Below, in pieces: positions 1 to 64,000 of a stretch of 64,000 bases of DNA; position 1 is the first letter of the stretch, and the number at the start of each line of letters is the position of its first letter. The position numbers and the translations under genes are program-made. The notes under the pieces were generated by a model. That model saw only the letters and a program-made list of their open reading frames with translations. It was not told the DNA's origin and did no database searches. Source of the DNA: Flagellatimonas centrodinii (GTDB taxonomy: Bacteria > Pseudomonadota > Gammaproteobacteria > Nevskiales > Nevskiaceae); contig NZ_CP092104.1 of the NCBI RefSeq assembly GCF_016918765.2, positions 3,348,001 to 3,412,000 of the forward strand, written 5' to 3'.

Positions 1-204
1 GGCGGTCGCCCGGCGCCGCTCGCGGCGCGCACCGCCGCGACCTGCCCCTGACGCCACCGACTCCTCCCGCGACCCCAGTTCGGGCGCGCCCTGACGTGCG
101 CCCGCACCCGGCGCCTTGATGCCGGACACGCCGACACCGGCACGCAGGCGATCACGCCGTCCGTTGCGGCGTCCGGTGTCAGAGATTTTCCTACCGCTGA
201 TCAT
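1..204 (-). other. Possible 5' part of a gene running off the left edge (weak)
   Basis: An open minus-strand frame starts with ATG at 204 and stays open to the edge of the window (68 codons). A purine-rich AAGG motif lies about six bases before this ATG. The translation is very rich in Gly, Arg and Ala and shows no recognisable domain, so it could equally be a chance open frame in GC-rich non-coding DNA. The rest of the stretch up to the pilus subunit start at 361 shows nothing else I can name. Confidence 0.2.
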
Positions 205-360
205 CCATCGCCTTCCGCCCGTCCTCCGCGGCGTCGCGCATGCAGCGCGACCTCCTAGAGTTGACCGACCAGGCGCGTGAGTGAACGCGGCTCAGCAAGG
301 ATGCAGGCCACAGCGGCGCATGGCGGATCTGCATTTTCAACCCCTTGCAAGGACACCCCG

Positions 361-870
361 ATGAGCCCTCAACTGAACCCGAAAGCCCTCGCCGCACTGA
401 CGGTGCTGTGCACCATGACCGCCGCGCACGCGGAGACGGATACCAGCAGCTTTGACGTGCTGTTGCAGATTACCGAGGCCTGCGATGTCAGCAGCACGGC
501 ACCCAACGACCTTGATTTCGGTACCACGTCGCTGCTGACCGGCAACCTTGACCAGACCTCGACGCTGACGGTGCTGTGCACCACCGGCACCACCTTCGAT
601 ATCGGGCTGGATGCGGGCATCAACGAATCCTCAGTGGACGACATCAGCACCCGCCGCATGACCGACGGCGACAGCAGTTATGTTGGCTATCAGCTCTACC
701 AGGACGTGGGTCGCAGCGTCGCCTGGGGTGACACGGTCTCCACCAATACGGTGAGCAGCACCGGCACCGGTGACGATCAGAGCTTCACCGTCTATGGCCG
801 GGTCCCAACCCAGATCACCCCCGCGGCGGGCAGCTATACCGACAACGTCACCGTCACCGTCACCTACTGA
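361..870 (+). CDS. Spore coat protein U-domain pilus subunit (archaic chaperone-usher, CsuA/B-like)
   Basis: Secreted structural subunit of an archaic (Csu-type) chaperone-usher pilus, 169 aa. Residues 1-22 form a signal peptide ending near AHA; the rest is one SCPU domain with paired cysteines, the 'DLDFGT' strand, the 'RRM..GD...YQLYQD..RS..WGD' core and the C-terminal 'TPAAGSYTDNVTVTVTY' donor-type strand. I chose ATG 361 because an AAGGA box lies about 11 bases upstream and the signal peptide begins there; an earlier in-frame ATG at 277 would add a non-signal-like leader. The chaperone gene follows after 17 bp, so it is probably the first gene of a four-gene operon. The two repeats of the tip protein encoded at the end of the operon are related in sequence. 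Confidence 0.9.
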   Translation: MSPQLNPKALAALTVLCTMTAAHAETDTSSFDVLLQITEACDVSSTAPNDLDFGTTSLLTGNLDQTSTLTVLCTTGTTFDIGLDAGINESSVDDISTRRMTDGDSSYVGYQLYQDVGRSVAWGDTVSTNTVSSTGTGDDQSFTVYGRVPTQITPAAGSYTDNVTVTVTY

Positions 871-887
871 CCGCCCGGATCTGGCCG

Positions 888-1682
888 ATGAACGTGCCGC
901 TGCCACCACCACCGCAGCGCCGGCGACGGGTCCTGCATGCCGTCCGGGCCCTCGGCATGATGATGACAATGGTTGTCGGCATGACGATGCTCGCCCGGTC
1001 GCCGAGCGCCCTCGCCGCCGGGCTCAGCGTGATGCCGGTCAGCCTGCAATTTGCCACAGGCGAGATGATGCAGGGCCTGTGGCTCAGCAATACCGGCAAC
1101 CGCGAAATCACCGCCCAGCTTCGCCACTTCGAATGGGCCCAGCACGATGGCGACGATCAGCTGCAGCCCACCCGGGCACTGGCCGCGAGTCCGCCGCTGT
1201 TCACACTGTCGCCCGGCCAGCGGCAGTACGTGCGGATCGTGCGGATCGATCGCCAGCCGCGTGGGCGTGAACGCAGTTACCGCATCCTCGTCGACGAACT
1301 GCCCGATCCATCGCTGCCGGTTCGCCAAGGGCTCAATTTCGTCATGCGCTATTCGATCCCGATTTTTATCGAATCACCGGACACCCCCCCACAGCTTCAG
1401 TGGCAGCGTCACACCGCCGGCGACACCCTCATCCTGTCGGTGCGCAATACCGGGGCGCGGCGGGCCCAGCTCTCCGAACTGCAACTGCTCGATGTCAACG
1501 GGCGCGTGGTGTTCGAGAAGCCCGGCCTGCTTGGTTATGCACTGGCGCACAGCGGGCGTCGGTGGACCTTTGCGCTCGACAGCGCGCTGGCCGATACGGT
1601 GCGCGACATCCGCATCCACATCGATGGAAGTCCGGCGCGTGACGCACTGTCCGTCGATCCGACAACCGCGCCGTCGCGGTAG
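888..1682 (+). CDS. Periplasmic pilus assembly chaperone (archaic FGS family, CsuC-like)
   Basis: Periplasmic chaperone that should stabilise SCPU-type subunits and hand them to the usher; 264 aa. The N-terminus has an unusually long basic stretch (RRRR near residue 11) before a hydrophobic segment, with likely cleavage near residue 43 after ALAA. The first immunoglobulin-like domain carries the family pattern 'LSVMPVSLQF..GE..QGLWLSNTGN' and 'FTLSPGQRQYVRIVR..R', which in this family leads into the subunit-binding region; the second domain starts around 'IPIFIESP'. It lies between a subunit gene and the usher and is translated in the same direction, as in csu operons of Acinetobacter. Function is assigned from family and context. 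Confidence 0.88.
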   Translation: MNVPLPPPPQRRRRVLHAVRALGMMMTMVVGMTMLARSPSALAAGLSVMPVSLQFATGEMMQGLWLSNTGNREITAQLRHFEWAQHDGDDQLQPTRALAASPPLFTLSPGQRQYVRIVRIDRQPRGRERSYRILVDELPDPSLPVRQGLNFVMRYSIPIFIESPDTPPQLQWQRHTAGDTLILSVRNTGARRAQLSELQLLDVNGRVVFEKPGLLGYALAHSGRRWTFALDSALADTVRDIRIHIDGSPARDALSVDPTTAPSR

Positions 1683-4047
1683 CGTGCGTGCGCTGCTGGC
1701 GCTGACCTTGATCCTGGCCCCGTTCCCGGCTGCGGTGTCGGCCCCGGGCGATCCGGCCTTGGACCAGGGCCAGGTGAACCTGATTCTGATGGAGGGCCCG
1801 GGGGTAACCGACACCGCGCGGGATCTCTATCTGGAGGTCATTCTCAACGGCGTTCACACGCGCCGGGTCATCCACGTGGTCCAGACCGACCGTGGCCAGC
1901 TCCTGGCATGGCCGGCCAACCTCCGGGACATCGGGCTGACACTGGCGGGCGTCGCGCCGTCGGTCTACCTGCCCCTGGATGCGCTTACCGAAGTCCACAG
2001 CCGCTACGATGAGCCGAACCAACGCCTGTATCTGGACGCCGAGGTGCACCGCCTGAACCTTCGCAGGCAGCAGCTGCAGGCCGCTGACCACCGGCGCTGG
2101 CCGTCCCAGGCGGGGCACGGTGCCGTGCTCAACTACGATCTCTACACCCAGCATGGAGACCACCGAAACACCTTCAATGCCGCCACCGGACTACGGGCCT
2201 TCAGCGGCGAGCAGGTCATCGAAAGTACCGGGCTGACACGGTGGTCCAATAGCGGTGAAGACGCGGCCTACGTCCGTCTCGATACCCGCTGGACACGGTC
2301 GTCGCCCGATCAGTTGTGGACCCTGACCGCCGGCGATCTCATCAGCGGCAGCCTGCCCTGGTCGCGTGCGACCCGGCTCGGTGGCGTGCAGATTCGCCGC
2401 AACTTCGCCCTGCAGCCAACGCTGCTGACATACCCGCTGCCACAGTTCCTCGGCGAAGCCGCACTGCCATCGGACATCGAGCTTTACGTCAACGGCCTGC
2501 GCCAATACCGGGGCTCGGTACAGCCGGGTCCGTTCGCGATCGATGTGCCGCCGGGCGTCAGCGGCAGCGGCCTCGGGGAGGTCGTGCTCACCGACGTGCT
2601 TGGCCGCAGTCGTCGCTATGCATTCGATTTTTACAACAGCACCCGACTGCTGCGCGCCGGTCTCAGTGACTACGCAGTGGAAATCGGTGCCGTCCGTCGT
2701 CAGTTCGGACGAGATTCCTTTCGCTACCGCGGCGACATCGCGACCAGCGGCAGCATCCGCTACGGATTCAATGATGCGCTCACCCTTGAGGCGCATGCAG
2801 AGGCCGGCAACGGGGTGGCACTCCTGGGCGCGGGCCTCGTAACGGGCCTGGCCGGCGCCGGCACCCTCTCCTCGGCCTACGCTGCCAGTGCGGGCGCGCC
2901 GGATCGCGCCGGCGCGCACGGCGGACAAGTAAGCGTCGACTACAGCTGGACCCGTGATCGCATCAGTATCGGCTACGGCCTGACCCGCACCCATGGCGAC
3001 TACCGCGACCTCGCGGCGCTGGACGGCCGCCCGCCCCCCAACCGTGCCGAACGGGCCCTGCTCGGCCTCAGCCTCGGCGCCGCTGGCAGCGCGTCACTGC
3101 AATACACCCGCCTCGATACCGAAGATGGCAACCGCGACCGACGGCTCGGCGCCGGGTACAGCATCGCCCTGTTTCGCAACACCAGCGCTTACGTCAGCGG
3201 CAGTCTCAACCTCGACGATAGCGGCGACCGCGGCATCTTCGCCGGTCTCTCGATGACCTTGGGTCGCCGTATCTCAGCCGGCATCGACACCCGTCGCTCG
3301 GGCGATACCGAGCGATACGGGGCCTACGCCGCGCGCTCACCCGGCAGCGACGGCGGCGTCGGCTGGCGGCTGCGCGCGGACCGGGGCAACCCGACCGACG
3401 TTGTTCAGGCCGAAGCTCGCTATCTCGGCACGTATGGTGACGTCACGGCAGGCCTGTGGTCGCTCGACGCGCGCCGCAGCGTCTATGCCAGCGCCAGCGG
3501 TGCGCTGGTGATGATGCGCGGCGACCTGCTCGCAGCGCGGCGGATCGACGACAGCTTCGCACTGGTGTCGACCGGCGGCGTTGCGGGCATCACGGTACTG
3601 ACCGAAAACCGTCCGATCGGCCGCACCAACGGACGCGGTCACTATGTCCTGACAGGGCTCAATGCCTATCAGCCCAACCGGGTCGGGATCGACCCTCTCG
3701 ATGTCCCGGTCGATCATGCGCTGGCGGCCGTCGATCAGGATGTCGTGCCAGCGCAGCGTGCCGGGGTTCTGGTCAATTTCCAGCTCGAACCCGTGCGCGC
3801 GGCCCTGTTGCTTCTGCAGGATGGCGGGGGCCAGCCGCTACCGCTTGGCACCCGGGTGCTGCGCGACAGCGACCCCGTCGGCGTCCCCGTGGGGTTCGAC
3901 GGCCAGGCCTATCTGCAAGGATTGTCGGCCGACAATGCCATCCACGTCCGTCTGCCGGATGGCGGGCACTGCGACCTGCGTTTCTCCCTGCCCGCTGGCG
4001 AGGCCTTGCCGGTTATCGGCCCACTGCGTTGCGAGGCTGCCCCATGA
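1624..4047 (+). CDS. Outer-membrane usher of an archaic chaperone-usher pilus (CsuD-like)
   Basis: Outer-membrane beta-barrel that secretes and polymerises pilus subunits. About 787-807 aa, matching usher length. After the signal peptide come the N-terminal domain ('LYLEVILNGV'), the barrel and plug region ('LPSDIELYVNGLRQYRGSVQPGPFAI', 'GLGEVVLTDVLGR') and C-terminal domains ending in a Cys-containing segment ('HCDLRFSLPAGE'). Two starts are possible: ATG 1624, which overlaps the chaperone end by 59 bp and gives a long basic leader, or GTG 1684, which gives a compact signal peptide (VRALLALTLILAPFPAAVSA) directly after the chaperone stop. Neither has a clear ribosome site. The stop overlaps the next start (ATGA), so the two genes are likely translationally coupled. 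Confidence 0.9.
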   Translation: MEVRRVTHCPSIRQPRRRGSVRALLALTLILAPFPAAVSAPGDPALDQGQVNLILMEGPGVTDTARDLYLEVILNGVHTRRVIHVVQTDRGQLLAWPANLRDIGLTLAGVAPSVYLPLDALTEVHSRYDEPNQRLYLDAEVHRLNLRRQQLQAADHRRWPSQAGHGAVLNYDLYTQHGDHRNTFNAATGLRAFSGEQVIESTGLTRWSNSGEDAAYVRLDTRWTRSSPDQLWTLTAGDLISGSLPWSRATRLGGVQIRRNFALQPTLLTYPLPQFLGEAALPSDIELYVNGLRQYRGSVQPGPFAIDVPPGVSGSGLGEVVLTDVLGRSRRYAFDFYNSTRLLRAGLSDYAVEIGAVRRQFGRDSFRYRGDIATSGSIRYGFNDALTLEAHAEAGNGVALLGAGLVTGLAGAGTLSSAYAASAGAPDRAGAHGGQVSVDYSWTRDRISIGYGLTRTHGDYRDLAALDGRPPPNRAERALLGLSLGAAGSASLQYTRLDTEDGNRDRRLGAGYSIALFRNTSAYVSGSLNLDDSGDRGIFAGLSMTLGRRISAGIDTRRSGDTERYGAYAARSPGSDGGVGWRLRADRGNPTDVVQAEARYLGTYGDVTAGLWSLDARRSVYASASGALVMMRGDLLAARRIDDSFALVSTGGVAGITVLTENRPIGRTNGRGHYVLTGLNAYQPNRVGIDPLDVPVDHALAAVDQDVVPAQRAGVLVNFQLEPVRAALLLLQDGGGQPLPLGTRVLRDSDPVGVPVGFDGQAYLQGLSADNAIHVRLPDGGHCDLRFSLPAGEALPVIGPLRCEAAP

Positions 4048-5108
4048 TCCTGTCCGCGCCAGCGCGCACCCGCGCAACGAAGCGCCCTTCACTACGAGGA
4101 CGACGGCGCTCAAGATCAGGGTGGGCACCCTGGCTGATCCTGCTGGGCCTGCTTGGATGCCACGGTCCGGCGACCGCATCGACGTCCTGTAGCGCCACCA
4201 TGACCGATGTCGCCTTCGGCACCGTCGACCCCCATGGCGGCAACGTTGATGTCCAGGCCACCATCAACTACAGCTGCACGATCACTTCGATCCTGTCGAG
4301 TTCCCGAGTCCGCATGTGCTTCAGCATCGGTGTCGGATCCAGTGGCCTCGGCCACCTGACACCCCGGCGGATGATCAACGGCGCCAACGCGATGGCCTTC
4401 CAGCTCTACAAGGACGCCGGACGCAGCCTGATCTGGGCAACGCGCTTCAACAGCGAAGGCAGCGTTGGCGTCGACCTGGAAGTCGGCGCCCTGCTCGGCA
4501 GCGCCACCAACAGTGGCTCGCTGACCGTCTACGGCCGGGTACCCACCGGACAGTCGACGCTGGTGCCGGGCAGCTACAGCAACACCTTCGGCGGCGCCCA
4601 TACCGAACTGGTGTATCAGTACAACGAATTCCTATTGGGCTTGCTCGGATTCCCGGCCAGTTGCACCAGCGGGGGCAACGGCAGCGGTGCCAGCACCTTC
4701 CCCTTTGTCGCCAGCGCGGTGGTGCAAAAGCAATGTTCGCCGATGTTCGCCACCCCAAGTATCGACTTCGGCACCCAGGGCCTGCTCCGCACGCCGGTCG
4801 CGACCACTACCATCCTGTCGCCGCGATGCACCAACACCACGCCGTACCAGATCGGTCTCGACAACGGCCAGCATGCCAGTGGCAACACGCGACGGATGCA
4901 GAGCGCAACCGGCGACCATGTCAGCTACGAGCTATACCGCGATGCCAGCCATAGCCTGCGTTGGGGCAACACCCAGAACGTCGATACCGTCTCGGGGACC
5001 GGCACCGGGGCTGCGCAGGACCTGACGGTTCATGGTCGCATCAGCGAACAGACCACGCCGGCCGCCGGCAGTTACAGCGATACCGTGACGGTGACGATCT
5101 ACTACTGA
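4044..5108 (+). CDS. Two-domain spore coat U protein, probable pilus tip adhesin (CsuE-like)
   Basis: Probable tip subunit of the archaic pilus, 354 aa. A basic N-terminus is followed by a hydrophobic signal segment (residues about 27-45). Two SCPU domains are present: residues ~48-200 ('CSATMTDVAFGTVDP...RRMINGANAMAFQLYKD') and ~220-354 ('CSPMFATPSIDFGTQGLL...RRMQSATGDHVSYELYRD'), the second ending with the donor-like 'TPAAGSYSDTVTVTIYY'. Two-domain architecture and last position in the operon match tip adhesins such as CsuE. The stretch between the domains is Gly/Ser-rich ('TSGGNGSGAS'). The gene overlaps the usher stop by four bases. The adhesive role is inferred from architecture. Confidence 0.85.
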   Translation: MILSAPARTRATKRPSLRGRRRSRSGWAPWLILLGLLGCHGPATASTSCSATMTDVAFGTVDPHGGNVDVQATINYSCTITSILSSSRVRMCFSIGVGSSGLGHLTPRRMINGANAMAFQLYKDAGRSLIWATRFNSEGSVGVDLEVGALLGSATNSGSLTVYGRVPTGQSTLVPGSYSNTFGGAHTELVYQYNEFLLGLLGFPASCTSGGNGSGASTFPFVASAVVQKQCSPMFATPSIDFGTQGLLRTPVATTTILSPRCTNTTPYQIGLDNGQHASGNTRRMQSATGDHVSYELYRDASHSLRWGNTQNVDTVSGTGTGAAQDLTVHGRISEQTTPAAGSYSDTVTVTIYY

Positions 5109-5121
5109 GCGCCGCGCGCCA

Positions 5122-5535
5122 TTAGCGGTTCAGCAGCCGGTCATGGACCAACATGCCAACCGCCATGGCGGCGGCAAAGGCCAGCACCATCGGCAGCCCG
5201 CTCGAAAGCGAGGCGATGGCCGGCCCCGGGCAGAAGCCGGCAATCCCCCACCCGATACCGAACAGTCCGGTGCCGATGATCAAGCGGCGGTCGAGGTCGC
5301 GCCGCGTCGGCAGCTGAAACCCCGAATCGAGTATCGGCCGACCCCGTCGGCGCGCCAGCCAGAAGCCCGGCAACGTCACCATCAGTGCGCCGCCCATGAC
5401 GAACCCGAGGGTGGGGTCCCACTGCCCGGCGAGATCGAGAAATCCCAACACCCGCAGCGGCTCGGTCATGCCCGACAACGACAGGCCGAAACCGAAAAGC
5501 ATGCCCACCAGCACCGCGATCAGCGCTCTCATCAC
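5122..5535 (-). CDS. YeeE/YedE-family membrane protein, DUF6691-type half
   Basis: Small integral membrane protein of 137 aa with about four membrane segments. It carries the conserved 'GLSLSGMTEP' and 'GFCPGPA' motifs of the DUF6691 half of split YeeE/YedE transporters, a family linked to uptake or export of reduced sulfur species such as thiosulfate; the Cys of GFCPGPA is the likely sulfur-handling residue. Its start overlaps the stop of the upstream partner gene by four bases, so the two halves are co-translated. It converges with the pilus operon with only 13 bp between stops. Substrate cannot be read from sequence. Confidence 0.85.
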   Translation of the reverse strand: MMRALIAVLVGMLFGFGLSLSGMTEPLRVLGFLDLAGQWDPTLGFVMGGALMVTLPGFWLARRRGRPILDSGFQLPTRRDLDRRLIIGTGLFGIGWGIAGFCPGPAIASLSSGLPMVLAFAAAMAVGMLVHDRLLNR

Positions 5536-5975
5536 AGACCTCCCAGCAGGTGACGGGTTACGAATACCGTCACGAACCCGAACAGCATGAACGTGGCGGT
5601 CCCGACCAGCGACCGACCGGAGAATCGGGCCAAACCACAGACCCCGTGCCCCGACGTACAGCCATTACCCATCCGGGTGCCGACACCGACCAGCAGCCCG
5701 GCGATGAGGGTCCAGCCGAGCGATGTCGGGACCGCGGTGATCACCGGCCGTCCGGCCACCAGGGTGTAGACCAGTGCCCCCACTACCAGTCCGACGAGAA
5801 ACAACCAGCGCCAGGCCCGGTCACCGGCCATGCTGCCGGTCAGCGCGCCGCCGAGGACGCCGCTGACCCCGGCAATGCGGCCGTTGAACAGCAGCAGGCT
5901 CAGTGCCGCCAGCCCAATCATCAGGCCGCCAGCCAAACCACGCATCCACGCCGCGGTATCCACCATCACGTCCAT
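5532..5975 (-). CDS. YeeE/YedE-family membrane protein, first half of split sulfur transporter
   Basis: Integral membrane protein of 147 aa with four to five membrane segments. The signature 'GNGCTSGHGVCG' (two cysteines around a His) is the hallmark of the YeeE/YedE/TsuA family, in which conserved cysteines relay thiosulfate or a related sulfur compound through the membrane. Start ATG 5975 has an AGAGG box seven bases upstream. With the downstream DUF6691 gene it forms a typical two-gene split transporter. It is transcribed away from a CsoR/FrmR-like repressor gene, and a candidate operator lies in the shared 78-bp intergenic region. Confidence 0.87.
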   Translation of the reverse strand: MDVMVDTAAWMRGLAGGLMIGLAALSLLLFNGRIAGVSGVLGGALTGSMAGDRAWRWLFLVGLVVGALVYTLVAGRPVITAVPTSLGWTLIAGLLVGVGTRMGNGCTSGHGVCGLARFSGRSLVGTATFMLFGFVTVFVTRHLLGGL

Positions 5976-6009
5976 TCTCCACCTCTGCCGCTTATGATTT
6001 CAGGTTCAA

Positions 6010-6029
6010 TATACTACACGGGGTATAGT
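6010..6029. promoter_or_regulatory. Candidate CsoR/FrmR-type operator
   Basis: An imperfect dyad of 20 bp sits between the divergent transporter and repressor genes. Its right half is GGGGTATAGT and its left half begins TATACTAC. The right half matches the G-tract plus TAT pattern of CsoR-family operators; the left half is degenerate. One operator here could control both directions. Proposed from sequence pattern and position only. Confidence 0.5.
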
Positions 6030-6053
6030 GTTGTACCAATCAGGAGATGGATG

Positions 6054-6323
6054 ATGTCGATCAAGGAAACGCACCAGCACAAGCTGATCGCCCGCCTACG
6101 CCGGGTCGAGGGGCAGGTCCGCGGCATCCAGGGCATGATCGAACGGGATGAGCCCTGCGAAGCGGTCGCCCAGCAACTGGCCGCCGCCCGCAAGGCGCTG
6201 GACCGCAGCTTCTACGACATGCTCGCCTGCGCCCTGGATATCCGCTTGGGCGAAGCCCGCACGCTAACCGCAGCCCGAGGCACCGGCAGCGAGATGGTCA
6301 AGCTGCTCGCCAAGTACGGTTGA
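6054..6323 (+). CDS. CsoR/FrmR/RcnR-family (DUF156) transcriptional repressor with altered sensor residues
   Basis: All-helical repressor of 89 aa; such proteins bind DNA as tetramers and let go when a metal, formaldehyde or persulfide reacts with a conserved Cys. The N-terminal 'RLRRVEGQVRGIQGMI' DNA-binding helix and Cys35 are intact. In FrmR, CsoR and RcnR a His lies 25 residues after this Cys; here that position is Ala60, with a Cys one residue earlier (Cys59). It also differs from CstR, whose second Cys is 29 residues on. The residues and the neighbouring sulfur transporter suggest a thiol or sulfide sensor rather than a metal sensor. The start is chosen by an AGGAG box seven bases upstream; ATG 6051 is the alternative. 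Confidence 0.85.
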   Translation: MSIKETHQHKLIARLRRVEGQVRGIQGMIERDEPCEAVAQQLAAARKALDRSFYDMLACALDIRLGEARTLTAARGTGSEMVKLLAKYG

Positions 6324-6541
6324 TGCACTGCAGCGCGCCACGACGCCGGTCCGCGCGTCACAACTGACCGTGACAAGGGTGGCGTCGCGACCGCTGATCC
6401 GCCTGAACATGACCGCTGGCGCGGCGTCAGATTTGGCTTACAGGCGATCCGCATAGGGTGCACTCCGAGGACGTCGCGGCCCGCGCCACCGGCACCGGGC
6501 ACCGACCTCCGATTCGACCCCACGATGGAAGGAGTGCCCCC

Positions 6542-7789
6542 ATGTTCAAACACCTACTTGTCGGCGCGGCAACCGCCAGCACCGTATTCCTCGCCGCCTG
6601 TGGCGGCGGCGGCAGCAGCGGAAGCAGCGCGCTACCCCCCGGCGGCGGCAGCGGTGCCGACGTCACCGCGCGCGCCACCGGTCCCCTGGACTCGGTGCAG
6701 GACCAGATCAGCACCGGCGTCTTTGGCCCGCTCTCCGGCGCAGTGGCCGGCACCCCACTTGAAGGCGTCGTGACCTGCGCCAACGAACTGGTCACCTATG
6801 AAGTTCTGGATGTCGTCGACCTGCTGGCCGGTTCGCTGCAGCGCGCTGCGAACCCGCAGGACCTCAGCCGTTTGCCACTGGCCTCCGAAGCCCTGGTGGC
6901 GCGCGTCCGCGCGGTTGCCTTCGACCTGACCCAACTGCTGTTGGGGCTTGCCAATCAGGGCAGCGGCTGCCTCACCGCCGGCAATAGTGTCACCGGCAAC
7001 AGCCAGGCCCTGGGCATGCTCACCGGCGGTGGCAATCCGCTGGCCGGCACGCCACTGTCGCCCCTCGGCAGCATTCTGGCACCGGCGCTGGGCAACTTCC
7101 TGATCGCCACCGGTGGCGCCACTCCGGCCACCGACCTGCAGCTGAGCACAGTCTCCGACCTCTACAGCCAGCTCAATACCGCACTGCAGACCGCCCTCGC
7201 CCAGATCCCCGATGCCGCACTGGAGGCTCCGGTTGCCGGCGGCGCCCTGCTTACCGTTGCAGGCGCACTCCAGGATCTGGACTCGCTACTGTTTGCGGTC
7301 ACCCGCTACCAGACCGGCGCCACCGAAGTGGCACTGGAATCGTTGATCGGCAACACCGTCGATAACCTGCTGACCCGGGTCATCCCGCTGCGACTGATCG
7401 AAGACCAGGCGGGCCAGTCCGGTGTGATCTCGGCGCCGATCATTGCCGCCACCGATCAGCTTGCGACCCGCCTCAGCGCAGTGGTCGCACAGGCCCTGGA
7501 CCCACTGAACACCACCGTGCTCAACGGCCTGCTGTCCCCCATCCTTGATCCGATCGAGAACACCGTGCTGCCGACCCTGCTCGGGCCGATCATCGATGCC
7601 ATCAGCGGCGGCCTGCCCACCGGCACCGGTAGCGGCGGTCTGCCCAACACGCCGCTGACCCCGGTGGTCGACCTGGTGCAGGGCGTGCTGGGTGGCCTGC
7701 TCGGCGGACTCGGCGGCGGGGGTGGTGGCGGCGGCGGCGACTGCGCGCTGGCCAATATCCCGCTGCTGGGAATCCTTTGCCCCAACTGA
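6542..7789 (+). CDS. Putative surface lipoprotein with Gly-rich C-terminus, function unknown
   Basis: Predicted lipoprotein of 415 aa. The N-terminus has a short basic start, a hydrophobic stretch and a lipobox LAAC with Cys20, followed by a flexible Gly/Ser/Pro linker. The body is Leu/Ala/Thr-rich with repeated proline-bounded segments (for example 'GTPLSPLGSILAPALGNFL' and 'LDPIENTVLPTLLGPIIDA') and ends in a run of nine glycines followed by a Cys-containing tail ('DCALANIPLLGILCPN'). A strong GGAAGGAG ribosome site lies eight bases before ATG 6542. I recognise no catalytic motif. It stands alone, followed by intergenic repeats. The Gly-run resembles low-complexity tails seen in some surface proteins, but no function can be assigned. 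Confidence 0.75.
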   Translation: MFKHLLVGAATASTVFLAACGGGGSSGSSALPPGGGSGADVTARATGPLDSVQDQISTGVFGPLSGAVAGTPLEGVVTCANELVTYEVLDVVDLLAGSLQRAANPQDLSRLPLASEALVARVRAVAFDLTQLLLGLANQGSGCLTAGNSVTGNSQALGMLTGGGNPLAGTPLSPLGSILAPALGNFLIATGGATPATDLQLSTVSDLYSQLNTALQTALAQIPDAALEAPVAGGALLTVAGALQDLDSLLFAVTRYQTGATEVALESLIGNTVDNLLTRVIPLRLIEDQAGQSGVISAPIIAATDQLATRLSAVVAQALDPLNTTVLNGLLSPILDPIENTVLPTLLGPIIDAISGGLPTGTGSGGLPNTPLTPVVDLVQGVLGGLLGGLGGGGGGGGGDCALANIPLLGILCPN

Positions 7790-7807
7790 CTCAGCCTTCA
7801 CAGTCAA

Positions 7808-7961
7808 TGTCATTGCGAGCCGCCGCAGGCGGCGCGGCAATCTCGTGGCCACGGGCGTGCCGGCCGGACGAGATCGCCACGGGGCTCCGCCCCTCGCGAT
7901 GACAGGATAGTTCTGTGTCATTGCGAGCTGCCGCAGGCGGCGCGGCAATCTCGTCCGGATG
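7808..7961 (+). repeat. Intergenic repeat cluster A (one full and one half element)
   Basis: A full element spans 7808-7904: it opens TGTCATTGCGAG, has small internal hairpins and closes CTCGCGATGACA. A left half-element follows from 7916. This is the plus orientation, between the 3' ends of two convergent genes. Confidence 0.85.
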
Positions 7962-8000
7962 CATCGTCCGCCAACAATCTGCGATGTATCGCCAACACAC

Positions 8001-8040
8001 AACGCAAAAGGGCCGCTCGATCGAGCGGCCCTTTTGCGTT
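8001..8040. terminator. Perfect 40-bp palindrome, probable bidirectional terminator
   Basis: Positions 8001-8020 are the exact reverse complement of 8021-8040 (each arm AACGCAAAAGGGCCGCTCGA or its complement). The GC core flanked by A and T runs gives a strong hairpin followed by Ts on both strands. It lies 11 bp beyond the stop of the minus-strand lipoprotein gene and downstream of the convergent lipoprotein gene, so it could end transcription from both sides. Confidence 0.85.
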
Positions 8041-8051
8041 TACAGACGCGA

Positions 8052-8336
8052 TCAGTTGGACATGGCGTCCTTGGCGTCGTCGGCGGCATCTTCCATCGCC
8101 TCGCCGGCATCCTCGGCAGCGTCCTTGGTCGCTTCGCCCATGTCTTCCATGGCGTCTTCGGCGTCTTCCGCGGCGTCCTTCAGCGGCTCGTTCTCACGGA
8201 GATCCAGTGCGTCCTTAACGCCTTCCTCTGCCTTCTGCAGCGGCGTCGGCTCATCTTTCTTTCCGCAGGCGGCAAGCGACAGCCCCATGCCCAGCAGTGC
8301 CGCGAGCAGCATCGGTTTCATGACGTTGGTATTCAT
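8052..8336 (-). CDS. Small acidic lipoprotein with Ala/Glu/Asp-rich helical repeats
   Basis: Predicted lipoprotein of 94 aa with lipobox LAAC (Cys24), then 'GKKDEPTPLQKAEEG'. The rest is a highly acidic, alanine-rich stretch made of loosely repeated 'EDAxxAMED(M/A)' and 'DAAEDAGEA' heptad-like units, likely one long amphipathic helix or coiled coil. ATG 8336 has an AGGAG box eight bases upstream; Met7 is a weaker alternative. The gene is alone, ends just before a strong hairpin and faces the repeat cluster. No function is assignable; small Lpp-like or stress lipoproteins with such helices exist. Confidence 0.75.
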   Translation of the reverse strand: MNTNVMKPMLLAALLGMGLSLAACGKKDEPTPLQKAEEGVKDALDLRENEPLKDAAEDAEDAMEDMGEATKDAAEDAGEAMEDAADDAKDAMSN

Positions 8337-8598
8337 TTCTGAAAGCTCCTGATTGGATGGACGTGCCCCGGCAAAACCGCCCGGACACGGCCCGACGTAT
8401 GTTACAGAATTCGCAAGTTTCTGTTTTTACTTGATTTGTTCAGCGGCCGTTCATTCTCGGGCTGCCGCCGCGAGCGGCCGCGGCGGGCGCCGGCCACGCC
8501 AAAATCGCCCCCCCGTGCGGCGGGTGCCGGCCGGAGTGGAATATTGGGCTCGCTGTGGGCTAGGGTGTCGCCCCATCCCCGACCCTTCCGGAGCCCCC

Positions 8599-9707
<1,109 letters not shown>

Positions 9708-9708
<1 letters not shown>

Positions 9709-10550
9709 TGTCGCTCAAGAAACTGTCCGCCAATCGCTGCTGGGGCGGCACGCAGTTCGTCTACAGCCACGACGCCAAAGAGACCGCCTGCACCATGCGC
9801 TTCTCGCTGTTCCTGCCGCCACAAGCGGCAGAACGCAAAGTGCCGGTGCTGTACTGGCTGTCGGGCCTCACCTGCACCGAGGAGAACTTCACGGTGAAGG
9901 CCGGTGCCCAGCGCATGGCCGCCGAACTGGGGCTGGCCATCGTCGCGCCGGATACCAGCCCGCGTGGCCTGAACCTCCCCGGCGAAGGCGATCGCTACGA
10001 CTTCGGTCTCGGCGCCGGTTTCTACGTCGATGCCACCGAGGCCCCGTGGTCGCAGGGCTATCGCATGTACAGCTACGTGACCGACGAACTGCGCCAACTC
10101 GTCAATGCGGAATTTCCCGTCGATGCCGCACGTACCGGCATCTTCGGCCACAGCATGGGCGGACACGGCGCGCTGCTGTGCGCGCTGCGCAACCCGACCG
10201 TGTACCGCAGCGTCAGCGCCTTCGCCCCCATCACTTCACCCACCCGCTGCGACTGGGGGCGCGGTGCACTGAAGGGCTACCTCGGCGACGACGAGAATCG
10301 CTGGGCCGACTACGACAGCACCCTGTTGCTGTTGCAACACGGCTGGAAAGGCCCGCAGATCCTGGTCGACCAGGGCGATCAGGACGTCTTCCTGCCCCAG
10401 CTGCAGCCGCAACTGCTTCGGGAGGCGGCCGACCAGGCCGGCGTGGCGCTGGAACTGCGGATGCAGCCCGGCTATGACCACAGCTACTTCTTCGTGCAGA
10501 GCTTCATCGCCGATCACCTGCAGCACCACGCCAAAGCGCTGATCGGCTGA
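9708..10550 (+). CDS. frmB: S-formylglutathione hydrolase
   Basis: Alpha/beta hydrolase of 280 aa of the esterase D family that hydrolyses S-formylglutathione to formate and glutathione, the second step after FrmA. The nucleophile elbow 'GHSMGGHGAL' gives the catalytic Ser, the Asp lies in 'DQGDQDVFL' and the His in 'YDHSYFFV'. 'YWLSGLTCTEENF' and 'PDTSPRG' are typical of the family. It overlaps frmA by one base. A membrane cyclase gene starts only seven bases after its stop, which suggests co-transcription. Confidence 0.96.
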
Positions 10551-10557
10551 GCCCGCC

Positions 10558-11844
10558 ATGGGGGACGCCGACAGCGGGATCTGGGTGTTCGCGCTGATGT
10601 CGGCCGGCGCAGGCGTGGTGACCTTCTGGGCCGACCGCCACAATCGCGCCAGCGGTGCACTCTCCGCCTGGTTGGCGCTGATGGGACTGTCGGCGGCCTG
10701 GGGTGGCGTCACCACCGCCATCGGCGCCAGCCAGGGCTCGCTCATGCTCAGCGCCACCCTGGAGAGCAGCGCGATTCTCGCCGGCATCGAGTGGGGCCGC
10801 CGGGTGGCCCTGTCAGCGCCCGGTCGCTGGCGCAAGGTCACCCGTGCCCTGTTTCTGGCTGCACAGATTCTGGTGCTGGTGTTCTGGGGGCTGCGGCTCG
10901 GCTACGCCCTGCTGTTCCCCGACCTTGCGGTTTCCGCCCGCCCGGGCATGGTCCCGGTCAGCGGTGTCGAATTCGCCGTTCTCGCCCCCCTTATCGGCAG
11001 CGTCATGGTGCTCGGCGCCATAGCCCTCGTGATTCTGTTGTCTGTCGGGATCGACCGTATCGAGCGGGTCCGGTTGCGCGCCTTCATGATCGCCGCGCCC
11101 TTGCTGCTGTCGGGCCTGTTTCTGCAGGGGCCAGCGCTGCCGCTGCTGATGAGCCTGGGCCTGCTGGTGTTCTTTGCCGGCTCGGTCCGCTTCATGATCC
11201 TGCAGGTGGCCCGCGGCGCCCGCCTCCGCCAGTTCGTCGCGGCCGAAGTGGCCGGCCTGGTCCAGGACGACACAGCCCTGCTGGAGCATCGGGACCGCCG
11301 ACAGATCAGTATCGTCGCCTGCGATCTACGGGGCTTCACTGCACTGGCGCAGCAGCGATCTTCCGACCAGGTGATGGCGCTGCTGGAGCGCTATTACGCC
11401 CAGGCAGGACACATTGCCGCGCGACACGGTGCCGCCGTCAAGGACCATGCGGGCGACGGCATACTGATGCTGGTCGGTGCACCGGTCCCGGTCCCGGACG
11501 GTGCGGCCCGCGCCCTGCGGCTGGCCCGCGCGCTGATCGACGAACTGCACCCGCAGATGCAGGCCGACGCTGGCGGCCTCGGCCTGGGCGTCGGCGTTGC
11601 CACCGGCGAAGTAAGTGTCGGTGCCGTGCGAGGCGCCGGTCGGCTGGAGTACGCAGCGGTCGGCAGCGCCGTCAATCTTGCCGCTCGCCTGTGTGCTGCG
11701 GCGCCGGGAGGTGAGGCTTGGGTCGATGCGACGACCATCGAGGCCGCCCGCGAAGCCGCCGTAGAGGCGCGCACCCCACTGATGCTGAAAGGGTATGCCG
11801 AACCGGTGCAGCCCTACGCCCTGATGCCCAGCCCACGCACCTGA
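10558..11844 (+). CDS. Membrane class III adenylate/guanylate cyclase
   Basis: Probable membrane nucleotide cyclase of 428 aa. Residues 1-225 contain six or seven membrane segments, and residues ~245-428 are a class III cyclase domain. Metal-binding Asp residues sit in 'IVACDLRGFTAL' and 'KDHAGDGIL', and the transition-state Asn373 and Arg377 are in 'VGSAVNLAARL'. The usual substrate-selecting Lys four residues before the second metal Asp is replaced by Asp (K-D-H-A-G-D), so ATP versus GTP preference is unclear. It follows frmB by seven bases. A hairpin sits over its stop codon and that of the convergent diguanylate cyclase gene. Role in formaldehyde signalling is only suggested by context. 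Confidence 0.85.
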   Translation: MGDADSGIWVFALMSAGAGVVTFWADRHNRASGALSAWLALMGLSAAWGGVTTAIGASQGSLMLSATLESSAILAGIEWGRRVALSAPGRWRKVTRALFLAAQILVLVFWGLRLGYALLFPDLAVSARPGMVPVSGVEFAVLAPLIGSVMVLGAIALVILLSVGIDRIERVRLRAFMIAAPLLLSGLFLQGPALPLLMSLGLLVFFAGSVRFMILQVARGARLRQFVAAEVAGLVQDDTALLEHRDRRQISIVACDLRGFTALAQQRSSDQVMALLERYYAQAGHIAARHGAAVKDHAGDGILMLVGAPVPVPDGAARALRLARALIDELHPQMQADAGGLGLGVGVATGEVSVGAVRGAGRLEYAAVGSAVNLAARLCAAAPGGEAWVDATTIEAAREAAVEARTPLMLKGYAEPVQPYALMPSPRT

Positions 11845-11876
11845 GGCCGCCCCTTCACGCCCGACACCGGCCTCAG
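11841..11876. terminator. Inverted repeat spanning two convergent stop codons
   Basis: A nine-base arm CTGAGGCCG at 11841 pairs with CGGCCTCAG at 11868 across an 18-base loop. The stop codons of both convergent genes lie inside the two arms. There is no T-run, so intrinsic termination is uncertain; the hairpin may instead protect both 3' ends. Confidence 0.5.
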
Positions 11877-13762
11877 ACGGCACTCTCGTCGGGCACCGGC
11901 CCCGTCACGCCACCCGTCCCGGGCGCGCCCGCGGTGATGACGCAGTTGCGCCCTGCCCGCTTCGCTCGGTAGAGCGCACGATCGGCAGCGTCAACGATCT
12001 GGGCAGGCGTTTCGCCATGCGTGGGGTAATGCGCCACACCGATGGAAATGGTCACCGACAGCAGGCTGTGCGCCCGCGTCTCCACCCGCACCCGCCGGAT
12101 CTGCGCACACAGTGCCTCGGCCCGGGCGGTGGCTTCGGCCAGGGTGATCTGCGTCATCACCACGGTGAACTCTTCGCCGCCGTAGCGGCTGGCAAGATCA
12201 CCACGGCGACAGAATGCATTGATCTCGTCGGCCACACGGCGAAGTGCAATGTCGCCAACGGTATGACCATGCTCATCATTGAAACGCTTGAAATGATCGA
12301 TATCGATCATCAGCACGGCGATCGGCGCCGCATCGCGCTCGGCGCGTGCAAAATCGCGCGACAGTGATTCTTCCAGATGCCGCCGGTTGTAGAGCCCGGT
12401 GAGCGGATCGCGGATCGACTGGTTGCGCAGCGTCTCGCGCAGCCGCAGGTTCGCCAGCGCCAAGCCAACCCGCGCCGACACCAGCTCCGCGACCTCTACC
12501 GCCCGCCCGTGGCTGGCGGCATCGCCCGTCCACTGCACGAACAGCATGCCGATCAACTCGCCTTGGCCGGTTAGCGGCAGGCACAGGCTGGACTGCCCCG
12601 CATGCGCCTCACGCTGCACCTTGCCCCGATGCCCGCAGCGCACCCGCTGCGCATCGCCGGCATCGCTCAACCAGGTCTCGCCGCGCCGTAGCCCCCAGCA
12701 GTCCTCGGGACTGAAGACCGGCTCACTGGCGGTGTCATCACCCCAGCCATACAGCGATTCCAGATGGGTCTCGGAGGCGTTGATCAGGTACACCACGCCT
12801 GAACAGCCCGCAAACAACTGGAGGCAAGCCCGGGAGACGAACGGCCCGATTTCCTCCATCTTCAGACAGGTCTGCAGGCCATTGTCGAGCACGCCCATCA
12901 GCCGCGCCTCGGCTTCACTGACCCGCAGGTCCGCGAGCATCTTCTGGCGCTCGGTGATGTCCTGAATCTGCGAGATGAAGTGCAGCGGCTGCCCCTCCGC
13001 ATCCCGCTGCAGGGCGACATCCAGCTGTACCGAGATAACACTGCCGTCGTGCCGGATGTAGCGTTTGTTCATCCGGTATTTCGACTTGCGGCCATGGATC
13101 AGGTTGTTCACTTCGGCCAGGTCGCGTGCGAGATCCTCGGGATGGGTGATGTCCTGAAAGGAACTGGCCATCAACTCGTCCCGGCTGTAGCCGAGCATTT
13201 CGCAAAGCGCGTGATTCACCTCGATCCAGCGACCTTCAAGGCTGACAATGGCAAGACCGATCGGCGCGCCCTCCACCGTCAGACGGAAGCGTCGCTCGCT
13301 GATCGCCAGCGCCTGATTGCGTTGCTCCAGGGTGGCGGTCGCCTCCTGTAGCTGCCGGTTGACCTCATTCAGGCGCTGCCCCTGTTCTCGCACCTCATCC
13401 AGATAATTCGAGGCCCGCGGAATCAAGGGCAACAGGCAGATCGCGGTTGCCACCGAAACCCCCGCGGTCAGCGTCATGACCACCGCATCAAGCCGATACA
13501 ACGGCCGCCACAGGTTGATGATGTCGATGACGTGGGTGAGCCCACAAAAGAAAATGAACGCGCCGAACAGCGTGAACATCCAGCCGAACGGCAGATTGGG
13601 CTGCCGCCGCAGAAAGTGCCCCAACGCAAATGGAATCGAAAAATAGGCCAGGGCCACCAGCCCATTCCCGATCACCATGGCCCACAGCAACCGCGGGTCC
13701 CAGGCGATGCAATAGCCGTGGGGAAGCCCCCGGCTTTCGAACAGGGCAGTCAACCACTCCAT
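11873..13762 (-). CDS. Diguanylate cyclase with ethylene-receptor-like sensor, PAS and GAF-like domains
   Basis: Probable c-di-GMP synthase of 629 aa. Residues ~25-110 form three membrane helices closely matching the ethylene-binding domain of plant ETR1: 'ALAYFSIP' and 'FGAFIFFCGLTH' align without gaps, placing Cys73 and His77 at the copper-ligand positions (ETR1 C65/H69) and Asn33 where ETR1 has Asp25. A coiled coil, a PAS domain (~160-285, with 'HPEDLARDLAEV'), a GAF-like region (~290-440) and a GGDEF domain follow. The active site GGEEF (528-532) and the inhibitory RxxD site five residues before it are intact. The gene stands alone and converges with the membrane cyclase gene. Confidence 0.9.
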   Translation of the reverse strand: MEWLTALFESRGLPHGYCIAWDPRLLWAMVIGNGLVALAYFSIPFALGHFLRRQPNLPFGWMFTLFGAFIFFCGLTHVIDIINLWRPLYRLDAVVMTLTAGVSVATAICLLPLIPRASNYLDEVREQGQRLNEVNRQLQEATATLEQRNQALAISERRFRLTVEGAPIGLAIVSLEGRWIEVNHALCEMLGYSRDELMASSFQDITHPEDLARDLAEVNNLIHGRKSKYRMNKRYIRHDGSVISVQLDVALQRDAEGQPLHFISQIQDITERQKMLADLRVSEAEARLMGVLDNGLQTCLKMEEIGPFVSRACLQLFAGCSGVVYLINASETHLESLYGWGDDTASEPVFSPEDCWGLRRGETWLSDAGDAQRVRCGHRGKVQREAHAGQSSLCLPLTGQGELIGMLFVQWTGDAASHGRAVEVAELVSARVGLALANLRLRETLRNQSIRDPLTGLYNRRHLEESLSRDFARAERDAAPIAVLMIDIDHFKRFNDEHGHTVGDIALRRVADEINAFCRRGDLASRYGGEEFTVVMTQITLAEATARAEALCAQIRRVRVETRAHSLLSVTISIGVAHYPTHGETPAQIVDAADRALYRAKRAGRNCVITAGAPGTGGVTGPVPDESAV

Positions 13763-13956
13763 GGCGGGTACGTTCTCCGGCTTAAGTCATTGAACCTACG
13801 ACAGGTCGCCACGCCACACCGCGCTGGAGGGGACCGACGGCTTCAGGCAGGGGCCCAACGGTCACATCGCGATACTGGAGGCCCCTGTACGGGGATGCTA
13901 CTGTGCCATGAGACCCCCGACAGAGGGGCATTGAGATCACCACGAGGAGTGTTCAG

Positions 13957-15312
13957 ATGACCCCGCACCCTGACCCGACGCCCGGCTGGCGCTGGGGCCC
14001 GTTCACCTTTCGCCTGCCATTTCTGCACACCCGCCTGCTGTGGCCGGAGTTTCTGCAGGGCTTGCTGGTCTCGGCCGCCACCGGTCTGGCACTGGTGCCG
14101 GTGATGACGCATTTTTTCGGCTTCACCTTCGAGCAGGCGCTGACCTGCGCGATCATTCACAACATCCTCATCACCTCGGCGGTCATCGTGTTCGGGGAGC
14201 CCTATGCCCCCGGCTGGGTGACACCGGCGCTACCGCTGGTGCTGGCCTTCATCGCCACCGGCTTCGAGACGCCGGCGGAGCGGGTGCAGGCGATGACCGC
14301 GTTGTCGATCAACTTTGCGCTGCTGGTATTCGTGCTCGGCGTGACCGGCCTCGGTAGCCGGCTGTTGCGATGGATCCCGCAGACGCTCAAGGCCGGCATC
14401 ATCCTCGGCGCCGCACTGGCCGCGTTCAAGCGGGTGCTGATCGACGATGCCGACCGCTTTCTGCTGACCCAGCCAATCGCCACCACCGTGGCCTGTGGCG
14501 TGGCACTGCTGCTGATCTTCTCGGAACCGCTGCAGGGCCTGATGAAGCGCCATGTGGGGCTGGCCCGTCTTGCCGCGCTGGGCCTGCTGCCCGGCTTCAT
14601 CGCCGCCGCCATCGTCGGGCCGTTGGTCGGCGAAGTGCAGTACGACATCCAGTGGGGTCTGTTCGTCCCGCCACTCGCCGAGACCTGGGCGGTGGCCTCC
14701 CCCTGGGGTGTCGGCTGGCCGTCGCCCGTCGTCTTCCTCACGGCGGCACCGCTGGCCTTCATCACCTACATCATCCTGTTCGGCGACATCGTCACCGGCC
14801 AGGCGGTGCTGGCCGACGCACAGCCGGAACGCCCCGACGAACCGATCCACCAGGATGCCCGTCGCACCCACCTGAGCCTGGCCGTGCGCAATGCCCTGCT
14901 GGGGATCAGCACCCCCTTCTTCCCCACCCAGGGCGCCCTGTGGACCGGTGTGCATGTGGTCATCGTGCAACGCTGGCGGCAAGGCGTACAGCAGATGCGG
15001 TCCCTGCACGACGGCCTGCATTCCTACTACCTGATGGGCATTCCGCTGGTGTACTTCCTGCTGCCGTTGCTGACGGGCCTCAAGCCGCTGCTGGGCATTG
15101 CGCTGTCCCTCACCCTGGTGGTGACCGGCTTCGCCTGTGCCTATGTCGCGCTGGCCATCCCCCAGCGTCCGGCACAGCGGGGCGCGGTGCTGCTCACCGC
15201 CGCCGCCATCGCCTTTCTCGAACCCTGGATCGGGCTGGTCGTCGGCCTCGCCGCTGCATTGCTGCTGGTCACCCCCGACCCCCTGCCCGAGGAGCCCGCC
15301 AACAAGGTCTGA
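13957..15312 (+). CDS. Multi-pass membrane transporter, possibly NCS2/SLC23-like
   Basis: Integral membrane protein of 451 aa with about 12 hydrophobic segments and a short cytoplasmic N-terminus. 'GLLVSAATGLALVPVMTHFFGFTFEQAL' and the long hydrophobic repeats resemble the two-fold inverted-repeat transporters of the NCS2 (nucleobase) / SulP type, but I do not see a clear NCS2 signature, so the substrate is unknown. 'NALLGISTPFFPTQGALWTG' lies in the second half. ATG 13957 has a GAGGAG box nearby ('cacgaggagtgttcag'). It stands alone, with repeat cluster B immediately downstream. Membrane transporter is secure; the family is tentative. Confidence 0.65.
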   Translation: MTPHPDPTPGWRWGPFTFRLPFLHTRLLWPEFLQGLLVSAATGLALVPVMTHFFGFTFEQALTCAIIHNILITSAVIVFGEPYAPGWVTPALPLVLAFIATGFETPAERVQAMTALSINFALLVFVLGVTGLGSRLLRWIPQTLKAGIILGAALAAFKRVLIDDADRFLLTQPIATTVACGVALLLIFSEPLQGLMKRHVGLARLAALGLLPGFIAAAIVGPLVGEVQYDIQWGLFVPPLAETWAVASPWGVGWPSPVVFLTAAPLAFITYIILFGDIVTGQAVLADAQPERPDEPIHQDARRTHLSLAVRNALLGISTPFFPTQGALWTGVHVVIVQRWRQGVQQMRSLHDGLHSYYLMGIPLVYFLLPLLTGLKPLLGIALSLTLVVTGFACAYVALAIPQRPAQRGAVLLTAAAIAFLEPWIGLVVGLAAALLLVTPDPLPEEPANKV

Positions 15313-15338
15313 TGGCATTGCGCGCCCGCGTCCATTTC

Positions 15339-15731
15339 CTGTCATTGCGAGCGCGTACACCCTCATTGTCATTGCGAGCCCGCGCAGCGGGCGTGGCAAC
15401 CTCACCCGGACGGCAGTGCCCTCGATGACGAGATCGCCGCGCGGCTACGCCGCTTGCGATGACAGGAGAAGGCTACACACTCGCGATGACAACCATTTCA
15501 TTTCATTGCGAGCCCGCGCAGCGGGCGTGGCAACCTCACCCGGACGGCAGTGCCCTCGATGACGAGATCGCCGCGCGGCTGCGCCGCTCGCGATGACAAC
15601 CATTTCATGTCATTGCGAGCCCGCGCAGCGGGCGTGGCAACCTCATCCGTACGGCGGTGCCCTCGATGACGAGATCGCCGCGCGGCTACGCCGCTCGCGA
15701 TGACGGGAGAAGGCTACACACTCGCGCCGAC
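15339..15731 (+). repeat. Intergenic repeat cluster B (three full elements, tandem)
   Basis: Full elements lie at 15367-15464, 15501-15598 and 15608-15704, nearly identical to one another, with degenerate half-elements before the first. The spacer 'ggagaaggctacacactcgc' occurs after the first and third copies. Plus orientation, between convergent genes. It fills the whole gap between the permease and dinB. Confidence 0.88.
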
Positions 15732-15738
15732 AACGGGA

Positions 15739-16812
15739 CTACGCCAGAAAAAGGTCCGCCTGCACCCGCGCATCATCGGCGTCGGTGAACTGGGTCAAGC
15801 CCACGCCCACCAGTCGGTAGCGGGTTTCCGATGGCAGACCGACCCGCAAACGTAACGACAGGGCATAGGCCGCCAAGGCATCGGCGGAATCCGGTGGGCG
15901 CTCCGGGGTCAGGTGGCGGCTGATGATGCGGAAGTCCGCCGTCTTCAGCTTCAACACCACGGTCCGCGGCACCCGTGCGGTCTTGCCCCGCCCCCGCCAG
16001 GTCTTCGCCGCCAGTGCCCGGATGGCCGGCTCCAGCGCCTCCAGCGGCAGGTCTTCAGCAAAGGTGTCTTCACTGGACACCGACTGCACCGGGCGATCCG
16101 GCTTCACCGGGTGGTCGTCGATCCCCAGCGCCAACTCATGCAGACGGCGGCCGTAGCGGCCGAAGTGCTGCACCAACTCGGTCACATCGGCCGCCGCGAG
16201 ATCGCCGATACGGTGATATCCGCGGGTTTCCAGCCTGCGTTGCATGACTTGACCGACGCCGGGGATGCGCCCCACGGGCTGTGAAGCAATCACTGCCGCC
16301 GCGCTGTCCGGACGAATCACGAACAGGCCGTCGGGCTTGCGCCAGTCCGACGCCAGCTTGGCGAGAAACTTGTTGGGCGCCACACCGGCTGAAGCCGTCA
16401 ATTGCAGCTCGGCACGAATCGCTGCACGAATTGCTTCGGCGGTCGCCGTGGCGCTGCCCAGGCCCGAGGTATCGGCGGTCACATCCAGGTAGGCCTCATC
16501 CAGCGACAGCGGCTCGATCAACGCGGTATGGCGGGCGAAGATCTCCCGCACCTGCCGCGAAACCGCCCGGTAACGGGTGAAGTCCGGCGGGACGAAGACT
16601 GCCTCGGGACACAAGCGCTCGGCGCGGACCGCCGGCATTGCCGAGCGCACCCCGAACCGACGCGCCTCATACGAAGCGGCACACACCACCGAGCGCATGC
16701 CGCGCCATGCCACCACCACCGGGCGCCCGCGCAGGCTGGGGTCGTCGCGCTGCTCCACCGATGCGTAGAACGCATCCATGTCGACGTGAATGATCTTGCG
16801 CGGCGGGCTCAT
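15739..16812 (-). CDS. dinB: DNA polymerase IV (Y-family)
   Basis: Error-prone translesion polymerase of 357 aa. The start 'KIIHVDMDAFYASVEQRDDP' carries the first catalytic Asp, and 'SLDEAYLDVT' carries the Asp-Glu pair of the active site. The fingers motif 'VVVAWRGMRSVVCAASYEARRFGVRSAMP', the thumb helix-hairpin-helix ('GRIPGVGQVMQRRLETRGYHRIGDL') and the little-finger domain ('RSVSSEDTFAEDLP'-like) follow in order. The C-terminus ends without a clear beta-clamp motif that I can point to. The length fits DinB. No LexA-type box was identified upstream. Confidence 0.96.
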   Translation of the reverse strand: MSPPRKIIHVDMDAFYASVEQRDDPSLRGRPVVVAWRGMRSVVCAASYEARRFGVRSAMPAVRAERLCPEAVFVPPDFTRYRAVSRQVREIFARHTALIEPLSLDEAYLDVTADTSGLGSATATAEAIRAAIRAELQLTASAGVAPNKFLAKLASDWRKPDGLFVIRPDSAAAVIASQPVGRIPGVGQVMQRRLETRGYHRIGDLAAADVTELVQHFGRYGRRLHELALGIDDHPVKPDRPVQSVSSEDTFAEDLPLEALEPAIRALAAKTWRGRGKTARVPRTVVLKLKTADFRIISRHLTPERPPDSADALAAYALSLRLRVGLPSETRYRLVGVGLTQFTDADDARVQADLFLA

Positions 16813-16859
16813 GTGCCAAGCGTAAAGCCTGGCGCGCCCCGCCGCCCGGCGGCCCTGGT

Positions 16860-17303
16860 TTACTCGTCAGCGCGCAGCGCGTCGTAGGCCGCGTAGAAGC
16901 CTTCAAGACGCTCGGTGATCAGCGCACGCTGGGCATCGGTAACACTGCCCTGCTGCACGCTCAGCTTGAAGGCCCCGTCTTCAGAGCCCAGCGCCGTCAC
17001 GACTGCCGCGCGCCCCACCCCCGCCCGCACAAACAACGGCTTGCCCTGAATCAGGGCCTCGAAGTCATGGGGCTGCGGTACCGGGTCGTCACGCTCGCAG
17101 AGAATGGCCTGGGCCGTCTCCGGCGCTTCCGGCAAGGTTACCAAGCCGGGCTTGGCCGCCTCGGCAGTGAAGTCCCACCCCTCGATGGCGACCATCTTGG
17201 CGCCGCCGTCGGTGAGCCAGTAACAATCGTCGTTCGCCAGCACCCCAAGGGGCAGCAGCCCCAGACACAGGGCGCCGACGAACCGAATACGCGATCGGGG
17301 CAT
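16860..17303 (-). CDS. Secreted hypothetical protein
   Basis: Exported protein of 147 aa with a signal peptide (residues 1-23, cleavage after VLA). The mature part starts 'NDDCYWLTDGGAKMVAIEGWDF' and has two cysteines that could pair. Near the end is 'LSVQQGSVTDAQRALITERLEGFYAAYDALRADE', likely helical. ATG 17303 has a strong AGGAGG site upstream. I recognise no family. It lies directly downstream of repeat cluster C in transcriptional order and upstream of dinB, but the 47-bp gap to dinB does not force an operon. Confidence 0.7.
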   Translation of the reverse strand: MPRSRIRFVGALCLGLLPLGVLANDDCYWLTDGGAKMVAIEGWDFTAEAAKPGLVTLPEAPETAQAILCERDDPVPQPHDFEALIQGKPLFVRAGVGRAAVVTALGSEDGAFKLSVQQGSVTDAQRALITERLEGFYAAYDALRADE

Positions 17304-17375
17304 GATGCACCTCCTGGTTCGGTCTCCTCCCTAGTAAGACGTTTGGCGACGCGATTCCCGCATCTCCTGGCCCCT

Positions 17376-17660
17376 CGCCATTGCCAGCCCGCGCACCCTT
17401 CTTGTCATTGCGAGCTCGCGCAGCCCCTTGTCATTGCGAGCCCGCGCAGCGGGTGCGGCAATCTCGTCCGACCGGCACTGCCCTCCCAAACGAGATCGCC
17501 ACGAGACGTCGTCTCTCGCGATGACACCCATTTCCGGTCATTGCGAGCCCATGCAGCCGCCCTGTCATTGCGAGCCCGCACAGCGGGCGCGGCAATCTCA
17601 TCTGGACGGCACTGCCCTCACCAACGAAATCGCCACGAGACGTCGTCTCTCACGATGACA
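17376..17660 (+). repeat. Intergenic repeat cluster C (two full elements plus half-elements)
   Basis: Full elements lie at 17429-17526 and 17563-17660; single left halves precede each one (17403-17428 and 17537-17562). The second hairpin differs from other clusters (CGAGACGTCGTCTCTCG-like), keeping the pairing although the bases changed. Plus orientation. Confidence 0.85.
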
Positions 17661-17669
17661 AAGTTGAGA

Positions 17670-18290
17670 CTAGGAGGCCGCCGACACTCGCGCCTTACGC
17701 GGCTTGCGCACCTTGGGGGCTGCCGGCGTGGCGGCAGACTTGGCCTTCCGCGACACTTTGGCCTTTCGGCTTGTCGGGGTGGCCTTGGCCGCCGCTTTGG
17801 GTTTGGCCTTGGTATTCACCTTGGTCTTTTGGGCCTTGGCCTTGGCCTTGCCCTTCGCCTTCGGCGCTTCTTTAGCGATCAGCTCAAGCCGCGCCGACGC
17901 ATCCTTCTTGCCCAGCCCGCGCAGTGCTGCAATGGCCGCAACCTGAGCAGGCCGCGGGGTGGTTTTACGCGCTTCCCAGTTATAGATTGACTGCGTGCTG
18001 ACATCGATCAGCCGGGCAAAATCCTCCGCGCTCAAACCCAGCCGCGTGCGCAACGATTTCAGGCCCTTCGCCACAAACCGCACCTTGCCGGTATCGACGT
18101 CTTCTGCTGGCTTTTCCACCGCCTTCGGCACCGCAACACGGCGCAGCTTGGAGAGTTCACGTTCCAATCCCGCCACTTGCTTCTTCAAGGCAGCGAGCTG
18201 ATGGCGATGCGCAGTGGTTGCCGAACGCAATGCTTCGGTATGTTGACGCACCGTCTTTTTCGACAGGCGGGCGATTTCGCTTTTGAACAT
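17670..18290 (-). CDS. Helix-turn-helix protein with coiled coil and histone H1-like Lys/Ala-rich tail
   Basis: DNA-binding protein of about 206 aa. Residues ~1-60 form a basic helical/coiled-coil region ('ALKKQVAGLERELSKLRR'). Residues ~75-120 form a Cro/C1-type HTH ('LKSLRTRLGLSAEDFARLIDVSTQSIYNWEARKTTPRPAQVAAIAALR'). The last ~70 residues are almost only Lys, Ala, Pro, Arg and Ser, like bacterial histone H1-type tails (AlgP, HctA), which bind DNA without sequence specificity. I chose ATG 18290; a TTG at 18335 or GTG at 18310 would extend it. None has a clear ribosome site. The combination suggests a nucleoid-associated regulator; targets are unknown. Confidence 0.75.
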   Translation of the reverse strand: MFKSEIARLSKKTVRQHTEALRSATTAHRHQLAALKKQVAGLERELSKLRRVAVPKAVEKPAEDVDTGKVRFVAKGLKSLRTRLGLSAEDFARLIDVSTQSIYNWEARKTTPRPAQVAAIAALRGLGKKDASARLELIAKEAPKAKGKAKAKAQKTKVNTKAKPKAAAKATPTSRKAKVSRKAKSAATPAAPKVRKPRKARVSAAS

Positions 18291-18405
18291 CGATGCAATA
18301 TCAGACACGAATTGAGCTCTTTGAAACAAATTCAAGTCAAATTATGCATGAATATCGAAAACCCCAGTTCTGCTGAAGAAAAGCGTAGTCGCGAGTGATA
18401 CGTTC

Positions 18406-18976
18406 CGAGTGCTGAGCAATGGCCCCACTCGCCACGCCCTTCTTTGTCATTGCGAGCCCGCAGGGCGTGGCAACCTCACCCGCCTGGCACTGCCCTCACC
18501 AACGAGATCGCCGCGGGGCTACGCCCCTCGCGATGACAATCGATCCCTTGTCATTGCGGCCCGCACGCCCTTCTTTGTCATTGCCAGCCCGCACACCCTT
18601 CTTGTCACTGCGAGCCCGCGCGCCCTTCTTGTCATTGCGAGCCCGCAAAGCGGGCGCGGCAATCTCACCCGGCCGGCACTGCCCCGAATCGGTGTTGGGT
18701 TGTGCCGCTAATACACCTCGGGTCGTGCCGCTAGTGCACGTCAGCGCTGGCCATCCTGGCGAACCGTCACTTCGCGAATTCACTCCAGCCCCGGCTTCCA
18801 TGCCGGTGCGTTCACCCCACCCGCGAGCAGTGCTCGCAACAACGGTGGGGTTCACCCTCGCGATGACAGTTGGGGAGTGCATCCCTCGCGATGACACCCC
18901 CTCGCTCGCGCTGTTGCCCTCCTCAGCACTCGCCACTCGCCACTCGCCACTCGCCACTCAGCACTCTGCTGTCCTT
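18406..18976 (+). repeat. Intergenic repeat cluster D with flanking AGTGCTGAGT modules
   Basis: Full element at 18445-18538. A tandem run of four left halves of about 28 bp each starts at 18549 ('TGTCATTGCGAGCCCGC' variants joined by CCCTTCT). A truncated element follows to about 18690, and isolated right ends (CTCGCGATGACA) lie near 18860-18895. The AGTGCTGAG module stands at 18406 and, inverted, at 18909-18967, where CACTCGC is repeated in tandem. This fills the whole divergent gap; no gene is supported in it. Confidence 0.82.
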
Positions 18977-19058
18977 GTAAGAATTCCCCCATTGCCGCCC
19001 TGCCTGACGGGCCAGATACTGCCCACCTCCATCGGAGGACAAGGACAAGGCCGCCCGC

Positions 19059-19640
19059 ATGCGACTACAAGGCAAAATCACATCCTGGAATGACCACCTG
19101 GGCATCGGTTTCGTCACCCAGAACGGCAGCGACCAGCAGATCCCCCTCCGCTACGAAGACTTCATCGACCGCAGCCGTTTGCCGGCCGTCGGCGAAGTGG
19201 TGATCTACGAGCACGGTAAAGACTCCCAGGGCCGGACCATCGCCACCCGCGTCGGCTTCCCGGTCACAGGAAACCCCGCTGCGCAGAGTAAATCCTCCAA
19301 AACCGCCAAACCTAAGCCACCCCGCCGCCGCACCCGCGGGCTCGGCACCGTCGCCGTCGGCCTCGCCGTCATCGCCGGCGTGATCTGGTGGCAGCAACAT
19401 CACGCAGCACCAGAGCCCCCCTCACACGATCACACCGCAACGACCGACTCGAGCATCGCGGTAGAGCCGGACACCGTATTCGGCGAGGCCGCCCCGTACA
19501 ACTGTGATGGCCGACGGCGCTGCGACCAGATGAATTCCTGCGAAGAGGCTGCCTTCTTCCTCCGGAACTGTGCCGCGCCCAGCATGGACGAGTCCGGCAA
19601 CGGCATCGCCTGTGAATCCAGTGGATGCGGCTGGAAGTGA
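19059..19640 (+). CDS. Cold-shock domain membrane protein with C-terminal excalibur domain
   Basis: Membrane-anchored protein of 193 aa. Residues 1-70 form a cold-shock-like OB fold ('MRLQGKITSWNDHLGIGFVTQNG', a degenerate RNP1 motif, and 'VIYEHGKDSQGRTIATRV'). A basic Pro-rich linker follows, then one membrane helix (~92-110, 'GLGTVAVGLAVIAGVIWW'). A periplasmic tail ends in an excalibur-type calcium-binding motif: 'CDQMNSCEEAAFFLRNC' then 'DESGNGIACESSGCGWK' (DxDxDGxxCE-like). Cytoplasmic nucleic-acid binding joined to an outside metal-binding domain is unusual; a related protein with a different tail is encoded at 33592. ATG 19059 follows a purine-rich AAGGACAAGG. Confidence 0.82.
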   Translation: MRLQGKITSWNDHLGIGFVTQNGSDQQIPLRYEDFIDRSRLPAVGEVVIYEHGKDSQGRTIATRVGFPVTGNPAAQSKSSKTAKPKPPRRRTRGLGTVAVGLAVIAGVIWWQQHHAAPEPPSHDHTATTDSSIAVEPDTVFGEAAPYNCDGRRRCDQMNSCEEAAFFLRNCAAPSMDESGNGIACESSGCGWK

Positions 19641-19754
19641 CGTTTTTTGTCACTTTCTGACATGCCCCTCAATGCGAAGGACGACGTCTGACTCATCAGT
19701 CAGAATCCCTTCTAGGCCACATAAGATCATTGTTTTAGGGGTCGAACGACCAAG

Positions 19755-19771
19755 TTGGCACGCCTCCTGCT
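19755..19771 (+). promoter_or_regulatory. Sigma-54 (RpoN) promoter for the type IV pilin
   Basis: The sequence TTGGCACGCCTCCTGCT has the -24 GG and -12 GC elements exactly ten bases apart, the sigma-54 rule. It lies about 59 bp before the pilin start. Control of pilA by RpoN and PilR is well known in Pseudomonas; no pilSR genes are in this window. Confidence 0.85.
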
Positions 19772-19829
19772 GCTTTAGCTGCGAGCTTAATTTCGCTCAT
19801 CTCAAACATCACCCATGGAGATGCACCCA

Positions 19830-20258
19830 ATGATCAAGAACACCCAGAAAGGCTTCACGCTCATCGAACTGATGATCGTCGTGGCCATCATCGGCATCCT
19901 CGCCGCCATCGCCATCCCGGCCTATCAGGACTACATCACCCGCTCCAAGGTGACGGAACTGGTGACCGCAGCTTCGGCATGTAAGTCGTCCGTTTCCGAG
20001 TACGCACAAACCTTGGGCACACTCCCGGGGACCCTGACGGAAGCTGGCTGCAATGACAATACGAGCCAGTACGTCGAGACGTTTGCAATGAATGCCAGTG
20101 GCGCGATCACGGTCACGGCGAGCGACGCTGTCGGCGGCTCAGCAATTGGCCAAGATTACGTTCTGACCCCGACCTTCGATGCTTCAAGCGGTACAGTCGC
20201 ATGGGCCTGCGATGATTCAACGATCCCGTCCAAGTACCTGCCCGCAAACTGCCGCTAA
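19830..20258 (+). CDS. pilA: Type IV major pilin (PilA)
   Basis: Major subunit of the type IV pilus, 142 aa. The eight-residue leader MIKNTQKG is cut by prepilin peptidase PilD before Phe+1 ('[28 protein letters not shown]'), with Glu+5 present for assembly. The globular part ends in a disulfide loop ('[15 protein letters not shown]'), the D-region of type IVa pilins; a second Cys pair lies at 'SACKSS' and 'AGCND'. I chose ATG 19830 because GGAG lies nine bases upstream and the leader length is standard; ATG 19815 is unlikely. Driven by a sigma-54 promoter and followed by a strong terminator, so it is expressed mainly on its own. Confidence 0.95.
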
Positions 20259-20283
20259 TTACCGGCGTTTGGTTCGCACAAAG

Positions 20284-20312
20284 CCGCCCCGCATCGCGGG
20301 GCGGTTTTTTTT
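20284..20312 (+). terminator. Intrinsic terminator after pilA
   Basis: A nine-base GC stem (CCGCCCCGC pairing with GCGGGGCGG) with a three-base loop is followed by eight Ts. This is a textbook rho-independent terminator 26 bp after the pilin stop. Confidence 0.93.
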
Positions 20313-20376
20313 CGGCCGCCAGTGCTGCGCGCCGATTCACTAACCGTCCTCTCTGTTGTGCTGCCAGGCTCATCAC

Positions 20377-22275
20377 GTGATACCGCGAAAGCTCATACAC
20401 ACCACGGTGACCCTAGGACTGTTGTCACTGCCTGTCTGCCTGATCTATTGGACTGGCCTCAGCGGGCCCTTTCTTTTCGATGATCATTGGAACCTCAGCC
20501 CGCTAGGAGCCGAAGGTGGCCTCCAGACGCTCGGCCACTGGCTGCGCTTCGTGCTCGGGGGCGAGTCGGGCCCACTGGGGCGCCCGGTCAGCCTTGCCAG
20601 TTTCACCCTAAATGCACAGACCTGGCCGGCCGACCCCTGGCCATTCAAGCTCACAAATCTGCTGATCCACCTCGGCAACGCTTTGCTGCTCTACGCGCTG
20701 AGCCGCCGGCTGTTTCAGCTCGGCCGCCTGCCCCATGCCGCCACCTTGGCGGCTCTAGCCGCTCTGTTGTGGGCTCTGCACCCGCTGCATGTCTCCACCG
20801 TGCTCTATGTGGTGCAGCGCATGGCACAGCTGTCGTTGCTGTTCACGTTGATCGGTCTGACCATGTACCTACAGGGTCGCCTGCTGGCCGTTACCCGCCC
20901 CCGCGCCGGCTACCTGCTGATGCTGGGCGGCATCGGCGGCGGCACCCTGCTAGCCACGCTGAGCAAGGAAAACGGTGCCTTGCTGCCGCTGTATGCGCTG
21001 GTACTGGAAGCAACCGTCGTCCGATTCGCTGGCGTCCGCCAGCCCATCGTCGGGTGGCGCTACGGCCAGGCGCTCATGTTGCGCCTGCCCCTGCTGGTCC
21101 TTATTGGCTATCTCGTCTTTAGCACGCCGGCTTTGCTCAACCGCTACTCATACCGCGATTTTTCGCCCCTGCAGCGGCTGGGTGTCGAAGGCCCGATCCT
21201 GTTGGACTACCTCCGCCTGTTCGCGTTGCCGCGATTGTCTGGCGGCGGCCTGTTCCACGATGTCAGCGTTGCCGACTTCCCGGTGCTGATTCGGGGGACG
21301 GCGTGGGCGGCCATTGCGCTGCTCATCGCCGTCGCCTGGCGGCTGCGGTCGCGGGCGCCGATGGTGGCCGCTGGCCTACTGTGGTTCTTTGCTGGCCATG
21401 CCATGGAATCCACTTTTGTGCCGCTGGAACTCTATTTCGAACATCGCAACTACCTGCCTTATATCGGGCTGGTCTGGGCATTGGTAGCGGCGCTCTCGGC
21501 ATTACCCCTTCGGCTCATCGCAGTGGTTGCCGGCCCGTTGCTGCTGCTGTGGGGCACCATGACCCACTTGCAGACCAGTGTCTGGGGCAATGAGCAGGTC
21601 GCAGCCCAGGTGTGGCTGAAGGAGAAGCCGGAGTCGCTGCGCGCCACGCAATTTGCAGCCGGTGTACTGCAGTCAAACGGCTCGTTCGAAGCCGCCCGCA
21701 ACTTGATTCACCGCTACGTAAAGCGATATCCCGAAAACCCGATGGCCCTCCTGCAGAGCATCGAACTTGACTGCCTTGCCGGCGCACCGGTAGCGGTCGC
21801 TGCCGGTAAGGCAACGACGCTGTTGGCGCACGAGCCGTTCAGCCACGCGATGCCGAAAACCTTCAGCAAACTCCTGACCCTCACCATCACGGGCCGATGC
21901 ATCGATCTCCGTACCGCGCACCTCCACCAGATGCTGGATGCGGTGCTGAGTAATCCTCAGCTCGCCTACCTGCCGAAAGCCGCGGGGCAGTTGCTCATCA
22001 CCCAGGGGAACACCTTTGCCCAGAAGGGCGACTTGCGGTCCGCGATCAAGGTCGCAGAGCGAGCCGGGCGCATCAATCGGCAGGTCAATGCCCCGTACTG
22101 GCAGGCACTGTGGTCGCTGGAAGCCGGACACTGCGATGCGGCACGCAGTTACCTAACGGCTGCCCGTCATCTGGCGACGGGCAGCTTGTATACGGACGAT
22201 CCACCGGAGTCGTATCTTGATGCCCTCGACCAAGTCATTCGCACCCCCACTGATACTGGCGGCTGCGCCCCTTAA
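20377..22275 (+). CDS. GT-C-like membrane glycosyltransferase with C-terminal TPR-like region (first copy)
   Basis: Membrane protein of about 632 aa with ten or more membrane segments and a soluble helical C-terminus. The first outside loop carries an Asp pair ('GPFLFDDHWNL', D35-D36), as in GT-C glycosyltransferases of the PMT/TMTC type that use polyprenyl-phosphate sugars. Other signatures shared with the next gene are 'LHPLHVSTVLYVVQRM', 'LSKENGALL' and 'ESTFVPLELYFEHRNYLPYIG'. Residues ~420-632 look like TPR repeats ('NTFAQKGDLRSAIKVAERAGRI'). It follows pilA, where pilin-modifying enzymes such as TfpW/TfpO are encoded in Pseudomonas. GTG 20377 is my start; a TTG at 20356 is also possible. 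Pilin glycosylation is an inference. Confidence 0.72.
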   Translation: MIPRKLIHTTVTLGLLSLPVCLIYWTGLSGPFLFDDHWNLSPLGAEGGLQTLGHWLRFVLGGESGPLGRPVSLASFTLNAQTWPADPWPFKLTNLLIHLGNALLLYALSRRLFQLGRLPHAATLAALAALLWALHPLHVSTVLYVVQRMAQLSLLFTLIGLTMYLQGRLLAVTRPRAGYLLMLGGIGGGTLLATLSKENGALLPLYALVLEATVVRFAGVRQPIVGWRYGQALMLRLPLLVLIGYLVFSTPALLNRYSYRDFSPLQRLGVEGPILLDYLRLFALPRLSGGGLFHDVSVADFPVLIRGTAWAAIALLIAVAWRLRSRAPMVAAGLLWFFAGHAMESTFVPLELYFEHRNYLPYIGLVWALVAALSALPLRLIAVVAGPLLLLWGTMTHLQTSVWGNEQVAAQVWLKEKPESLRATQFAAGVLQSNGSFEAARNLIHRYVKRYPENPMALLQSIELDCLAGAPVAVAAGKATTLLAHEPFSHAMPKTFSKLLTLTITGRCIDLRTAHLHQMLDAVLSNPQLAYLPKAAGQLLITQGNTFAQKGDLRSAIKVAERAGRINRQVNAPYWQALWSLEAGHCDAARSYLTAARHLATGSLYTDDPPESYLDALDQVIRTPTDTGGCAP

Positions 22276-22310
22276 CGGACTGTCACTCACACGAACCGAA
22301 GCCCATTATC

Positions 22311-24281
22311 GTGCCCAATCCGCAGCAGCCCCCGACACAAACATCGCAAGACCGAGCCCCCCGGTCATGGCGCCTGATGGCCCTGATCATCGGTGCCTGC
22401 GTGGTGGCAGCCTATTTCCGGGGGCTATTCGGCGAGTTTCTGTTTGATGATTTCCACAACATCGTCGAAAACCCCGCAATACAGACGATTGACGGCTCCG
22501 TCGACAGTTGGCTGGCGGCCAGCCTGTCGTCGACCGCCGGCAAGCTGCGCCGACCTGTCAGCATGGCTTCGTTTGCCGCCAACCATCTGTTGTTCGGCAT
22601 GCATCCGTTCCCGTTCAAGGTGGTCAACCTGGTGCTGCACCTGCTCTGCGGGCTGCTGATCTACCGGTTAAGTTGTCACCTAGTGCCCCGGCTGCTGGGC
22701 GGCGGCATCAAGCCGCAGCGGGCGAGTATCGACCCGCGTGGCATCAGCCTGCTAATCACCGCGATCTGGCTGCTGCACCCCCTCAGCGTGAGCAGCGTGC
22801 TGTATGTGGTGCAGCGGATGAACCTGCTCTCCACGCTGTTCATCCTTCTGGGCCTGCTCTGTTACACAACAGGCCGGATACGCGCCTTGAACGGTCAATC
22901 GGGTCTATTGCTGGCACTGACGCTGACCACCTTGTGTGCGGTGCTGGCCGTCTTCAGCAAGGAAAACGGCCTGCTGATCTTTCCCTACTTGTTCGTGCTG
23001 GAATGGGTCTGCTTCCGCTTTTCCGGCCTGGGCCGTACCGATAAGAATCTGCTGATGCTGTACCTCGGAGTTTTTCTGCTGCTACCAGTGACCCTGGTCG
23101 CAATCTATCTGTTTCAAAATCCGGACTGGATCACCGCCCGCTACGAGCGCCGCGACTTCACCCTGATCGAACGGCTGCTCACCCAGCCCCGCATCCTTTC
23201 CCACTATTTACTGTGGATCTTCGCCCCGCTGCCCCAGTGGATGGGCATCTACCATGACGACATCCCAGGGTCCACCGCCCTGCTGTCCCCCTGGACCACC
23301 CTGCCAGCCATCCTGCTGCTAGGGGGCGCACTGATCACGGCGATCCTGCTGCGACAACGCAGCCCGGCGTTCGCGCTCGGGGTACTGTGGTTTGCGGTGG
23401 GTCACAGCATGGAATCGACGTTCATCGCACTCGAGAACGTGTTCGAACATAGAAACTACGCACCGATGATCGGATTGATCATCGGCACCGTAGTGATCAC
23501 CAGCAAGATGTTGGCCAACCGTAGCGGCAAGACCAAGATTGGCGTTGCAACTGCCGTCATCGCGTTGCTGGCCGCAACCACTTTCTACCGAGCCACGCTG
23601 TGGGGCGACCCCGTGCGCATGGCGCTGGTGGCGGCAGAACAACACCCCGACTCGGCGCGAAGCCAATACGACGCCGGTCGCTTGGTTTATATCGAGGCCA
23701 TGGCCGAGGGATCAGAACCCTTGGGAGTGCAGCGCGCAAAGCCCTACTTGGAACGGGCCATGGCTCTGTCGCCCAACTATGTAAATCCTGTGGTAAGCCT
23801 GATACTCACTCAATACAAGGGAAAGCCAATCCCGGACGACATCTTCATAGAACTGATCAACCGCATTGGGCGCAACAAGGCGCTAAAGCCCAATGCAGTA
23901 TTTCTGATCCAGAACGCCGCTACCGATGCAAGGATCGAGATGAGCCCTGCGCAGGTCAGAGCGCTCTTCGTTGCAGCGATGGACAACCCTAGCGTGCGTT
24001 TCGGTGTCAGGGCCCAGTTGTTAAACAACTATGGCCGCTACCACTATGTGCGTCTCAATGCGCCACAAGAAGCGATCAGCCTCACATTGGCAGCCGCAGA
24101 AACTGATCCTAGGAACCCCATTTATCAGATCAACCTCGCGAAGCTGGCGCTGGCTCTTGAGCAGCCAAGTATCGCTACCCAACATCTCGAACGAGCGAGA
24201 CGCTTGGATATTGCCAGCATCTACCGTGATCAGATCGCTACCATTGCGACACAGATCAATAACAGCAACAAAGTCGAATAG
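22311..24281 (+). CDS. GT-C-like membrane glycosyltransferase with TPR-like region (second copy)
   Basis: Paralogue of the preceding gene, 656 aa, same layout: Asp pair in the first loop ('GEFLFDDFHNIV', D46-D47), 'LHPLSVSSVLYVVQRMN', 'FSKENGLLIFPY' and 'MESTFIALENVFEHRNYAPMIG', then a helical TPR-like tail from ~430 ('QYDAGRLVYIEAM', 'LLNNYGRYHYVRLN'). GTG 22311 is taken as start; an internal ATG 22377 would remove the short polar leader. It begins 35 bp after the first copy stops. GC content drops in the second half, as in the glycan genes downstream. Two different copies could add two sugars or modify two targets. Confidence 0.72.
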   Translation: MPNPQQPPTQTSQDRAPRSWRLMALIIGACVVAAYFRGLFGEFLFDDFHNIVENPAIQTIDGSVDSWLAASLSSTAGKLRRPVSMASFAANHLLFGMHPFPFKVVNLVLHLLCGLLIYRLSCHLVPRLLGGGIKPQRASIDPRGISLLITAIWLLHPLSVSSVLYVVQRMNLLSTLFILLGLLCYTTGRIRALNGQSGLLLALTLTTLCAVLAVFSKENGLLIFPYLFVLEWVCFRFSGLGRTDKNLLMLYLGVFLLLPVTLVAIYLFQNPDWITARYERRDFTLIERLLTQPRILSHYLLWIFAPLPQWMGIYHDDIPGSTALLSPWTTLPAILLLGGALITAILLRQRSPAFALGVLWFAVGHSMESTFIALENVFEHRNYAPMIGLIIGTVVITSKMLANRSGKTKIGVATAVIALLAATTFYRATLWGDPVRMALVAAEQHPDSARSQYDAGRLVYIEAMAEGSEPLGVQRAKPYLERAMALSPNYVNPVVSLILTQYKGKPIPDDIFIELINRIGRNKALKPNAVFLIQNAATDARIEMSPAQVRALFVAAMDNPSVRFGVRAQLLNNYGRYHYVRLNAPQEAISLTLAAAETDPRNPIYQINLAKLALALEQPSIATQHLERARRLDIASIYRDQIATIATQINNSNKVE

Positions 24282-24383
24282 CCCACCTCAAGGGCTTTGC
24301 GCTCCGGTTGTCGCGCGTTTCCTGATCGGTGCCCGCGAAGCGCGCTTCCTATCTACCCCCACGACCAGAATCCGGCTGGCGCA

Positions 24384-25367
24384 TCACCGCTGTTGATGCG
24401 TCTTGCGCCAACTTGCGGCGACAACGGTTGCCAACAGTCCACCCAGGACCACCCAGGTTAACAGTCGAAGAAGGACTGATGCCGCCACCGCAAGCAACTC
24501 GCCAACTGCGGTGGTCGCACCAATTGCGCCATACATCAGCTCTCTCACGCCAAGGTTTCCCGGCGTCACTGTCACGTACTGGGTGAGTCGGTTCACCACG
24601 AGAAATACCAGTGCCTGCGCGATATCCAGCCTGGTGCCAAGAGCGGCAAAGACAAACCACTGAACACAGACCATGGCCGTGAGTAGCACAAGAGATTGAA
24701 ACAACCCCGAAAGCAGGATTGACGGGGACAGCACTCGTCTCACGAAGTCCCCGACGTCGCTGCGGACGGAACGCTCGCTCCCTTCTCGCGCCCCCGAAAC
24801 CAATCGGAGTTGTCTTCCACACTCTGCGAGTCCACACAGGACAAGAAGGACAGTCAGGACGATCAACATCGATGGCACGTCACCTTCCCCGATGCGCTCT
24901 CGCCACCACAATGCGGACGACTCCAGACACGAGAACAAGCCGATCATCGCCAGGCCCATCACGATCAGCTCGAACGCAATCGTCGCTACGCTTATGACTA
25001 CATATCCTCGATACGGAAGACGCAGCTCCACACGCATCGAAACGGCCCGGTAGATATTCCCGGTCTGAGGAATCAATCCGTTGTAGACACGCGCAACGAG
25101 CAGGGTCCGCGCGAAATCGAGTAATGGCGGAACGCGTCCGAGATACTGCGCCGAAAGTACACGGGCGCGCTCGTTGAACACCAGAAAATATCCCCCGAGC
25201 AACAGCGCCGCGCATGCCGCCATCCACCCGCTGAGGTTGATGGCATCCAAAGCGTCCAGACCTTCAACGCGGAGCCGCAAAAGCAGCAGGGCGACGGCGG
25301 TAAGCAAGATGCCCCACCGAATCGGCCCGCTGCGGAAGAACTGGATGGCCCTTTTGACGCCACTCAT
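24384..25367 (-). CDS. Flippase-like / LPG_synthase_TM-family membrane protein (UPF0104)
   Basis: Integral membrane protein of 327 aa with about eight membrane segments. The family signature 'TPGNLGVRELMYG' is clear near residue 270. The family includes the membrane domain of MprF and AglD-like proteins; members in glycan clusters are thought to help lipid-linked sugar handling or flipping, but the reaction is unproven for most. Its start overlaps the stop of the upstream pyruvyltransferase-family gene (ATGA), so they are likely co-translated. Confidence 0.8.
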   Translation of the reverse strand: MSGVKRAIQFFRSGPIRWGILLTAVALLLLRLRVEGLDALDAINLSGWMAACAALLLGGYFLVFNERARVLSAQYLGRVPPLLDFARTLLVARVYNGLIPQTGNIYRAVSMRVELRLPYRGYVVISVATIAFELIVMGLAMIGLFSCLESSALWWRERIGEGDVPSMLIVLTVLLVLCGLAECGRQLRLVSGAREGSERSVRSDVGDFVRRVLSPSILLSGLFQSLVLLTAMVCVQWFVFAALGTRLDIAQALVFLVVNRLTQYVTVTPGNLGVRELMYGAIGATTAVGELLAVAASVLLRLLTWVVLGGLLATVVAASWRKTHQQR

Positions 25368-26599
25368 GCGTGAGCAGCCTTGCCACCGATCAGGCCCTGG
25401 AGCCGGTCAAAGGGCGCGGACGCTGACGCTGTACGCCGCTCCCGCTGTGCCACGAGTGCGTCTCGGACATTTTCCCGCTCCGACCAGGCTAGCGCCAGAA
25501 TCTCCGTCAACGTCTCCACTCGCACCCCCTCGTGAAAATCGACTGATGCGGGCGCAGCACCACCCGCCAGAGAACTTTCCTGGTACTTGTGCGCCCACCC
25601 GATGGCGAGCGTCGGTATGCCCTGCGACAGCGCCGCGATAAGCGCATGAAATCTTGACGTCACCAAAAAATCGCAGCTGCCGATAGCCGCCTTAAGCTCG
25701 GATGCCGGGTGCCGTCCGCTGACGACAGCCGGATTTCCCACGCCCGACATGGCGCTGCGAATGGCCTCGCACAGCGTGTCGTCGTCGTTGCCGTTCTGCA
25801 GAACTTCGTGTCCGATCAGTACAACGTTTGCGCCCAAGACTGCAATCGCAAATGTGCACAACGACGCCATTGCATCCACGTACTGATTGCGTCCATTCTC
25901 TATCTGAAATGCCCTTTCGAGGTTGGTGTTGGGCACAACCCCCAATCTCGGGCGCTCGGGCAGCGACACCTGCAGCGAACCGCCCTGGGCAGGGAACAGC
26001 CACGCCATGTCATCGGCAACATGGAAGTCCACCTCACGTCGAAGGCCCAATTGAGTGAGGTAGCCAGCCGATAGCTCTCCACGCGCATTGATCAGCGCAG
26101 CCCGGCGCAACGCAAACCTGGCGCAGACTCGCACCGGGAATCGCTTAAACGGGCCAAACGCCTGGGTAAGCAGCACCAGGGGAACTTTTGCACGACTGCA
26201 GCAAGCTGCCTCCAGCGCGTAGACCACACTCCGCCAGAGGGGCCGCCGGTCACTGAGGGCGAATCCACTGATATCGAGGACCGCATCCGCGTCGCACATC
26301 GCGGCGACGTGCGGGCACCTGTCCGCAGCATATTTCTGACCACGCCTCCCCATAAGCGCCAGCAAACGAAAGGCGACGTCCCGGAGGCCGCGCATGGCAG
26401 GAATCAACTCGAATTCCTGATATCTTCCATCCGGGCCCGCACGCTTGATATTACCGAGCAGGTCTCGGTCTCCCCTGGAATAGGTCGCAGCCAGAATGCG
26501 AGCAGATGGCCAGCGCGTCTGAAGCTCACGAACTGTCGTCAACAGCATGGCCTCGGCACCACGGTTTTGCAGGTTCGCGCCCACCACAAGAAATTTCAT
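25364..26599 (-). CDS. Polysaccharide pyruvyl transferase family protein
   Basis: GT-B-fold enzyme of 411 aa of the CsaB/WcaK family, which move a pyruvate ketal from PEP onto a sugar in surface polysaccharides; some members have other acceptor activities. The N-terminus 'MKFLVVGANLQNRGAEAML' is the first Rossmann strand and glycine loop. 'SDRRPLWRSVVYALEAA', 'VLLTQAFGPFK', 'VADDMAWLFP' and the C-terminal 'DFLVTSRFHALIAALSQGIPTLAIGWAHKYQ' (with the conserved 'SxRFHA' segment) are family landmarks. ATG 26599 gives the standard N-terminus; a longer upstream open frame is unlikely. Divergent from the nitroreductase gene and overlapping the flippase-like gene. Confidence 0.87.
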   Translation of the reverse strand: MKFLVVGANLQNRGAEAMLLTTVRELQTRWPSARILAATYSRGDRDLLGNIKRAGPDGRYQEFELIPAMRGLRDVAFRLLALMGRRGQKYAADRCPHVAAMCDADAVLDISGFALSDRRPLWRSVVYALEAACCSRAKVPLVLLTQAFGPFKRFPVRVCARFALRRAALINARGELSAGYLTQLGLRREVDFHVADDMAWLFPAQGGSLQVSLPERPRLGVVPNTNLERAFQIENGRNQYVDAMASLCTFAIAVLGANVVLIGHEVLQNGNDDDTLCEAIRSAMSGVGNPAVVSGRHPASELKAAIGSCDFLVTSRFHALIAALSQGIPTLAIGWAHKYQESSLAGGAAPASVDFHEGVRVETLTEILALAWSERENVRDALVAQRERRTASASAPFDRLQGLIGGKAAHA

Positions 26600-26699
26600 T
26601 TCAGATGCAATGACTGAAGATTTTGAACGATGTGGGGCAATGTAAGGCAAAGCGTGTACGGGGGCCACCATTGACGTACCAACTGGGTAGCACAGGATC

Positions 26700-27803
26700 A
26701 TGATTCCAAGACTGTCTCTTCTCAAGCAGCGCGCTCCCCGCCTCTACGCGAGCTTGAGGACCCTTCATGCGCAGCTACGCTTGATAATCTGGCGCCTGAT
26801 ATCGGCTACGCGCATAGGCTGCGCGCTTTACTACCTGCTGATGAACGCTTCATTCCGCCGCGAGCAGTACGCGGTGGTCAAGGGGCTGGTCCGGTATCAC
26901 CGGCAGACCGACCGAGATGCCATTCGTTACAAGCTTCGACGTAATATCCACCGCCTTGAGAAGGGTCTCCTCATGCGACCCCGGAAGCCGGTTTTCGCTC
27001 TGGACTATATCGCTGAGACCGTCGACGCTTACCTGGCGCTGAGGTCGCAGACGAACGAGGGAAAAGGCGATCGGCTATCTACATGGGCCCACGACGTTCT
27101 TTGCGAGTTCTTTGCGTCCGTGCAAACGAACGACTATCTTGAGTCGTTGCGACGCAGGCTCGAGGAGACCGGATGGGTTGATCCTCAAGGCGAAAAAAAG
27201 CCCTACCTTCAGGGGGCGCTCGGCCCCCTGGCGCAATCCGTTTCCTACGACCAGTTGGAACAACTGACGCGATCCCGCCGATCAGTTAGATGGTTCCTCG
27301 ACCGTCCGGTGGAAAGAGAGAAAATCGAAGCGGCACTCGCAATTGCGGTTCAGGCGCCAAGTTCATGCAACAGGCAACCATTTCTCTATAGGGTCTTCGA
27401 CGACCCCGATCTCGCTGAGACGCTATTCACCCTACCCCTTGGCACGCGAGGCTTCGGGAAATGTGCGCCAGTCGTCATTGCTGTTACCGGCGACCTTTCC
27501 GCATATTTCGATGAGAGAGATAGGCATGGCATCTACATCGATGCCAGCCTTTCTATCATGAGTTTCCTCACTGCACTGCAGACGCTCGGGCTTGGCTCAT
27601 GCACGATCAACTGGCCCGACGTCGAACGGCGAGAAAGAAGGATTGAACGGTTCCTAGGTCTCAAGCCCTATGAACGCGTTGTCATGCTGCTGTTGACAGG
27701 CTATCCAGACCCCGAACGCCACGTCGCATACTCGGAGAAAACTGCCGTTCGCGACGTCGTCATCTACAACGCTACTGGCGAAGACGCGCCGAGAGCCACC
27801 TAG
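26700..27803 (+). CDS. Nitroreductase-family flavoprotein of a glycan cluster
   Basis: Protein of 367 aa: the first ~170 residues are a basic, helical extension, and residues ~180-360 are a nitroreductase-fold FMN domain ('TRSRRSVRWFLDRPVEREKIEAALAIAVQAPSSCNRQPF', 'LGLGSCTINWPD', 'VVMLLLTGYPDPE'). Nitroreductase-like proteins occur beside pyruvyl transferases in exopolysaccharide and archaellum-type glycan clusters, where their substrate is unknown. An AGGA motif lies before ATG 26700. Its stop codon TAG is shared base for base with the convergent neighbour's stop (CTAG). Confidence 0.82.
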   Translation: MIPRLSLLKQRAPRLYASLRTLHAQLRLIIWRLISATRIGCALYYLLMNASFRREQYAVVKGLVRYHRQTDRDAIRYKLRRNIHRLEKGLLMRPRKPVFALDYIAETVDAYLALRSQTNEGKGDRLSTWAHDVLCEFFASVQTNDYLESLRRRLEETGWVDPQGEKKPYLQGALGPLAQSVSYDQLEQLTRSRRSVRWFLDRPVEREKIEAALAIAVQAPSSCNRQPFLYRVFDDPDLAETLFTLPLGTRGFGKCAPVVIAVTGDLSAYFDERDRHGIYIDASLSIMSFLTALQTLGLGSCTINWPDVERRERRIERFLGLKPYERVVMLLLTGYPDPERHVAYSEKTAVRDVVIYNATGEDAPRAT

Positions 27804-28858
27804 CTGCCGTTGGCGCGCCGACTCACTGCCATGTCGAGAACCTGATGCACGATCAGATCAGACACCGATACGCAGTTGCCCACTAATTCGTCACGCTGAG
27901 CCCTCCAGGCTTCTGGTGTTCTGGCAGTGACTTCATCGACCTGCGATATCACGGCGTCCGCGCTTCGATCTGTTATGTGCCTCGACAGTCCTGATCTTGA
28001 TTCGAGCCAATCGATGTAACTCCGCCCCTGCGAACGCGCGGCGACATACAGGCTCGGCACACCCAATATCGCTGACTCGGATGCCATCGTCGCGCTTTCT
28101 CCAATGACTGCCCGACAGTGGGCCATCAGGTGATGAAGTTCATTCGGTCGCCCTTTGAACAGGTATGGACGATACCTTTCACTTGGCACTACCTCTGATG
28201 AGATCAGGACCTTGCCCTTGGTCTTCAGGTGCTCAATGACCCGGCTCAAGTCACCTTCTCCCCAGCCCTGTTCGCCTAGATCGTGATTCGCCTTCCAGGA
28301 CACCAAGCGCAACAAGAACGTATCGCCTTGCTCAGATAGTCCGTTGCGTACCGCGACCTCACGGTCGGGGCTGAACTCATCCGGGTGAAGATAAGAAAGT
28401 TCATGGCATCCCGCGTAGCGCACCGTTCGATTGCGAGGTGTCCAGCCCTGATAGCAGTCTGGAACTACTACGCGGGTAGCAAAAGGGTATGTCAGTGCAT
28501 TCTGGAGGCGCGCACTCTCGGTGTCGTAGAAGATAACAGAGGGCGTTCGGGTCAAGGCTCCGGTTTGCGCTGCAAAGATTCCGCCAACTCCCGTCAGCAC
28601 GCTCGGTCGAAAGCTCCGAACTATGCCAACCAAGGCTCTATTGCGCACCAAAAGCTCGCTCGCCATGCTTGATAGGCCACCATGGTGCTGTGAGGACAAG
28701 CAAACGTGCTCGACACCAAGCGCATCCAACAAGTCAACAGCGCATTCCTTGACTCTACTAGTTACGAGAACGTCAACGCCCTGCCCTCGGAGCTTCCTGA
28801 TCGGCCCCTTGAACACATGGACATGCGCCGGGTGCGCTATGTCGACGAGAACTTTCAA
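27800..28858 (-). CDS. DUF354-family protein (GT-B / UDP-GlcNAc 2-epimerase-like)
   Basis: Cytoplasmic GT-B-fold protein of 352 aa. The N-terminus 'MKVLVDIAHPAHVHVFKGPIRKLRGQGVDVLVTSR' is typical of DUF354, a family related to UDP-GlcNAc 2-epimerases and MurG-like transferases. 'VGGIFAAQTGALTRTPSVIFYDTESARLQN' and 'HCRAVIGESATMASESAILGVPSLYV' are further landmarks. The start is TTG 28858, with only a weak purine box. DUF354 genes are common in surface-glycan clusters, but the reaction is not established. It lies 25 bp downstream of the GT2 gene. Confidence 0.82.
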   Translation of the reverse strand: MKVLVDIAHPAHVHVFKGPIRKLRGQGVDVLVTSRVKECAVDLLDALGVEHVCLSSQHHGGLSSMASELLVRNRALVGIVRSFRPSVLTGVGGIFAAQTGALTRTPSVIFYDTESARLQNALTYPFATRVVVPDCYQGWTPRNRTVRYAGCHELSYLHPDEFSPDREVAVRNGLSEQGDTFLLRLVSWKANHDLGEQGWGEGDLSRVIEHLKTKGKVLISSEVVPSERYRPYLFKGRPNELHHLMAHCRAVIGESATMASESAILGVPSLYVAARSQGRSYIDWLESRSGLSRHITDRSADAVISQVDEVTARTPEAWRAQRDELVGNCVSVSDLIVHQVLDMAVSRRANGS

Positions 28859-28883
28859 GTGAATAGCCTCAAGGAGCGAGCCG

Positions 28884-29735
28884 CTAACCGTCTCGCCGAT
28901 ATGTCAGATTCGTAATCTGCTCAGACACCAGCCCGATCAGAAAGATAATCACGGCCGCGCTGAACAACAACGCACTCATATTGGTGAACCGCCCAACCGT
29001 TGAGAACGTCCAAAGGTAGTATCCAAGCCCCAATCCAAAAAATCCGAAGCTTGCGGGCACGAACAACTTCAGCGGCGAATACAAGGTCGCAATCTTGAAG
29101 ATGATCAGCAGAAAGCGGATGCCGTCACGGAAGGGGCGGATATGGCTGGTGGTGCCCACTCGTTGGTAAACCGGGATGGGCTCGTAGGCCACCGGGTAGG
29201 CGCTTCGGAAGAAGGCCATGGTGCTGGTGGTGGGGTAGGAAAAGCCATTGGGTAGCAGGTGAAGGAACTCGCGAAACTTGTCGGCGCGCACGGCGCGGAA
29301 GCCGGAGGTGAGGTCGGCCACCTTGTGCCCGGTCATCCAGCTCGCCAGGCGGTTGTAGAGGCCATTGGCGAGGCCGCGGTGCAGGCTGGCCTGGCCATCG
29401 CTGCCGCGTGCGCCCACCACCATGTCGTAGCCCTGGTCCAGCCGTGCCAACAGTTGTGGGATGAGCGCGGGGTCGTGCTGGCCGTCGGCATCCATGAACA
29501 CGAGAATGTCGCCCGTTGCGGCCCGGGTGCCGCGCTTGATGGCGGCACCATTACCCATGGAATATGGGGACGACAGGCAGACCACGCCGGCCTCGGCACA
29601 GACGCTGGCGGTGTCATCGGTGGAGCCGTCATCAACGACGATGACTTCCGCGTCCGGGAACCGGGCCCGCAGCTTGGGCAGCAGGCCGCGCAGGCCTTCA
29701 GCCTCGTTCTTGGCGGGCATGATGATGCTGATCAA
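28884..29735 (-). CDS. Family 2 glycosyltransferase, DPM1/polyprenyl-phosphate type, with C-terminal membrane segments
   Basis: GT-A enzyme of 283 aa. 'MISIIMPAKNEAEGLRGLLPKL' and 'VIVVDDGSTDDT' bind the nucleotide sugar; 'FMDADGQHDP' carries the DXD metal motif; 'DLTSGFRAVRADKF' is typical of dolichol/polyprenyl-phosphate sugar synthases. Two C-terminal membrane segments (~215-275) anchor it. It would load a sugar onto undecaprenyl phosphate, the kind of donor GT-C enzymes such as the two next to pilA need. The start is TTG 29735 with a GGAG box six bases upstream; no earlier ATG is available. Confidence 0.88.
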   Translation of the reverse strand: MISIIMPAKNEAEGLRGLLPKLRARFPDAEVIVVDDGSTDDTASVCAEAGVVCLSSPYSMGNGAAIKRGTRAATGDILVFMDADGQHDPALIPQLLARLDQGYDMVVGARGSDGQASLHRGLANGLYNRLASWMTGHKVADLTSGFRAVRADKFREFLHLLPNGFSYPTTSTMAFFRSAYPVAYEPIPVYQRVGTTSHIRPFRDGIRFLLIIFKIATLYSPLKLFVPASFGFFGLGLGYYLWTFSTVGRFTNMSALLFSAAVIIFLIGLVSEQITNLTYRRDG

Positions 29736-29773
29736 TCCGGGCTCCCGGCGGTGGTGATGAAGATTGAGAGGCC

Positions 29774-30136
29774 TCAGCGCAACTCGACGAGTAGCGCTTG
29801 AATCTTGCTGCGAAGCGCCGGCAGGTCCTGCTTAACTGTGGTCCACACGATATCGAGGTCTACTTCGAAGTAGTCATGAACGATCCGGTTTCGCATTGCG
29901 CTCATTCTGGCCCAGGGGATGTCTGAATGCTGTTCAGGAAAGCTCGAATCGGACTTCAGTATCTTCGTGGATGCCTCACCGATCACGATCAGACATCTCA
30001 CGACTGCATCCTGTTCTTTGAACAATTCCTCGAAGACTGCAACATCTTCAACGTCGGAGAGGAATGTGGACGCGCGGTCAATCGCTTGCAGAATATGGTC
30101 GAGGTAGTCGGGAATTCGAAGCGTCTTCCCCTTCAT
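29774..30136 (-). CDS. hepT: HepT-like toxin (HEPN, DUF86)
   Basis: HEPN-domain toxin of 120 aa. The RX4HxY RNase-like motif is present in 'RNRIVHDYFEVD'. HepT is the toxin of the HepT/MntA system, in which MntA neutralises HepT by adding AMP residues to the Tyr of this motif. It overlaps the mntA stop by one base and is transcribed after it. It sits just upstream of the glycan genes, with which it has no obvious functional link. Confidence 0.9.
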   Translation of the reverse strand: MKGKTLRIPDYLDHILQAIDRASTFLSDVEDVAVFEELFKEQDAVVRCLIVIGEASTKILKSDSSFPEQHSDIPWARMSAMRNRIVHDYFEVDLDIVWTTVKQDLPALRSKIQALLVELR

Positions 30137-30426
30137 TACACAGCCGCCGCTTCCGACATGATCTGCGCACGCGTTCGCCGGGGGAGCGCTTTGGGGGTCA
30201 GCACGTCAACCCGAACTCCCAGCAGTGCCTGGGCCTCTAGCTGCAAGCCGGCCAGGTTCAGAAACGTTGTGGTCGGGGTCGGGTCTACCAGCAGATCGAG
30301 ATCGCTGTCGTCCGTATCGTCGCCATGAAGCACAGAACCGAAAATGCGCGGACGCAGAAAGCCATGACGAACCGCCAACTGGCGTAGCTCGTCGCGATGC
30401 AGTGCCAATGCATGAGAAGGCTTCAT
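30136..30426 (-). CDS. mntA: MntA-like minimal nucleotidyltransferase antitoxin
   Basis: Nucleotidyltransferase of 96 aa. The motif 'FGSVLHGDDTDDSDLDLLVD' contains the GS plus DxD metal-binding residues of the minimal nucleotidyltransferase fold. It is the antitoxin partner of HepT, adenylylating the toxin. Gene order (antitoxin first, toxin second, one-base overlap) is the common one for this system. Confidence 0.9.
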   Translation of the reverse strand: MKPSHALALHRDELRQLAVRHGFLRPRIFGSVLHGDDTDDSDLDLLVDPTPTTTFLNLAGLQLEAQALLGVRVDVLTPKALPRRTRAQIMSEAAAV

Positions 30427-30509
30427 AGGATGAAAGATAGCATGGGGCCAAGGTGTTTTCGCCTAGCGCTGCGGCTAGGATATGCCCTGCCCACCAGGAG
30501 GAATCGGGC

Positions 30510-31019
30510 GTGAAACAGATCGATGAACTGCAGGACTGTCTGGATGGCGTTAGCGGCACCCTGGTGGTGTCGCCCGCACCCTCGGCGGCGTGGACGGTGG
30601 TGATCAAGAAGGCACTGGCCCACCTGGGGCGGGAGAAGCGCTATTGGGTGTACGCCACGCTGCCGTTTGATGCGGGCGCCCTCGCCCAGCCTGCAGATGG
30701 CGACGACTGGCTCTATGACCTCTGTTGGCTCAGCCTCAGTGACGGCCGGCTGCTGGTGGACATGGAGCTGGCGATGCAGGCGGCCTGGGGCCAGACCGAT
30801 GAGGTGCTGGGGGCCTTTCAGAAGCTCTGCCAGGCGCGGGCCCGGTTCAAGCTGATGGTTTACCACGCGCAGACGGAGGACGCCTGCGACCAGCTCACGG
30901 CCCTGCTGACCCGCCAACGCGCTGTCTTCGCCCGCCGCGACCCGACCGAGACCTGGCTGCTGTCGTGCTGGGTGGCGGAGCTGCGGGGGTTTCGGTATCG
31001 GGCAGTGGAACCAGAGTAG
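30510..31019 (+). CDS. Hypothetical protein
   Basis: Soluble protein of 169 aa without signal or membrane segments. It starts with GTG 30510, preceded by a strong AGGAGG site. Segments such as 'GTLVVSPAPSAAWTVVIKKALAHLGREKRYWVYATLPFDAGAL' and 'RLLVDMELAMQAAWGQTDEVLGAFQKLCQARARFKLMVYHAQ' suggest a mixed alpha/beta fold. I recognise no family. Its last codons run into the GACAGTGCTGAGT repeat module, which begins right after the stop. Confidence 0.7.
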   Translation: MKQIDELQDCLDGVSGTLVVSPAPSAAWTVVIKKALAHLGREKRYWVYATLPFDAGALAQPADGDDWLYDLCWLSLSDGRLLVDMELAMQAAWGQTDEVLGAFQKLCQARARFKLMVYHAQTEDACDQLTALLTRQRAVFARRDPTETWLLSCWVAELRGFRYRAVEPE

Positions 31020-31266
31020 AGGACAGTGCTGAGTGCTGAGTAAGGGCAACAGCGCAGCCCTGTGTCATCGCGAGAGATGAAGGCTCGCGGCGATCTCGTT
31101 GGTGGGGGCAGCGCCGGCCGGGGGAGATTGCCGCGCCCGCTTTGCGGGCTCGCAATGACAAAAGTGGCGTGCGGGCTCGCAATGACAAAAAAGGACGTGC
31201 GGGCTCGCAATGACAGAAGCAGAGTGCTGAGTGGCGAGTGGTGGTAGCGCTAACAGCAACAGCGAT
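31020..31266 (-). repeat. Intergenic repeat cluster E with flanking modules on both sides
   Basis: One full element at 31063-31160 in minus orientation (starts TGTCATCGCGAG, ends CTCGCAATGACA), then two half-elements of about 27 bp ending at 31187 and 31214. The GACAGTGCTGAGT module flanks it at 31020-31055 and 31220-31265, each followed by a GCAACAGC tail. Confidence 0.85.
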
Positions 31267-31321
31267 GGCTCAGAAGGGTCTTGGGGTGACGCTGGTGGAT
31301 GTTCCGGAGTAGCCTTACCGT

Positions 31322-31525
31322 ATGACCACTGCAGATCGCATCTACGAGTCGGTGAAACCTTTGCCTGAGCCACTGGCGCAGGAGGTGCTCGACTTTGTGA
31401 CGTTTCTGAAAACGCGACGCCTCGGGGCAGACATCGACGACCTCATCGCAGCCCAGGCGGCCAGCCTCGCTCATTCATGGGATAACGCCGACGACGAAGC
31501 TTGGAACGATGTTTCTGCCGTCTGA
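31322..31525 (+). CDS. Lone DUF2281-family antitoxin-like protein
   Basis: Protein of 67 aa starting 'MTTADRIYESVKPLPEPLAQEVLDFVTFLKTRR', the usual N-terminal helix pair of DUF2281 antitoxins. These normally precede a PIN or RelE-type toxin gene; here no toxin frame follows before the next repeat cluster, so it may be an orphan or the remnant of a pair. A GGAG box lies about 12 bases before the ATG. Confidence 0.7.
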   Translation: MTTADRIYESVKPLPEPLAQEVLDFVTFLKTRRLGADIDDLIAAQAASLAHSWDNADDEAWNDVSAV

Positions 31526-31680
31526 CATCGTTAGACCACTTGGCTGCGGCCCGAGAAGGTCTTCACGCTTAATGTATCTCTGATTGTGCTCAGGGCTGGC
31601 CGGCTCACGCCAGCGACGTTCAAACGTGTACAGGCAGCGATCTGCGTTTCGCTGGGATGCGCGACACGCTGACAAACGCC
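31526..31680 (+). other. Gap without gene: possible decayed toxin region
   Basis: The 155 bp after the DUF2281 gene hold a short frame beginning MFLPSDIV that stops after a few dozen codons. Nothing here matches a toxin I recognise. No terminator was seen. Confidence 0.25.
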
Positions 31681-32160
31681 TGTCATCGCGAGCGACGAAG
31701 TCTCGTGGCGATCTCGTTGGTGGTGCGGTGCCGGCCGGGGGAGATTGCCGCGCCCGCCTGGCGGGCTCGCAATGACAAAAGAAGGGCGTGCGGGCTCGCA
31801 ATGACAAGCAACATGTCTGTCATCGCGAGCGGCGTAGCCGTGTGGCGATCTCGTTGGTTAGGGCAGTGCCGGCCGGGTGAGATTGCTGCGCCCGCGTTGC
31901 GGGCTCGCAATGACAAAAAAAGGGCGTGCGAACTCACAATGACAAGCAACATGTCTGTCATCGCGAGCGGCGTAGCCGTGTGGCGATCTCGTTGGTGAGG
32001 GCAGTGCCGGCCGGGTGAGATTGCCGCGCCCGCTGCGCGGGCTCGCAATGACAAAAGAAGCGCGTTGCGGGCTCGCAATGACGTTTACCTGCATTCTGCG
32101 AGACACGTCGGGCCTTAACGCTTTCACTCAGCGCTCATCACTCGGTTGTCAGCACTGTCT
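31681..32160 (-). repeat. Intergenic repeat cluster F (three full elements, tandem)
   Basis: Full elements at 31681-31777, 31818-31915 and 31956-32053, a period of about 137-138 bp, each followed by a half-element of about 27 bp. All in minus orientation. The right flank at 32121-32160 carries the GACAGTGCTGAGT module inverted (CAGCACTGTCT matches 35221 exactly on the other strand). Confidence 0.87.
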
Positions 32161-32222
32161 TATGTAGCACTTTGCTACAACCCGGCGTAGCATAGGTTTC
32201 CCGCCGTTCCGGAGCCCCTGCC

Positions 32223-32606
32223 ATGCCGACGCCCTCGCCTGTTCGTCTTGATGCCGACCTGTCCGACGCCGCCCGTGCGGTGGCGCCCACCATGAGCCGC
32301 AGTGTGGCGCAGCAGTTGTCGCATTGGGCGCGTATTGGGCGGGAGCTGGAGCGTACGCCGGGCATCAGCCTGGAAGCGATCCAGGCGGTGCTGGGGGGCG
32401 GGGGCGACTATGACGCGTTGAACATTCGAGAACAGGCGATGGTGCGGGTCGACTGGAAGTCGCAGATCAGCGAGCGACGTGCAGCGCTGCAGCTCGACGA
32501 GGCCTTTGCACAAGAAGGCCACCGCTATGCGGAACTGGATGCACGCGGCCGGGTCGTGGAAAAGCCGGCGACGCAGCGCGCACGGCGGCGCAAGGCGCAG
32601 GGCTGA
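32223..32606 (+). CDS. ParD-like antitoxin, partner of zeta-type toxin
   Basis: Protein of 127 aa. The N-terminal 'MPTPSPVRLDADLSDAARAVAPTMSRSVAQQLSHWARIGRELER' fits the ParD-like antitoxin family (ribbon-helix-helix style DNA-binding region followed by helix). The C-terminus is basic ('RARRRKAQG'). It precedes a zeta-like kinase gene by six bases, the usual antitoxin-first order. It probably represses its own promoter; no operator was identified. Confidence 0.8.
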   Translation: MPTPSPVRLDADLSDAARAVAPTMSRSVAQQLSHWARIGRELERTPGISLEAIQAVLGGGGDYDALNIREQAMVRVDWKSQISERRAALQLDEAFAQEGHRYAELDARGRVVEKPATQRARRRKAQG

Positions 32607-32612
32607 CTGCCG

Positions 32613-33209
32613 GTGCCGGTGCTGCACCTACTGGCGGGCCCCAATGGCGCTGGCAAGACCACCTTCTACCAGCGGGTGCTGGGGCCGGTGCTGCACCTGC
32701 CGTTCATCAATGCCGATGTCATCGCACGGGACCGCTGGCCGGGCGAAGAGGCGCAGCGCGCCTACGAGGCCTCTCGGGCAGCGGCCGAAGCGCGCGCCGT
32801 GGCGATGCAGACGGGGCGTTCGTTCGTCACCGAAACCGTGTTCTCGCACCCCAGCAAGCTGGACCTGCTGGTCGCCGCGCGGGCAGCGGGTTATTTGACC
32901 ACGCTGCATGTGGTGACCATCCCACTGAAGCTGGCCCTGGTGCGGGTGCGCCTGCGCGTTCAGCAGGGCGGCCATGCGGTGCCGGAAACCAAACAGCGCG
33001 AGCGCTACCTGCGGCTGTGGGGCCTGTTGGCACAGGCCATTCACACGGCCGACGAGAGCTACATTTACGACAACACCCGCGCCAATGAGGCCTACCGCCT
33101 GGTGGCCCGCTACGAACGCGGCGTGCTGCTCGGTGAGGCCGACTGGCCGGCGTGGCTACCGCCCGCGCTGCGCAAGCCGGCGCCACTTTCGGAGTCCAGT
33201 GCACCATGA
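32613..33209 (+). CDS. Zeta-toxin family kinase (UDP-sugar kinase-like)
   Basis: P-loop kinase of 198 aa. The Walker A motif 'AGPNGAGKTTF' is followed by 'FINADVIARDRWPGEEAQRAYEA', with the catalytic Asp in NAD/RD, and 'GRSFVTETVFSHPSKLDLL'. Zeta toxins phosphorylate UDP-N-acetylglucosamine and block wall synthesis; many short chromosomal relatives have uncertain targets. GTG 32613 is the only sensible start. It overlaps the next gene's start by four bases. Confidence 0.85.
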   Translation: MPVLHLLAGPNGAGKTTFYQRVLGPVLHLPFINADVIARDRWPGEEAQRAYEASRAAAEARAVAMQTGRSFVTETVFSHPSKLDLLVAARAAGYLTTLHVVTIPLKLALVRVRLRVQQGGHAVPETKQRERYLRLWGLLAQAIHTADESYIYDNTRANEAYRLVARYERGVLLGEADWPAWLPPALRKPAPLSESSAP

Positions 33210-33565
33210 ACCCCCTTTCGAGCGCCCCGGTGCTCATTTCGGTGCTGCTGCTGATCTGCAGCAATGTGTTCATGACCTTCGCCTGGTACGCACACCTGAA
33301 GGCACTCAACCACAAGCCATGGATCGTGGCGGCGTTGGTGAGCTGGGGCATCGCCCTGTTCGAATACCTGTTGCACGTGCCGGCCAACCGCATCGGCTAC
33401 ACGGTGTTGAACGTGGGGCAACTGAAGATCCTGCAGGAGGTGATCACGTTGTCGGTGTTCATACCGTTCGCGTTCTTCTACCTGAAAGAGCCGCTGAAGC
33501 TGGACTATCTTTGGGCCGGCTTGTGTCTGGTGGGCGCGGTGTATTTCGTGTTTCGCTCGGCCTGA
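33206..33565 (+). CDS. DUF486 small membrane protein (DMT-like)
   Basis: Integral membrane protein of 119 aa with four membrane segments, typical of DUF486. 'LKALNHKPWIVAALVSWGIALFEYLLHVPANRIGY' and 'LKILQEVITLSVFIPFAFFYLKEPLKLDYLWAG' are strongly conserved in the family, related to EamA/SMR-type transporters. Overlap with the zeta gene suggests co-transcription, but a shared function is not implied. Confidence 0.88.
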   Translation: MNPLSSAPVLISVLLLICSNVFMTFAWYAHLKALNHKPWIVAALVSWGIALFEYLLHVPANRIGYTVLNVGQLKILQEVITLSVFIPFAFFYLKEPLKLDYLWAGLCLVGAVYFVFRSA

Positions 33566-33591
33566 TACCGGACTGATTGACAGGAACCGCC

Positions 33592-34398
33592 ATGCGCTAC
33601 CAAGGCAAGATCATCTCGTGGAACCCGGCTCGCGGCTTCGGCTTCATCCAGTGGAATGGCAGTACCGACCGGGTGTTCGTGCATGTGAGCGCATTCAAGG
33701 GGCTGGCATGCACCCCGGCAGAAGGGCTGATCGTGACCCATGCGGTCGAAAAGGACACGCAGGGTCGATTCCGGGCGGTAAAACTGGGCATACCAGCTTC
33801 ACAACAGGGACAGACGACCGCACCCTTTCGCACCCGCGCCACATCGCCCCGCCGCAGCCGTACGCGTGCCCGTTCGCGGCCACCGGCACGGGGCCTACGG
33901 ACGCTGCGCAAGCTGGCGGTGGCCGGGCTGGTGGCGGCTGCCATCATGGGCTACCAGTGGTTCCAGGGCCTGGACGGCCTGGCCCGGCCCGGCGGTAACG
34001 ATGACGGCAGCAGCCTTGCGGATTTCGCCCGGGATGATGCCGCCGCCGCACCCCGGCTGCAGCGCAGCGACGCTGCATTGCAGGCCGCCTTCGAGGCACA
34101 GCGTGGTGATCTGCAGATCGAAGGTCAGGGCACGGTGATCAAGGTGCTGCCCGACGACAACAAGGGCTCGCGCCATCAGCGTTTCATCCTGCGGCTGGGC
34201 AGCGGGCAGACGGTATTGGTGGCCCACAACATCGACCTCGCGCCGCGGGTGCCTGGCCTCGCCGAGGGTGACACCGTCACCTTTTTCGGCGAGTACGAAT
34301 GGAACCCGCAGGGCGGTGTCATCCACTGGACCCACCACGACCCCGGGGGTCGGCATGTGGGCGGGTGGCTACGGCACCGCGGCCAAACCTATGAGTAA
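33592..34398 (+). CDS. Cold-shock domain membrane protein with DUF3465-like C-terminus
   Basis: Protein of 268 aa and paralogue in layout of the gene at 19059. Residues 1-68 are a cold-shock OB fold with a good RNP1 ('GKIISWNPARGFGFIQWNG') and RNP2-like 'DRVFVHVSAF'. An Arg/Pro/Ser-rich basic linker (~75-105) and one membrane helix (~109-125) follow. The outside part has a DUF3465-like OB fold ('GQGTVIKVLPDDNKGSRHQRFILRLGSGQTVLVAHNIDLAPRV', 'DTVTFFGEYEWNPQGGVIHWTHHDPGGRHVGGWLRHRGQTYE'). A cytoplasmic RNA-binding part joined to a periplasmic DUF3465 domain is a curious pairing. Role unknown. Confidence 0.85.
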   Translation: MRYQGKIISWNPARGFGFIQWNGSTDRVFVHVSAFKGLACTPAEGLIVTHAVEKDTQGRFRAVKLGIPASQQGQTTAPFRTRATSPRRSRTRARSRPPARGLRTLRKLAVAGLVAAAIMGYQWFQGLDGLARPGGNDDGSSLADFARDDAAAAPRLQRSDAALQAAFEAQRGDLQIEGQGTVIKVLPDDNKGSRHQRFILRLGSGQTVLVAHNIDLAPRVPGLAEGDTVTFFGEYEWNPQGGVIHWTHHDPGGRHVGGWLRHRGQTYE

Positions 34399-34473
34399 CC
34401 CTCGGCCCGGATCGACAGATCACACCCGGTCCCGCTAGGGTTGGGCATGCGCTCGCCAGCAGGATGCCCGCCG

Positions 34474-34860
34474 ATGAACCTCACCGAAACCTTCGCCGTT
34501 CTCAAGCCCGACCTTGGGGTCGACACCCTGCCGGTAACACCCGAGATTTATGCCGAGCTTGATACCCGGTATGCGCAGTTCAAGGGCCATGTGCTGACGT
34601 CGGTCTACACCTTCGACCGCGACTGGAACAGTTGGGAGCGCCACCCGGCGGGTGATGAGATGGTGGTGCTGCTGTCCGGCGACGTGACCCTGGTCTGTGA
34701 AACCGACCACGGTGAGGCACCCACCCGGCTGTCGGCGCCCGGCGACTTCGTAGTGGTACCGCGCGGGGTCTGGCATACCGCTCGGGTGGCGGCCGGGCCT
34801 GCCATGATGCTGTTCATCACGCCGGGCGAAGGGACTGAACATCGCCCTGCTTCCACCTGA
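34474..34860 (+). CDS. Cupin-domain protein
   Basis: Single cupin beta-barrel of 128 aa. 'WNSWERHPAGDEMVVLLSGDVTLVCE' and 'PGDFVVVPRGVWHTARV' are the two cupin motifs, giving probable metal ligands His, Glu and His. Chosen start ATG 34474; ATG 34447 is also in frame. No substrate can be inferred. Confidence 0.85.
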   Translation: MNLTETFAVLKPDLGVDTLPVTPEIYAELDTRYAQFKGHVLTSVYTFDRDWNSWERHPAGDEMVVLLSGDVTLVCETDHGEAPTRLSAPGDFVVVPRGVWHTARVAAGPAMMLFITPGEGTEHRPAST

Positions 34861-34883
34861 ACCTTGCACCCCTGGAGTACTTG

Positions 34884-35243
34884 ATGCCGATCTCCCTCTA
34901 CAAAGCCTTGTTGATCGCCCTCGCCGCCGGCTTCGCGGCCGCATTCGTGATGATCTGCGTGCCGCCGCTGATCGAAAACCCCGACATCGTCGGCGCCGCG
35001 CTCGCCGGCTTCGTCAATCCGTTCGCCAGCGGTTACGCCACCGACGTGTTGTTCTGTTGGGCGGTGCTGGCAGTGTGGGTCATCTACGAGGCCCGCACCC
35101 TAGGCATTCGCCACGGTTGGGTGGCCTTGCTGCTGGGTGTGGTACCCGGTGTGGCCACCGGTTTTGCGGTGTATCTGCTTATGCGGATGAAACAGGTCGG
35201 GCCACACAGTGCCTGGGACAAGACAGTGCTGAGTGGTGAGTGA
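34884..35243 (+). CDS. DUF2834-type membrane protein with a repeat-derived end
   Basis: Membrane protein of 119 aa with three or four membrane segments and the 'NPFASGYATDVLFCWAVLAVWVIYEARTLGIRHGW' region of DUF2834. TGGAG lies six bases before ATG 34884. The last codons (ending TVLSGE) and the stop come from the GACAGTGCTGAGTG repeat module that begins at about 35222, so the repeat appears to have replaced or extended the original end. Function unknown. Confidence 0.82.
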   Translation: MPISLYKALLIALAAGFAAAFVMICVPPLIENPDIVGAALAGFVNPFASGYATDVLFCWAVLAVWVIYEARTLGIRHGWVALLLGVVPGVATGFAVYLLMRMKQVGPHSAWDKTVLSGE

Positions 35244-36050
35244 TGAGTGCTGAGTAGCCGCAGCGGCAACAGCAACGAATTGTCATCGCGAGTGTCACAG
35301 CCCCTCTGTCATCGCGAGGGGCGCAGCCCCGTGGCGATCTCATTGGTGAGGGCAGTGCCGGCCGGGTGAGATTGCCGCGCCCGCGTTGCGGGCTCGCAAT
35401 GACAGAAATGGGTGTGAGGGCTCGCAGTGACCAGCACCATGTCTGTCATCGCGAGTGTCGCAGCCCCTCTGTCATCGCGAGGGGCGCAGCCCCGTGGCGA
35501 TCTCGTTGGCGAGGGCAGTGCCGACCGGGTGAGATTGCCGCGCCCGCTTTGCGGGCTCGCAATGACAGAAATGGGTGTGCGGACTCGCAATGACATGAAA
35601 TGGTTGTCATCGCGAGTGTCACAGCTCCTCTGTCATCGCGAGGGGCGTAGCCCCGTGGCGATCTCATTGGTGAGGGCAGTGCCGGCCGGGGGAGATTGCC
35701 GCGCCCGCGTTGCGGGCTCGCAATGACAGAAATGGGCTTGCGGGCTCGCAATGACATGAGATGGTTGTCATCGCGAGTGTCGCAGCTTCTCTGTCATCGC
35801 GAGGGGCGCAGCCCCGTGGCGATCTCATCGGCGGGGGCAGTGCCGGCCGGGGGAGATTGCCGCGCCCGCGCTGCGGGCTCGCAATGACAGAAATGGGCGT
35901 GCGGGCTCGCAATGACATGAAATGGTTGTCATCGCGAGTGTCGCAGCTCCTCTGTCATCGCGAGGGGCGCAGCCCCGCGGCGATCTCGTTGGCGGGGGCA
36001 GTGCCGGCCGGGTGAGATTGCCGCGCCCGCGTTGCGGGCTCGCAATGCCC
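35221..36050 (-). repeat. Intergenic repeat cluster G: tandem array of ~161-bp units
   Basis: Five copies of the element start at 35307, 35470, 35631, 35792 and 35953, so the period is 163, 161, 161 and 161 bp. Each unit is a 98-bp element plus a roughly 63-bp spacer holding two half-elements ('gaaatgggcgtgcgggctcg' type and TGTCATCGCGAGTGTC). The last copy is broken at its end (CGCAATGCCC). The GACAGTGCTGAGT module is at the left flank (35222-35275). Minus orientation. No gene is supported within it. Confidence 0.9.
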
Positions 36051-36063
36051 TTGAATGCGCCGG

Positions 36064-36894
36064 CTACCGCGTCAGCTTGCCGCGCATCACACACTGCACT
36101 CGACCGCCGACAGCGATCTCGGCATCCGCGCGCACGTAAATGCGTGACGGCCGTTGGATCTCGGTGCCCTGTTCAACCGTGACGGATATCGGCCGACCGA
36201 GGTGGTGCCGAAGGTAGCCCGCCAGGGCGGCGTTGGCGCTGCCGGTGGCCGGGTCTTCGCGGACCTCGGGGGTGCGGAAGAACATGCGGGCCCTGTAGTC
36301 GGTGTCGGCGCCGGCGTCGGTCTCGCTAAACAGGAACACGCCGAATGCCGGCACGCCGGCCGCCAGCAGCGTGTCATGCCGGTCTGCATCCAGCCGGGCC
36401 TGTTGCAGTGCCGCCGGCCCTCGTAGCGGCACGAACAGAAAAGCCGGCCCCAGCTGCAACAGCTGCGGCGGCAGTTGCGGATGCAGGTCGCCTGTCGACA
36501 GCCCCAGCAGTGCCGCAGCCTGGTGGACGTCGAAGATCGTGCCCAACTGTGGCGCCGGCGGCTGCAACCAGCCGATGCCGGTCGCGGCGTCGAACCGGAC
36601 CGGCACCGGCCCCATCGGCAGCTGCAGCGAGATCGTCCCCCGCCCCTCGGTCAGTACCCAGGCGGTCCCCAGCGTCGGGTGCCCGGCAAACGGCAGCTCC
36701 TGCGTCGGCGTGAAGATGCGCACCGTCGCCTCGCCCGGCGATTCCGCCAACACGAAGGTGGTTTCGGAAAAATTCATCTCGCGGGCAATGGCCTGCATCT
36801 CGTCATCCGCCAGGCCGGCCGCGTCCTGCACCACCGCGAGCTGATTGCCGGCATAGCGTTGCTCTGCAAAAACATCGATGAGGGTCAGGCGCAT
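36064..36894 (-). CDS. PhzF-family isomerase-like protein
   Basis: Protein of 276 aa with the two-lobed diaminopimelate epimerase-like fold. 'IDVFAEQRYAGNQLAVVQDA' and 'MNFSETTFV' (catalytic Glu of PhzF) are in the first lobe; 'LPFAGHPTLGTAWVL' and 'REDPATGSANAALAGYL' are standard family motifs. PhzF relatives catalyse isomerisation of diverse small molecules; there are no phenazine genes here, so the substrate is unknown. ATG 36894 gives the conserved N-terminus. Its 3' end adjoins the repeat array. Confidence 0.9.
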   Translation of the reverse strand: MRLTLIDVFAEQRYAGNQLAVVQDAAGLADDEMQAIAREMNFSETTFVLAESPGEATVRIFTPTQELPFAGHPTLGTAWVLTEGRGTISLQLPMGPVPVRFDAATGIGWLQPPAPQLGTIFDVHQAAALLGLSTGDLHPQLPPQLLQLGPAFLFVPLRGPAALQQARLDADRHDTLLAAGVPAFGVFLFSETDAGADTDYRARMFFRTPEVREDPATGSANAALAGYLRHHLGRPISVTVEQGTEIQRPSRIYVRADAEIAVGGRVQCVMRGKLTR

Positions 36895-37036
36895 GGCGGT
36901 TCTCGGCTGCCAGAGCGGATAGTCTGGCGGAGCCTGCGGCGGCCGGACAGCCACAGTTGTCGGCGGCCACAGCCGGAACAGTGTCGGAACAGTGCCGGCG
37001 CTATGATCGGTACCGCCGCCCCCGCAGGACTCTCCG

Positions 37037-37702
37037 ATGCCCGTCATGACCGACCCCGAGGCGCGCGCGCCTGTTGCCCCGAATGCACCCCTGGATGCCG
37101 TGCGGGTGGAGAAGCGTGTGCTCGAAAACGCCACGGTTCGCCTTGAGCCGCTGGCCGCCCATCACCTCCCCGGCCTAGCATCGGCGATTCATGATGGCGA
37201 ACTGTGGCAACTGCCCGTGACCAACGTGCCGCATCCGGATGACCTGCCACAGTTCCTCGCCGACGCCGAGGCGGCATACGCCATCGGCCGCGACCTCAGC
37301 TTTGCCACCATTGACCGCGCCAGTGGCGAGGTGGCGGGCAGCACCCGCTTCCGCTTCATCGAGCCCACGCACCGCCGGGCCGAAATCGGCTTCACGTTTA
37401 TCGCGCGTCGCTGGCAGCGCACCCACATCAACACCTCGGCGAAGCTGTTGATGCTCACCCACGCCTTCGAGGTCTGGCTGCTGAACCGGGTGGAGCTGCT
37501 CACCGATGTGCGCAACCAGGCCTCGCGTACCGCTATCGCCCGTATCGGTGCCACGCAGGAGGGCATCCTCCGTCAGCACATGGTGATGCGTGACGGTCAT
37601 GTCCGTGATTCCGTCATCTTCAGCCTGACCCGGCCGGAATGGCCGGCGGTGAAGGCGGCGCTGCAGGCGCGAATTGCAGCCGATCCTGTCGCGGCCGCTT
37701 AG
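37037..37702 (+). CDS. GNAT-family N-acetyltransferase (RimJ/RimL-like)
   Basis: Protein of 221 aa. 'LENATVRLEPLAAHHLPGLASAIHDGELW' starts the GNAT domain, 'FRFIEPTHRRAEIGFTFIARRWQRTHINTSAKLLMLTHAFEVW' holds the acetyl-CoA region, and 'VELLTDVRNQASRTAIARIGATQEGILRQHMVMRDGHVRDSVIFSL' is typical of RimJ/RimL and YjdC-type enzymes. An AGGA box is seven bases before ATG 37037. Divergent from PhzF with a 142-bp gap. Substrate unknown. Confidence 0.87.
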   Translation: MPVMTDPEARAPVAPNAPLDAVRVEKRVLENATVRLEPLAAHHLPGLASAIHDGELWQLPVTNVPHPDDLPQFLADAEAAYAIGRDLSFATIDRASGEVAGSTRFRFIEPTHRRAEIGFTFIARRWQRTHINTSAKLLMLTHAFEVWLLNRVELLTDVRNQASRTAIARIGATQEGILRQHMVMRDGHVRDSVIFSLTRPEWPAVKAALQARIAADPVAAA

Positions 37703-37787
37703 GCTGCACCGAACCGCTTTTTTTCGGAGCCCGTCGTCACCGCCAGCATCAGCAGCGGTCGGCTCGCGCAGCGTGCCGAAGCCTCTG

Positions 37788-38861
37788 TTACGCGTTTCCG
37801 TCGGCGTGTCGGGCTTTCACCCTGTCCACGGCGGCCGGCAGGTGTTCCTGATCGCGGTAGCGCCCGGGCGTACTGCCGGTCCAGTTCTGGAAAGCCCGCG
37901 AGAAGTTGGCGGCGCTGCTGTACCCCAGGCGGGCGGCGATGTCCGCCAGGCTCATACGCCGGTCTGCCAGGAGTTCCAGGCTGTCACGATGCCGTGCAGC
38001 GTCCAGCAGCTGGCGAAAGTTATATCCCTGATCGGCCAGGCGTCGCACCAGGGTGCGCGAGGTCAGGTGCAATCGGTTTGCGACGACTTCGAGGCCGGGA
38101 TACCCCCCGGTGGCCTCTTGCAGAAGCGCCGCACGCACCTGCGTCACCACATCTTCGGTGTGTCCCAGCAGTGCCAGCTCGCGCGCGCATTCGCGTTCGG
38201 CGAGCTTGGCGGAGACCACGTCCGCCGTCAGCAGCTGGCGGTCAAGGTAGGACACCGGCATCCGCAGTTGCGTCAGGCCGGTCTCGAAGTGAACGGGCGG
38301 CAGGCGATGCCTGTATCGGGCGTGATAGGGCGGCTCGGGGTAGTCGAACAACAGTTCCAGCGCGGGGTCGGGTGGCAGCAGTTGGCGGATGATCGACGAC
38401 ACGCTGATCAGCAACTGTTCACAGGAAAACCGCCGCAGGCTCCCGTGGGACACGGCTTCCCGGCCTTCCATGATGGCGTGATCACCCTGAGTGAAAAACC
38501 GCAGGTTCCAGGCGGGCATGCGCAGAATCGATCCGTAGCGATCGGCGAAGTCGAAAACGTCGCGAAAGGTGCGTTGGCTCATCAGGCCGTAGCCGAGAAT
38601 GCCGTGCGTGGTCAGCGTCGCGCGCAACCCGAACTCGTAAGCCAGCGCGGGCTCTCCGGTCAGCGCGAGCGCTCGGTGGCAGAGCGTGGCGTACTCCTCC
38701 AGCAGCGAGATGCGACCGCCGGGGTCTTCCAGCAAGGCATCGGACACGGCAAGGCCCGAGAGCAACTGCGCTCTGGAAATGCCGTGTTCCGCCACCAGGT
38801 CCAGCATCAGCAGCACATAGCTGATGGGCACGGTGGGCTTGTTCGCCCCTCTTGTAGCCAT
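37788..38861 (-). CDS. AraC-family transcriptional regulator
   Basis: Regulator of 357 aa with the Arabinose_bd-type N-terminal domain ('LEEYATLCHRALALTGEPALAYEFGLRATLTTHGILGYGLMSQRTFRDV') seen in OruR/ArgR-like AraC proteins. Residues ~255-345 form the C-terminal double HTH ('VANRLHLTSRTLVRRLADQGYNFRQLLDAARHRDSLELL...SLADIAARLGYSSAANFSRAFQNWTGSTPGRYR'). It is divergent from the secreted peptidase and lipase genes, which makes them its likely targets. I chose ATG 38861; an upstream start at 38942 would add a Pro-rich leader. Confidence 0.88.
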   Translation of the reverse strand: MATRGANKPTVPISYVLLMLDLVAEHGISRAQLLSGLAVSDALLEDPGGRISLLEEYATLCHRALALTGEPALAYEFGLRATLTTHGILGYGLMSQRTFRDVFDFADRYGSILRMPAWNLRFFTQGDHAIMEGREAVSHGSLRRFSCEQLLISVSSIIRQLLPPDPALELLFDYPEPPYHARYRHRLPPVHFETGLTQLRMPVSYLDRQLLTADVVSAKLAERECARELALLGHTEDVVTQVRAALLQEATGGYPGLEVVANRLHLTSRTLVRRLADQGYNFRQLLDAARHRDSLELLADRRMSLADIAARLGYSSAANFSRAFQNWTGSTPGRYRDQEHLPAAVDRVKARHADGNA

Positions 38862-39038
38862 GCCGAATGGTAGCCCAGCCAGGGGTGATGCCTCAGCCGC
38901 TTGGTTTGCTGCTGGCGGAAAATGAGGGTGAGTTTGTCGCATTGCGAGAATGCCAGCGCCCGACGATACGGTGACAATTCCGCGTCACAAATATGACGGA
39001 CGCGCCGGATCGCGCGCCATTCCAATGGAGGAGAGTGC

Positions 39039-40616
39039 ATGTTGAATCTCAGGCTTCGGCCCTGGCTGAGCGTAACGCTGGCGTTGTGCGTTGCAGGATG
39101 CGGCAGCAGCGGGTTGGCGGACGGCGCGCTGGGCGGCGACGCCAAGTGTGCGCGCGATACCTCGGCCGCCGCTTCGGGCATGCCCGACACCGACCGCATC
39201 TTCAGCTGGATCGAGGACCTGGTCGGCATCGGCTACCGCCGCACGGGGACGCCGGAGGGGCTGCAGGCCGCCGCCTACGTGAAGTGCCAGTTCGAGGCGC
39301 TGGGACTGGAGGATGTGCACTACGAAACCGTCACCTCCTGGAACTGGCAGACCACCGACGCCGCGCTGGCGCTCAATGGCACTCCGGTCGATGCCTACCC
39401 CACCGCACACACCTTCGTCACGGTGGACCAGCCATCGGAATTCTCCACCGGCCCCAACGGCCTGACCGCCGAGATCGTGGATGTCGGCGGCGGTTCGGCA
39501 CTGGAGATGGCGGCGAAGGATGTCGAGGGCAAGGTGGTGATGTTCGACCTCAGCTTCATCCTGCCGCCGGCCGGTTTCGCCCCGTTCGTGGAATTCCTCT
39601 GGGACCCGGGCCTGACCATCGTCGAGCCCACCTTCTTCAAGGGCAACCCCTTCATCACCAGCTTCGCGTCCACCGTCGAGGCGGCGATGGAGGCCGGCGC
39701 TGTCGGCTTCGTCGGCGTACTGGCCGACTACTTCGACTCCAACCAGTACCACAACGAGTTCTATCGCCGGACCCAGGTCACCATCCCCGGCTTCTGGGTG
39801 ACCAAGAAGGAAGGCCAGCGCATGCGTGAGCAGATGACAGCATCGGCAACGCCGCCGACCGCCACGCTGCACATGCACGGCAGCCGCAAGGAGGCCGAAG
39901 CGCGAACCGTGATCGGCTTCCTGCACGGCGCCAGCAAGGACACCATCATGGTGCAGTCGCATCACGATTCAGTGTTCTTCGGCGCGGTCGAAGACGGAAG
40001 TGGTACCGCCGCGGTACTGGCGCAGGCGCAATACTTCGCCTCGCAGCCCCCCGAGTCGCGCAACAAGACGCTCATGTTCGCCACCTTCGACAGCCACTTC
40101 ACCGGCTATCAGGCGCACCGCGAGTTCGTTCGCAAGTACATCAACGCCAAGGAGACGCCGTACAACATCGTCGCCAACGTCACGCTTGAGCACATCGGCC
40201 TTCAGGGGCTGGAGGACGAGGACGGCCAACTGGTGGTGTCGGAGCTCCCGGAGATTCGCGGCATCATCGAAAACCTCGGGCCGACACTGAAGCTCGGGCT
40301 GATCAACCAGCTGATCAAGCACGATCTCCGCCGCACCGTGATGCTGCAGGGGCACCTGCTGTGTCCGCTGGGCGCGATGCCGACCGATGCCAGCTTCGTC
40401 TGCGCTGCCGGCGTGCCGACCGCCAGCCTCATCGCCGGCCCCAACTACCTCTATGACGCCGCCGACACCCTGGACAAGGTGGCCCGCGATGACCTGGTAC
40501 CGGTCACCCGCGTGTTCGCCGAGCTGATCGAGCAGATCGACGACACGCCTTCCGCCCTGATCGGCATCCCCATCGTCGGCGAGGTGCTGGCCGAGCTGCT
40601 CTATGGCACGTTCTGA
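39039..40616 (+). CDS. M28-like peptidase lipoprotein with altered zinc ligands
   Basis: Protein of 525 aa with a lipobox at 18-21 (VAGC, Cys21). After a PA-like inserted region (~130-260), the M28 fold shows 'MVQSHHDSVFFGAVEDGSGTAAVLAQAQYF' (first His/Asp ligands near residues 309-320). Where standard M28 enzymes have the catalytic Glu-Glu the sequence reads 'FATFDSHFTGY', and the last His ligand (YHt..D) is replaced by Asp ('YDAADT'). It may be a divergent or inactive member. GGAGGAG directly precedes ATG 39039. It overlaps the lipase gene by 14 bp. Confidence 0.78.
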   Translation: MLNLRLRPWLSVTLALCVAGCGSSGLADGALGGDAKCARDTSAAASGMPDTDRIFSWIEDLVGIGYRRTGTPEGLQAAAYVKCQFEALGLEDVHYETVTSWNWQTTDAALALNGTPVDAYPTAHTFVTVDQPSEFSTGPNGLTAEIVDVGGGSALEMAAKDVEGKVVMFDLSFILPPAGFAPFVEFLWDPGLTIVEPTFFKGNPFITSFASTVEAAMEAGAVGFVGVLADYFDSNQYHNEFYRRTQVTIPGFWVTKKEGQRMREQMTASATPPTATLHMHGSRKEAEARTVIGFLHGASKDTIMVQSHHDSVFFGAVEDGSGTAAVLAQAQYFASQPPESRNKTLMFATFDSHFTGYQAHREFVRKYINAKETPYNIVANVTLEHIGLQGLEDEDGQLVVSELPEIRGIIENLGPTLKLGLINQLIKHDLRRTVMLQGHLLCPLGAMPTDASFVCAAGVPTASLIAGPNYLYDAADTLDKVARDDLVPVTRVFAELIEQIDDTPSALIGIPIVGEVLAELLYGTF

Positions 40617-41967
40617 CCGGCCCCTGTCTGGCCGCTCCGGCCCGGCATCGGCAGGTCTGCTGTTGATGCTGATGCTGATGCTGATGCTGATGCTGAGCCT
40701 CGCCGGCTGCGGAGGCAGTGACGCACCCTTGCAAGGCCCGGACGTCGGCAGCCTGCCACTGGTGCCGGGCGCCGGGCCCGACGGTCGCTATTTCCACCCG
40801 CCGGCCAGCGGCGAAGGCAAGTCGCTGCAGACGCAGTGGCCCATCATCCTGTCGCATGCCTGGTCACGTATCGCCGACACCAGTTTCCAGGGCGACACGC
40901 CGCAGCCTGGCGGCGAGTTCGACCCCTATGGCGTGAGTCGAATGCTGGAGGCCGGAGGCGCCATCGTCTACCTGCCGGACAAGCTCGCATACGCCTCCAG
41001 CGAAACCCGCGGCGAGCTGCTCTACCGGAAATGCGCCGGCACCACCCTCGCGGCCATGCGCTGTGAGCACGACGACGCCGAAGTCGTTGACGGGGTGTAC
41101 CTGGCGACACTGCAGTACTGCGACAATCCGTCGCTGCGGGCACGTCATGGCTATGCCGATGCCGACAGCTGTCAGCGCGGGCTGAAGTTCAACATCATCT
41201 GCCACTCTCAGGGCTGCGCGGACTCGCGCTACATGATGGCGGCCGTCCGCAATGCCTTCAGCGGCGAACTGATGTATCGGCATGTCGCCAGTTGGACCTC
41301 GATGGCCGGCGCCAACAAGGGCACTGCCCAGGCCGACTGGGTGCAGCAGGCGCTGCTGGCCTGCCTCACGCCGGACTGCCGCTCGCGGGTACTCGACGCC
41401 GCGTTCCTGGTGCATTCGGTATTCCAGAACCAGGCGCTCATCGCTCGGGGTGGCGAGTCGGTGGTGGCCCTGACCCGCAAGTACATGATGGACACCACCG
41501 ACATGGACTGTGTGCCGGAGGATGGCGTCGAGACCTGCCCCCCCAGCTTCAACATGCGTTACCCCTTCCCCGACGACCCCGCCCATCCGGTGCTGTATCA
41601 ATCGTTCACGTCGCAGATCGACGACATCAGCCATCCCTGCTATCAGAGAAACCGGTTCTTCTGGGACATCGTCAACCGGCACGAGGGGCCCAACGACGGC
41701 AACATCTCGGTGGATTCCCAGCGCTTCACCAGCTACGGACGAGATCCCGTGGCGGATCCAACACCGGTGATCCCGCGGTGGGTCAACGGTCGCAGCGATG
41801 ATCCATCACGCCCGCATCCCGGTCTCAACCACATGGCCTACAGCAGCTCGGAGGTGCCCGGCATTGCCGGCGTCAGCTGCAGCGGTGAAGACAATCGGCA
41901 CCTGCATTTCAGCCGGCTCGGGCTCTATCGCGACATCGTTGCCGAGCTGGCCGCTGCGGGATACTGA
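40603..41967 (+). CDS. Secreted lipase-like alpha/beta hydrolase (lipoprotein)
   Basis: Protein of 454 aa. The leader contains Leu-Met repeats from a tandem GATGCT DNA repeat and ends in a lipobox-like 'LAGCGG'. The alpha/beta hydrolase core has the nucleophile elbow 'FNIICHSQGCADSRYM' (CHSQG, catalytic Ser) and early 'WPIILSHAWSRI' (oxyanion region). Eleven or more cysteines suggest disulfides in an exported protein. Family is closest to triacylglycerol lipases with secreted form. It overlaps the M28 gene end, so co-expression under the divergent AraC regulator is likely. Confidence 0.78.
   Translation: MARSDRPLSGRSGPASAGLLLMLMLMLMLMLSLAGCGGSDAPLQGPDVGSLPLVPGAGPDGRYFHPPASGEGKSLQTQWPIILSHAWSRIADTSFQGDTPQPGGEFDPYGVSRMLEAGGAIVYLPDKLAYASSETRGELLYRKCAGTTLAAMRCEHDDAEVVDGVYLATLQYCDNPSLRARHGYADADSCQRGLKFNIICHSQGCADSRYMMAAVRNAFSGELMYRHVASWTSMAGANKGTAQADWVQQALLACLTPDCRSRVLDAAFLVHSVFQNQALIARGGESVVALTRKYMMDTTDMDCVPEDGVETCPPSFNMRYPFPDDPAHPVLYQSFTSQIDDISHPCYQRNRFFWDIVNRHEGPNDGNISVDSQRFTSYGRDPVADPTPVIPRWVNGRSDDPSRPHPGLNHMAYSSSEVPGIAGVSCSGEDNRHLHFSRLGLYRDIVAELAAAGY
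40665..40694 (+). repeat. Five tandem copies of GATGCT in a signal sequence
   Basis: Exactly five units of the hexamer encode an LM(LM)n stretch within the lipase leader. Because the unit is six bases, loss or gain changes leader length but not frame. Confidence 0.9.
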
Positions 41968-41976
41968 GCCACGATC

Positions 41977-43716
41977 TCAACCGCTACCCACCATGTCCGC
42001 CAGCGCCAACCCGACGCCCACCAGGCTCTCCCCGGCCACCAGACCGGCGGCCACCGCGATGGTGAAACGCAGTGCCAGTGACGGCACCGCCTTTGCCAGC
42101 AGCGCGGCGAGAACGGCGCCGAAGAACAGGCTCATGCTGTTGGACGCCGGAATCACGAAGGCCAGCCCGGCGGCGGGCGCGCTGGGCAGCCACCGACCCA
42201 TGCCGAGCGACTGCGATGCGGCGATCAGTATGCCCAGCACCGCGGCCACGCCCATGGCGGTGACGGCGCCCGGCGGGATCGACGACAGGCCGCCGGACAG
42301 GACCTCTGCGACCGCCTTCCAGGTGACCACTGCCGGTGCCGGCCATTCGGCGGTGATCAACATCCCCTGCGGGTCGGGGATCAGCACCAGATAGGCAGCG
42401 GCACCGACAACGCTGCCGGTGAGAATGCCGAACAGCTGTGCCAGCACCTGCAGCCGCGGGGTGGCGCCGATGAGATGCCCGGTCTTGAGGTCGTTGAGCA
42501 GGTCGGCACACTGGCCTGCCGCGCCACCGGCCACATTGGCCGTCATCAGGTTGGCGGTGAGGTTGGCGGGCGTGAAGATGCCGAAGCTCAGCTGCGACAC
42601 CTTGCCCAGCGCGCCGATGGGCGGGATGCCGGTTTCGCCCACCACCCGCGCCGCCACCACCGCCAGACCATACGCCAGCAACACGGCCAGCACCGCCGTG
42701 ACCGGGTCGATACCGAACAGGCCGATCTGCGCGCCGGCGGCGAGGATCAGGGTGGCGGCAAAGCCCGCCCAGAAGGCCGGCCGCGGCACCTCGCCCCCGG
42801 TATCGCGGTCGACACTGCGGCGTCGGCGCAATAGCACCAGCACGAAGCTGGTCAGCGAGGCCGCGACCATCAGCGCCACACCGGGCCACAGCAGCCATTC
42901 CACCAATTGCGGATACCAGAAGCCGTCGTCAGGGAGGCGTGTGGCATCAACCCAGCCACGCGCCAGCAACCAGGGCGCCATCACGCCCCAGGCCAATACC
43001 GCGCCCAACAGCAGCGACACGCCCGCGCGCAGGCCGATGATGGCGCCAAACCCCACCAGCAGCAGCGACGGGTCGAAGGCAAAGCCCAGCGAGCCGCCAC
43101 CCAATGTTCGCCCGGCCACCGCGCCCTGCCCGGCCAGCCGAAACCCCAGCGGCACCGCGGCGATACCGCCGAGCGAGGTCAACAGCTTCACCACGCCGGA
43201 GAGCGCCAGGCTCGCCAGCAGCACGCGCACCCGCGCCACCGCCTCGGCGCCACGGCCGTAGATTTCGCGCACGGTTTCAGCGGTGGCCACCCCGGCCGGA
43301 AAACTCAGCTGCTCCACCAGCAGCAACTGCCGCCGCAAGGCCACCGCCACACACACGCCGAGCAGGCTCACCACACACACCCACACCGCCAGCCAGTGCC
43401 ACGGCAGGGTCTGGCCGGTGATCAGCGCCAGGGCCGGAATCGGCGCCACCAGGCCGCCGGAGATGATCGACGCCGCCGACGAGGCGGTGGTCTGGTTGAT
43501 GTTGTTTTCCAGCAGCCCGAACGGCCGCGCACCCAGCCGCCGCGCGCCCAGGTTCCAGAAACCGTAGGCCAGCAGCGCGGCGACGATCGACATGTTGAAC
43601 GACCAGCCGATCTTGAGCCCGGAATACACGTTGCAGGGCGTCAGCACGGCGCCGATCAACACCCCGGTGAGCAGGCTGCGGCGGGTGAATTCGCGGGCCT
43701 CGGAGTGGCGGTTCAT
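41977..43716 (-). CDS. OPT-family oligopeptide/metal-chelate transporter
   Basis: Integral membrane protein of about 579 aa with some 14-16 membrane segments. 'EFTRRSLLTGVLIGAVLTPCNVYSGLKIGWSFNMSIVAALLAYGFW' and 'NNINQTTASSAASIISGGLVAPIPAL' are OPT hallmarks; 'GETGIPPIGALGKVSQLSFGI' and 'CADLLNDLKTGHLIGATPRLQ' belong to the second half. OPT proteins import oligopeptides or metal chelates by proton symport. ATG 43716 is chosen since it matches the conserved N-terminus. It converges with the lipase gene with nine bp between stops. Confidence 0.9.
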   Translation of the reverse strand: MNRHSEAREFTRRSLLTGVLIGAVLTPCNVYSGLKIGWSFNMSIVAALLAYGFWNLGARRLGARPFGLLENNINQTTASSAASIISGGLVAPIPALALITGQTLPWHWLAVWVCVVSLLGVCVAVALRRQLLLVEQLSFPAGVATAETVREIYGRGAEAVARVRVLLASLALSGVVKLLTSLGGIAAVPLGFRLAGQGAVAGRTLGGGSLGFAFDPSLLLVGFGAIIGLRAGVSLLLGAVLAWGVMAPWLLARGWVDATRLPDDGFWYPQLVEWLLWPGVALMVAASLTSFVLVLLRRRRSVDRDTGGEVPRPAFWAGFAATLILAAGAQIGLFGIDPVTAVLAVLLAYGLAVVAARVVGETGIPPIGALGKVSQLSFGIFTPANLTANLMTANVAGGAAGQCADLLNDLKTGHLIGATPRLQVLAQLFGILTGSVVGAAAYLVLIPDPQGMLITAEWPAPAVVTWKAVAEVLSGGLSSIPPGAVTAMGVAAVLGILIAASQSLGMGRWLPSAPAAGLAFVIPASNSMSLFFGAVLAALLAKAVPSLALRFTIAVAAGLVAGESLVGVGLALADMVGSG

Positions 43717-43810
43717 CAGTGGCCTTGGGGACGCGGACGAGCCCAGACCGTACACCAGGGTGGACGATGGCGCAGCGCGGGCGGCGCCGGACTTCTGCTA
43801 GAGTCCCGCC

Positions 43811-44134
43811 ATGTTCGCGCGCATCCCCCGTGCCCATCTGCTGGTGTTTCTGTGTCTGCTACCGGTGCTGCTGGCGCAGGCGCTGGGCGTGCATCATCAC
43901 CGTCATCTCGCGGTCGACGGTGAGCGCCACCACACCGAGGTCCACCTCGCTGATACCGGTCTGCACGTCCTGTCACCGGCCGCGGACGCGGCGCACGACG
44001 GCCATCCCCAGGGTCCGGCGCACCTGCACTTCGACATGGAGCGTCCAGCCGTCGTCAAGGGGCTGATCAAGCTTCTCATCGACGTGCCGGCGGTTGGCCT
44101 GGCGATGCTGGTGACCCTAAGGCAAGCTTGGTAA
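43811..44134 (+). CDS. Small His-rich exported protein, possibly truncated at its 3' end
   Basis: Protein of 107 aa with a signal peptide (1-24) followed by a His-rich stretch ('GVHHHRHLAVDGERHHTEVHLADTGLHVL') and 'AHDGHPQGPAHLHFDM', a likely metal-binding segment. It ends in a hydrophobic segment ('LIKLLIDVPAVGLAMLVTLRQAW') that may be cut short: base composition changes sharply just after this point. No family is named. Position before metal efflux genes suggests a periplasmic metal-handling role. Confidence 0.6.
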   Translation: MFARIPRAHLLVFLCLLPVLLAQALGVHHHRHLAVDGERHHTEVHLADTGLHVLSPAADAAHDGHPQGPAHLHFDMERPAVVKGLIKLLIDVPAVGLAMLVTLRQAW

Positions 44135-44349
44135 ACCACATGATCAATGCAGCAATAATAACTAAGGCCAATGGCGGTACGCGGGTGTTCAGAAAATGAT
44201 CATTCATGGCATAACAATAAGTCTGGAGTCAGGTCTAAGGTCAAGCTGAGGCCAAGTGGTCGAGCCCGAATTTCCCTTATGACAAACGTTTTGGAACGAC
44301 TTGAGATAATATTTGGTCTGTTCACATCCAAAGAATAAATCCTCACTTC
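44135..44349 (+). other. AT-rich gap at the left edge of the first czc cluster
   Basis: This stretch is clearly richer in A and T than the DNA to its left and lies at the point where GC content falls. I see no gene, tRNA or insertion-sequence end. A weak -10-like GATAATAT occurs near 44304 without a clear -35. It could mark the border of an acquired segment. Confidence 0.4.
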
Positions 44350-44730
44350 GTGCTTAACTCGCCCCACAGACTCACTTGGCTGCTGACCATCTTCTTGCTG
44401 GTCGGTCAGGTTGTGGGTGTGCATGCACATGCGTGCTCAGACGGCGATATCGACTGCCTTCAGGAATCGCATGCCGACGCGCTCGTGCATGCGAGTGAAT
44501 CCTGTGCAGAAGAATCCTGTGTGGATACCAGAGTCGAAGTGGGCGACGGTGTGCTGGCCAAGTTGCTTGATCTGGATGATGTCCAGCTGCTCGCGATTGT
44601 TGTTGTGGGCATTCTGGGTTTGCTGCTGTTCTCACGGGGCAGCGATATTACAGCGGAGCGGGCTGCGTCACCCAAGAAGAGCGCGACCGGTCTTCCACCA
44701 CCCGCCAGAGCGCCGCCTCTAACTCTCTAG
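44350..44730 (+). CDS. Small exported/membrane protein at head of czc operon
   Basis: Protein of 126 aa with a signal-like N-terminus ('RLTWLLTIFLLVGQVVGVHAHA'). A short acidic Cys/His region ('CSDGDIDCLQESHADALVHASESCAEESCVDTRVEVG') follows, then one membrane segment ('LLAIVVVGILGLLLF'). Small periplasmic Cys/His proteins often open czc clusters, but I do not claim a specific name. GTG 44350 is the start by frame; no clear ribosome site. It is followed 66 bp later by czcC. Confidence 0.6.
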   Translation: MLNSPHRLTWLLTIFLLVGQVVGVHAHACSDGDIDCLQESHADALVHASESCAEESCVDTRVEVGDGVLAKLLDLDDVQLLAIVVVGILGLLLFSRGSDITAERAASPKKSATGLPPPARAPPLTL

Positions 44731-44796
44731 TCATCATCGCAGGTGCCATAACGGCACCTTCCAGCGCCGGTTGGCGCAATGATTTCTGGAGTCACC

Positions 44797-46104
44797 ATGC
44801 TTGGTTTTCTCTCTCGGTCGGGGCTATATGTCGCCGGTCTGATTTGGCTTTCTGTGGGCCAAGCGCAAGCGCAAATCACAGACACCCTAACGTTGCGGGA
44901 AACCGTACGCCGGGTGACCGAACACAACCCTTCCTTGATGGCTTACGCACCGCGCCTGAAAGCCCTGTCCGGCGACCGCGCGTCAGCTGGTCTCAAACCG
45001 CCAATGGAACTCTCTGCGGAAGCGGACGAATTCGGCGGCTCCAATGAAGCACAGGGCACCCGCAATATTGAATTGACCCTGGCGTTGTCGGGTGTTGTTG
45101 AGCTGGGCGGCCGGCCTGGATCCCGGATCACCATCGTTGACGCCAAAGAGGCCCTGCTTGCCGCTGCGCGCCGGACACAGCTGCTCGATGTCCAGGCCGA
45201 AGCCGCGCGTTTGTTCGTCAAATTGGCCGCACTTCAGCAGGAGCTGGAGGTTGCCCGGCGCGCGGAATCGCTGGCGCGTCAAGCTGAAAAAACAGTCAAG
45301 CAGCGGGTCGAGCGCGGGCGCGCACCCCAGGCGGAATTGCACCGCGCTCAGGCCGCAACCGCCCGTGCCGCCGTCGAGGCGGGCCATGTGGAACATCAGA
45401 TTCCCACACTTAAGGTCAAGCTGGCCGCGCTCTGGGGTGAGACCTCGCCGGATTTCCAGCGCGTGGACGATGATGCGCTGTTTCATACGGGGCGGGCCGG
45501 TGCCTTCGAACCATTGGTTAAGACCCTGGAACAGAGTCCCGACTTGCAGCAATTAGCGAGCCAGGAACGCATCCAGACCGCCAATCTGCGACTGGCTCAG
45601 TCCACGTCGCGCGGTGATGTGCGCTGGCAGGCGGGTGTCCGTCGGCTGGAGGGTTCTGACAGTACGGGCTTGGTGGCTGGACTCAGCATTCCTTTGTTCT
45701 CAGGGCGCCGGGCACGGGGGGATCTTGATGCCGCCAGTGCGCGACATGAAGCTGCACGCTTCGATACCCAAGCAGCGCGGATTGCTGCGCGGGCCACCCT
45801 GTACGAAGCCTGGCAGCATCGCAGCCATGCCATCGAAGCCTTTGCGGCGCTGCGCGATGCCGTTATCCCAAGGTTGGAATCGGCGCTGAGCGATACCCGC
45901 GAGGCCTACCGTGCCGGCCGCTACAGCTATCTGGACCTGATCGCGGCCAGGCAAGAACTCATCGATGCACGGCTGGCATTGCTGGATGCCGCCCGTCGCG
46001 CACACCTCAACCGCATTGAATTGGAGCGCCTGGCCGGCGCGGCACTGACCGCCGCCGATGGTGACCCAGCAGAAGAACACAAGGATCAAAACCATGACCA
46101 CTAA
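44797..46104 (+). CDS. czcC: TolC-type outer membrane factor of czc system
   Basis: Outer-membrane efflux channel of 435 aa, CzcC-like. A signal peptide (to ~27) is followed by two TolC-like repeats of long helices ('TLTLRETVRRVTEHNPSLMAYAPRLKA...', 'RVERGRAPQAELHRAQAATARAAVEAGHVEHQIPTLKVKLAALWG', 'REAYRAGRYSYLDLIAARQELIDARLALLDAARRAHLNRIELERLAG'). The final residues are His/Asp-rich (HKDQNHDH). TGGAG precedes ATG 44797. Together with the next two genes it forms the tripartite divalent-cation pump. Codon use is more even and GC lower than in the second set. Confidence 0.9.
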   Translation: MLGFLSRSGLYVAGLIWLSVGQAQAQITDTLTLRETVRRVTEHNPSLMAYAPRLKALSGDRASAGLKPPMELSAEADEFGGSNEAQGTRNIELTLALSGVVELGGRPGSRITIVDAKEALLAAARRTQLLDVQAEAARLFVKLAALQQELEVARRAESLARQAEKTVKQRVERGRAPQAELHRAQAATARAAVEAGHVEHQIPTLKVKLAALWGETSPDFQRVDDDALFHTGRAGAFEPLVKTLEQSPDLQQLASQERIQTANLRLAQSTSRGDVRWQAGVRRLEGSDSTGLVAGLSIPLFSGRRARGDLDAASARHEAARFDTQAARIAARATLYEAWQHRSHAIEAFAALRDAVIPRLESALSDTREAYRAGRYSYLDLIAARQELIDARLALLDAARRAHLNRIELERLAGAALTAADGDPAEEHKDQNHDH

Positions 46105-47125
46105 GAAAAACTTTGCCGCTGCAAGCCTGTTCGCAACGACCTTGGCACTGATCGCAGCAGGATTTGTTCCCGGCGCTTTCGCATCGAATGACGCTCATGA
46201 CCATTCCTCGCATGATGAGGCCGATTCAGAGCAGCTTGAAGGTCATCGCAAACCGCACGAAGGCGAAGATGATGATGGCCAACACGATGACGAAGGCCAT
46301 GGAGAGCATCATGATGAAGCTGACGTCGTTGAACTAAACGAAGCACAAATCGCCTTGGCGAAATTGGAAATCTCCACGGCTGGCCCTGGCACATTGCGCC
46401 AGACCTTACCGGTCTATGGTCGGATTGAAGCAATGCCATCTCGTATGGCCGTTGTGCACGCCCGCTACCCCGGCCAGATATTGGAGCTGCGCGCGGACAT
46501 TGGTCAGAACGTGTCTCGAGGGGATGTGATCGCTACCGTGGAAGCCGATGACAGCCTGCGGCCCTACAAGCTGCTCGCACCGATTGACGGCACCGTGGTT
46601 GATCGCATGGCCTCGGCCGGCGAAGCGACCGCTGGTCGGCCGCTGCTGCGCATCGCGGATTATTCTAAAGTCTGGGCCCAGCTGGCGGTGTTTCCGTCGC
46701 AAGCAGCAGCCGTCGAGCTTGGCCAGACCGTCATGCTCTTTGGCGACAACGTGCAGGCCGAGGGCGTCATCGACTGGATCGCCCCGGCTGCCGACCATGG
46801 CCCTGCTCGAAGTGCGCGTGTGGTGCTGGACAACCCAGATGGTCGCTGGGTGCCAGAAAGCACAGTTCGGGCCGAGATCGTCACCGCTGTAACATCGGTT
46901 GATCTCGTCATTGAAACCCCGAGCTTGCAGGACATTGAAGGTCAGCGTGCCGTTTTTGTGCAGGACGGTCAGCGCTTTGAAGCTCACGCACTGACCTTGG
47001 GCCGCAGCGATGGTCGTATGGCCGAGGTACTGGGCGGCCTGGAACCTGGTGCGCGCTATGTGACAACGAACAGCTACTTGCTGAAAGCCGAGCTGGAGAA
47101 ATCCAGCGCCGAGCACGATCACTAA
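46094..47125 (+). CDS. czcB: RND periplasmic adaptor of czc system
   Basis: Membrane-fusion protein of 343 aa linking pump and channel. The signal peptide (~1-28) precedes a long His/Asp/Glu-rich segment ('DAHDHSSHDEADSEQLEG', 'DDGQHDDEGHGEHHDEADVV'), a likely metal-binding region. The lipoyl/barrel-sandwich hybrid domain ('ARYPGQILELRADIGQNVSRGDVIATVEADDSLRPYKLLAPIDGTVVDRMASAGEAT') and beta-barrel ('YSKVWAQLAVFPSQAAAVELGQTVML') follow. It ends 'SSAEHDH'. AAGGAT precedes ATG 46094; the gene overlaps the czcC end by 11 bp. Confidence 0.93.
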   Translation: MTTKKNFAAASLFATTLALIAAGFVPGAFASNDAHDHSSHDEADSEQLEGHRKPHEGEDDDGQHDDEGHGEHHDEADVVELNEAQIALAKLEISTAGPGTLRQTLPVYGRIEAMPSRMAVVHARYPGQILELRADIGQNVSRGDVIATVEADDSLRPYKLLAPIDGTVVDRMASAGEATAGRPLLRIADYSKVWAQLAVFPSQAAAVELGQTVMLFGDNVQAEGVIDWIAPAADHGPARSARVVLDNPDGRWVPESTVRAEIVTAVTSVDLVIETPSLQDIEGQRAVFVQDGQRFEAHALTLGRSDGRMAEVLGGLEPGARYVTTNSYLLKAELEKSSAEHDH

Positions 47126-50939
<3,814 letters not shown>

Positions 50940-50943
<4 letters not shown>

Positions 50944-51917
50944 CAGCCAAGGCCTTTTCCAAGTTGTCGGCACAGGCGTTTGCCCGCTTGAGTGAATCAG
51001 TCTCGGTCCTGGTACTTGATGCGCGGCGTAAAGCCGCCTTTGCTCGCGAACCGCAAGAGATTCGTGGCGCCGTCCCCTTGTATCTGGACACTCAAGCCAT
51101 TCAGATTCCGGATTGCGATCGATCACGGCCTATCGCGGTGTACTGCGTCTGCGATGGGGATGCGTCCAGCGTGCGCGTCGCGCTTTGGCTCGTGGCTGCG
51201 GGCTATGAGGACGTCACGGTGCTGGATGGCGGGTTACCAAGCTGGCGAGAGGCCGGTTTACCGGTCGAGCCCATCGATACTGACGCGCATGCCAAATTGA
51301 CCTGGCAGACGGCACCACGACTGACCGCTGATGCGGAGCGGCCAATTGCCGAGCAATCATGGCTGGCGGGGGATTCCTTGCCTGTCCGTCGCAAGCTCGC
51401 GGTACTTTTTGTCGATATTGTCGATTCCACCAGCCTGATTGAATCGCAGGATCCCAAAGCGGCATTCGGAGCGATTCAGGAATTCATGACGGTCGTCGTC
51501 GAGGAAGGCGTCGCCCATTGCGGTGATGTCCGTGACTTCGAAGGCGACGGCGCCTTGTTGTACTTCGCAGGAGTCGGTGAAGCACTGCCGGCCGCGTTCG
51601 CGATTCGGGACCGTCTCAATGCCGAACGGGCAAATGGCTATGCTATCCCGGAAGCCCGATTCGGTTTGGCCTTCGGGGAACTGCTGGCGGGCTACGTTGG
51701 CAATCATGTCCGCCGCTCACTGCTACTTGTGGGGCCGGCAGTCCATGCTGCGGCACGACTTCAGAAAATCGCCAAACCCGGCCAGATTGCAACGGCCCGT
51801 GAAGTCCTGGATCTGGCGGCGGGTAGTGATCCTGATTTGGTCACACGCTTTGAGATGCAAAGCGAAAAGGTCAGCTTGAAGGGCTTCAAGCAAACGGTGT
51901 CAGTGTGGACCTGCTGA
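50940..51917 (+). CDS. Rhodanese fused to an atypical class III nucleotide cyclase
   Basis: Soluble protein of 325 aa. Residues ~1-115 are a rhodanese domain with the active-site Cys69 ('VYCVCDGDASSVRVALWLVAAGYEDVTVLDGGLPSWREAGLPVE'). Residues ~150-320 are a class III cyclase domain: metal Asps in 'LAVLFVDIVDSTSLI' and 'DFEGDGAL', Arg273 in 'AARL'. The substrate-selecting Lys position is Asp, and the catalytic Asn position is His269 ('GPAVHAAARL'). The cyclase may be weak, altered in substrate, or a regulatory relic. Overlaps the CDF gene by four bases (ATGA). Links sulfur chemistry to a signalling-like domain inside a metal operon. Confidence 0.85.
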
Positions 51918-51935
51918 TTTCGATGCTCTGACGTT

Positions 51936-52268
51936 TTAAGCGGTCCGTGCACCAAACATAATGATGCCCATACCAACTAGGCAGACACCGACTCCAATCA
52001 CGTCGGTCGCTGTGGGGCGGACAGAATCGACCGCCCAGAGCCACACCAGCGCCACGCTGACATAGACACCACCATAGGCCGCGTAAACGCGCCCGGCTGC
52101 GTGTGGATGCAAGGTGAGAAGCCAGGCGAACAGGGCAAAGCTGCAGGCCGCAGGAACCACCAGCCAGATGCTATGGCCATGCTTGAGCCAGAGATAGGGC
52201 AAATAGCAGCCAACAATCTCGGCAATCGCGGTCAGGACAAAAAGTCCGAATGTTTTGAAAATTTCCAT
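51936..52268 (-). CDS. YnfA-family (UPF0060) membrane protein
   Basis: Small membrane protein of 110 aa with four membrane segments, related to SMR transporters. '[65 protein letters not shown]' and '[17 protein letters not shown]' are family hallmarks. YnfA homologues have been tied to drug or metal tolerance in some bacteria. It faces the end of the czc cluster (18 bp between stops) and belongs by composition to the lower-GC segment. Confidence 0.92.
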
Positions 52269-52439
52269 CTTTGTCTAAGGCTCAGATGATTTCGTCACTA
52301 AGGCTACGAGAGTGTACCTCCACGAACACTTGAGGGCTGATTAGGTGATAGATCCAAAAGCCGCGACACGTACTCAGGCCAGATTCCGCAAGCTTTCGGC
52401 CTGGGTCGAAGCCATCTCAAAAGAAATCATCAAACCCTC

Positions 52440-52470
52440 TTGACTCTGTAGTAACTAAAGAGTTTAGGCT
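52440..52470 (+). promoter_or_regulatory. MerR-type metal-responsive promoter/operator
   Basis: A -35 TTGACT (52440-52445) and a -10-like TAGGCT (52465-52470) are separated by 19 bp, the long spacer required by MerR-family activators. The spacer holds an ACTCT...AGAGT dyad, and the layout closely follows PbrR/CadR/ZntR operators ('TTGACTCT.TAGTAACTA'). It lies about 34 bp before the second czcB start. No MerR gene is in this window. Confidence 0.82.
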
Positions 52471-52503
52471 GGTTCCTACATCGCACTTTGGATAAGGACA
52501 TAT

Positions 52504-53832
52504 GTGCCACCCATGAAGCCGCCACTGAACGAAAACGCGCGTGCTGATGCTGCATCTGCGCCTAAAACTGCCAGCACTCGAAATGAAAGGCTGCTTGCCG
52601 TCGGGGGCATTGTCGGCGCCCTGATGGCGACACTGCTGGCCATCGGCCTGCCGGCACCGGCTTCGGCGGCCGCAGACGATCACGCCAGTGCGCGTGAGCA
52701 GAAGGGTCCGCACGGCGGCCGTCTGCTCGAACACGAGGACGGCTTCAATCTGGAAATCACCATCGCCGAGCGCGGCATCCCGCCCGAGTTCCGGGTCTAC
52801 CCGCGACGCGATGCAACACCGCTGCCGGTGGAGGACGTCGCGGTCGAGATCCGCCTGCGTCGTATCACCGGCCTGCCCGATGGCACCGTCGATCACCATC
52901 AGCTGGTGCCGGCGGGCGACTGGCTGCGCAGTCCCGACACGGTCTACGAGCCACACGCCTTCACGGTGGCGGTGTCGGCGGTACACGCCGGCAAGCGCTA
53001 TCGCTGGCAGTACGATTCCCCCGAAGGCCGTGTCGACATCGCTGCCGACAAGGCGGGCACGTTCGGATTGCGCACCGCCGCAGCGACGGCCGGTGAGATC
53101 CGCGAAACCCGTTCTCTGTATGGCCGCATTGCGATTCCCGAAGATCGCCAGTGGACCGTCGGCGCCCGCTTCCCCGGACTGGTGCAGTCGGTTGCGGTGC
53201 GCTCCGGCGATGGGGTCCGCAAGGGCCAGGTGCTGGCGCGGGTGGAGAGCAGCGACAGCCTGCGCAGCTACGCGGTCACCGCGCCCGCCGACGGTGTGGT
53301 GCAGACGCGCCTGGTGAACCCCGGAGAGCTGACATCCGGAGCGATGTTCCGGCTCATTGATCCATCGGAGGTCTGGGCCGAACTGCAGGTGTTTCCCGGC
53401 GACCAGGGTCGCGTGCAGGCGGGCGCACCGGTTCGTGTGTGGCTACCCACCGGGGACACGGCGATGGACGGCACCCTCGCCTACCTGTCGCCGACTGCCG
53501 ATGACAACCAGGCCCGTCACGCCCGCGTGATCATCGACAACCGCGACGGTCGCTGGCCGCCCGGCGCCCATGTCGAAGCGGAGGTCACCATCCATCGCCG
53601 CGATGCCCCACTGGTGGTCCCGGAAGCGGCGGTGCAGACCTTCCGCGACTGGGAGGTGGTGTTCGTCCGCGAGGGCATCCACTACCAGGCTCTGCCGGTG
53701 ACCCTGGGCGCCCGCGACCGTGAACACGTCGAAATCCTCGACGGCCTGTTGCCCGGCGCCGACGTGGTCACCGACAACGCCTACCTGCTCAAGGCGGACC
53801 TGGAGAAATCCGGCGCCGCCCACGATCACTGA
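52504..53832 (+). CDS. czcB: RND periplasmic adaptor of second czc-like system
   Basis: Membrane-fusion protein of 442 aa. The signal/anchor segment lies at ~28-58. A CzcB-type N-terminal domain ('GPHGGRLLEHEDGFNLEITIAERGIPPEFRVYPRRD') precedes the barrel-sandwich hybrid ('LVQSVAVRSGDGVRKGQVLARVESSDSLRSYAVTAPADGVV') and beta-barrel ('SEVWAELQVFPGDQGRVQAGAPVRVW'). The end 'KSGAAHDH' matches the first CzcB. GTG 52504 has AAGGA five bases upstream; ATG 52513 is further away. The 235 bp before it hold the MerR-type promoter. High GC contrasts with the first set. Confidence 0.93.
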   Translation: MPPMKPPLNENARADAASAPKTASTRNERLLAVGGIVGALMATLLAIGLPAPASAAADDHASAREQKGPHGGRLLEHEDGFNLEITIAERGIPPEFRVYPRRDATPLPVEDVAVEIRLRRITGLPDGTVDHHQLVPAGDWLRSPDTVYEPHAFTVAVSAVHAGKRYRWQYDSPEGRVDIAADKAGTFGLRTAAATAGEIRETRSLYGRIAIPEDRQWTVGARFPGLVQSVAVRSGDGVRKGQVLARVESSDSLRSYAVTAPADGVVQTRLVNPGELTSGAMFRLIDPSEVWAELQVFPGDQGRVQAGAPVRVWLPTGDTAMDGTLAYLSPTADDNQARHARVIIDNRDGRWPPGAHVEAEVTIHRRDAPLVVPEAAVQTFRDWEVVFVREGIHYQALPVTLGARDREHVEILDGLLPGADVVTDNAYLLKADLEKSGAAHDH

Positions 53833-53863
53833 TCCCGCAACGCGGGTCACCGGAACCTTACTC

Positions 53864-57353
<3,490 letters not shown>

Positions 57354-57365
57354 GGTCGAAGCCCC

Positions 57366-57728
57366 ATGCTGAAACGTCATCCCCTCTGGATTGCCGTGCC
57401 GCTGGGCCTGCTGCTGTTGCTGCAGGCCCTGGCGGTGGCGGCCGCCCCGATCAGCGGCGATGGCGCGGACGACGGCGACACCCCGATGACGATGTCGCCC
57501 TGCCATGGCGATGCGAACGCCTCGGGCGACACCCCCGCCGCCGCGGAGTGCTGTGACGCCGACTGCCCGCACATGGCGGCCTGCGCACTGGGCCACCTGG
57601 CAGCGGCAACGCCGATGGTGGCGTCGTTGGCACGCCCAGCGACTGCGGCCACGGTCGTCTCGGTCGACCGTCTCATCTTGCGTCCGCCAACACCGCAACT
57701 GCGTCCTCCCATCGTCTCCCACGGTTGA
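57366..57728 (+). CDS. Small exported Cys/His protein of the cus cluster
   Basis: Protein of 120 aa with a signal peptide (1-26) and a Cys/His/Met region ('TPMTMSPCHGDANASG', 'AAECCDADCPHMAACALGH'), a likely periplasmic metal-binding segment. The C-terminus is Pro-rich. Similar proteins of the DUF2946 type precede copper-efflux genes, but I do not assign it firmly. It starts 12 bp after czcA and precedes cusC. Confidence 0.65.
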   Translation: MLKRHPLWIAVPLGLLLLLQALAVAAAPISGDGADDGDTPMTMSPCHGDANASGDTPAAAECCDADCPHMAACALGHLAAATPMVASLARPATAATVVSVDRLILRPPTPQLRPPIVSHG

Positions 57729-57788
57729 TCCGTCGCCGGCTCCCTGCGAGTCGCTCCGGGCTGCAAGGCCCGACCGTGGAGACGTTTC

Positions 57789-59087
57789 ATGTTCCTGTTC
57801 CCCTGGCACCCGGCCGGGTGCCCTGCCGTGGTGGGCCTGCTGCTGTGCGGGCTGGCCACCGCCACATGGGCGGCGCCCGCTGACCCACCGCTGAGCCTGC
57901 CGGCCGCGCAGGCGATCGCCCTGACCCAGCAACCGCTGCTGCAGGCGCTGGAAGCCGAGCGACGTGCGCTGGGCGACACCGCCATCGCCGCGCGTCAGTT
58001 ACCGGACCCGCAGATGATGGCCGCGGTCAGCGGCCTGCCGGCCAACGGCGATGACGCCGGCCGCCTGGACCGCGAGCGCATGTCACAGCTCAGCCTGTCG
58101 CTGCAGCAGACCTTTCCGGGTGCCGGCAAACGTCAGGCACGCGGTAATCAGGCCGATGCCGAGGCGGCGGTGCGAGCGGCACAGCACGCTGCCACCACAC
58201 GCGACATCCGCCAGGCCGTTGCGCTCGACTGGCTGGCGCTGTGGCGGGCCCAGCGGCAACGCATGCTGACGGCGGAACAGCGGGTCGTCGTGGACACCCA
58301 GGTCGAGTCCGCCGCCATCGCGGTACGCAGCGGCGGTGACGGCCGGCAGGCCCTGCTGCTGGCCGCGCGCGTGGCGGCCGGCCGCCAGCAGGACCAGCTG
58401 GCGGCCGCCGACCAGGCGGTGGCGCGTGCCCAACGCGCACTCGGGCGCTGGATCGGCGAGGCTGCGCAACGCCCGCTCAGTGACGACCTCCCCGCGCTGC
58501 CAGCCGTGCTGCCACTGGCGCAGGCCCAGGCACGCCTCGCCACCCATCCCGCGCTACGCGCACTGCGCGCGGTACAGGCGGTGCGCAGCGCCGAGGCCGA
58601 CTTCGCCCGAGCCGACTATCGGCCAGACTGGCGTGCGGAACTCGGCGTCGGCTATCGCCCCGCGTTTTCGGAGTTGGTGACGCTGCGGGTTGGAGTCGAC
58701 CTGCCGGTTTTCACCGCCCGCCGTCAGGACCGACGCCTGGCGGCGGCACTGGCCGGGGGCGATGCCGCCCAGGCCCGCCTCGATGACCTGCATCGGCGGC
58801 TGTCCGCAGCGCTGGCCCTGGCACATGACGAGGCCACGAGACTGGCCGCCCGGCTGAACCATTACGACACCACGCTGCTGGCGGATGGCGAAGCGCGGGT
58901 CGCCGCCGCGCTCGCGGGCTGGCAGGCCGGCCGCGACGACCTCGACGGGGTGCTGTCGGCCCGCCGCGATCTGCTCGATCTGCGTCTTGCCCGGCTGGCC
59001 CTGCAGCACGACCACGCGGCCCGCCTCGTGGAACTCGAATCCCTCGGCGCGACCACCGCGCCTGATGTCCGGAACCCCACGCCATGA
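57789..59087 (+). CDS. cusC: TolC-type outer membrane factor of cus system
   Basis: Outer-membrane efflux protein of 432 aa with a signal peptide (1-29) and the two helical repeats of the family ('LSLSLQQTFPGAGKRQARGNQADAEAAVRAAQ', 'DHAARLVELESLGATTAPD'). GGAG precedes ATG 57789. Its stop overlaps the adaptor start (ATGA). As channel for a CusBA pump it is the CusC-like partner; TolC family members are diverse, so the symbol rests on context. Confidence 0.87.
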   Translation: MFLFPWHPAGCPAVVGLLLCGLATATWAAPADPPLSLPAAQAIALTQQPLLQALEAERRALGDTAIAARQLPDPQMMAAVSGLPANGDDAGRLDRERMSQLSLSLQQTFPGAGKRQARGNQADAEAAVRAAQHAATTRDIRQAVALDWLALWRAQRQRMLTAEQRVVVDTQVESAAIAVRSGGDGRQALLLAARVAAGRQQDQLAAADQAVARAQRALGRWIGEAAQRPLSDDLPALPAVLPLAQAQARLATHPALRALRAVQAVRSAEADFARADYRPDWRAELGVGYRPAFSELVTLRVGVDLPVFTARRQDRRLAAALAGGDAAQARLDDLHRRLSAALALAHDEATRLAARLNHYDTTLLADGEARVAAALAGWQAGRDDLDGVLSARRDLLDLRLARLALQHDHAARLVELESLGATTAPDVRNPTP

Positions 59088-60268
59088 AACAGTCTCTGAT
59101 GATCGGTCTCGTTGTCCTCATCGCGCTCGCCATCGGCATCGGCCTGGCCGCACGCCATGCCGATGACCGTCATATCCCCGTCGCTGTCGTCGAGGATGAC
59201 GGCAGCGTCCGCTACACCTGCGCGATGCACCCGGAAGTCGACCTCGCCGCGCCCGGCAACTGCCCCATCTGCGGCATGGCGTTGATCCCGAAACAGCGCG
59301 AAACCGCGGGGCCCGGCACCGTTCACATCGACCCGGCGATGGTCCAGAACCTGGGCATGCGTACCGCGACGGTGACGCGCGGTGCGCTGTCGGCGGGTAT
59401 CACCGCCCAGGGTGCGGTGATGGAGGATGAGCAGCGGGTGACGGTGATCACCTCGCGTACATCGGGGTGGGTTGAGAAGCTTCTGGTCGACGGCACCGGC
59501 GATGTCGTCACTGCCGGCCAGCCGCTGGCGCGGCTCTACGCGCCGGCGCTCGAAAGCGCGCAGCAGGAACTCGCGCTGGCCCGCAAGCTCGACGATGCAT
59601 CGCTGATCTCGGCCGCCATCGCCCGGCTCCGCAATCTGGGCATTGACGACACCGATGCCGGGGGTCGGGCCGTCCTTCGGGCACCGGCGGACGGCGTGAT
59701 CACCACGCTGATGATTCGTGATGGCGCGGAAGTCGGACCCGGCATGCCGCTGATGACGCTGACCGACCTTCGCCAGGTGTGGGTGCGCGCGGAGGTGCCG
59801 GAAGCCCAGGCACCGGGGCTGGTGCGCGGTCAGCCGGTCTCGCTGCAGGTTCCCGGAGGCGGGTCCGATACCATCGCCGGACACATCGACACGGTCTATC
59901 CGGAGCTTGATCGCGACACCCGTCGCGTCGGTGTGCGGGTGGTTGTCGACAACCCGGACCTGCGGCTGCGACCCGGCATGTTCGCCCAGGTTCACTTCAA
60001 AGGTGCCACTGCAACACCGGTGCTGCGGGTGCCCAGCGAGGCGCTGATCCGCACCGGCCGTCGCAACACCGTGATCGTCGCCGAGGGGGATGGGCACTAC
60101 CGGCCGGTGGCGGTCACGCCGGGCCGTGAGGTGGACGGTGATACCGAGATCCTCGACGGCCTGATGGAGGGCGACCGGGTGGTGGTATCCGGCCAGTTCC
60201 TGATTGACTCGGAGGCCAGCCTGCGTGGTGCCTTCCACCGCATGGGCGACGACGGAGCCATCCGATGA
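59084..60268 (+). CDS. cusB: Cu/Ag-type RND periplasmic adaptor with heavy-metal-binding domain
   Basis: Membrane-fusion protein of 394 aa with an N-terminal anchor (7-24). A heavy-metal-binding domain follows: '[22 protein letters not shown]' with Cys46, His49, Cys60 and Cys63. The CusB-type body has '[34 protein letters not shown]', and '[12 protein letters not shown]'-like barrel elements. It binds Cu(I)/Ag(I) in CusB relatives and passes it to CusA. It overlaps both neighbours by four bases. Confidence 0.93.
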
Positions 60269-63200
60269 TCAGCGCCGTGATCCGCTGGTCGCTGCACAAC
60301 CGGTTTCTGGTCACCCTCGCCACCTTGATGCTGAGCGCCGCCGGCCTGATGGCCGTCTGGCAGACGCCGCTGGATGCACTGCCGGACCTGTCCGACACCC
60401 AGGTGATCGTACAGACGCCCTACCCCGGGCAGGCGCCGCAGGTGGTGGAAGACCAGGTGACCTACCCGCTCGCCAGTCGGTTGCTGTCGGTGCCGCATGC
60501 GAAAACCGTTCGCGGCTATTCGATGTTTGGTGAATCCTTCATCCACGTCCTGTTCGATGACGATGTCGACCTCTACTGGGCACGCTCGCGGGTGCTGGAA
60601 GTGCTGTCGCAGGTGCAGGCACAGCTGCCCGACGACGCCCGCCCGACGCTGGGGCCGGATGCCACCGGCGTCGGCTGGATCTACGAGTACGCCCTGGTCG
60701 ACCGCAGCGGCAGCCAGGACCTGAGCCAGCTCAAGACCCTGCAGGACCGCTTTCTCAAATACGAGCTGACGGCACTTCCGGATGTGGCCGAAGTGGCCAC
60801 GGTCGGCGGCTTCACGCCGCAGTATCAGATCGTGCCCGACCCGCAGAAGCTGCAACAGCATGGCCTGACACTGGCGCAGCTGATCGCGGCCGTGGAGGAC
60901 GCCAATGGCGAGACCGGCGGCGCCAGCCTGGAGCTGGCCGAGGCCGAGTACCGGGTGCGGGCCCGCGGCTATCTCGGATCACTGGCGGACTTCCGCGCCA
61001 TTCCGCTGCAACTGGGGTCACGCGGCACGCCGCTGCTGCTCGGCGAGGTCGCCGAGGTCCGCCGCGGCCCGGCGCTGCGGCGCGGCATCGCCGAACTCGA
61101 CGGCGAGGGTGAAGTGGTCGGCGGCATCGTCGTCATGCGGTCGGGGGCCAACGCGCGCCGTACCATCGATGTGGTGAAAGCCCGCCTGCAGCAGCTCAAA
61201 GCCGGCCTGCCGGAGGGCGTCGAGGTGGTCGAGACCTACAATCGGGCCGACCTGATCGACCGCGCTGTGCGTCATCTCGGCAGCAAGTTGCTGGAGGAGT
61301 TCGCGGTGGTCGCGGTGGTCTGCGCCCTGTTCCTGTGGCACCTGCGCTCGGCCCTGGTGGCGGTCATCACGCTGCCGGTGGCGCTGCTGATGGCGTTTCT
61401 GGTGATGCGCATCCAGGGCCTCAACGCCAACATCATGTCGCTCGGCGGTATCGCCATCGCCATCGGCGCTATGGTCGATGCAGCGGTGGTGATGATCGAA
61501 AACGCCCACAAGCGGCTGGAGGCCCACGAGACCGAACATGGCGCGCCGGCCGCCGGCAGCACGCGCCTGCGGGTCATCGCCGATGCCGCCACTGAAGTCG
61601 GCCCAGCGCTGTTCTTCTCGCTGCTGATCATCACCATGTCGTTCATTCCAGTGTTCGCACTGGAAGCGCAGGCGGGGCGTCTGTTCGCACCACTGGCCTT
61701 CACCAAGACCTGGGCGATGGCGGCGGCAGCCGCCTTGTCGGTGACGTTGGTGCCGATGTTGATGGCGGTGTTCATCCGCGGCCGTATCGCACCCGAAAAT
61801 GCCAACCCGCTGAACCGCGGCCTGATGGCGCTGTATCGCCCGGCGCTGGCGGCTGCGTTGCAACACCCGAAGCTGACGCTGGCCTTGGCGCTGGTGGCCA
61901 CGGTGGCGTCGCTGTGGCCCCTGAGGCAATTGGGCAGCGAGTTCATGCCGCCGCTGGATGAGGGCGACCTGCTGTACATGCCGACCGCCCTGCCCGGTCT
62001 GTCTGCCGGCAAGGCCGCGCAACTGCTGCAGCAGACCGACCGCATGCTGAAGACGTTTCCGGAGGTGGCGCGGGTATTCGGCAAGATCGGCCGCGCCGAA
62101 ACCGCGACCGACCCGGCGCCGTTGGAGATGATCGAGACCACCATCCAGCTCAAGCCTCGGGATCAGTGGCGGCCCGGCATGACACGCGAGGCCCTGGTGG
62201 CGGAGATGGACGCGGCCTTGCAGATTCCCGGACTCGGCAATGTCTGGGTACAGCCGATCCGCAACCGCATCGACATGCTGGCCACCGGCATCAAGTCTCC
62301 AGTCGGAGTCAAGATCGCCGGGCCCGACCTCGCGGTGATCGCCGAGATCGGGGATGCCGTGGTCGCCGCCCTGGAACCGATCCGCGGCACCGCTTCGGTG
62401 TTCGCCGAACGGGTCACTGGCGGCCGCTATATCGACATCACCCCGGACCGTCTGGCGGCAGCGCGCTACGGCCTGAGCATTGCCGATGTGCAGCGGGTTG
62501 TCAGCGTCGCCATCGGCGGCCGCAGCCTGGGCGAGACGGTGGAGGGCCTCAATCGCTTCCCCATCAACATCCGCTATCCCCAGGACTACCGCGACTCGCT
62601 GCAGGCGCTGCGTGACCTGCCCTTCGTCAACGCCGCCGGGCAGACGCTGACGCTCGGCAGTGTCGCCACCGTGGCGGTGGTCGACGGCCCGCCGATGATC
62701 AAGTCGGAGGGCGGTCGTCCCAATGGCTGGATCTATGTCGATATCCGCGACCGCGATCTCGGCGGGTATGTGGTGGAAGCCCGGCAACGGGTGGCCGAGC
62801 AGGTGGCGCTACCCAGCGGCTACTCGCTGCGTTGGTCGGGGCAGTTCGAATCGCTGGAGCGGGCCCGCGACCGCCTGTGGCAGGTGGTGCCCTTCACCCT
62901 CGTCATCATCTTCGTATTGCTCTACCTGAGCTTCCGCCGGCTGGCGCCCGCAATCCTCGTCATGGCCAGCCTGCCGTTTGCGCTGATTGGCGGCATCTGG
63001 CTGTTGTTCGGGCTCGGCCACCACCTGTCGGTCGCCTCGGCGGTCGGCTTCATTGCGTTGGCAGGCGTCGCGGCGGAATTCGGGGTTGTGATGCTGATCT
63101 ATCTCGAAGCCGCCGTGCGCCAGCGACGCCAGCAGGGTCGCCTCAACACGGAAGATGACCTGCGGGCCGCCTTGATGGAGGGCGCGGTGCTGCGGCTGCG

Positions 63201-63429
63201 GCCGAAAGCGATGACCGTGGTCACCATCATCGCCGGCCTGATCCCCCTGTTCATCGGCAGCGGCGCTGGCGGCGAGGTGATGCAACGCATCGCCGCCCCG
63301 ATGCTGGGCGGCATGATCAGCGCACCGCTGCTGTCGATGCTGGTGATGCCGGCGGCGTGGTTGCTGTGGCAGCGGCGAAAGATCGGCAACAACCCCCGTG
63401 GTGCCAGACCTGCAACCGGCGAACGCTGA
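60265..63429 (+). CDS. cusA: Cu/Ag-type RND efflux pump (CusA)
   Basis: Inner-membrane RND pump of 1054 aa. The motif '[26 protein letters not shown]' is the monovalent-cation (Cu(I)/Ag(I)) type, distinct from the DFGxxxDG of the two CzcA pumps upstream. '[24 protein letters not shown]' and '[18 protein letters not shown]' are also CusA-like. It completes cusCBA and is followed after 72 bp by a sigma factor gene. Confidence 0.95.
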
Positions 63430-63501
63430 CGTCGGCAGCAAACTTGTCAGTAAAAGTGCCCCCGCTTACCCTGATGATGACAACAATAATTGGAGACGCG
63501 C

Positions 63502-64000
63502 GTGACGACAGGGACGCGAGTGACCGTGCATCGCTCAAACGGGGTTGACGCCGATACCGGCTGGATCGATCAGGCCTACCGCGCGCATTGGGGCGAATTG
63601 TGCGGCTATCTGACGCGGGTCTTCGGCGCCGGGCCACCGGAGCCTGAGGATATCGCTCAGACGGCCTTCATCAAACTTGCCGAGCAGCAGCGTGACGCGG
63701 TCGCGAACATCCGCGCCTACCTGTTTGCGACGGCGCGCAATGCCGTGATGGATCATCACCGCAAGGCGAAGCGCCATGCCGCCTATGGGCGCGACTTCGC
63801 CGTCCTTGAGGGCGACGCGCCGACAATGGCTCTCGACAGCGAAAACATGCTGCTGAGCCGGGAGGCGCTCACGGTCGCCTTGGCGGCGGTGGCGCGATTA
63901 CCGGAGTCGCAGCGACGGGTTTTCCTGCTTAGCCGTGTCGAAGGCCTCAGCATCAAGGCGATTGCCGAACGCGAGGGCGCCAGCGTGGATGCGATTCAAC
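63502..64000 (+). CDS. ECF sigma-70 family RNA polymerase sigma factor (truncated at window edge)
   Basis: The first ~166 codons of an extracytoplasmic-function sigma factor. Region 2 ('AYRAHWGELCGYLTRVFGAGPPEPEDIAQTAFIKLAEQ' and 'IRAYLFATARNAVMDHHRKAKR') and region 4 ('LPESQRRVFLLSRVEGLSIKAIAEREGASVDAIQ') are clear and match the FecI/RpoE-like group. GTG 63502 has GGAG six bases upstream; GTG 63520 is a second in-frame choice. The frame runs off the right end, so any anti-sigma or FecR partner lies outside. FecI-type sigma factors usually serve iron or metal receptor genes. Confidence 0.9.
   Translation, partial: MTTGTRVTVHRSNGVDADTGWIDQAYRAHWGELCGYLTRVFGAGPPEPEDIAQTAFIKLAEQQRDAVANIRAYLFATARNAVMDHHRKAKRHAAYGRDFAVLEGDAPTMALDSENMLLSREALTVALAAVARLPESQRRVFLLSRVEGLSIKAIAEREGASVDAIQ

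Follow-up and report, generated by a model that had tools for sequence, protein, structure and literature searches.

Bacterial ethylene receptors, as well as natural variants at the position of Asp25 of the Arabidopsis receptor ETR1, are already known. Ethylene binding has been shown for AzoEtr1 of the proteobacterium Azospirillum brasilense, which has an N-terminal ethylene-binding domain with all seven binding residues, and a PAS domain (PMC11819568). AzoEtr1 and SynEtr1 of Synechocystis, also a bacterial protein with an N-terminal ethylene-binding domain, signal via histidine kinases to a response regulator, and the output of ETR1 is of the histidine kinase/receiver type. The accessible literature on bacterial ethylene responses covers histidine kinases only.

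Two residues of the membrane domain, ETR1 D25 and K91, have been named as a pair, and correspond to D35 and K98 in AzoEtr1 (PMC11819568). In PMC13012798 a salt bridge between them is proposed from an AlphaFold model of ETR1 and, on the basis of ETR1 mutants and this model, is put forward as the link of ethylene binding to signaling. According to the same source, a receptor with the Asp25-to-Asn change alone is functional and shows an affinity for ethylene about 100-fold lower (PMC13012798, citing Azhar 2023, Aman 2025).

This report describes a protein of Flagellatimonas centrodinii in which both members of this pair are replaced and the output domain is GGDEF. Positions are those of the window, i.e., the whole stretch of 64,000 nucleotides that was analyzed.

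Domain Organization

The open reading frame (11873–13762, ATG start) lies on the minus strand, as do all of the features it contains, and encodes 629 amino acids organized as ethylene-binding, PAS, GAF and GGDEF domains. The ethylene-binding domain (residues 25–118; 13409–13690) matches Pfam ETR1_N (PF25487, E = 2.6e-33) with a score of 114.6 bits, far above the cut-off of 27, which places it in the family, and a search of the whole source genome found a single domain of this type, in the same interval as the Pfam match. Pfam also identifies a PAS domain (residues 158–269; 12956–13291), a GAF domain (residues 302–436; 12455–12859; GAF_2, 27.7 bits, just below the cut-off of 28.6) and a GGDEF domain (residues 450–606; 11945–12415; E = 4.5e-50). 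The GGDEF domain is apparently intact, as judged from its residues: the active-site motif GG(D/E)EF is present as GGEEF (residues 528–532; 12167–12181) and a canonical RxxD I-site (R519-R-G-D522; 12197–12208) is located five residues upstream. The initial annotation had proposed an ethylene-receptor-like sensor on a diguanylate cyclase with both GGEEF and the I-site preserved, and the Pfam matches and motifs bear this out.

An AlphaFold2 model of residues 1–150, built from 53 sequences (mean pLDDT 91), predicts helices at residues 23–53, 60–85, and 89–149. Each contains a hydrophobic 19-mer (mean Kyte-Doolittle 1.9–2.2), as in a membrane domain of three transmembrane helices, and helix 3 is modeled without interruption from 89 to 149 as one long helix heading to the PAS domain. 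No solved structure of an ethylene-binding domain was found by sequence search, and a fold search returned nothing at E ≤ 0.001.

Two further motifs were observed. A PHGxCxxWxP start (P14, H15, G16, C18, W21, and P23; window 13409–13762, L105–L184) is invariant in 53 aligned bacterial domains and conserved equally with the copper ligands, whereas the N-terminus of ETR1 has no PHG. A CWxLRRG...CxH motif in the GAF domain recurs in full-length relatives (L105, L107, L109, L110, L113) and may be a second site of input.

Comparison with ETR1 and AzoEtr1

In a BLASTP comparison the protein showed 43% identity to the N-terminus of ETR1 over 100 aligned columns (E = 5e-21); the ETR1 reference sequence used here and for the alignment was entered by hand. 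Six of the seven ethylene-binding residues of ETR1 are matched, Tyr40, Ile43, Pro44, Ile70, Cys73, and His77 being aligned with Y32, I35, P36, I62, C65, and H69, and Asn33 (13664–13666) stands at the position of D25. Cys73 (13544–13546) and His77 (13532–13534) are the equivalents of the Cu(I) ligands of ETR1 and may reasonably be expected to bind Cu(I) as well.

These residue assignments coincide with those of the initial annotation. Its description of the alignment as free of gaps holds for helices 1 and 2 (ETR1 14–69) but fails before helix 3, where the loop is shorter than that of ETR1 by a net three residues. Likewise, Asp25 is indeed replaced by Asn33 but is not, as had been stated, the only difference of note, since ETR1 Lys91, the proposed salt-bridge partner of Asp25, is also changed and corresponds to Met96 (13475–13477). 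In a plain pairwise alignment to ETR1 this lysine falls opposite a gap; the register of Met96 is fixed because bacterial relatives with Asp and Lys align over the same stretch without gaps. The general reading, a diguanylate cyclase with a sensor of the ethylene-receptor type, is retained, but it overlooked that Asn33 belongs to a recurring joint change of Asp25 and Lys91, of which full-length relatives show a similar form.

The protein thus differs from a canonical ethylene receptor, which has the complete set of seven residues, Lys91 and an output of the histidine-kinase type. It differs in the same residues from AzoEtr1, in which the Lys91 position is occupied by Lys98. The Asp25-to-Asn mutant of ETR1 has Asn at the same position but, as described in PMC13012798, is a single-site laboratory change in which Lys91 was presumably kept, whereas the F. 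centrodinii protein has no Lys. Because the mutant as described altered Asp only, the figure of about 100-fold may not transfer to the double change.

Coupled Loss of Asp25 and Lys91

The co-occurrence of residues at positions 25 and 91 (ETR1 numbering) was surveyed in 245 distinct bacterial domains collected from relatives, the family, order, class and phylum, the Methylococcales, one alphaproteobacterial class and named genomes, with thin sampling outside Pseudomonadota. Asp25 is found with Lys or Arg at 91 in 195 domains. Asn or His at 25 occurs with a non-basic residue at 91 in 29 domains (hereafter, variants) and with a basic residue in only one. Lys is retained in three of the five domains with Glu25, as a charge pair predicts, and three domains with Ser25 still have Lys, so the Asp-Lys rule is not absolute. 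By corrected mutual information, columns 25 and 91 rank third among 4,560 pairs (z = 6.9) and are mutual best partners by about threefold. The coupling is present within each output type: among GGDEF proteins, position 91 is basic in 36 domains with Asp and non-basic in one, compared to one and 24 domains with Asn/His, and among kinase proteins the respective numbers are 131 and five for Asp, and none and four for Asn/His.

The variants occur in Nevskiales (the F. centrodinii protein and Nevskia L106, L109, L110, and L113), in Methylococcales (Methylovulum L114 and Methyloprofundus L133) and in a few others, including the kinase-linked domains of a Candidatus Obscuribacterales member (L156) and an unplaced Pseudomonadota bacterium (L119). 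Because of this distribution, the combination of Asn/His with a non-basic residue is probably a repeated co-substitution and not one mutation. On a tree built without columns 25 and 91, Asp and non-Asp states switch at least 14 times. Greedy pairing on the best tree, weak branches included, gave 11 separate contrasts of Asp with Asn/His, in nine of which Lys was lost with Asp, with no case of the reverse and two ties (sign test on 9 to 0, p = 0.004); this result leans on the weak branches and is taken as supporting evidence only. The tree of this 95-residue domain is poorly resolved, and its well-supported branches leave three to four contrasts, too few for significance.

The closest full-length matches to the F. 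centrodinii protein show ~46–49% identity over the ethylene-binding, PAS, GAF, and GGDEF domains, and in all except L107/L017 the pair is replaced, either by His together with Met, Leu, or Thr or by Asn together with Leu. Because Asp is absent from such relatives, a private or sequencing-type change at Asn33 was rejected. Among the Nevskia and other Nevskiales relatives of the same layout and in the same range of identity, L105, L109, L110, and L113 are likewise non-Asp and non-Lys but combine His25 with a Met, Leu, or Thr residue at 91, in place of the Asn/Met found here. The close full-length relative L107/L017 keeps Asp and has Gly at the Lys position, a possible intermediate of the two-site change. 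In L114, L117, L133, L035, L215, and L156, Lys is replaced by Glu or Asp, so that the charge at 91 is reversed, with Asn at 25. A role of Met96 as a fourth copper ligand (Cys-His-His-Met, with the His variants) was considered and rejected as a feature of the family, as other variants have Leu, Thr, Val, Asp, Glu, Ala, Gly, or Tyr there.

Copper Site and Output Domains of the Variants

Equivalents of both Cys65 and His69 are present in 26 of the 29 variants, at a mean pairwise identity of 49% and a mean column conservation of 0.62, and those of Tyr32, Ile35, Pro36, and Ile62 are at least 93% kept. The exceptions are three Asn-type domains on GGDEF proteins (L056, L234, L235) in which the counterpart of Cys65 or His69 is missing, which suggests from their sequences that some lineages may have dropped the copper site. 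Both halves of the Asp-Lys bridge have apparently been removed together in separate lineages with the copper site kept. This covariation is a separate check on the proposed Asp-Lys pairing, and the natural double variants form a set for assay.

The output of the variants is GGDEF in 24 cases and a kinase in four, vs. 36 and 131, respectively, for Asp/Lys domains (Fisher p = 9e-11, uncorrected for descent; a tree-aware test was not significant), and the bias toward GGDEF is largely clade-bound. Two genomes, G008 (L018 and L052) and G034 (L011 and L048), encode both an Asp/Lys kinase receptor and a variant cyclase, which would fit a division of labor. No description of the coupled loss of Lys or of its concentration on GGDEF proteins was found in the accessible literature, and priority is uncertain. 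The literature yielded no ligand, metal or enzyme assay of Asn/His variants.

Proposed Function and Alternatives

Family membership, the intact motifs, the coupled residue loss, the retention of the copper ligands and the GGDEF bias are directly supported by the data above. On the explanation that is favored here, the protein would be a membrane-bound diguanylate cyclase that senses through a true domain of the ethylene-receptor family, in a recurring natural variant without the Asp25-Lys91 pair. In the pocket of helices 1 and 2, Cys73 and His77 most likely continue to hold Cu(I), and ethylene or another Cu(I) ligand of similarly small size would be bound with an affinity presumably below that of Asp/Lys receptors. 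Ligand state would be transmitted via helix 3 to the PAS and GAF domains and the GGDEF dimer and finally to c-di-GMP, the direction of the response being presumed. This explanation, in which low-affinity sensing of ethylene or a comparable small ligand depends on Cu(I) and sets c-di-GMP through the continuous helix 3, is given about an even chance of being correct. It would extend the possible output of the ethylene-receptor sensor family to c-di-GMP.

A copper or redox sensor, which would bind Cu(I) and report the availability or oxidation state of copper to the cyclase and not a gas, appears unlikely. It would account for the preservation of the copper-ligand residues alongside alteration of the position on which ethylene affinity depends most, and the His found at position 25 in 11 of the 29 variants would supply an extra ligand; however, the F. 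centrodinii protein has Asn at this position, Met occurs at 91 in only some variants (Leu, Thr, Val, Asp, Glu, Ala, and Gly elsewhere) and is not a conserved ligand, and the other ethylene-binding residues, Tyr32, Ile35, Pro36, and Ile62, are kept too. It is also doubtful that the pocket has been retuned by loss of the charge pair to a different small Cu(I) ligand, such as another alkene, CO or similar: the two polar residues have changed jointly and the metal site is kept, which is consistent with this, but the flanking genes, in which a clue to the ligand was sought, give no hint of one. A degenerate sensor, with the domain acting as membrane anchor and dimerizer only and signaling left to the PAS and GAF domains, is equally doubtful: these two domains do provide alternative inputs, and Cys65 or His69 is missing from three variants, but the other 26 keep both ligands at the divergence given above, Tyr32, Ile35, Pro36, and Ile62 are conserved as well, and a plain anchor would have no need of such residues.

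Beyond the low-affinity Cu(I)-dependent sensor proposed for this protein, it can be suggested very tentatively that the Asn/His, non-basic domains constitute a distinct functional class, which would have arisen by several joint losses of the pair with the copper site kept, and would be characterized by a ligand other than trace ethylene, signaling without the bridge and output mostly to c-di-GMP.

Genomic Neighborhood

The flanking genes encode a nucleotide cyclase, a zinc alcohol dehydrogenase, an esterase, and a membrane protein with no Pfam match; the dehydrogenase and the esterase look like formaldehyde detoxification. The cyclase is the convergent neighbor (10558–11844); it is an adenylate/guanylate cyclase of class III (Guanylate_cyc, E = 7.4e-14), and its N-terminal part is hydrophobic. 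A gene for an ethylene-binding domain was absent from both of the two same-genus genomes searched, a point that counts against the favored explanation, and the relative of the neighboring cyclase in these genomes is just 36–39% identical, which makes a comparison with an empty site impossible.

Elsewhere in the window, a family of intergenic repeats is found at 15313–18684 and also at 7794–7969, with up to eight copies of units of ~40–130 nt that contain TGTCATTGCGAGC. Read by eye, the translations of the open reading frames at 277–5108 resemble a fimbrial cluster of the chaperone-usher type, its subunits being spore-coat-U-like.
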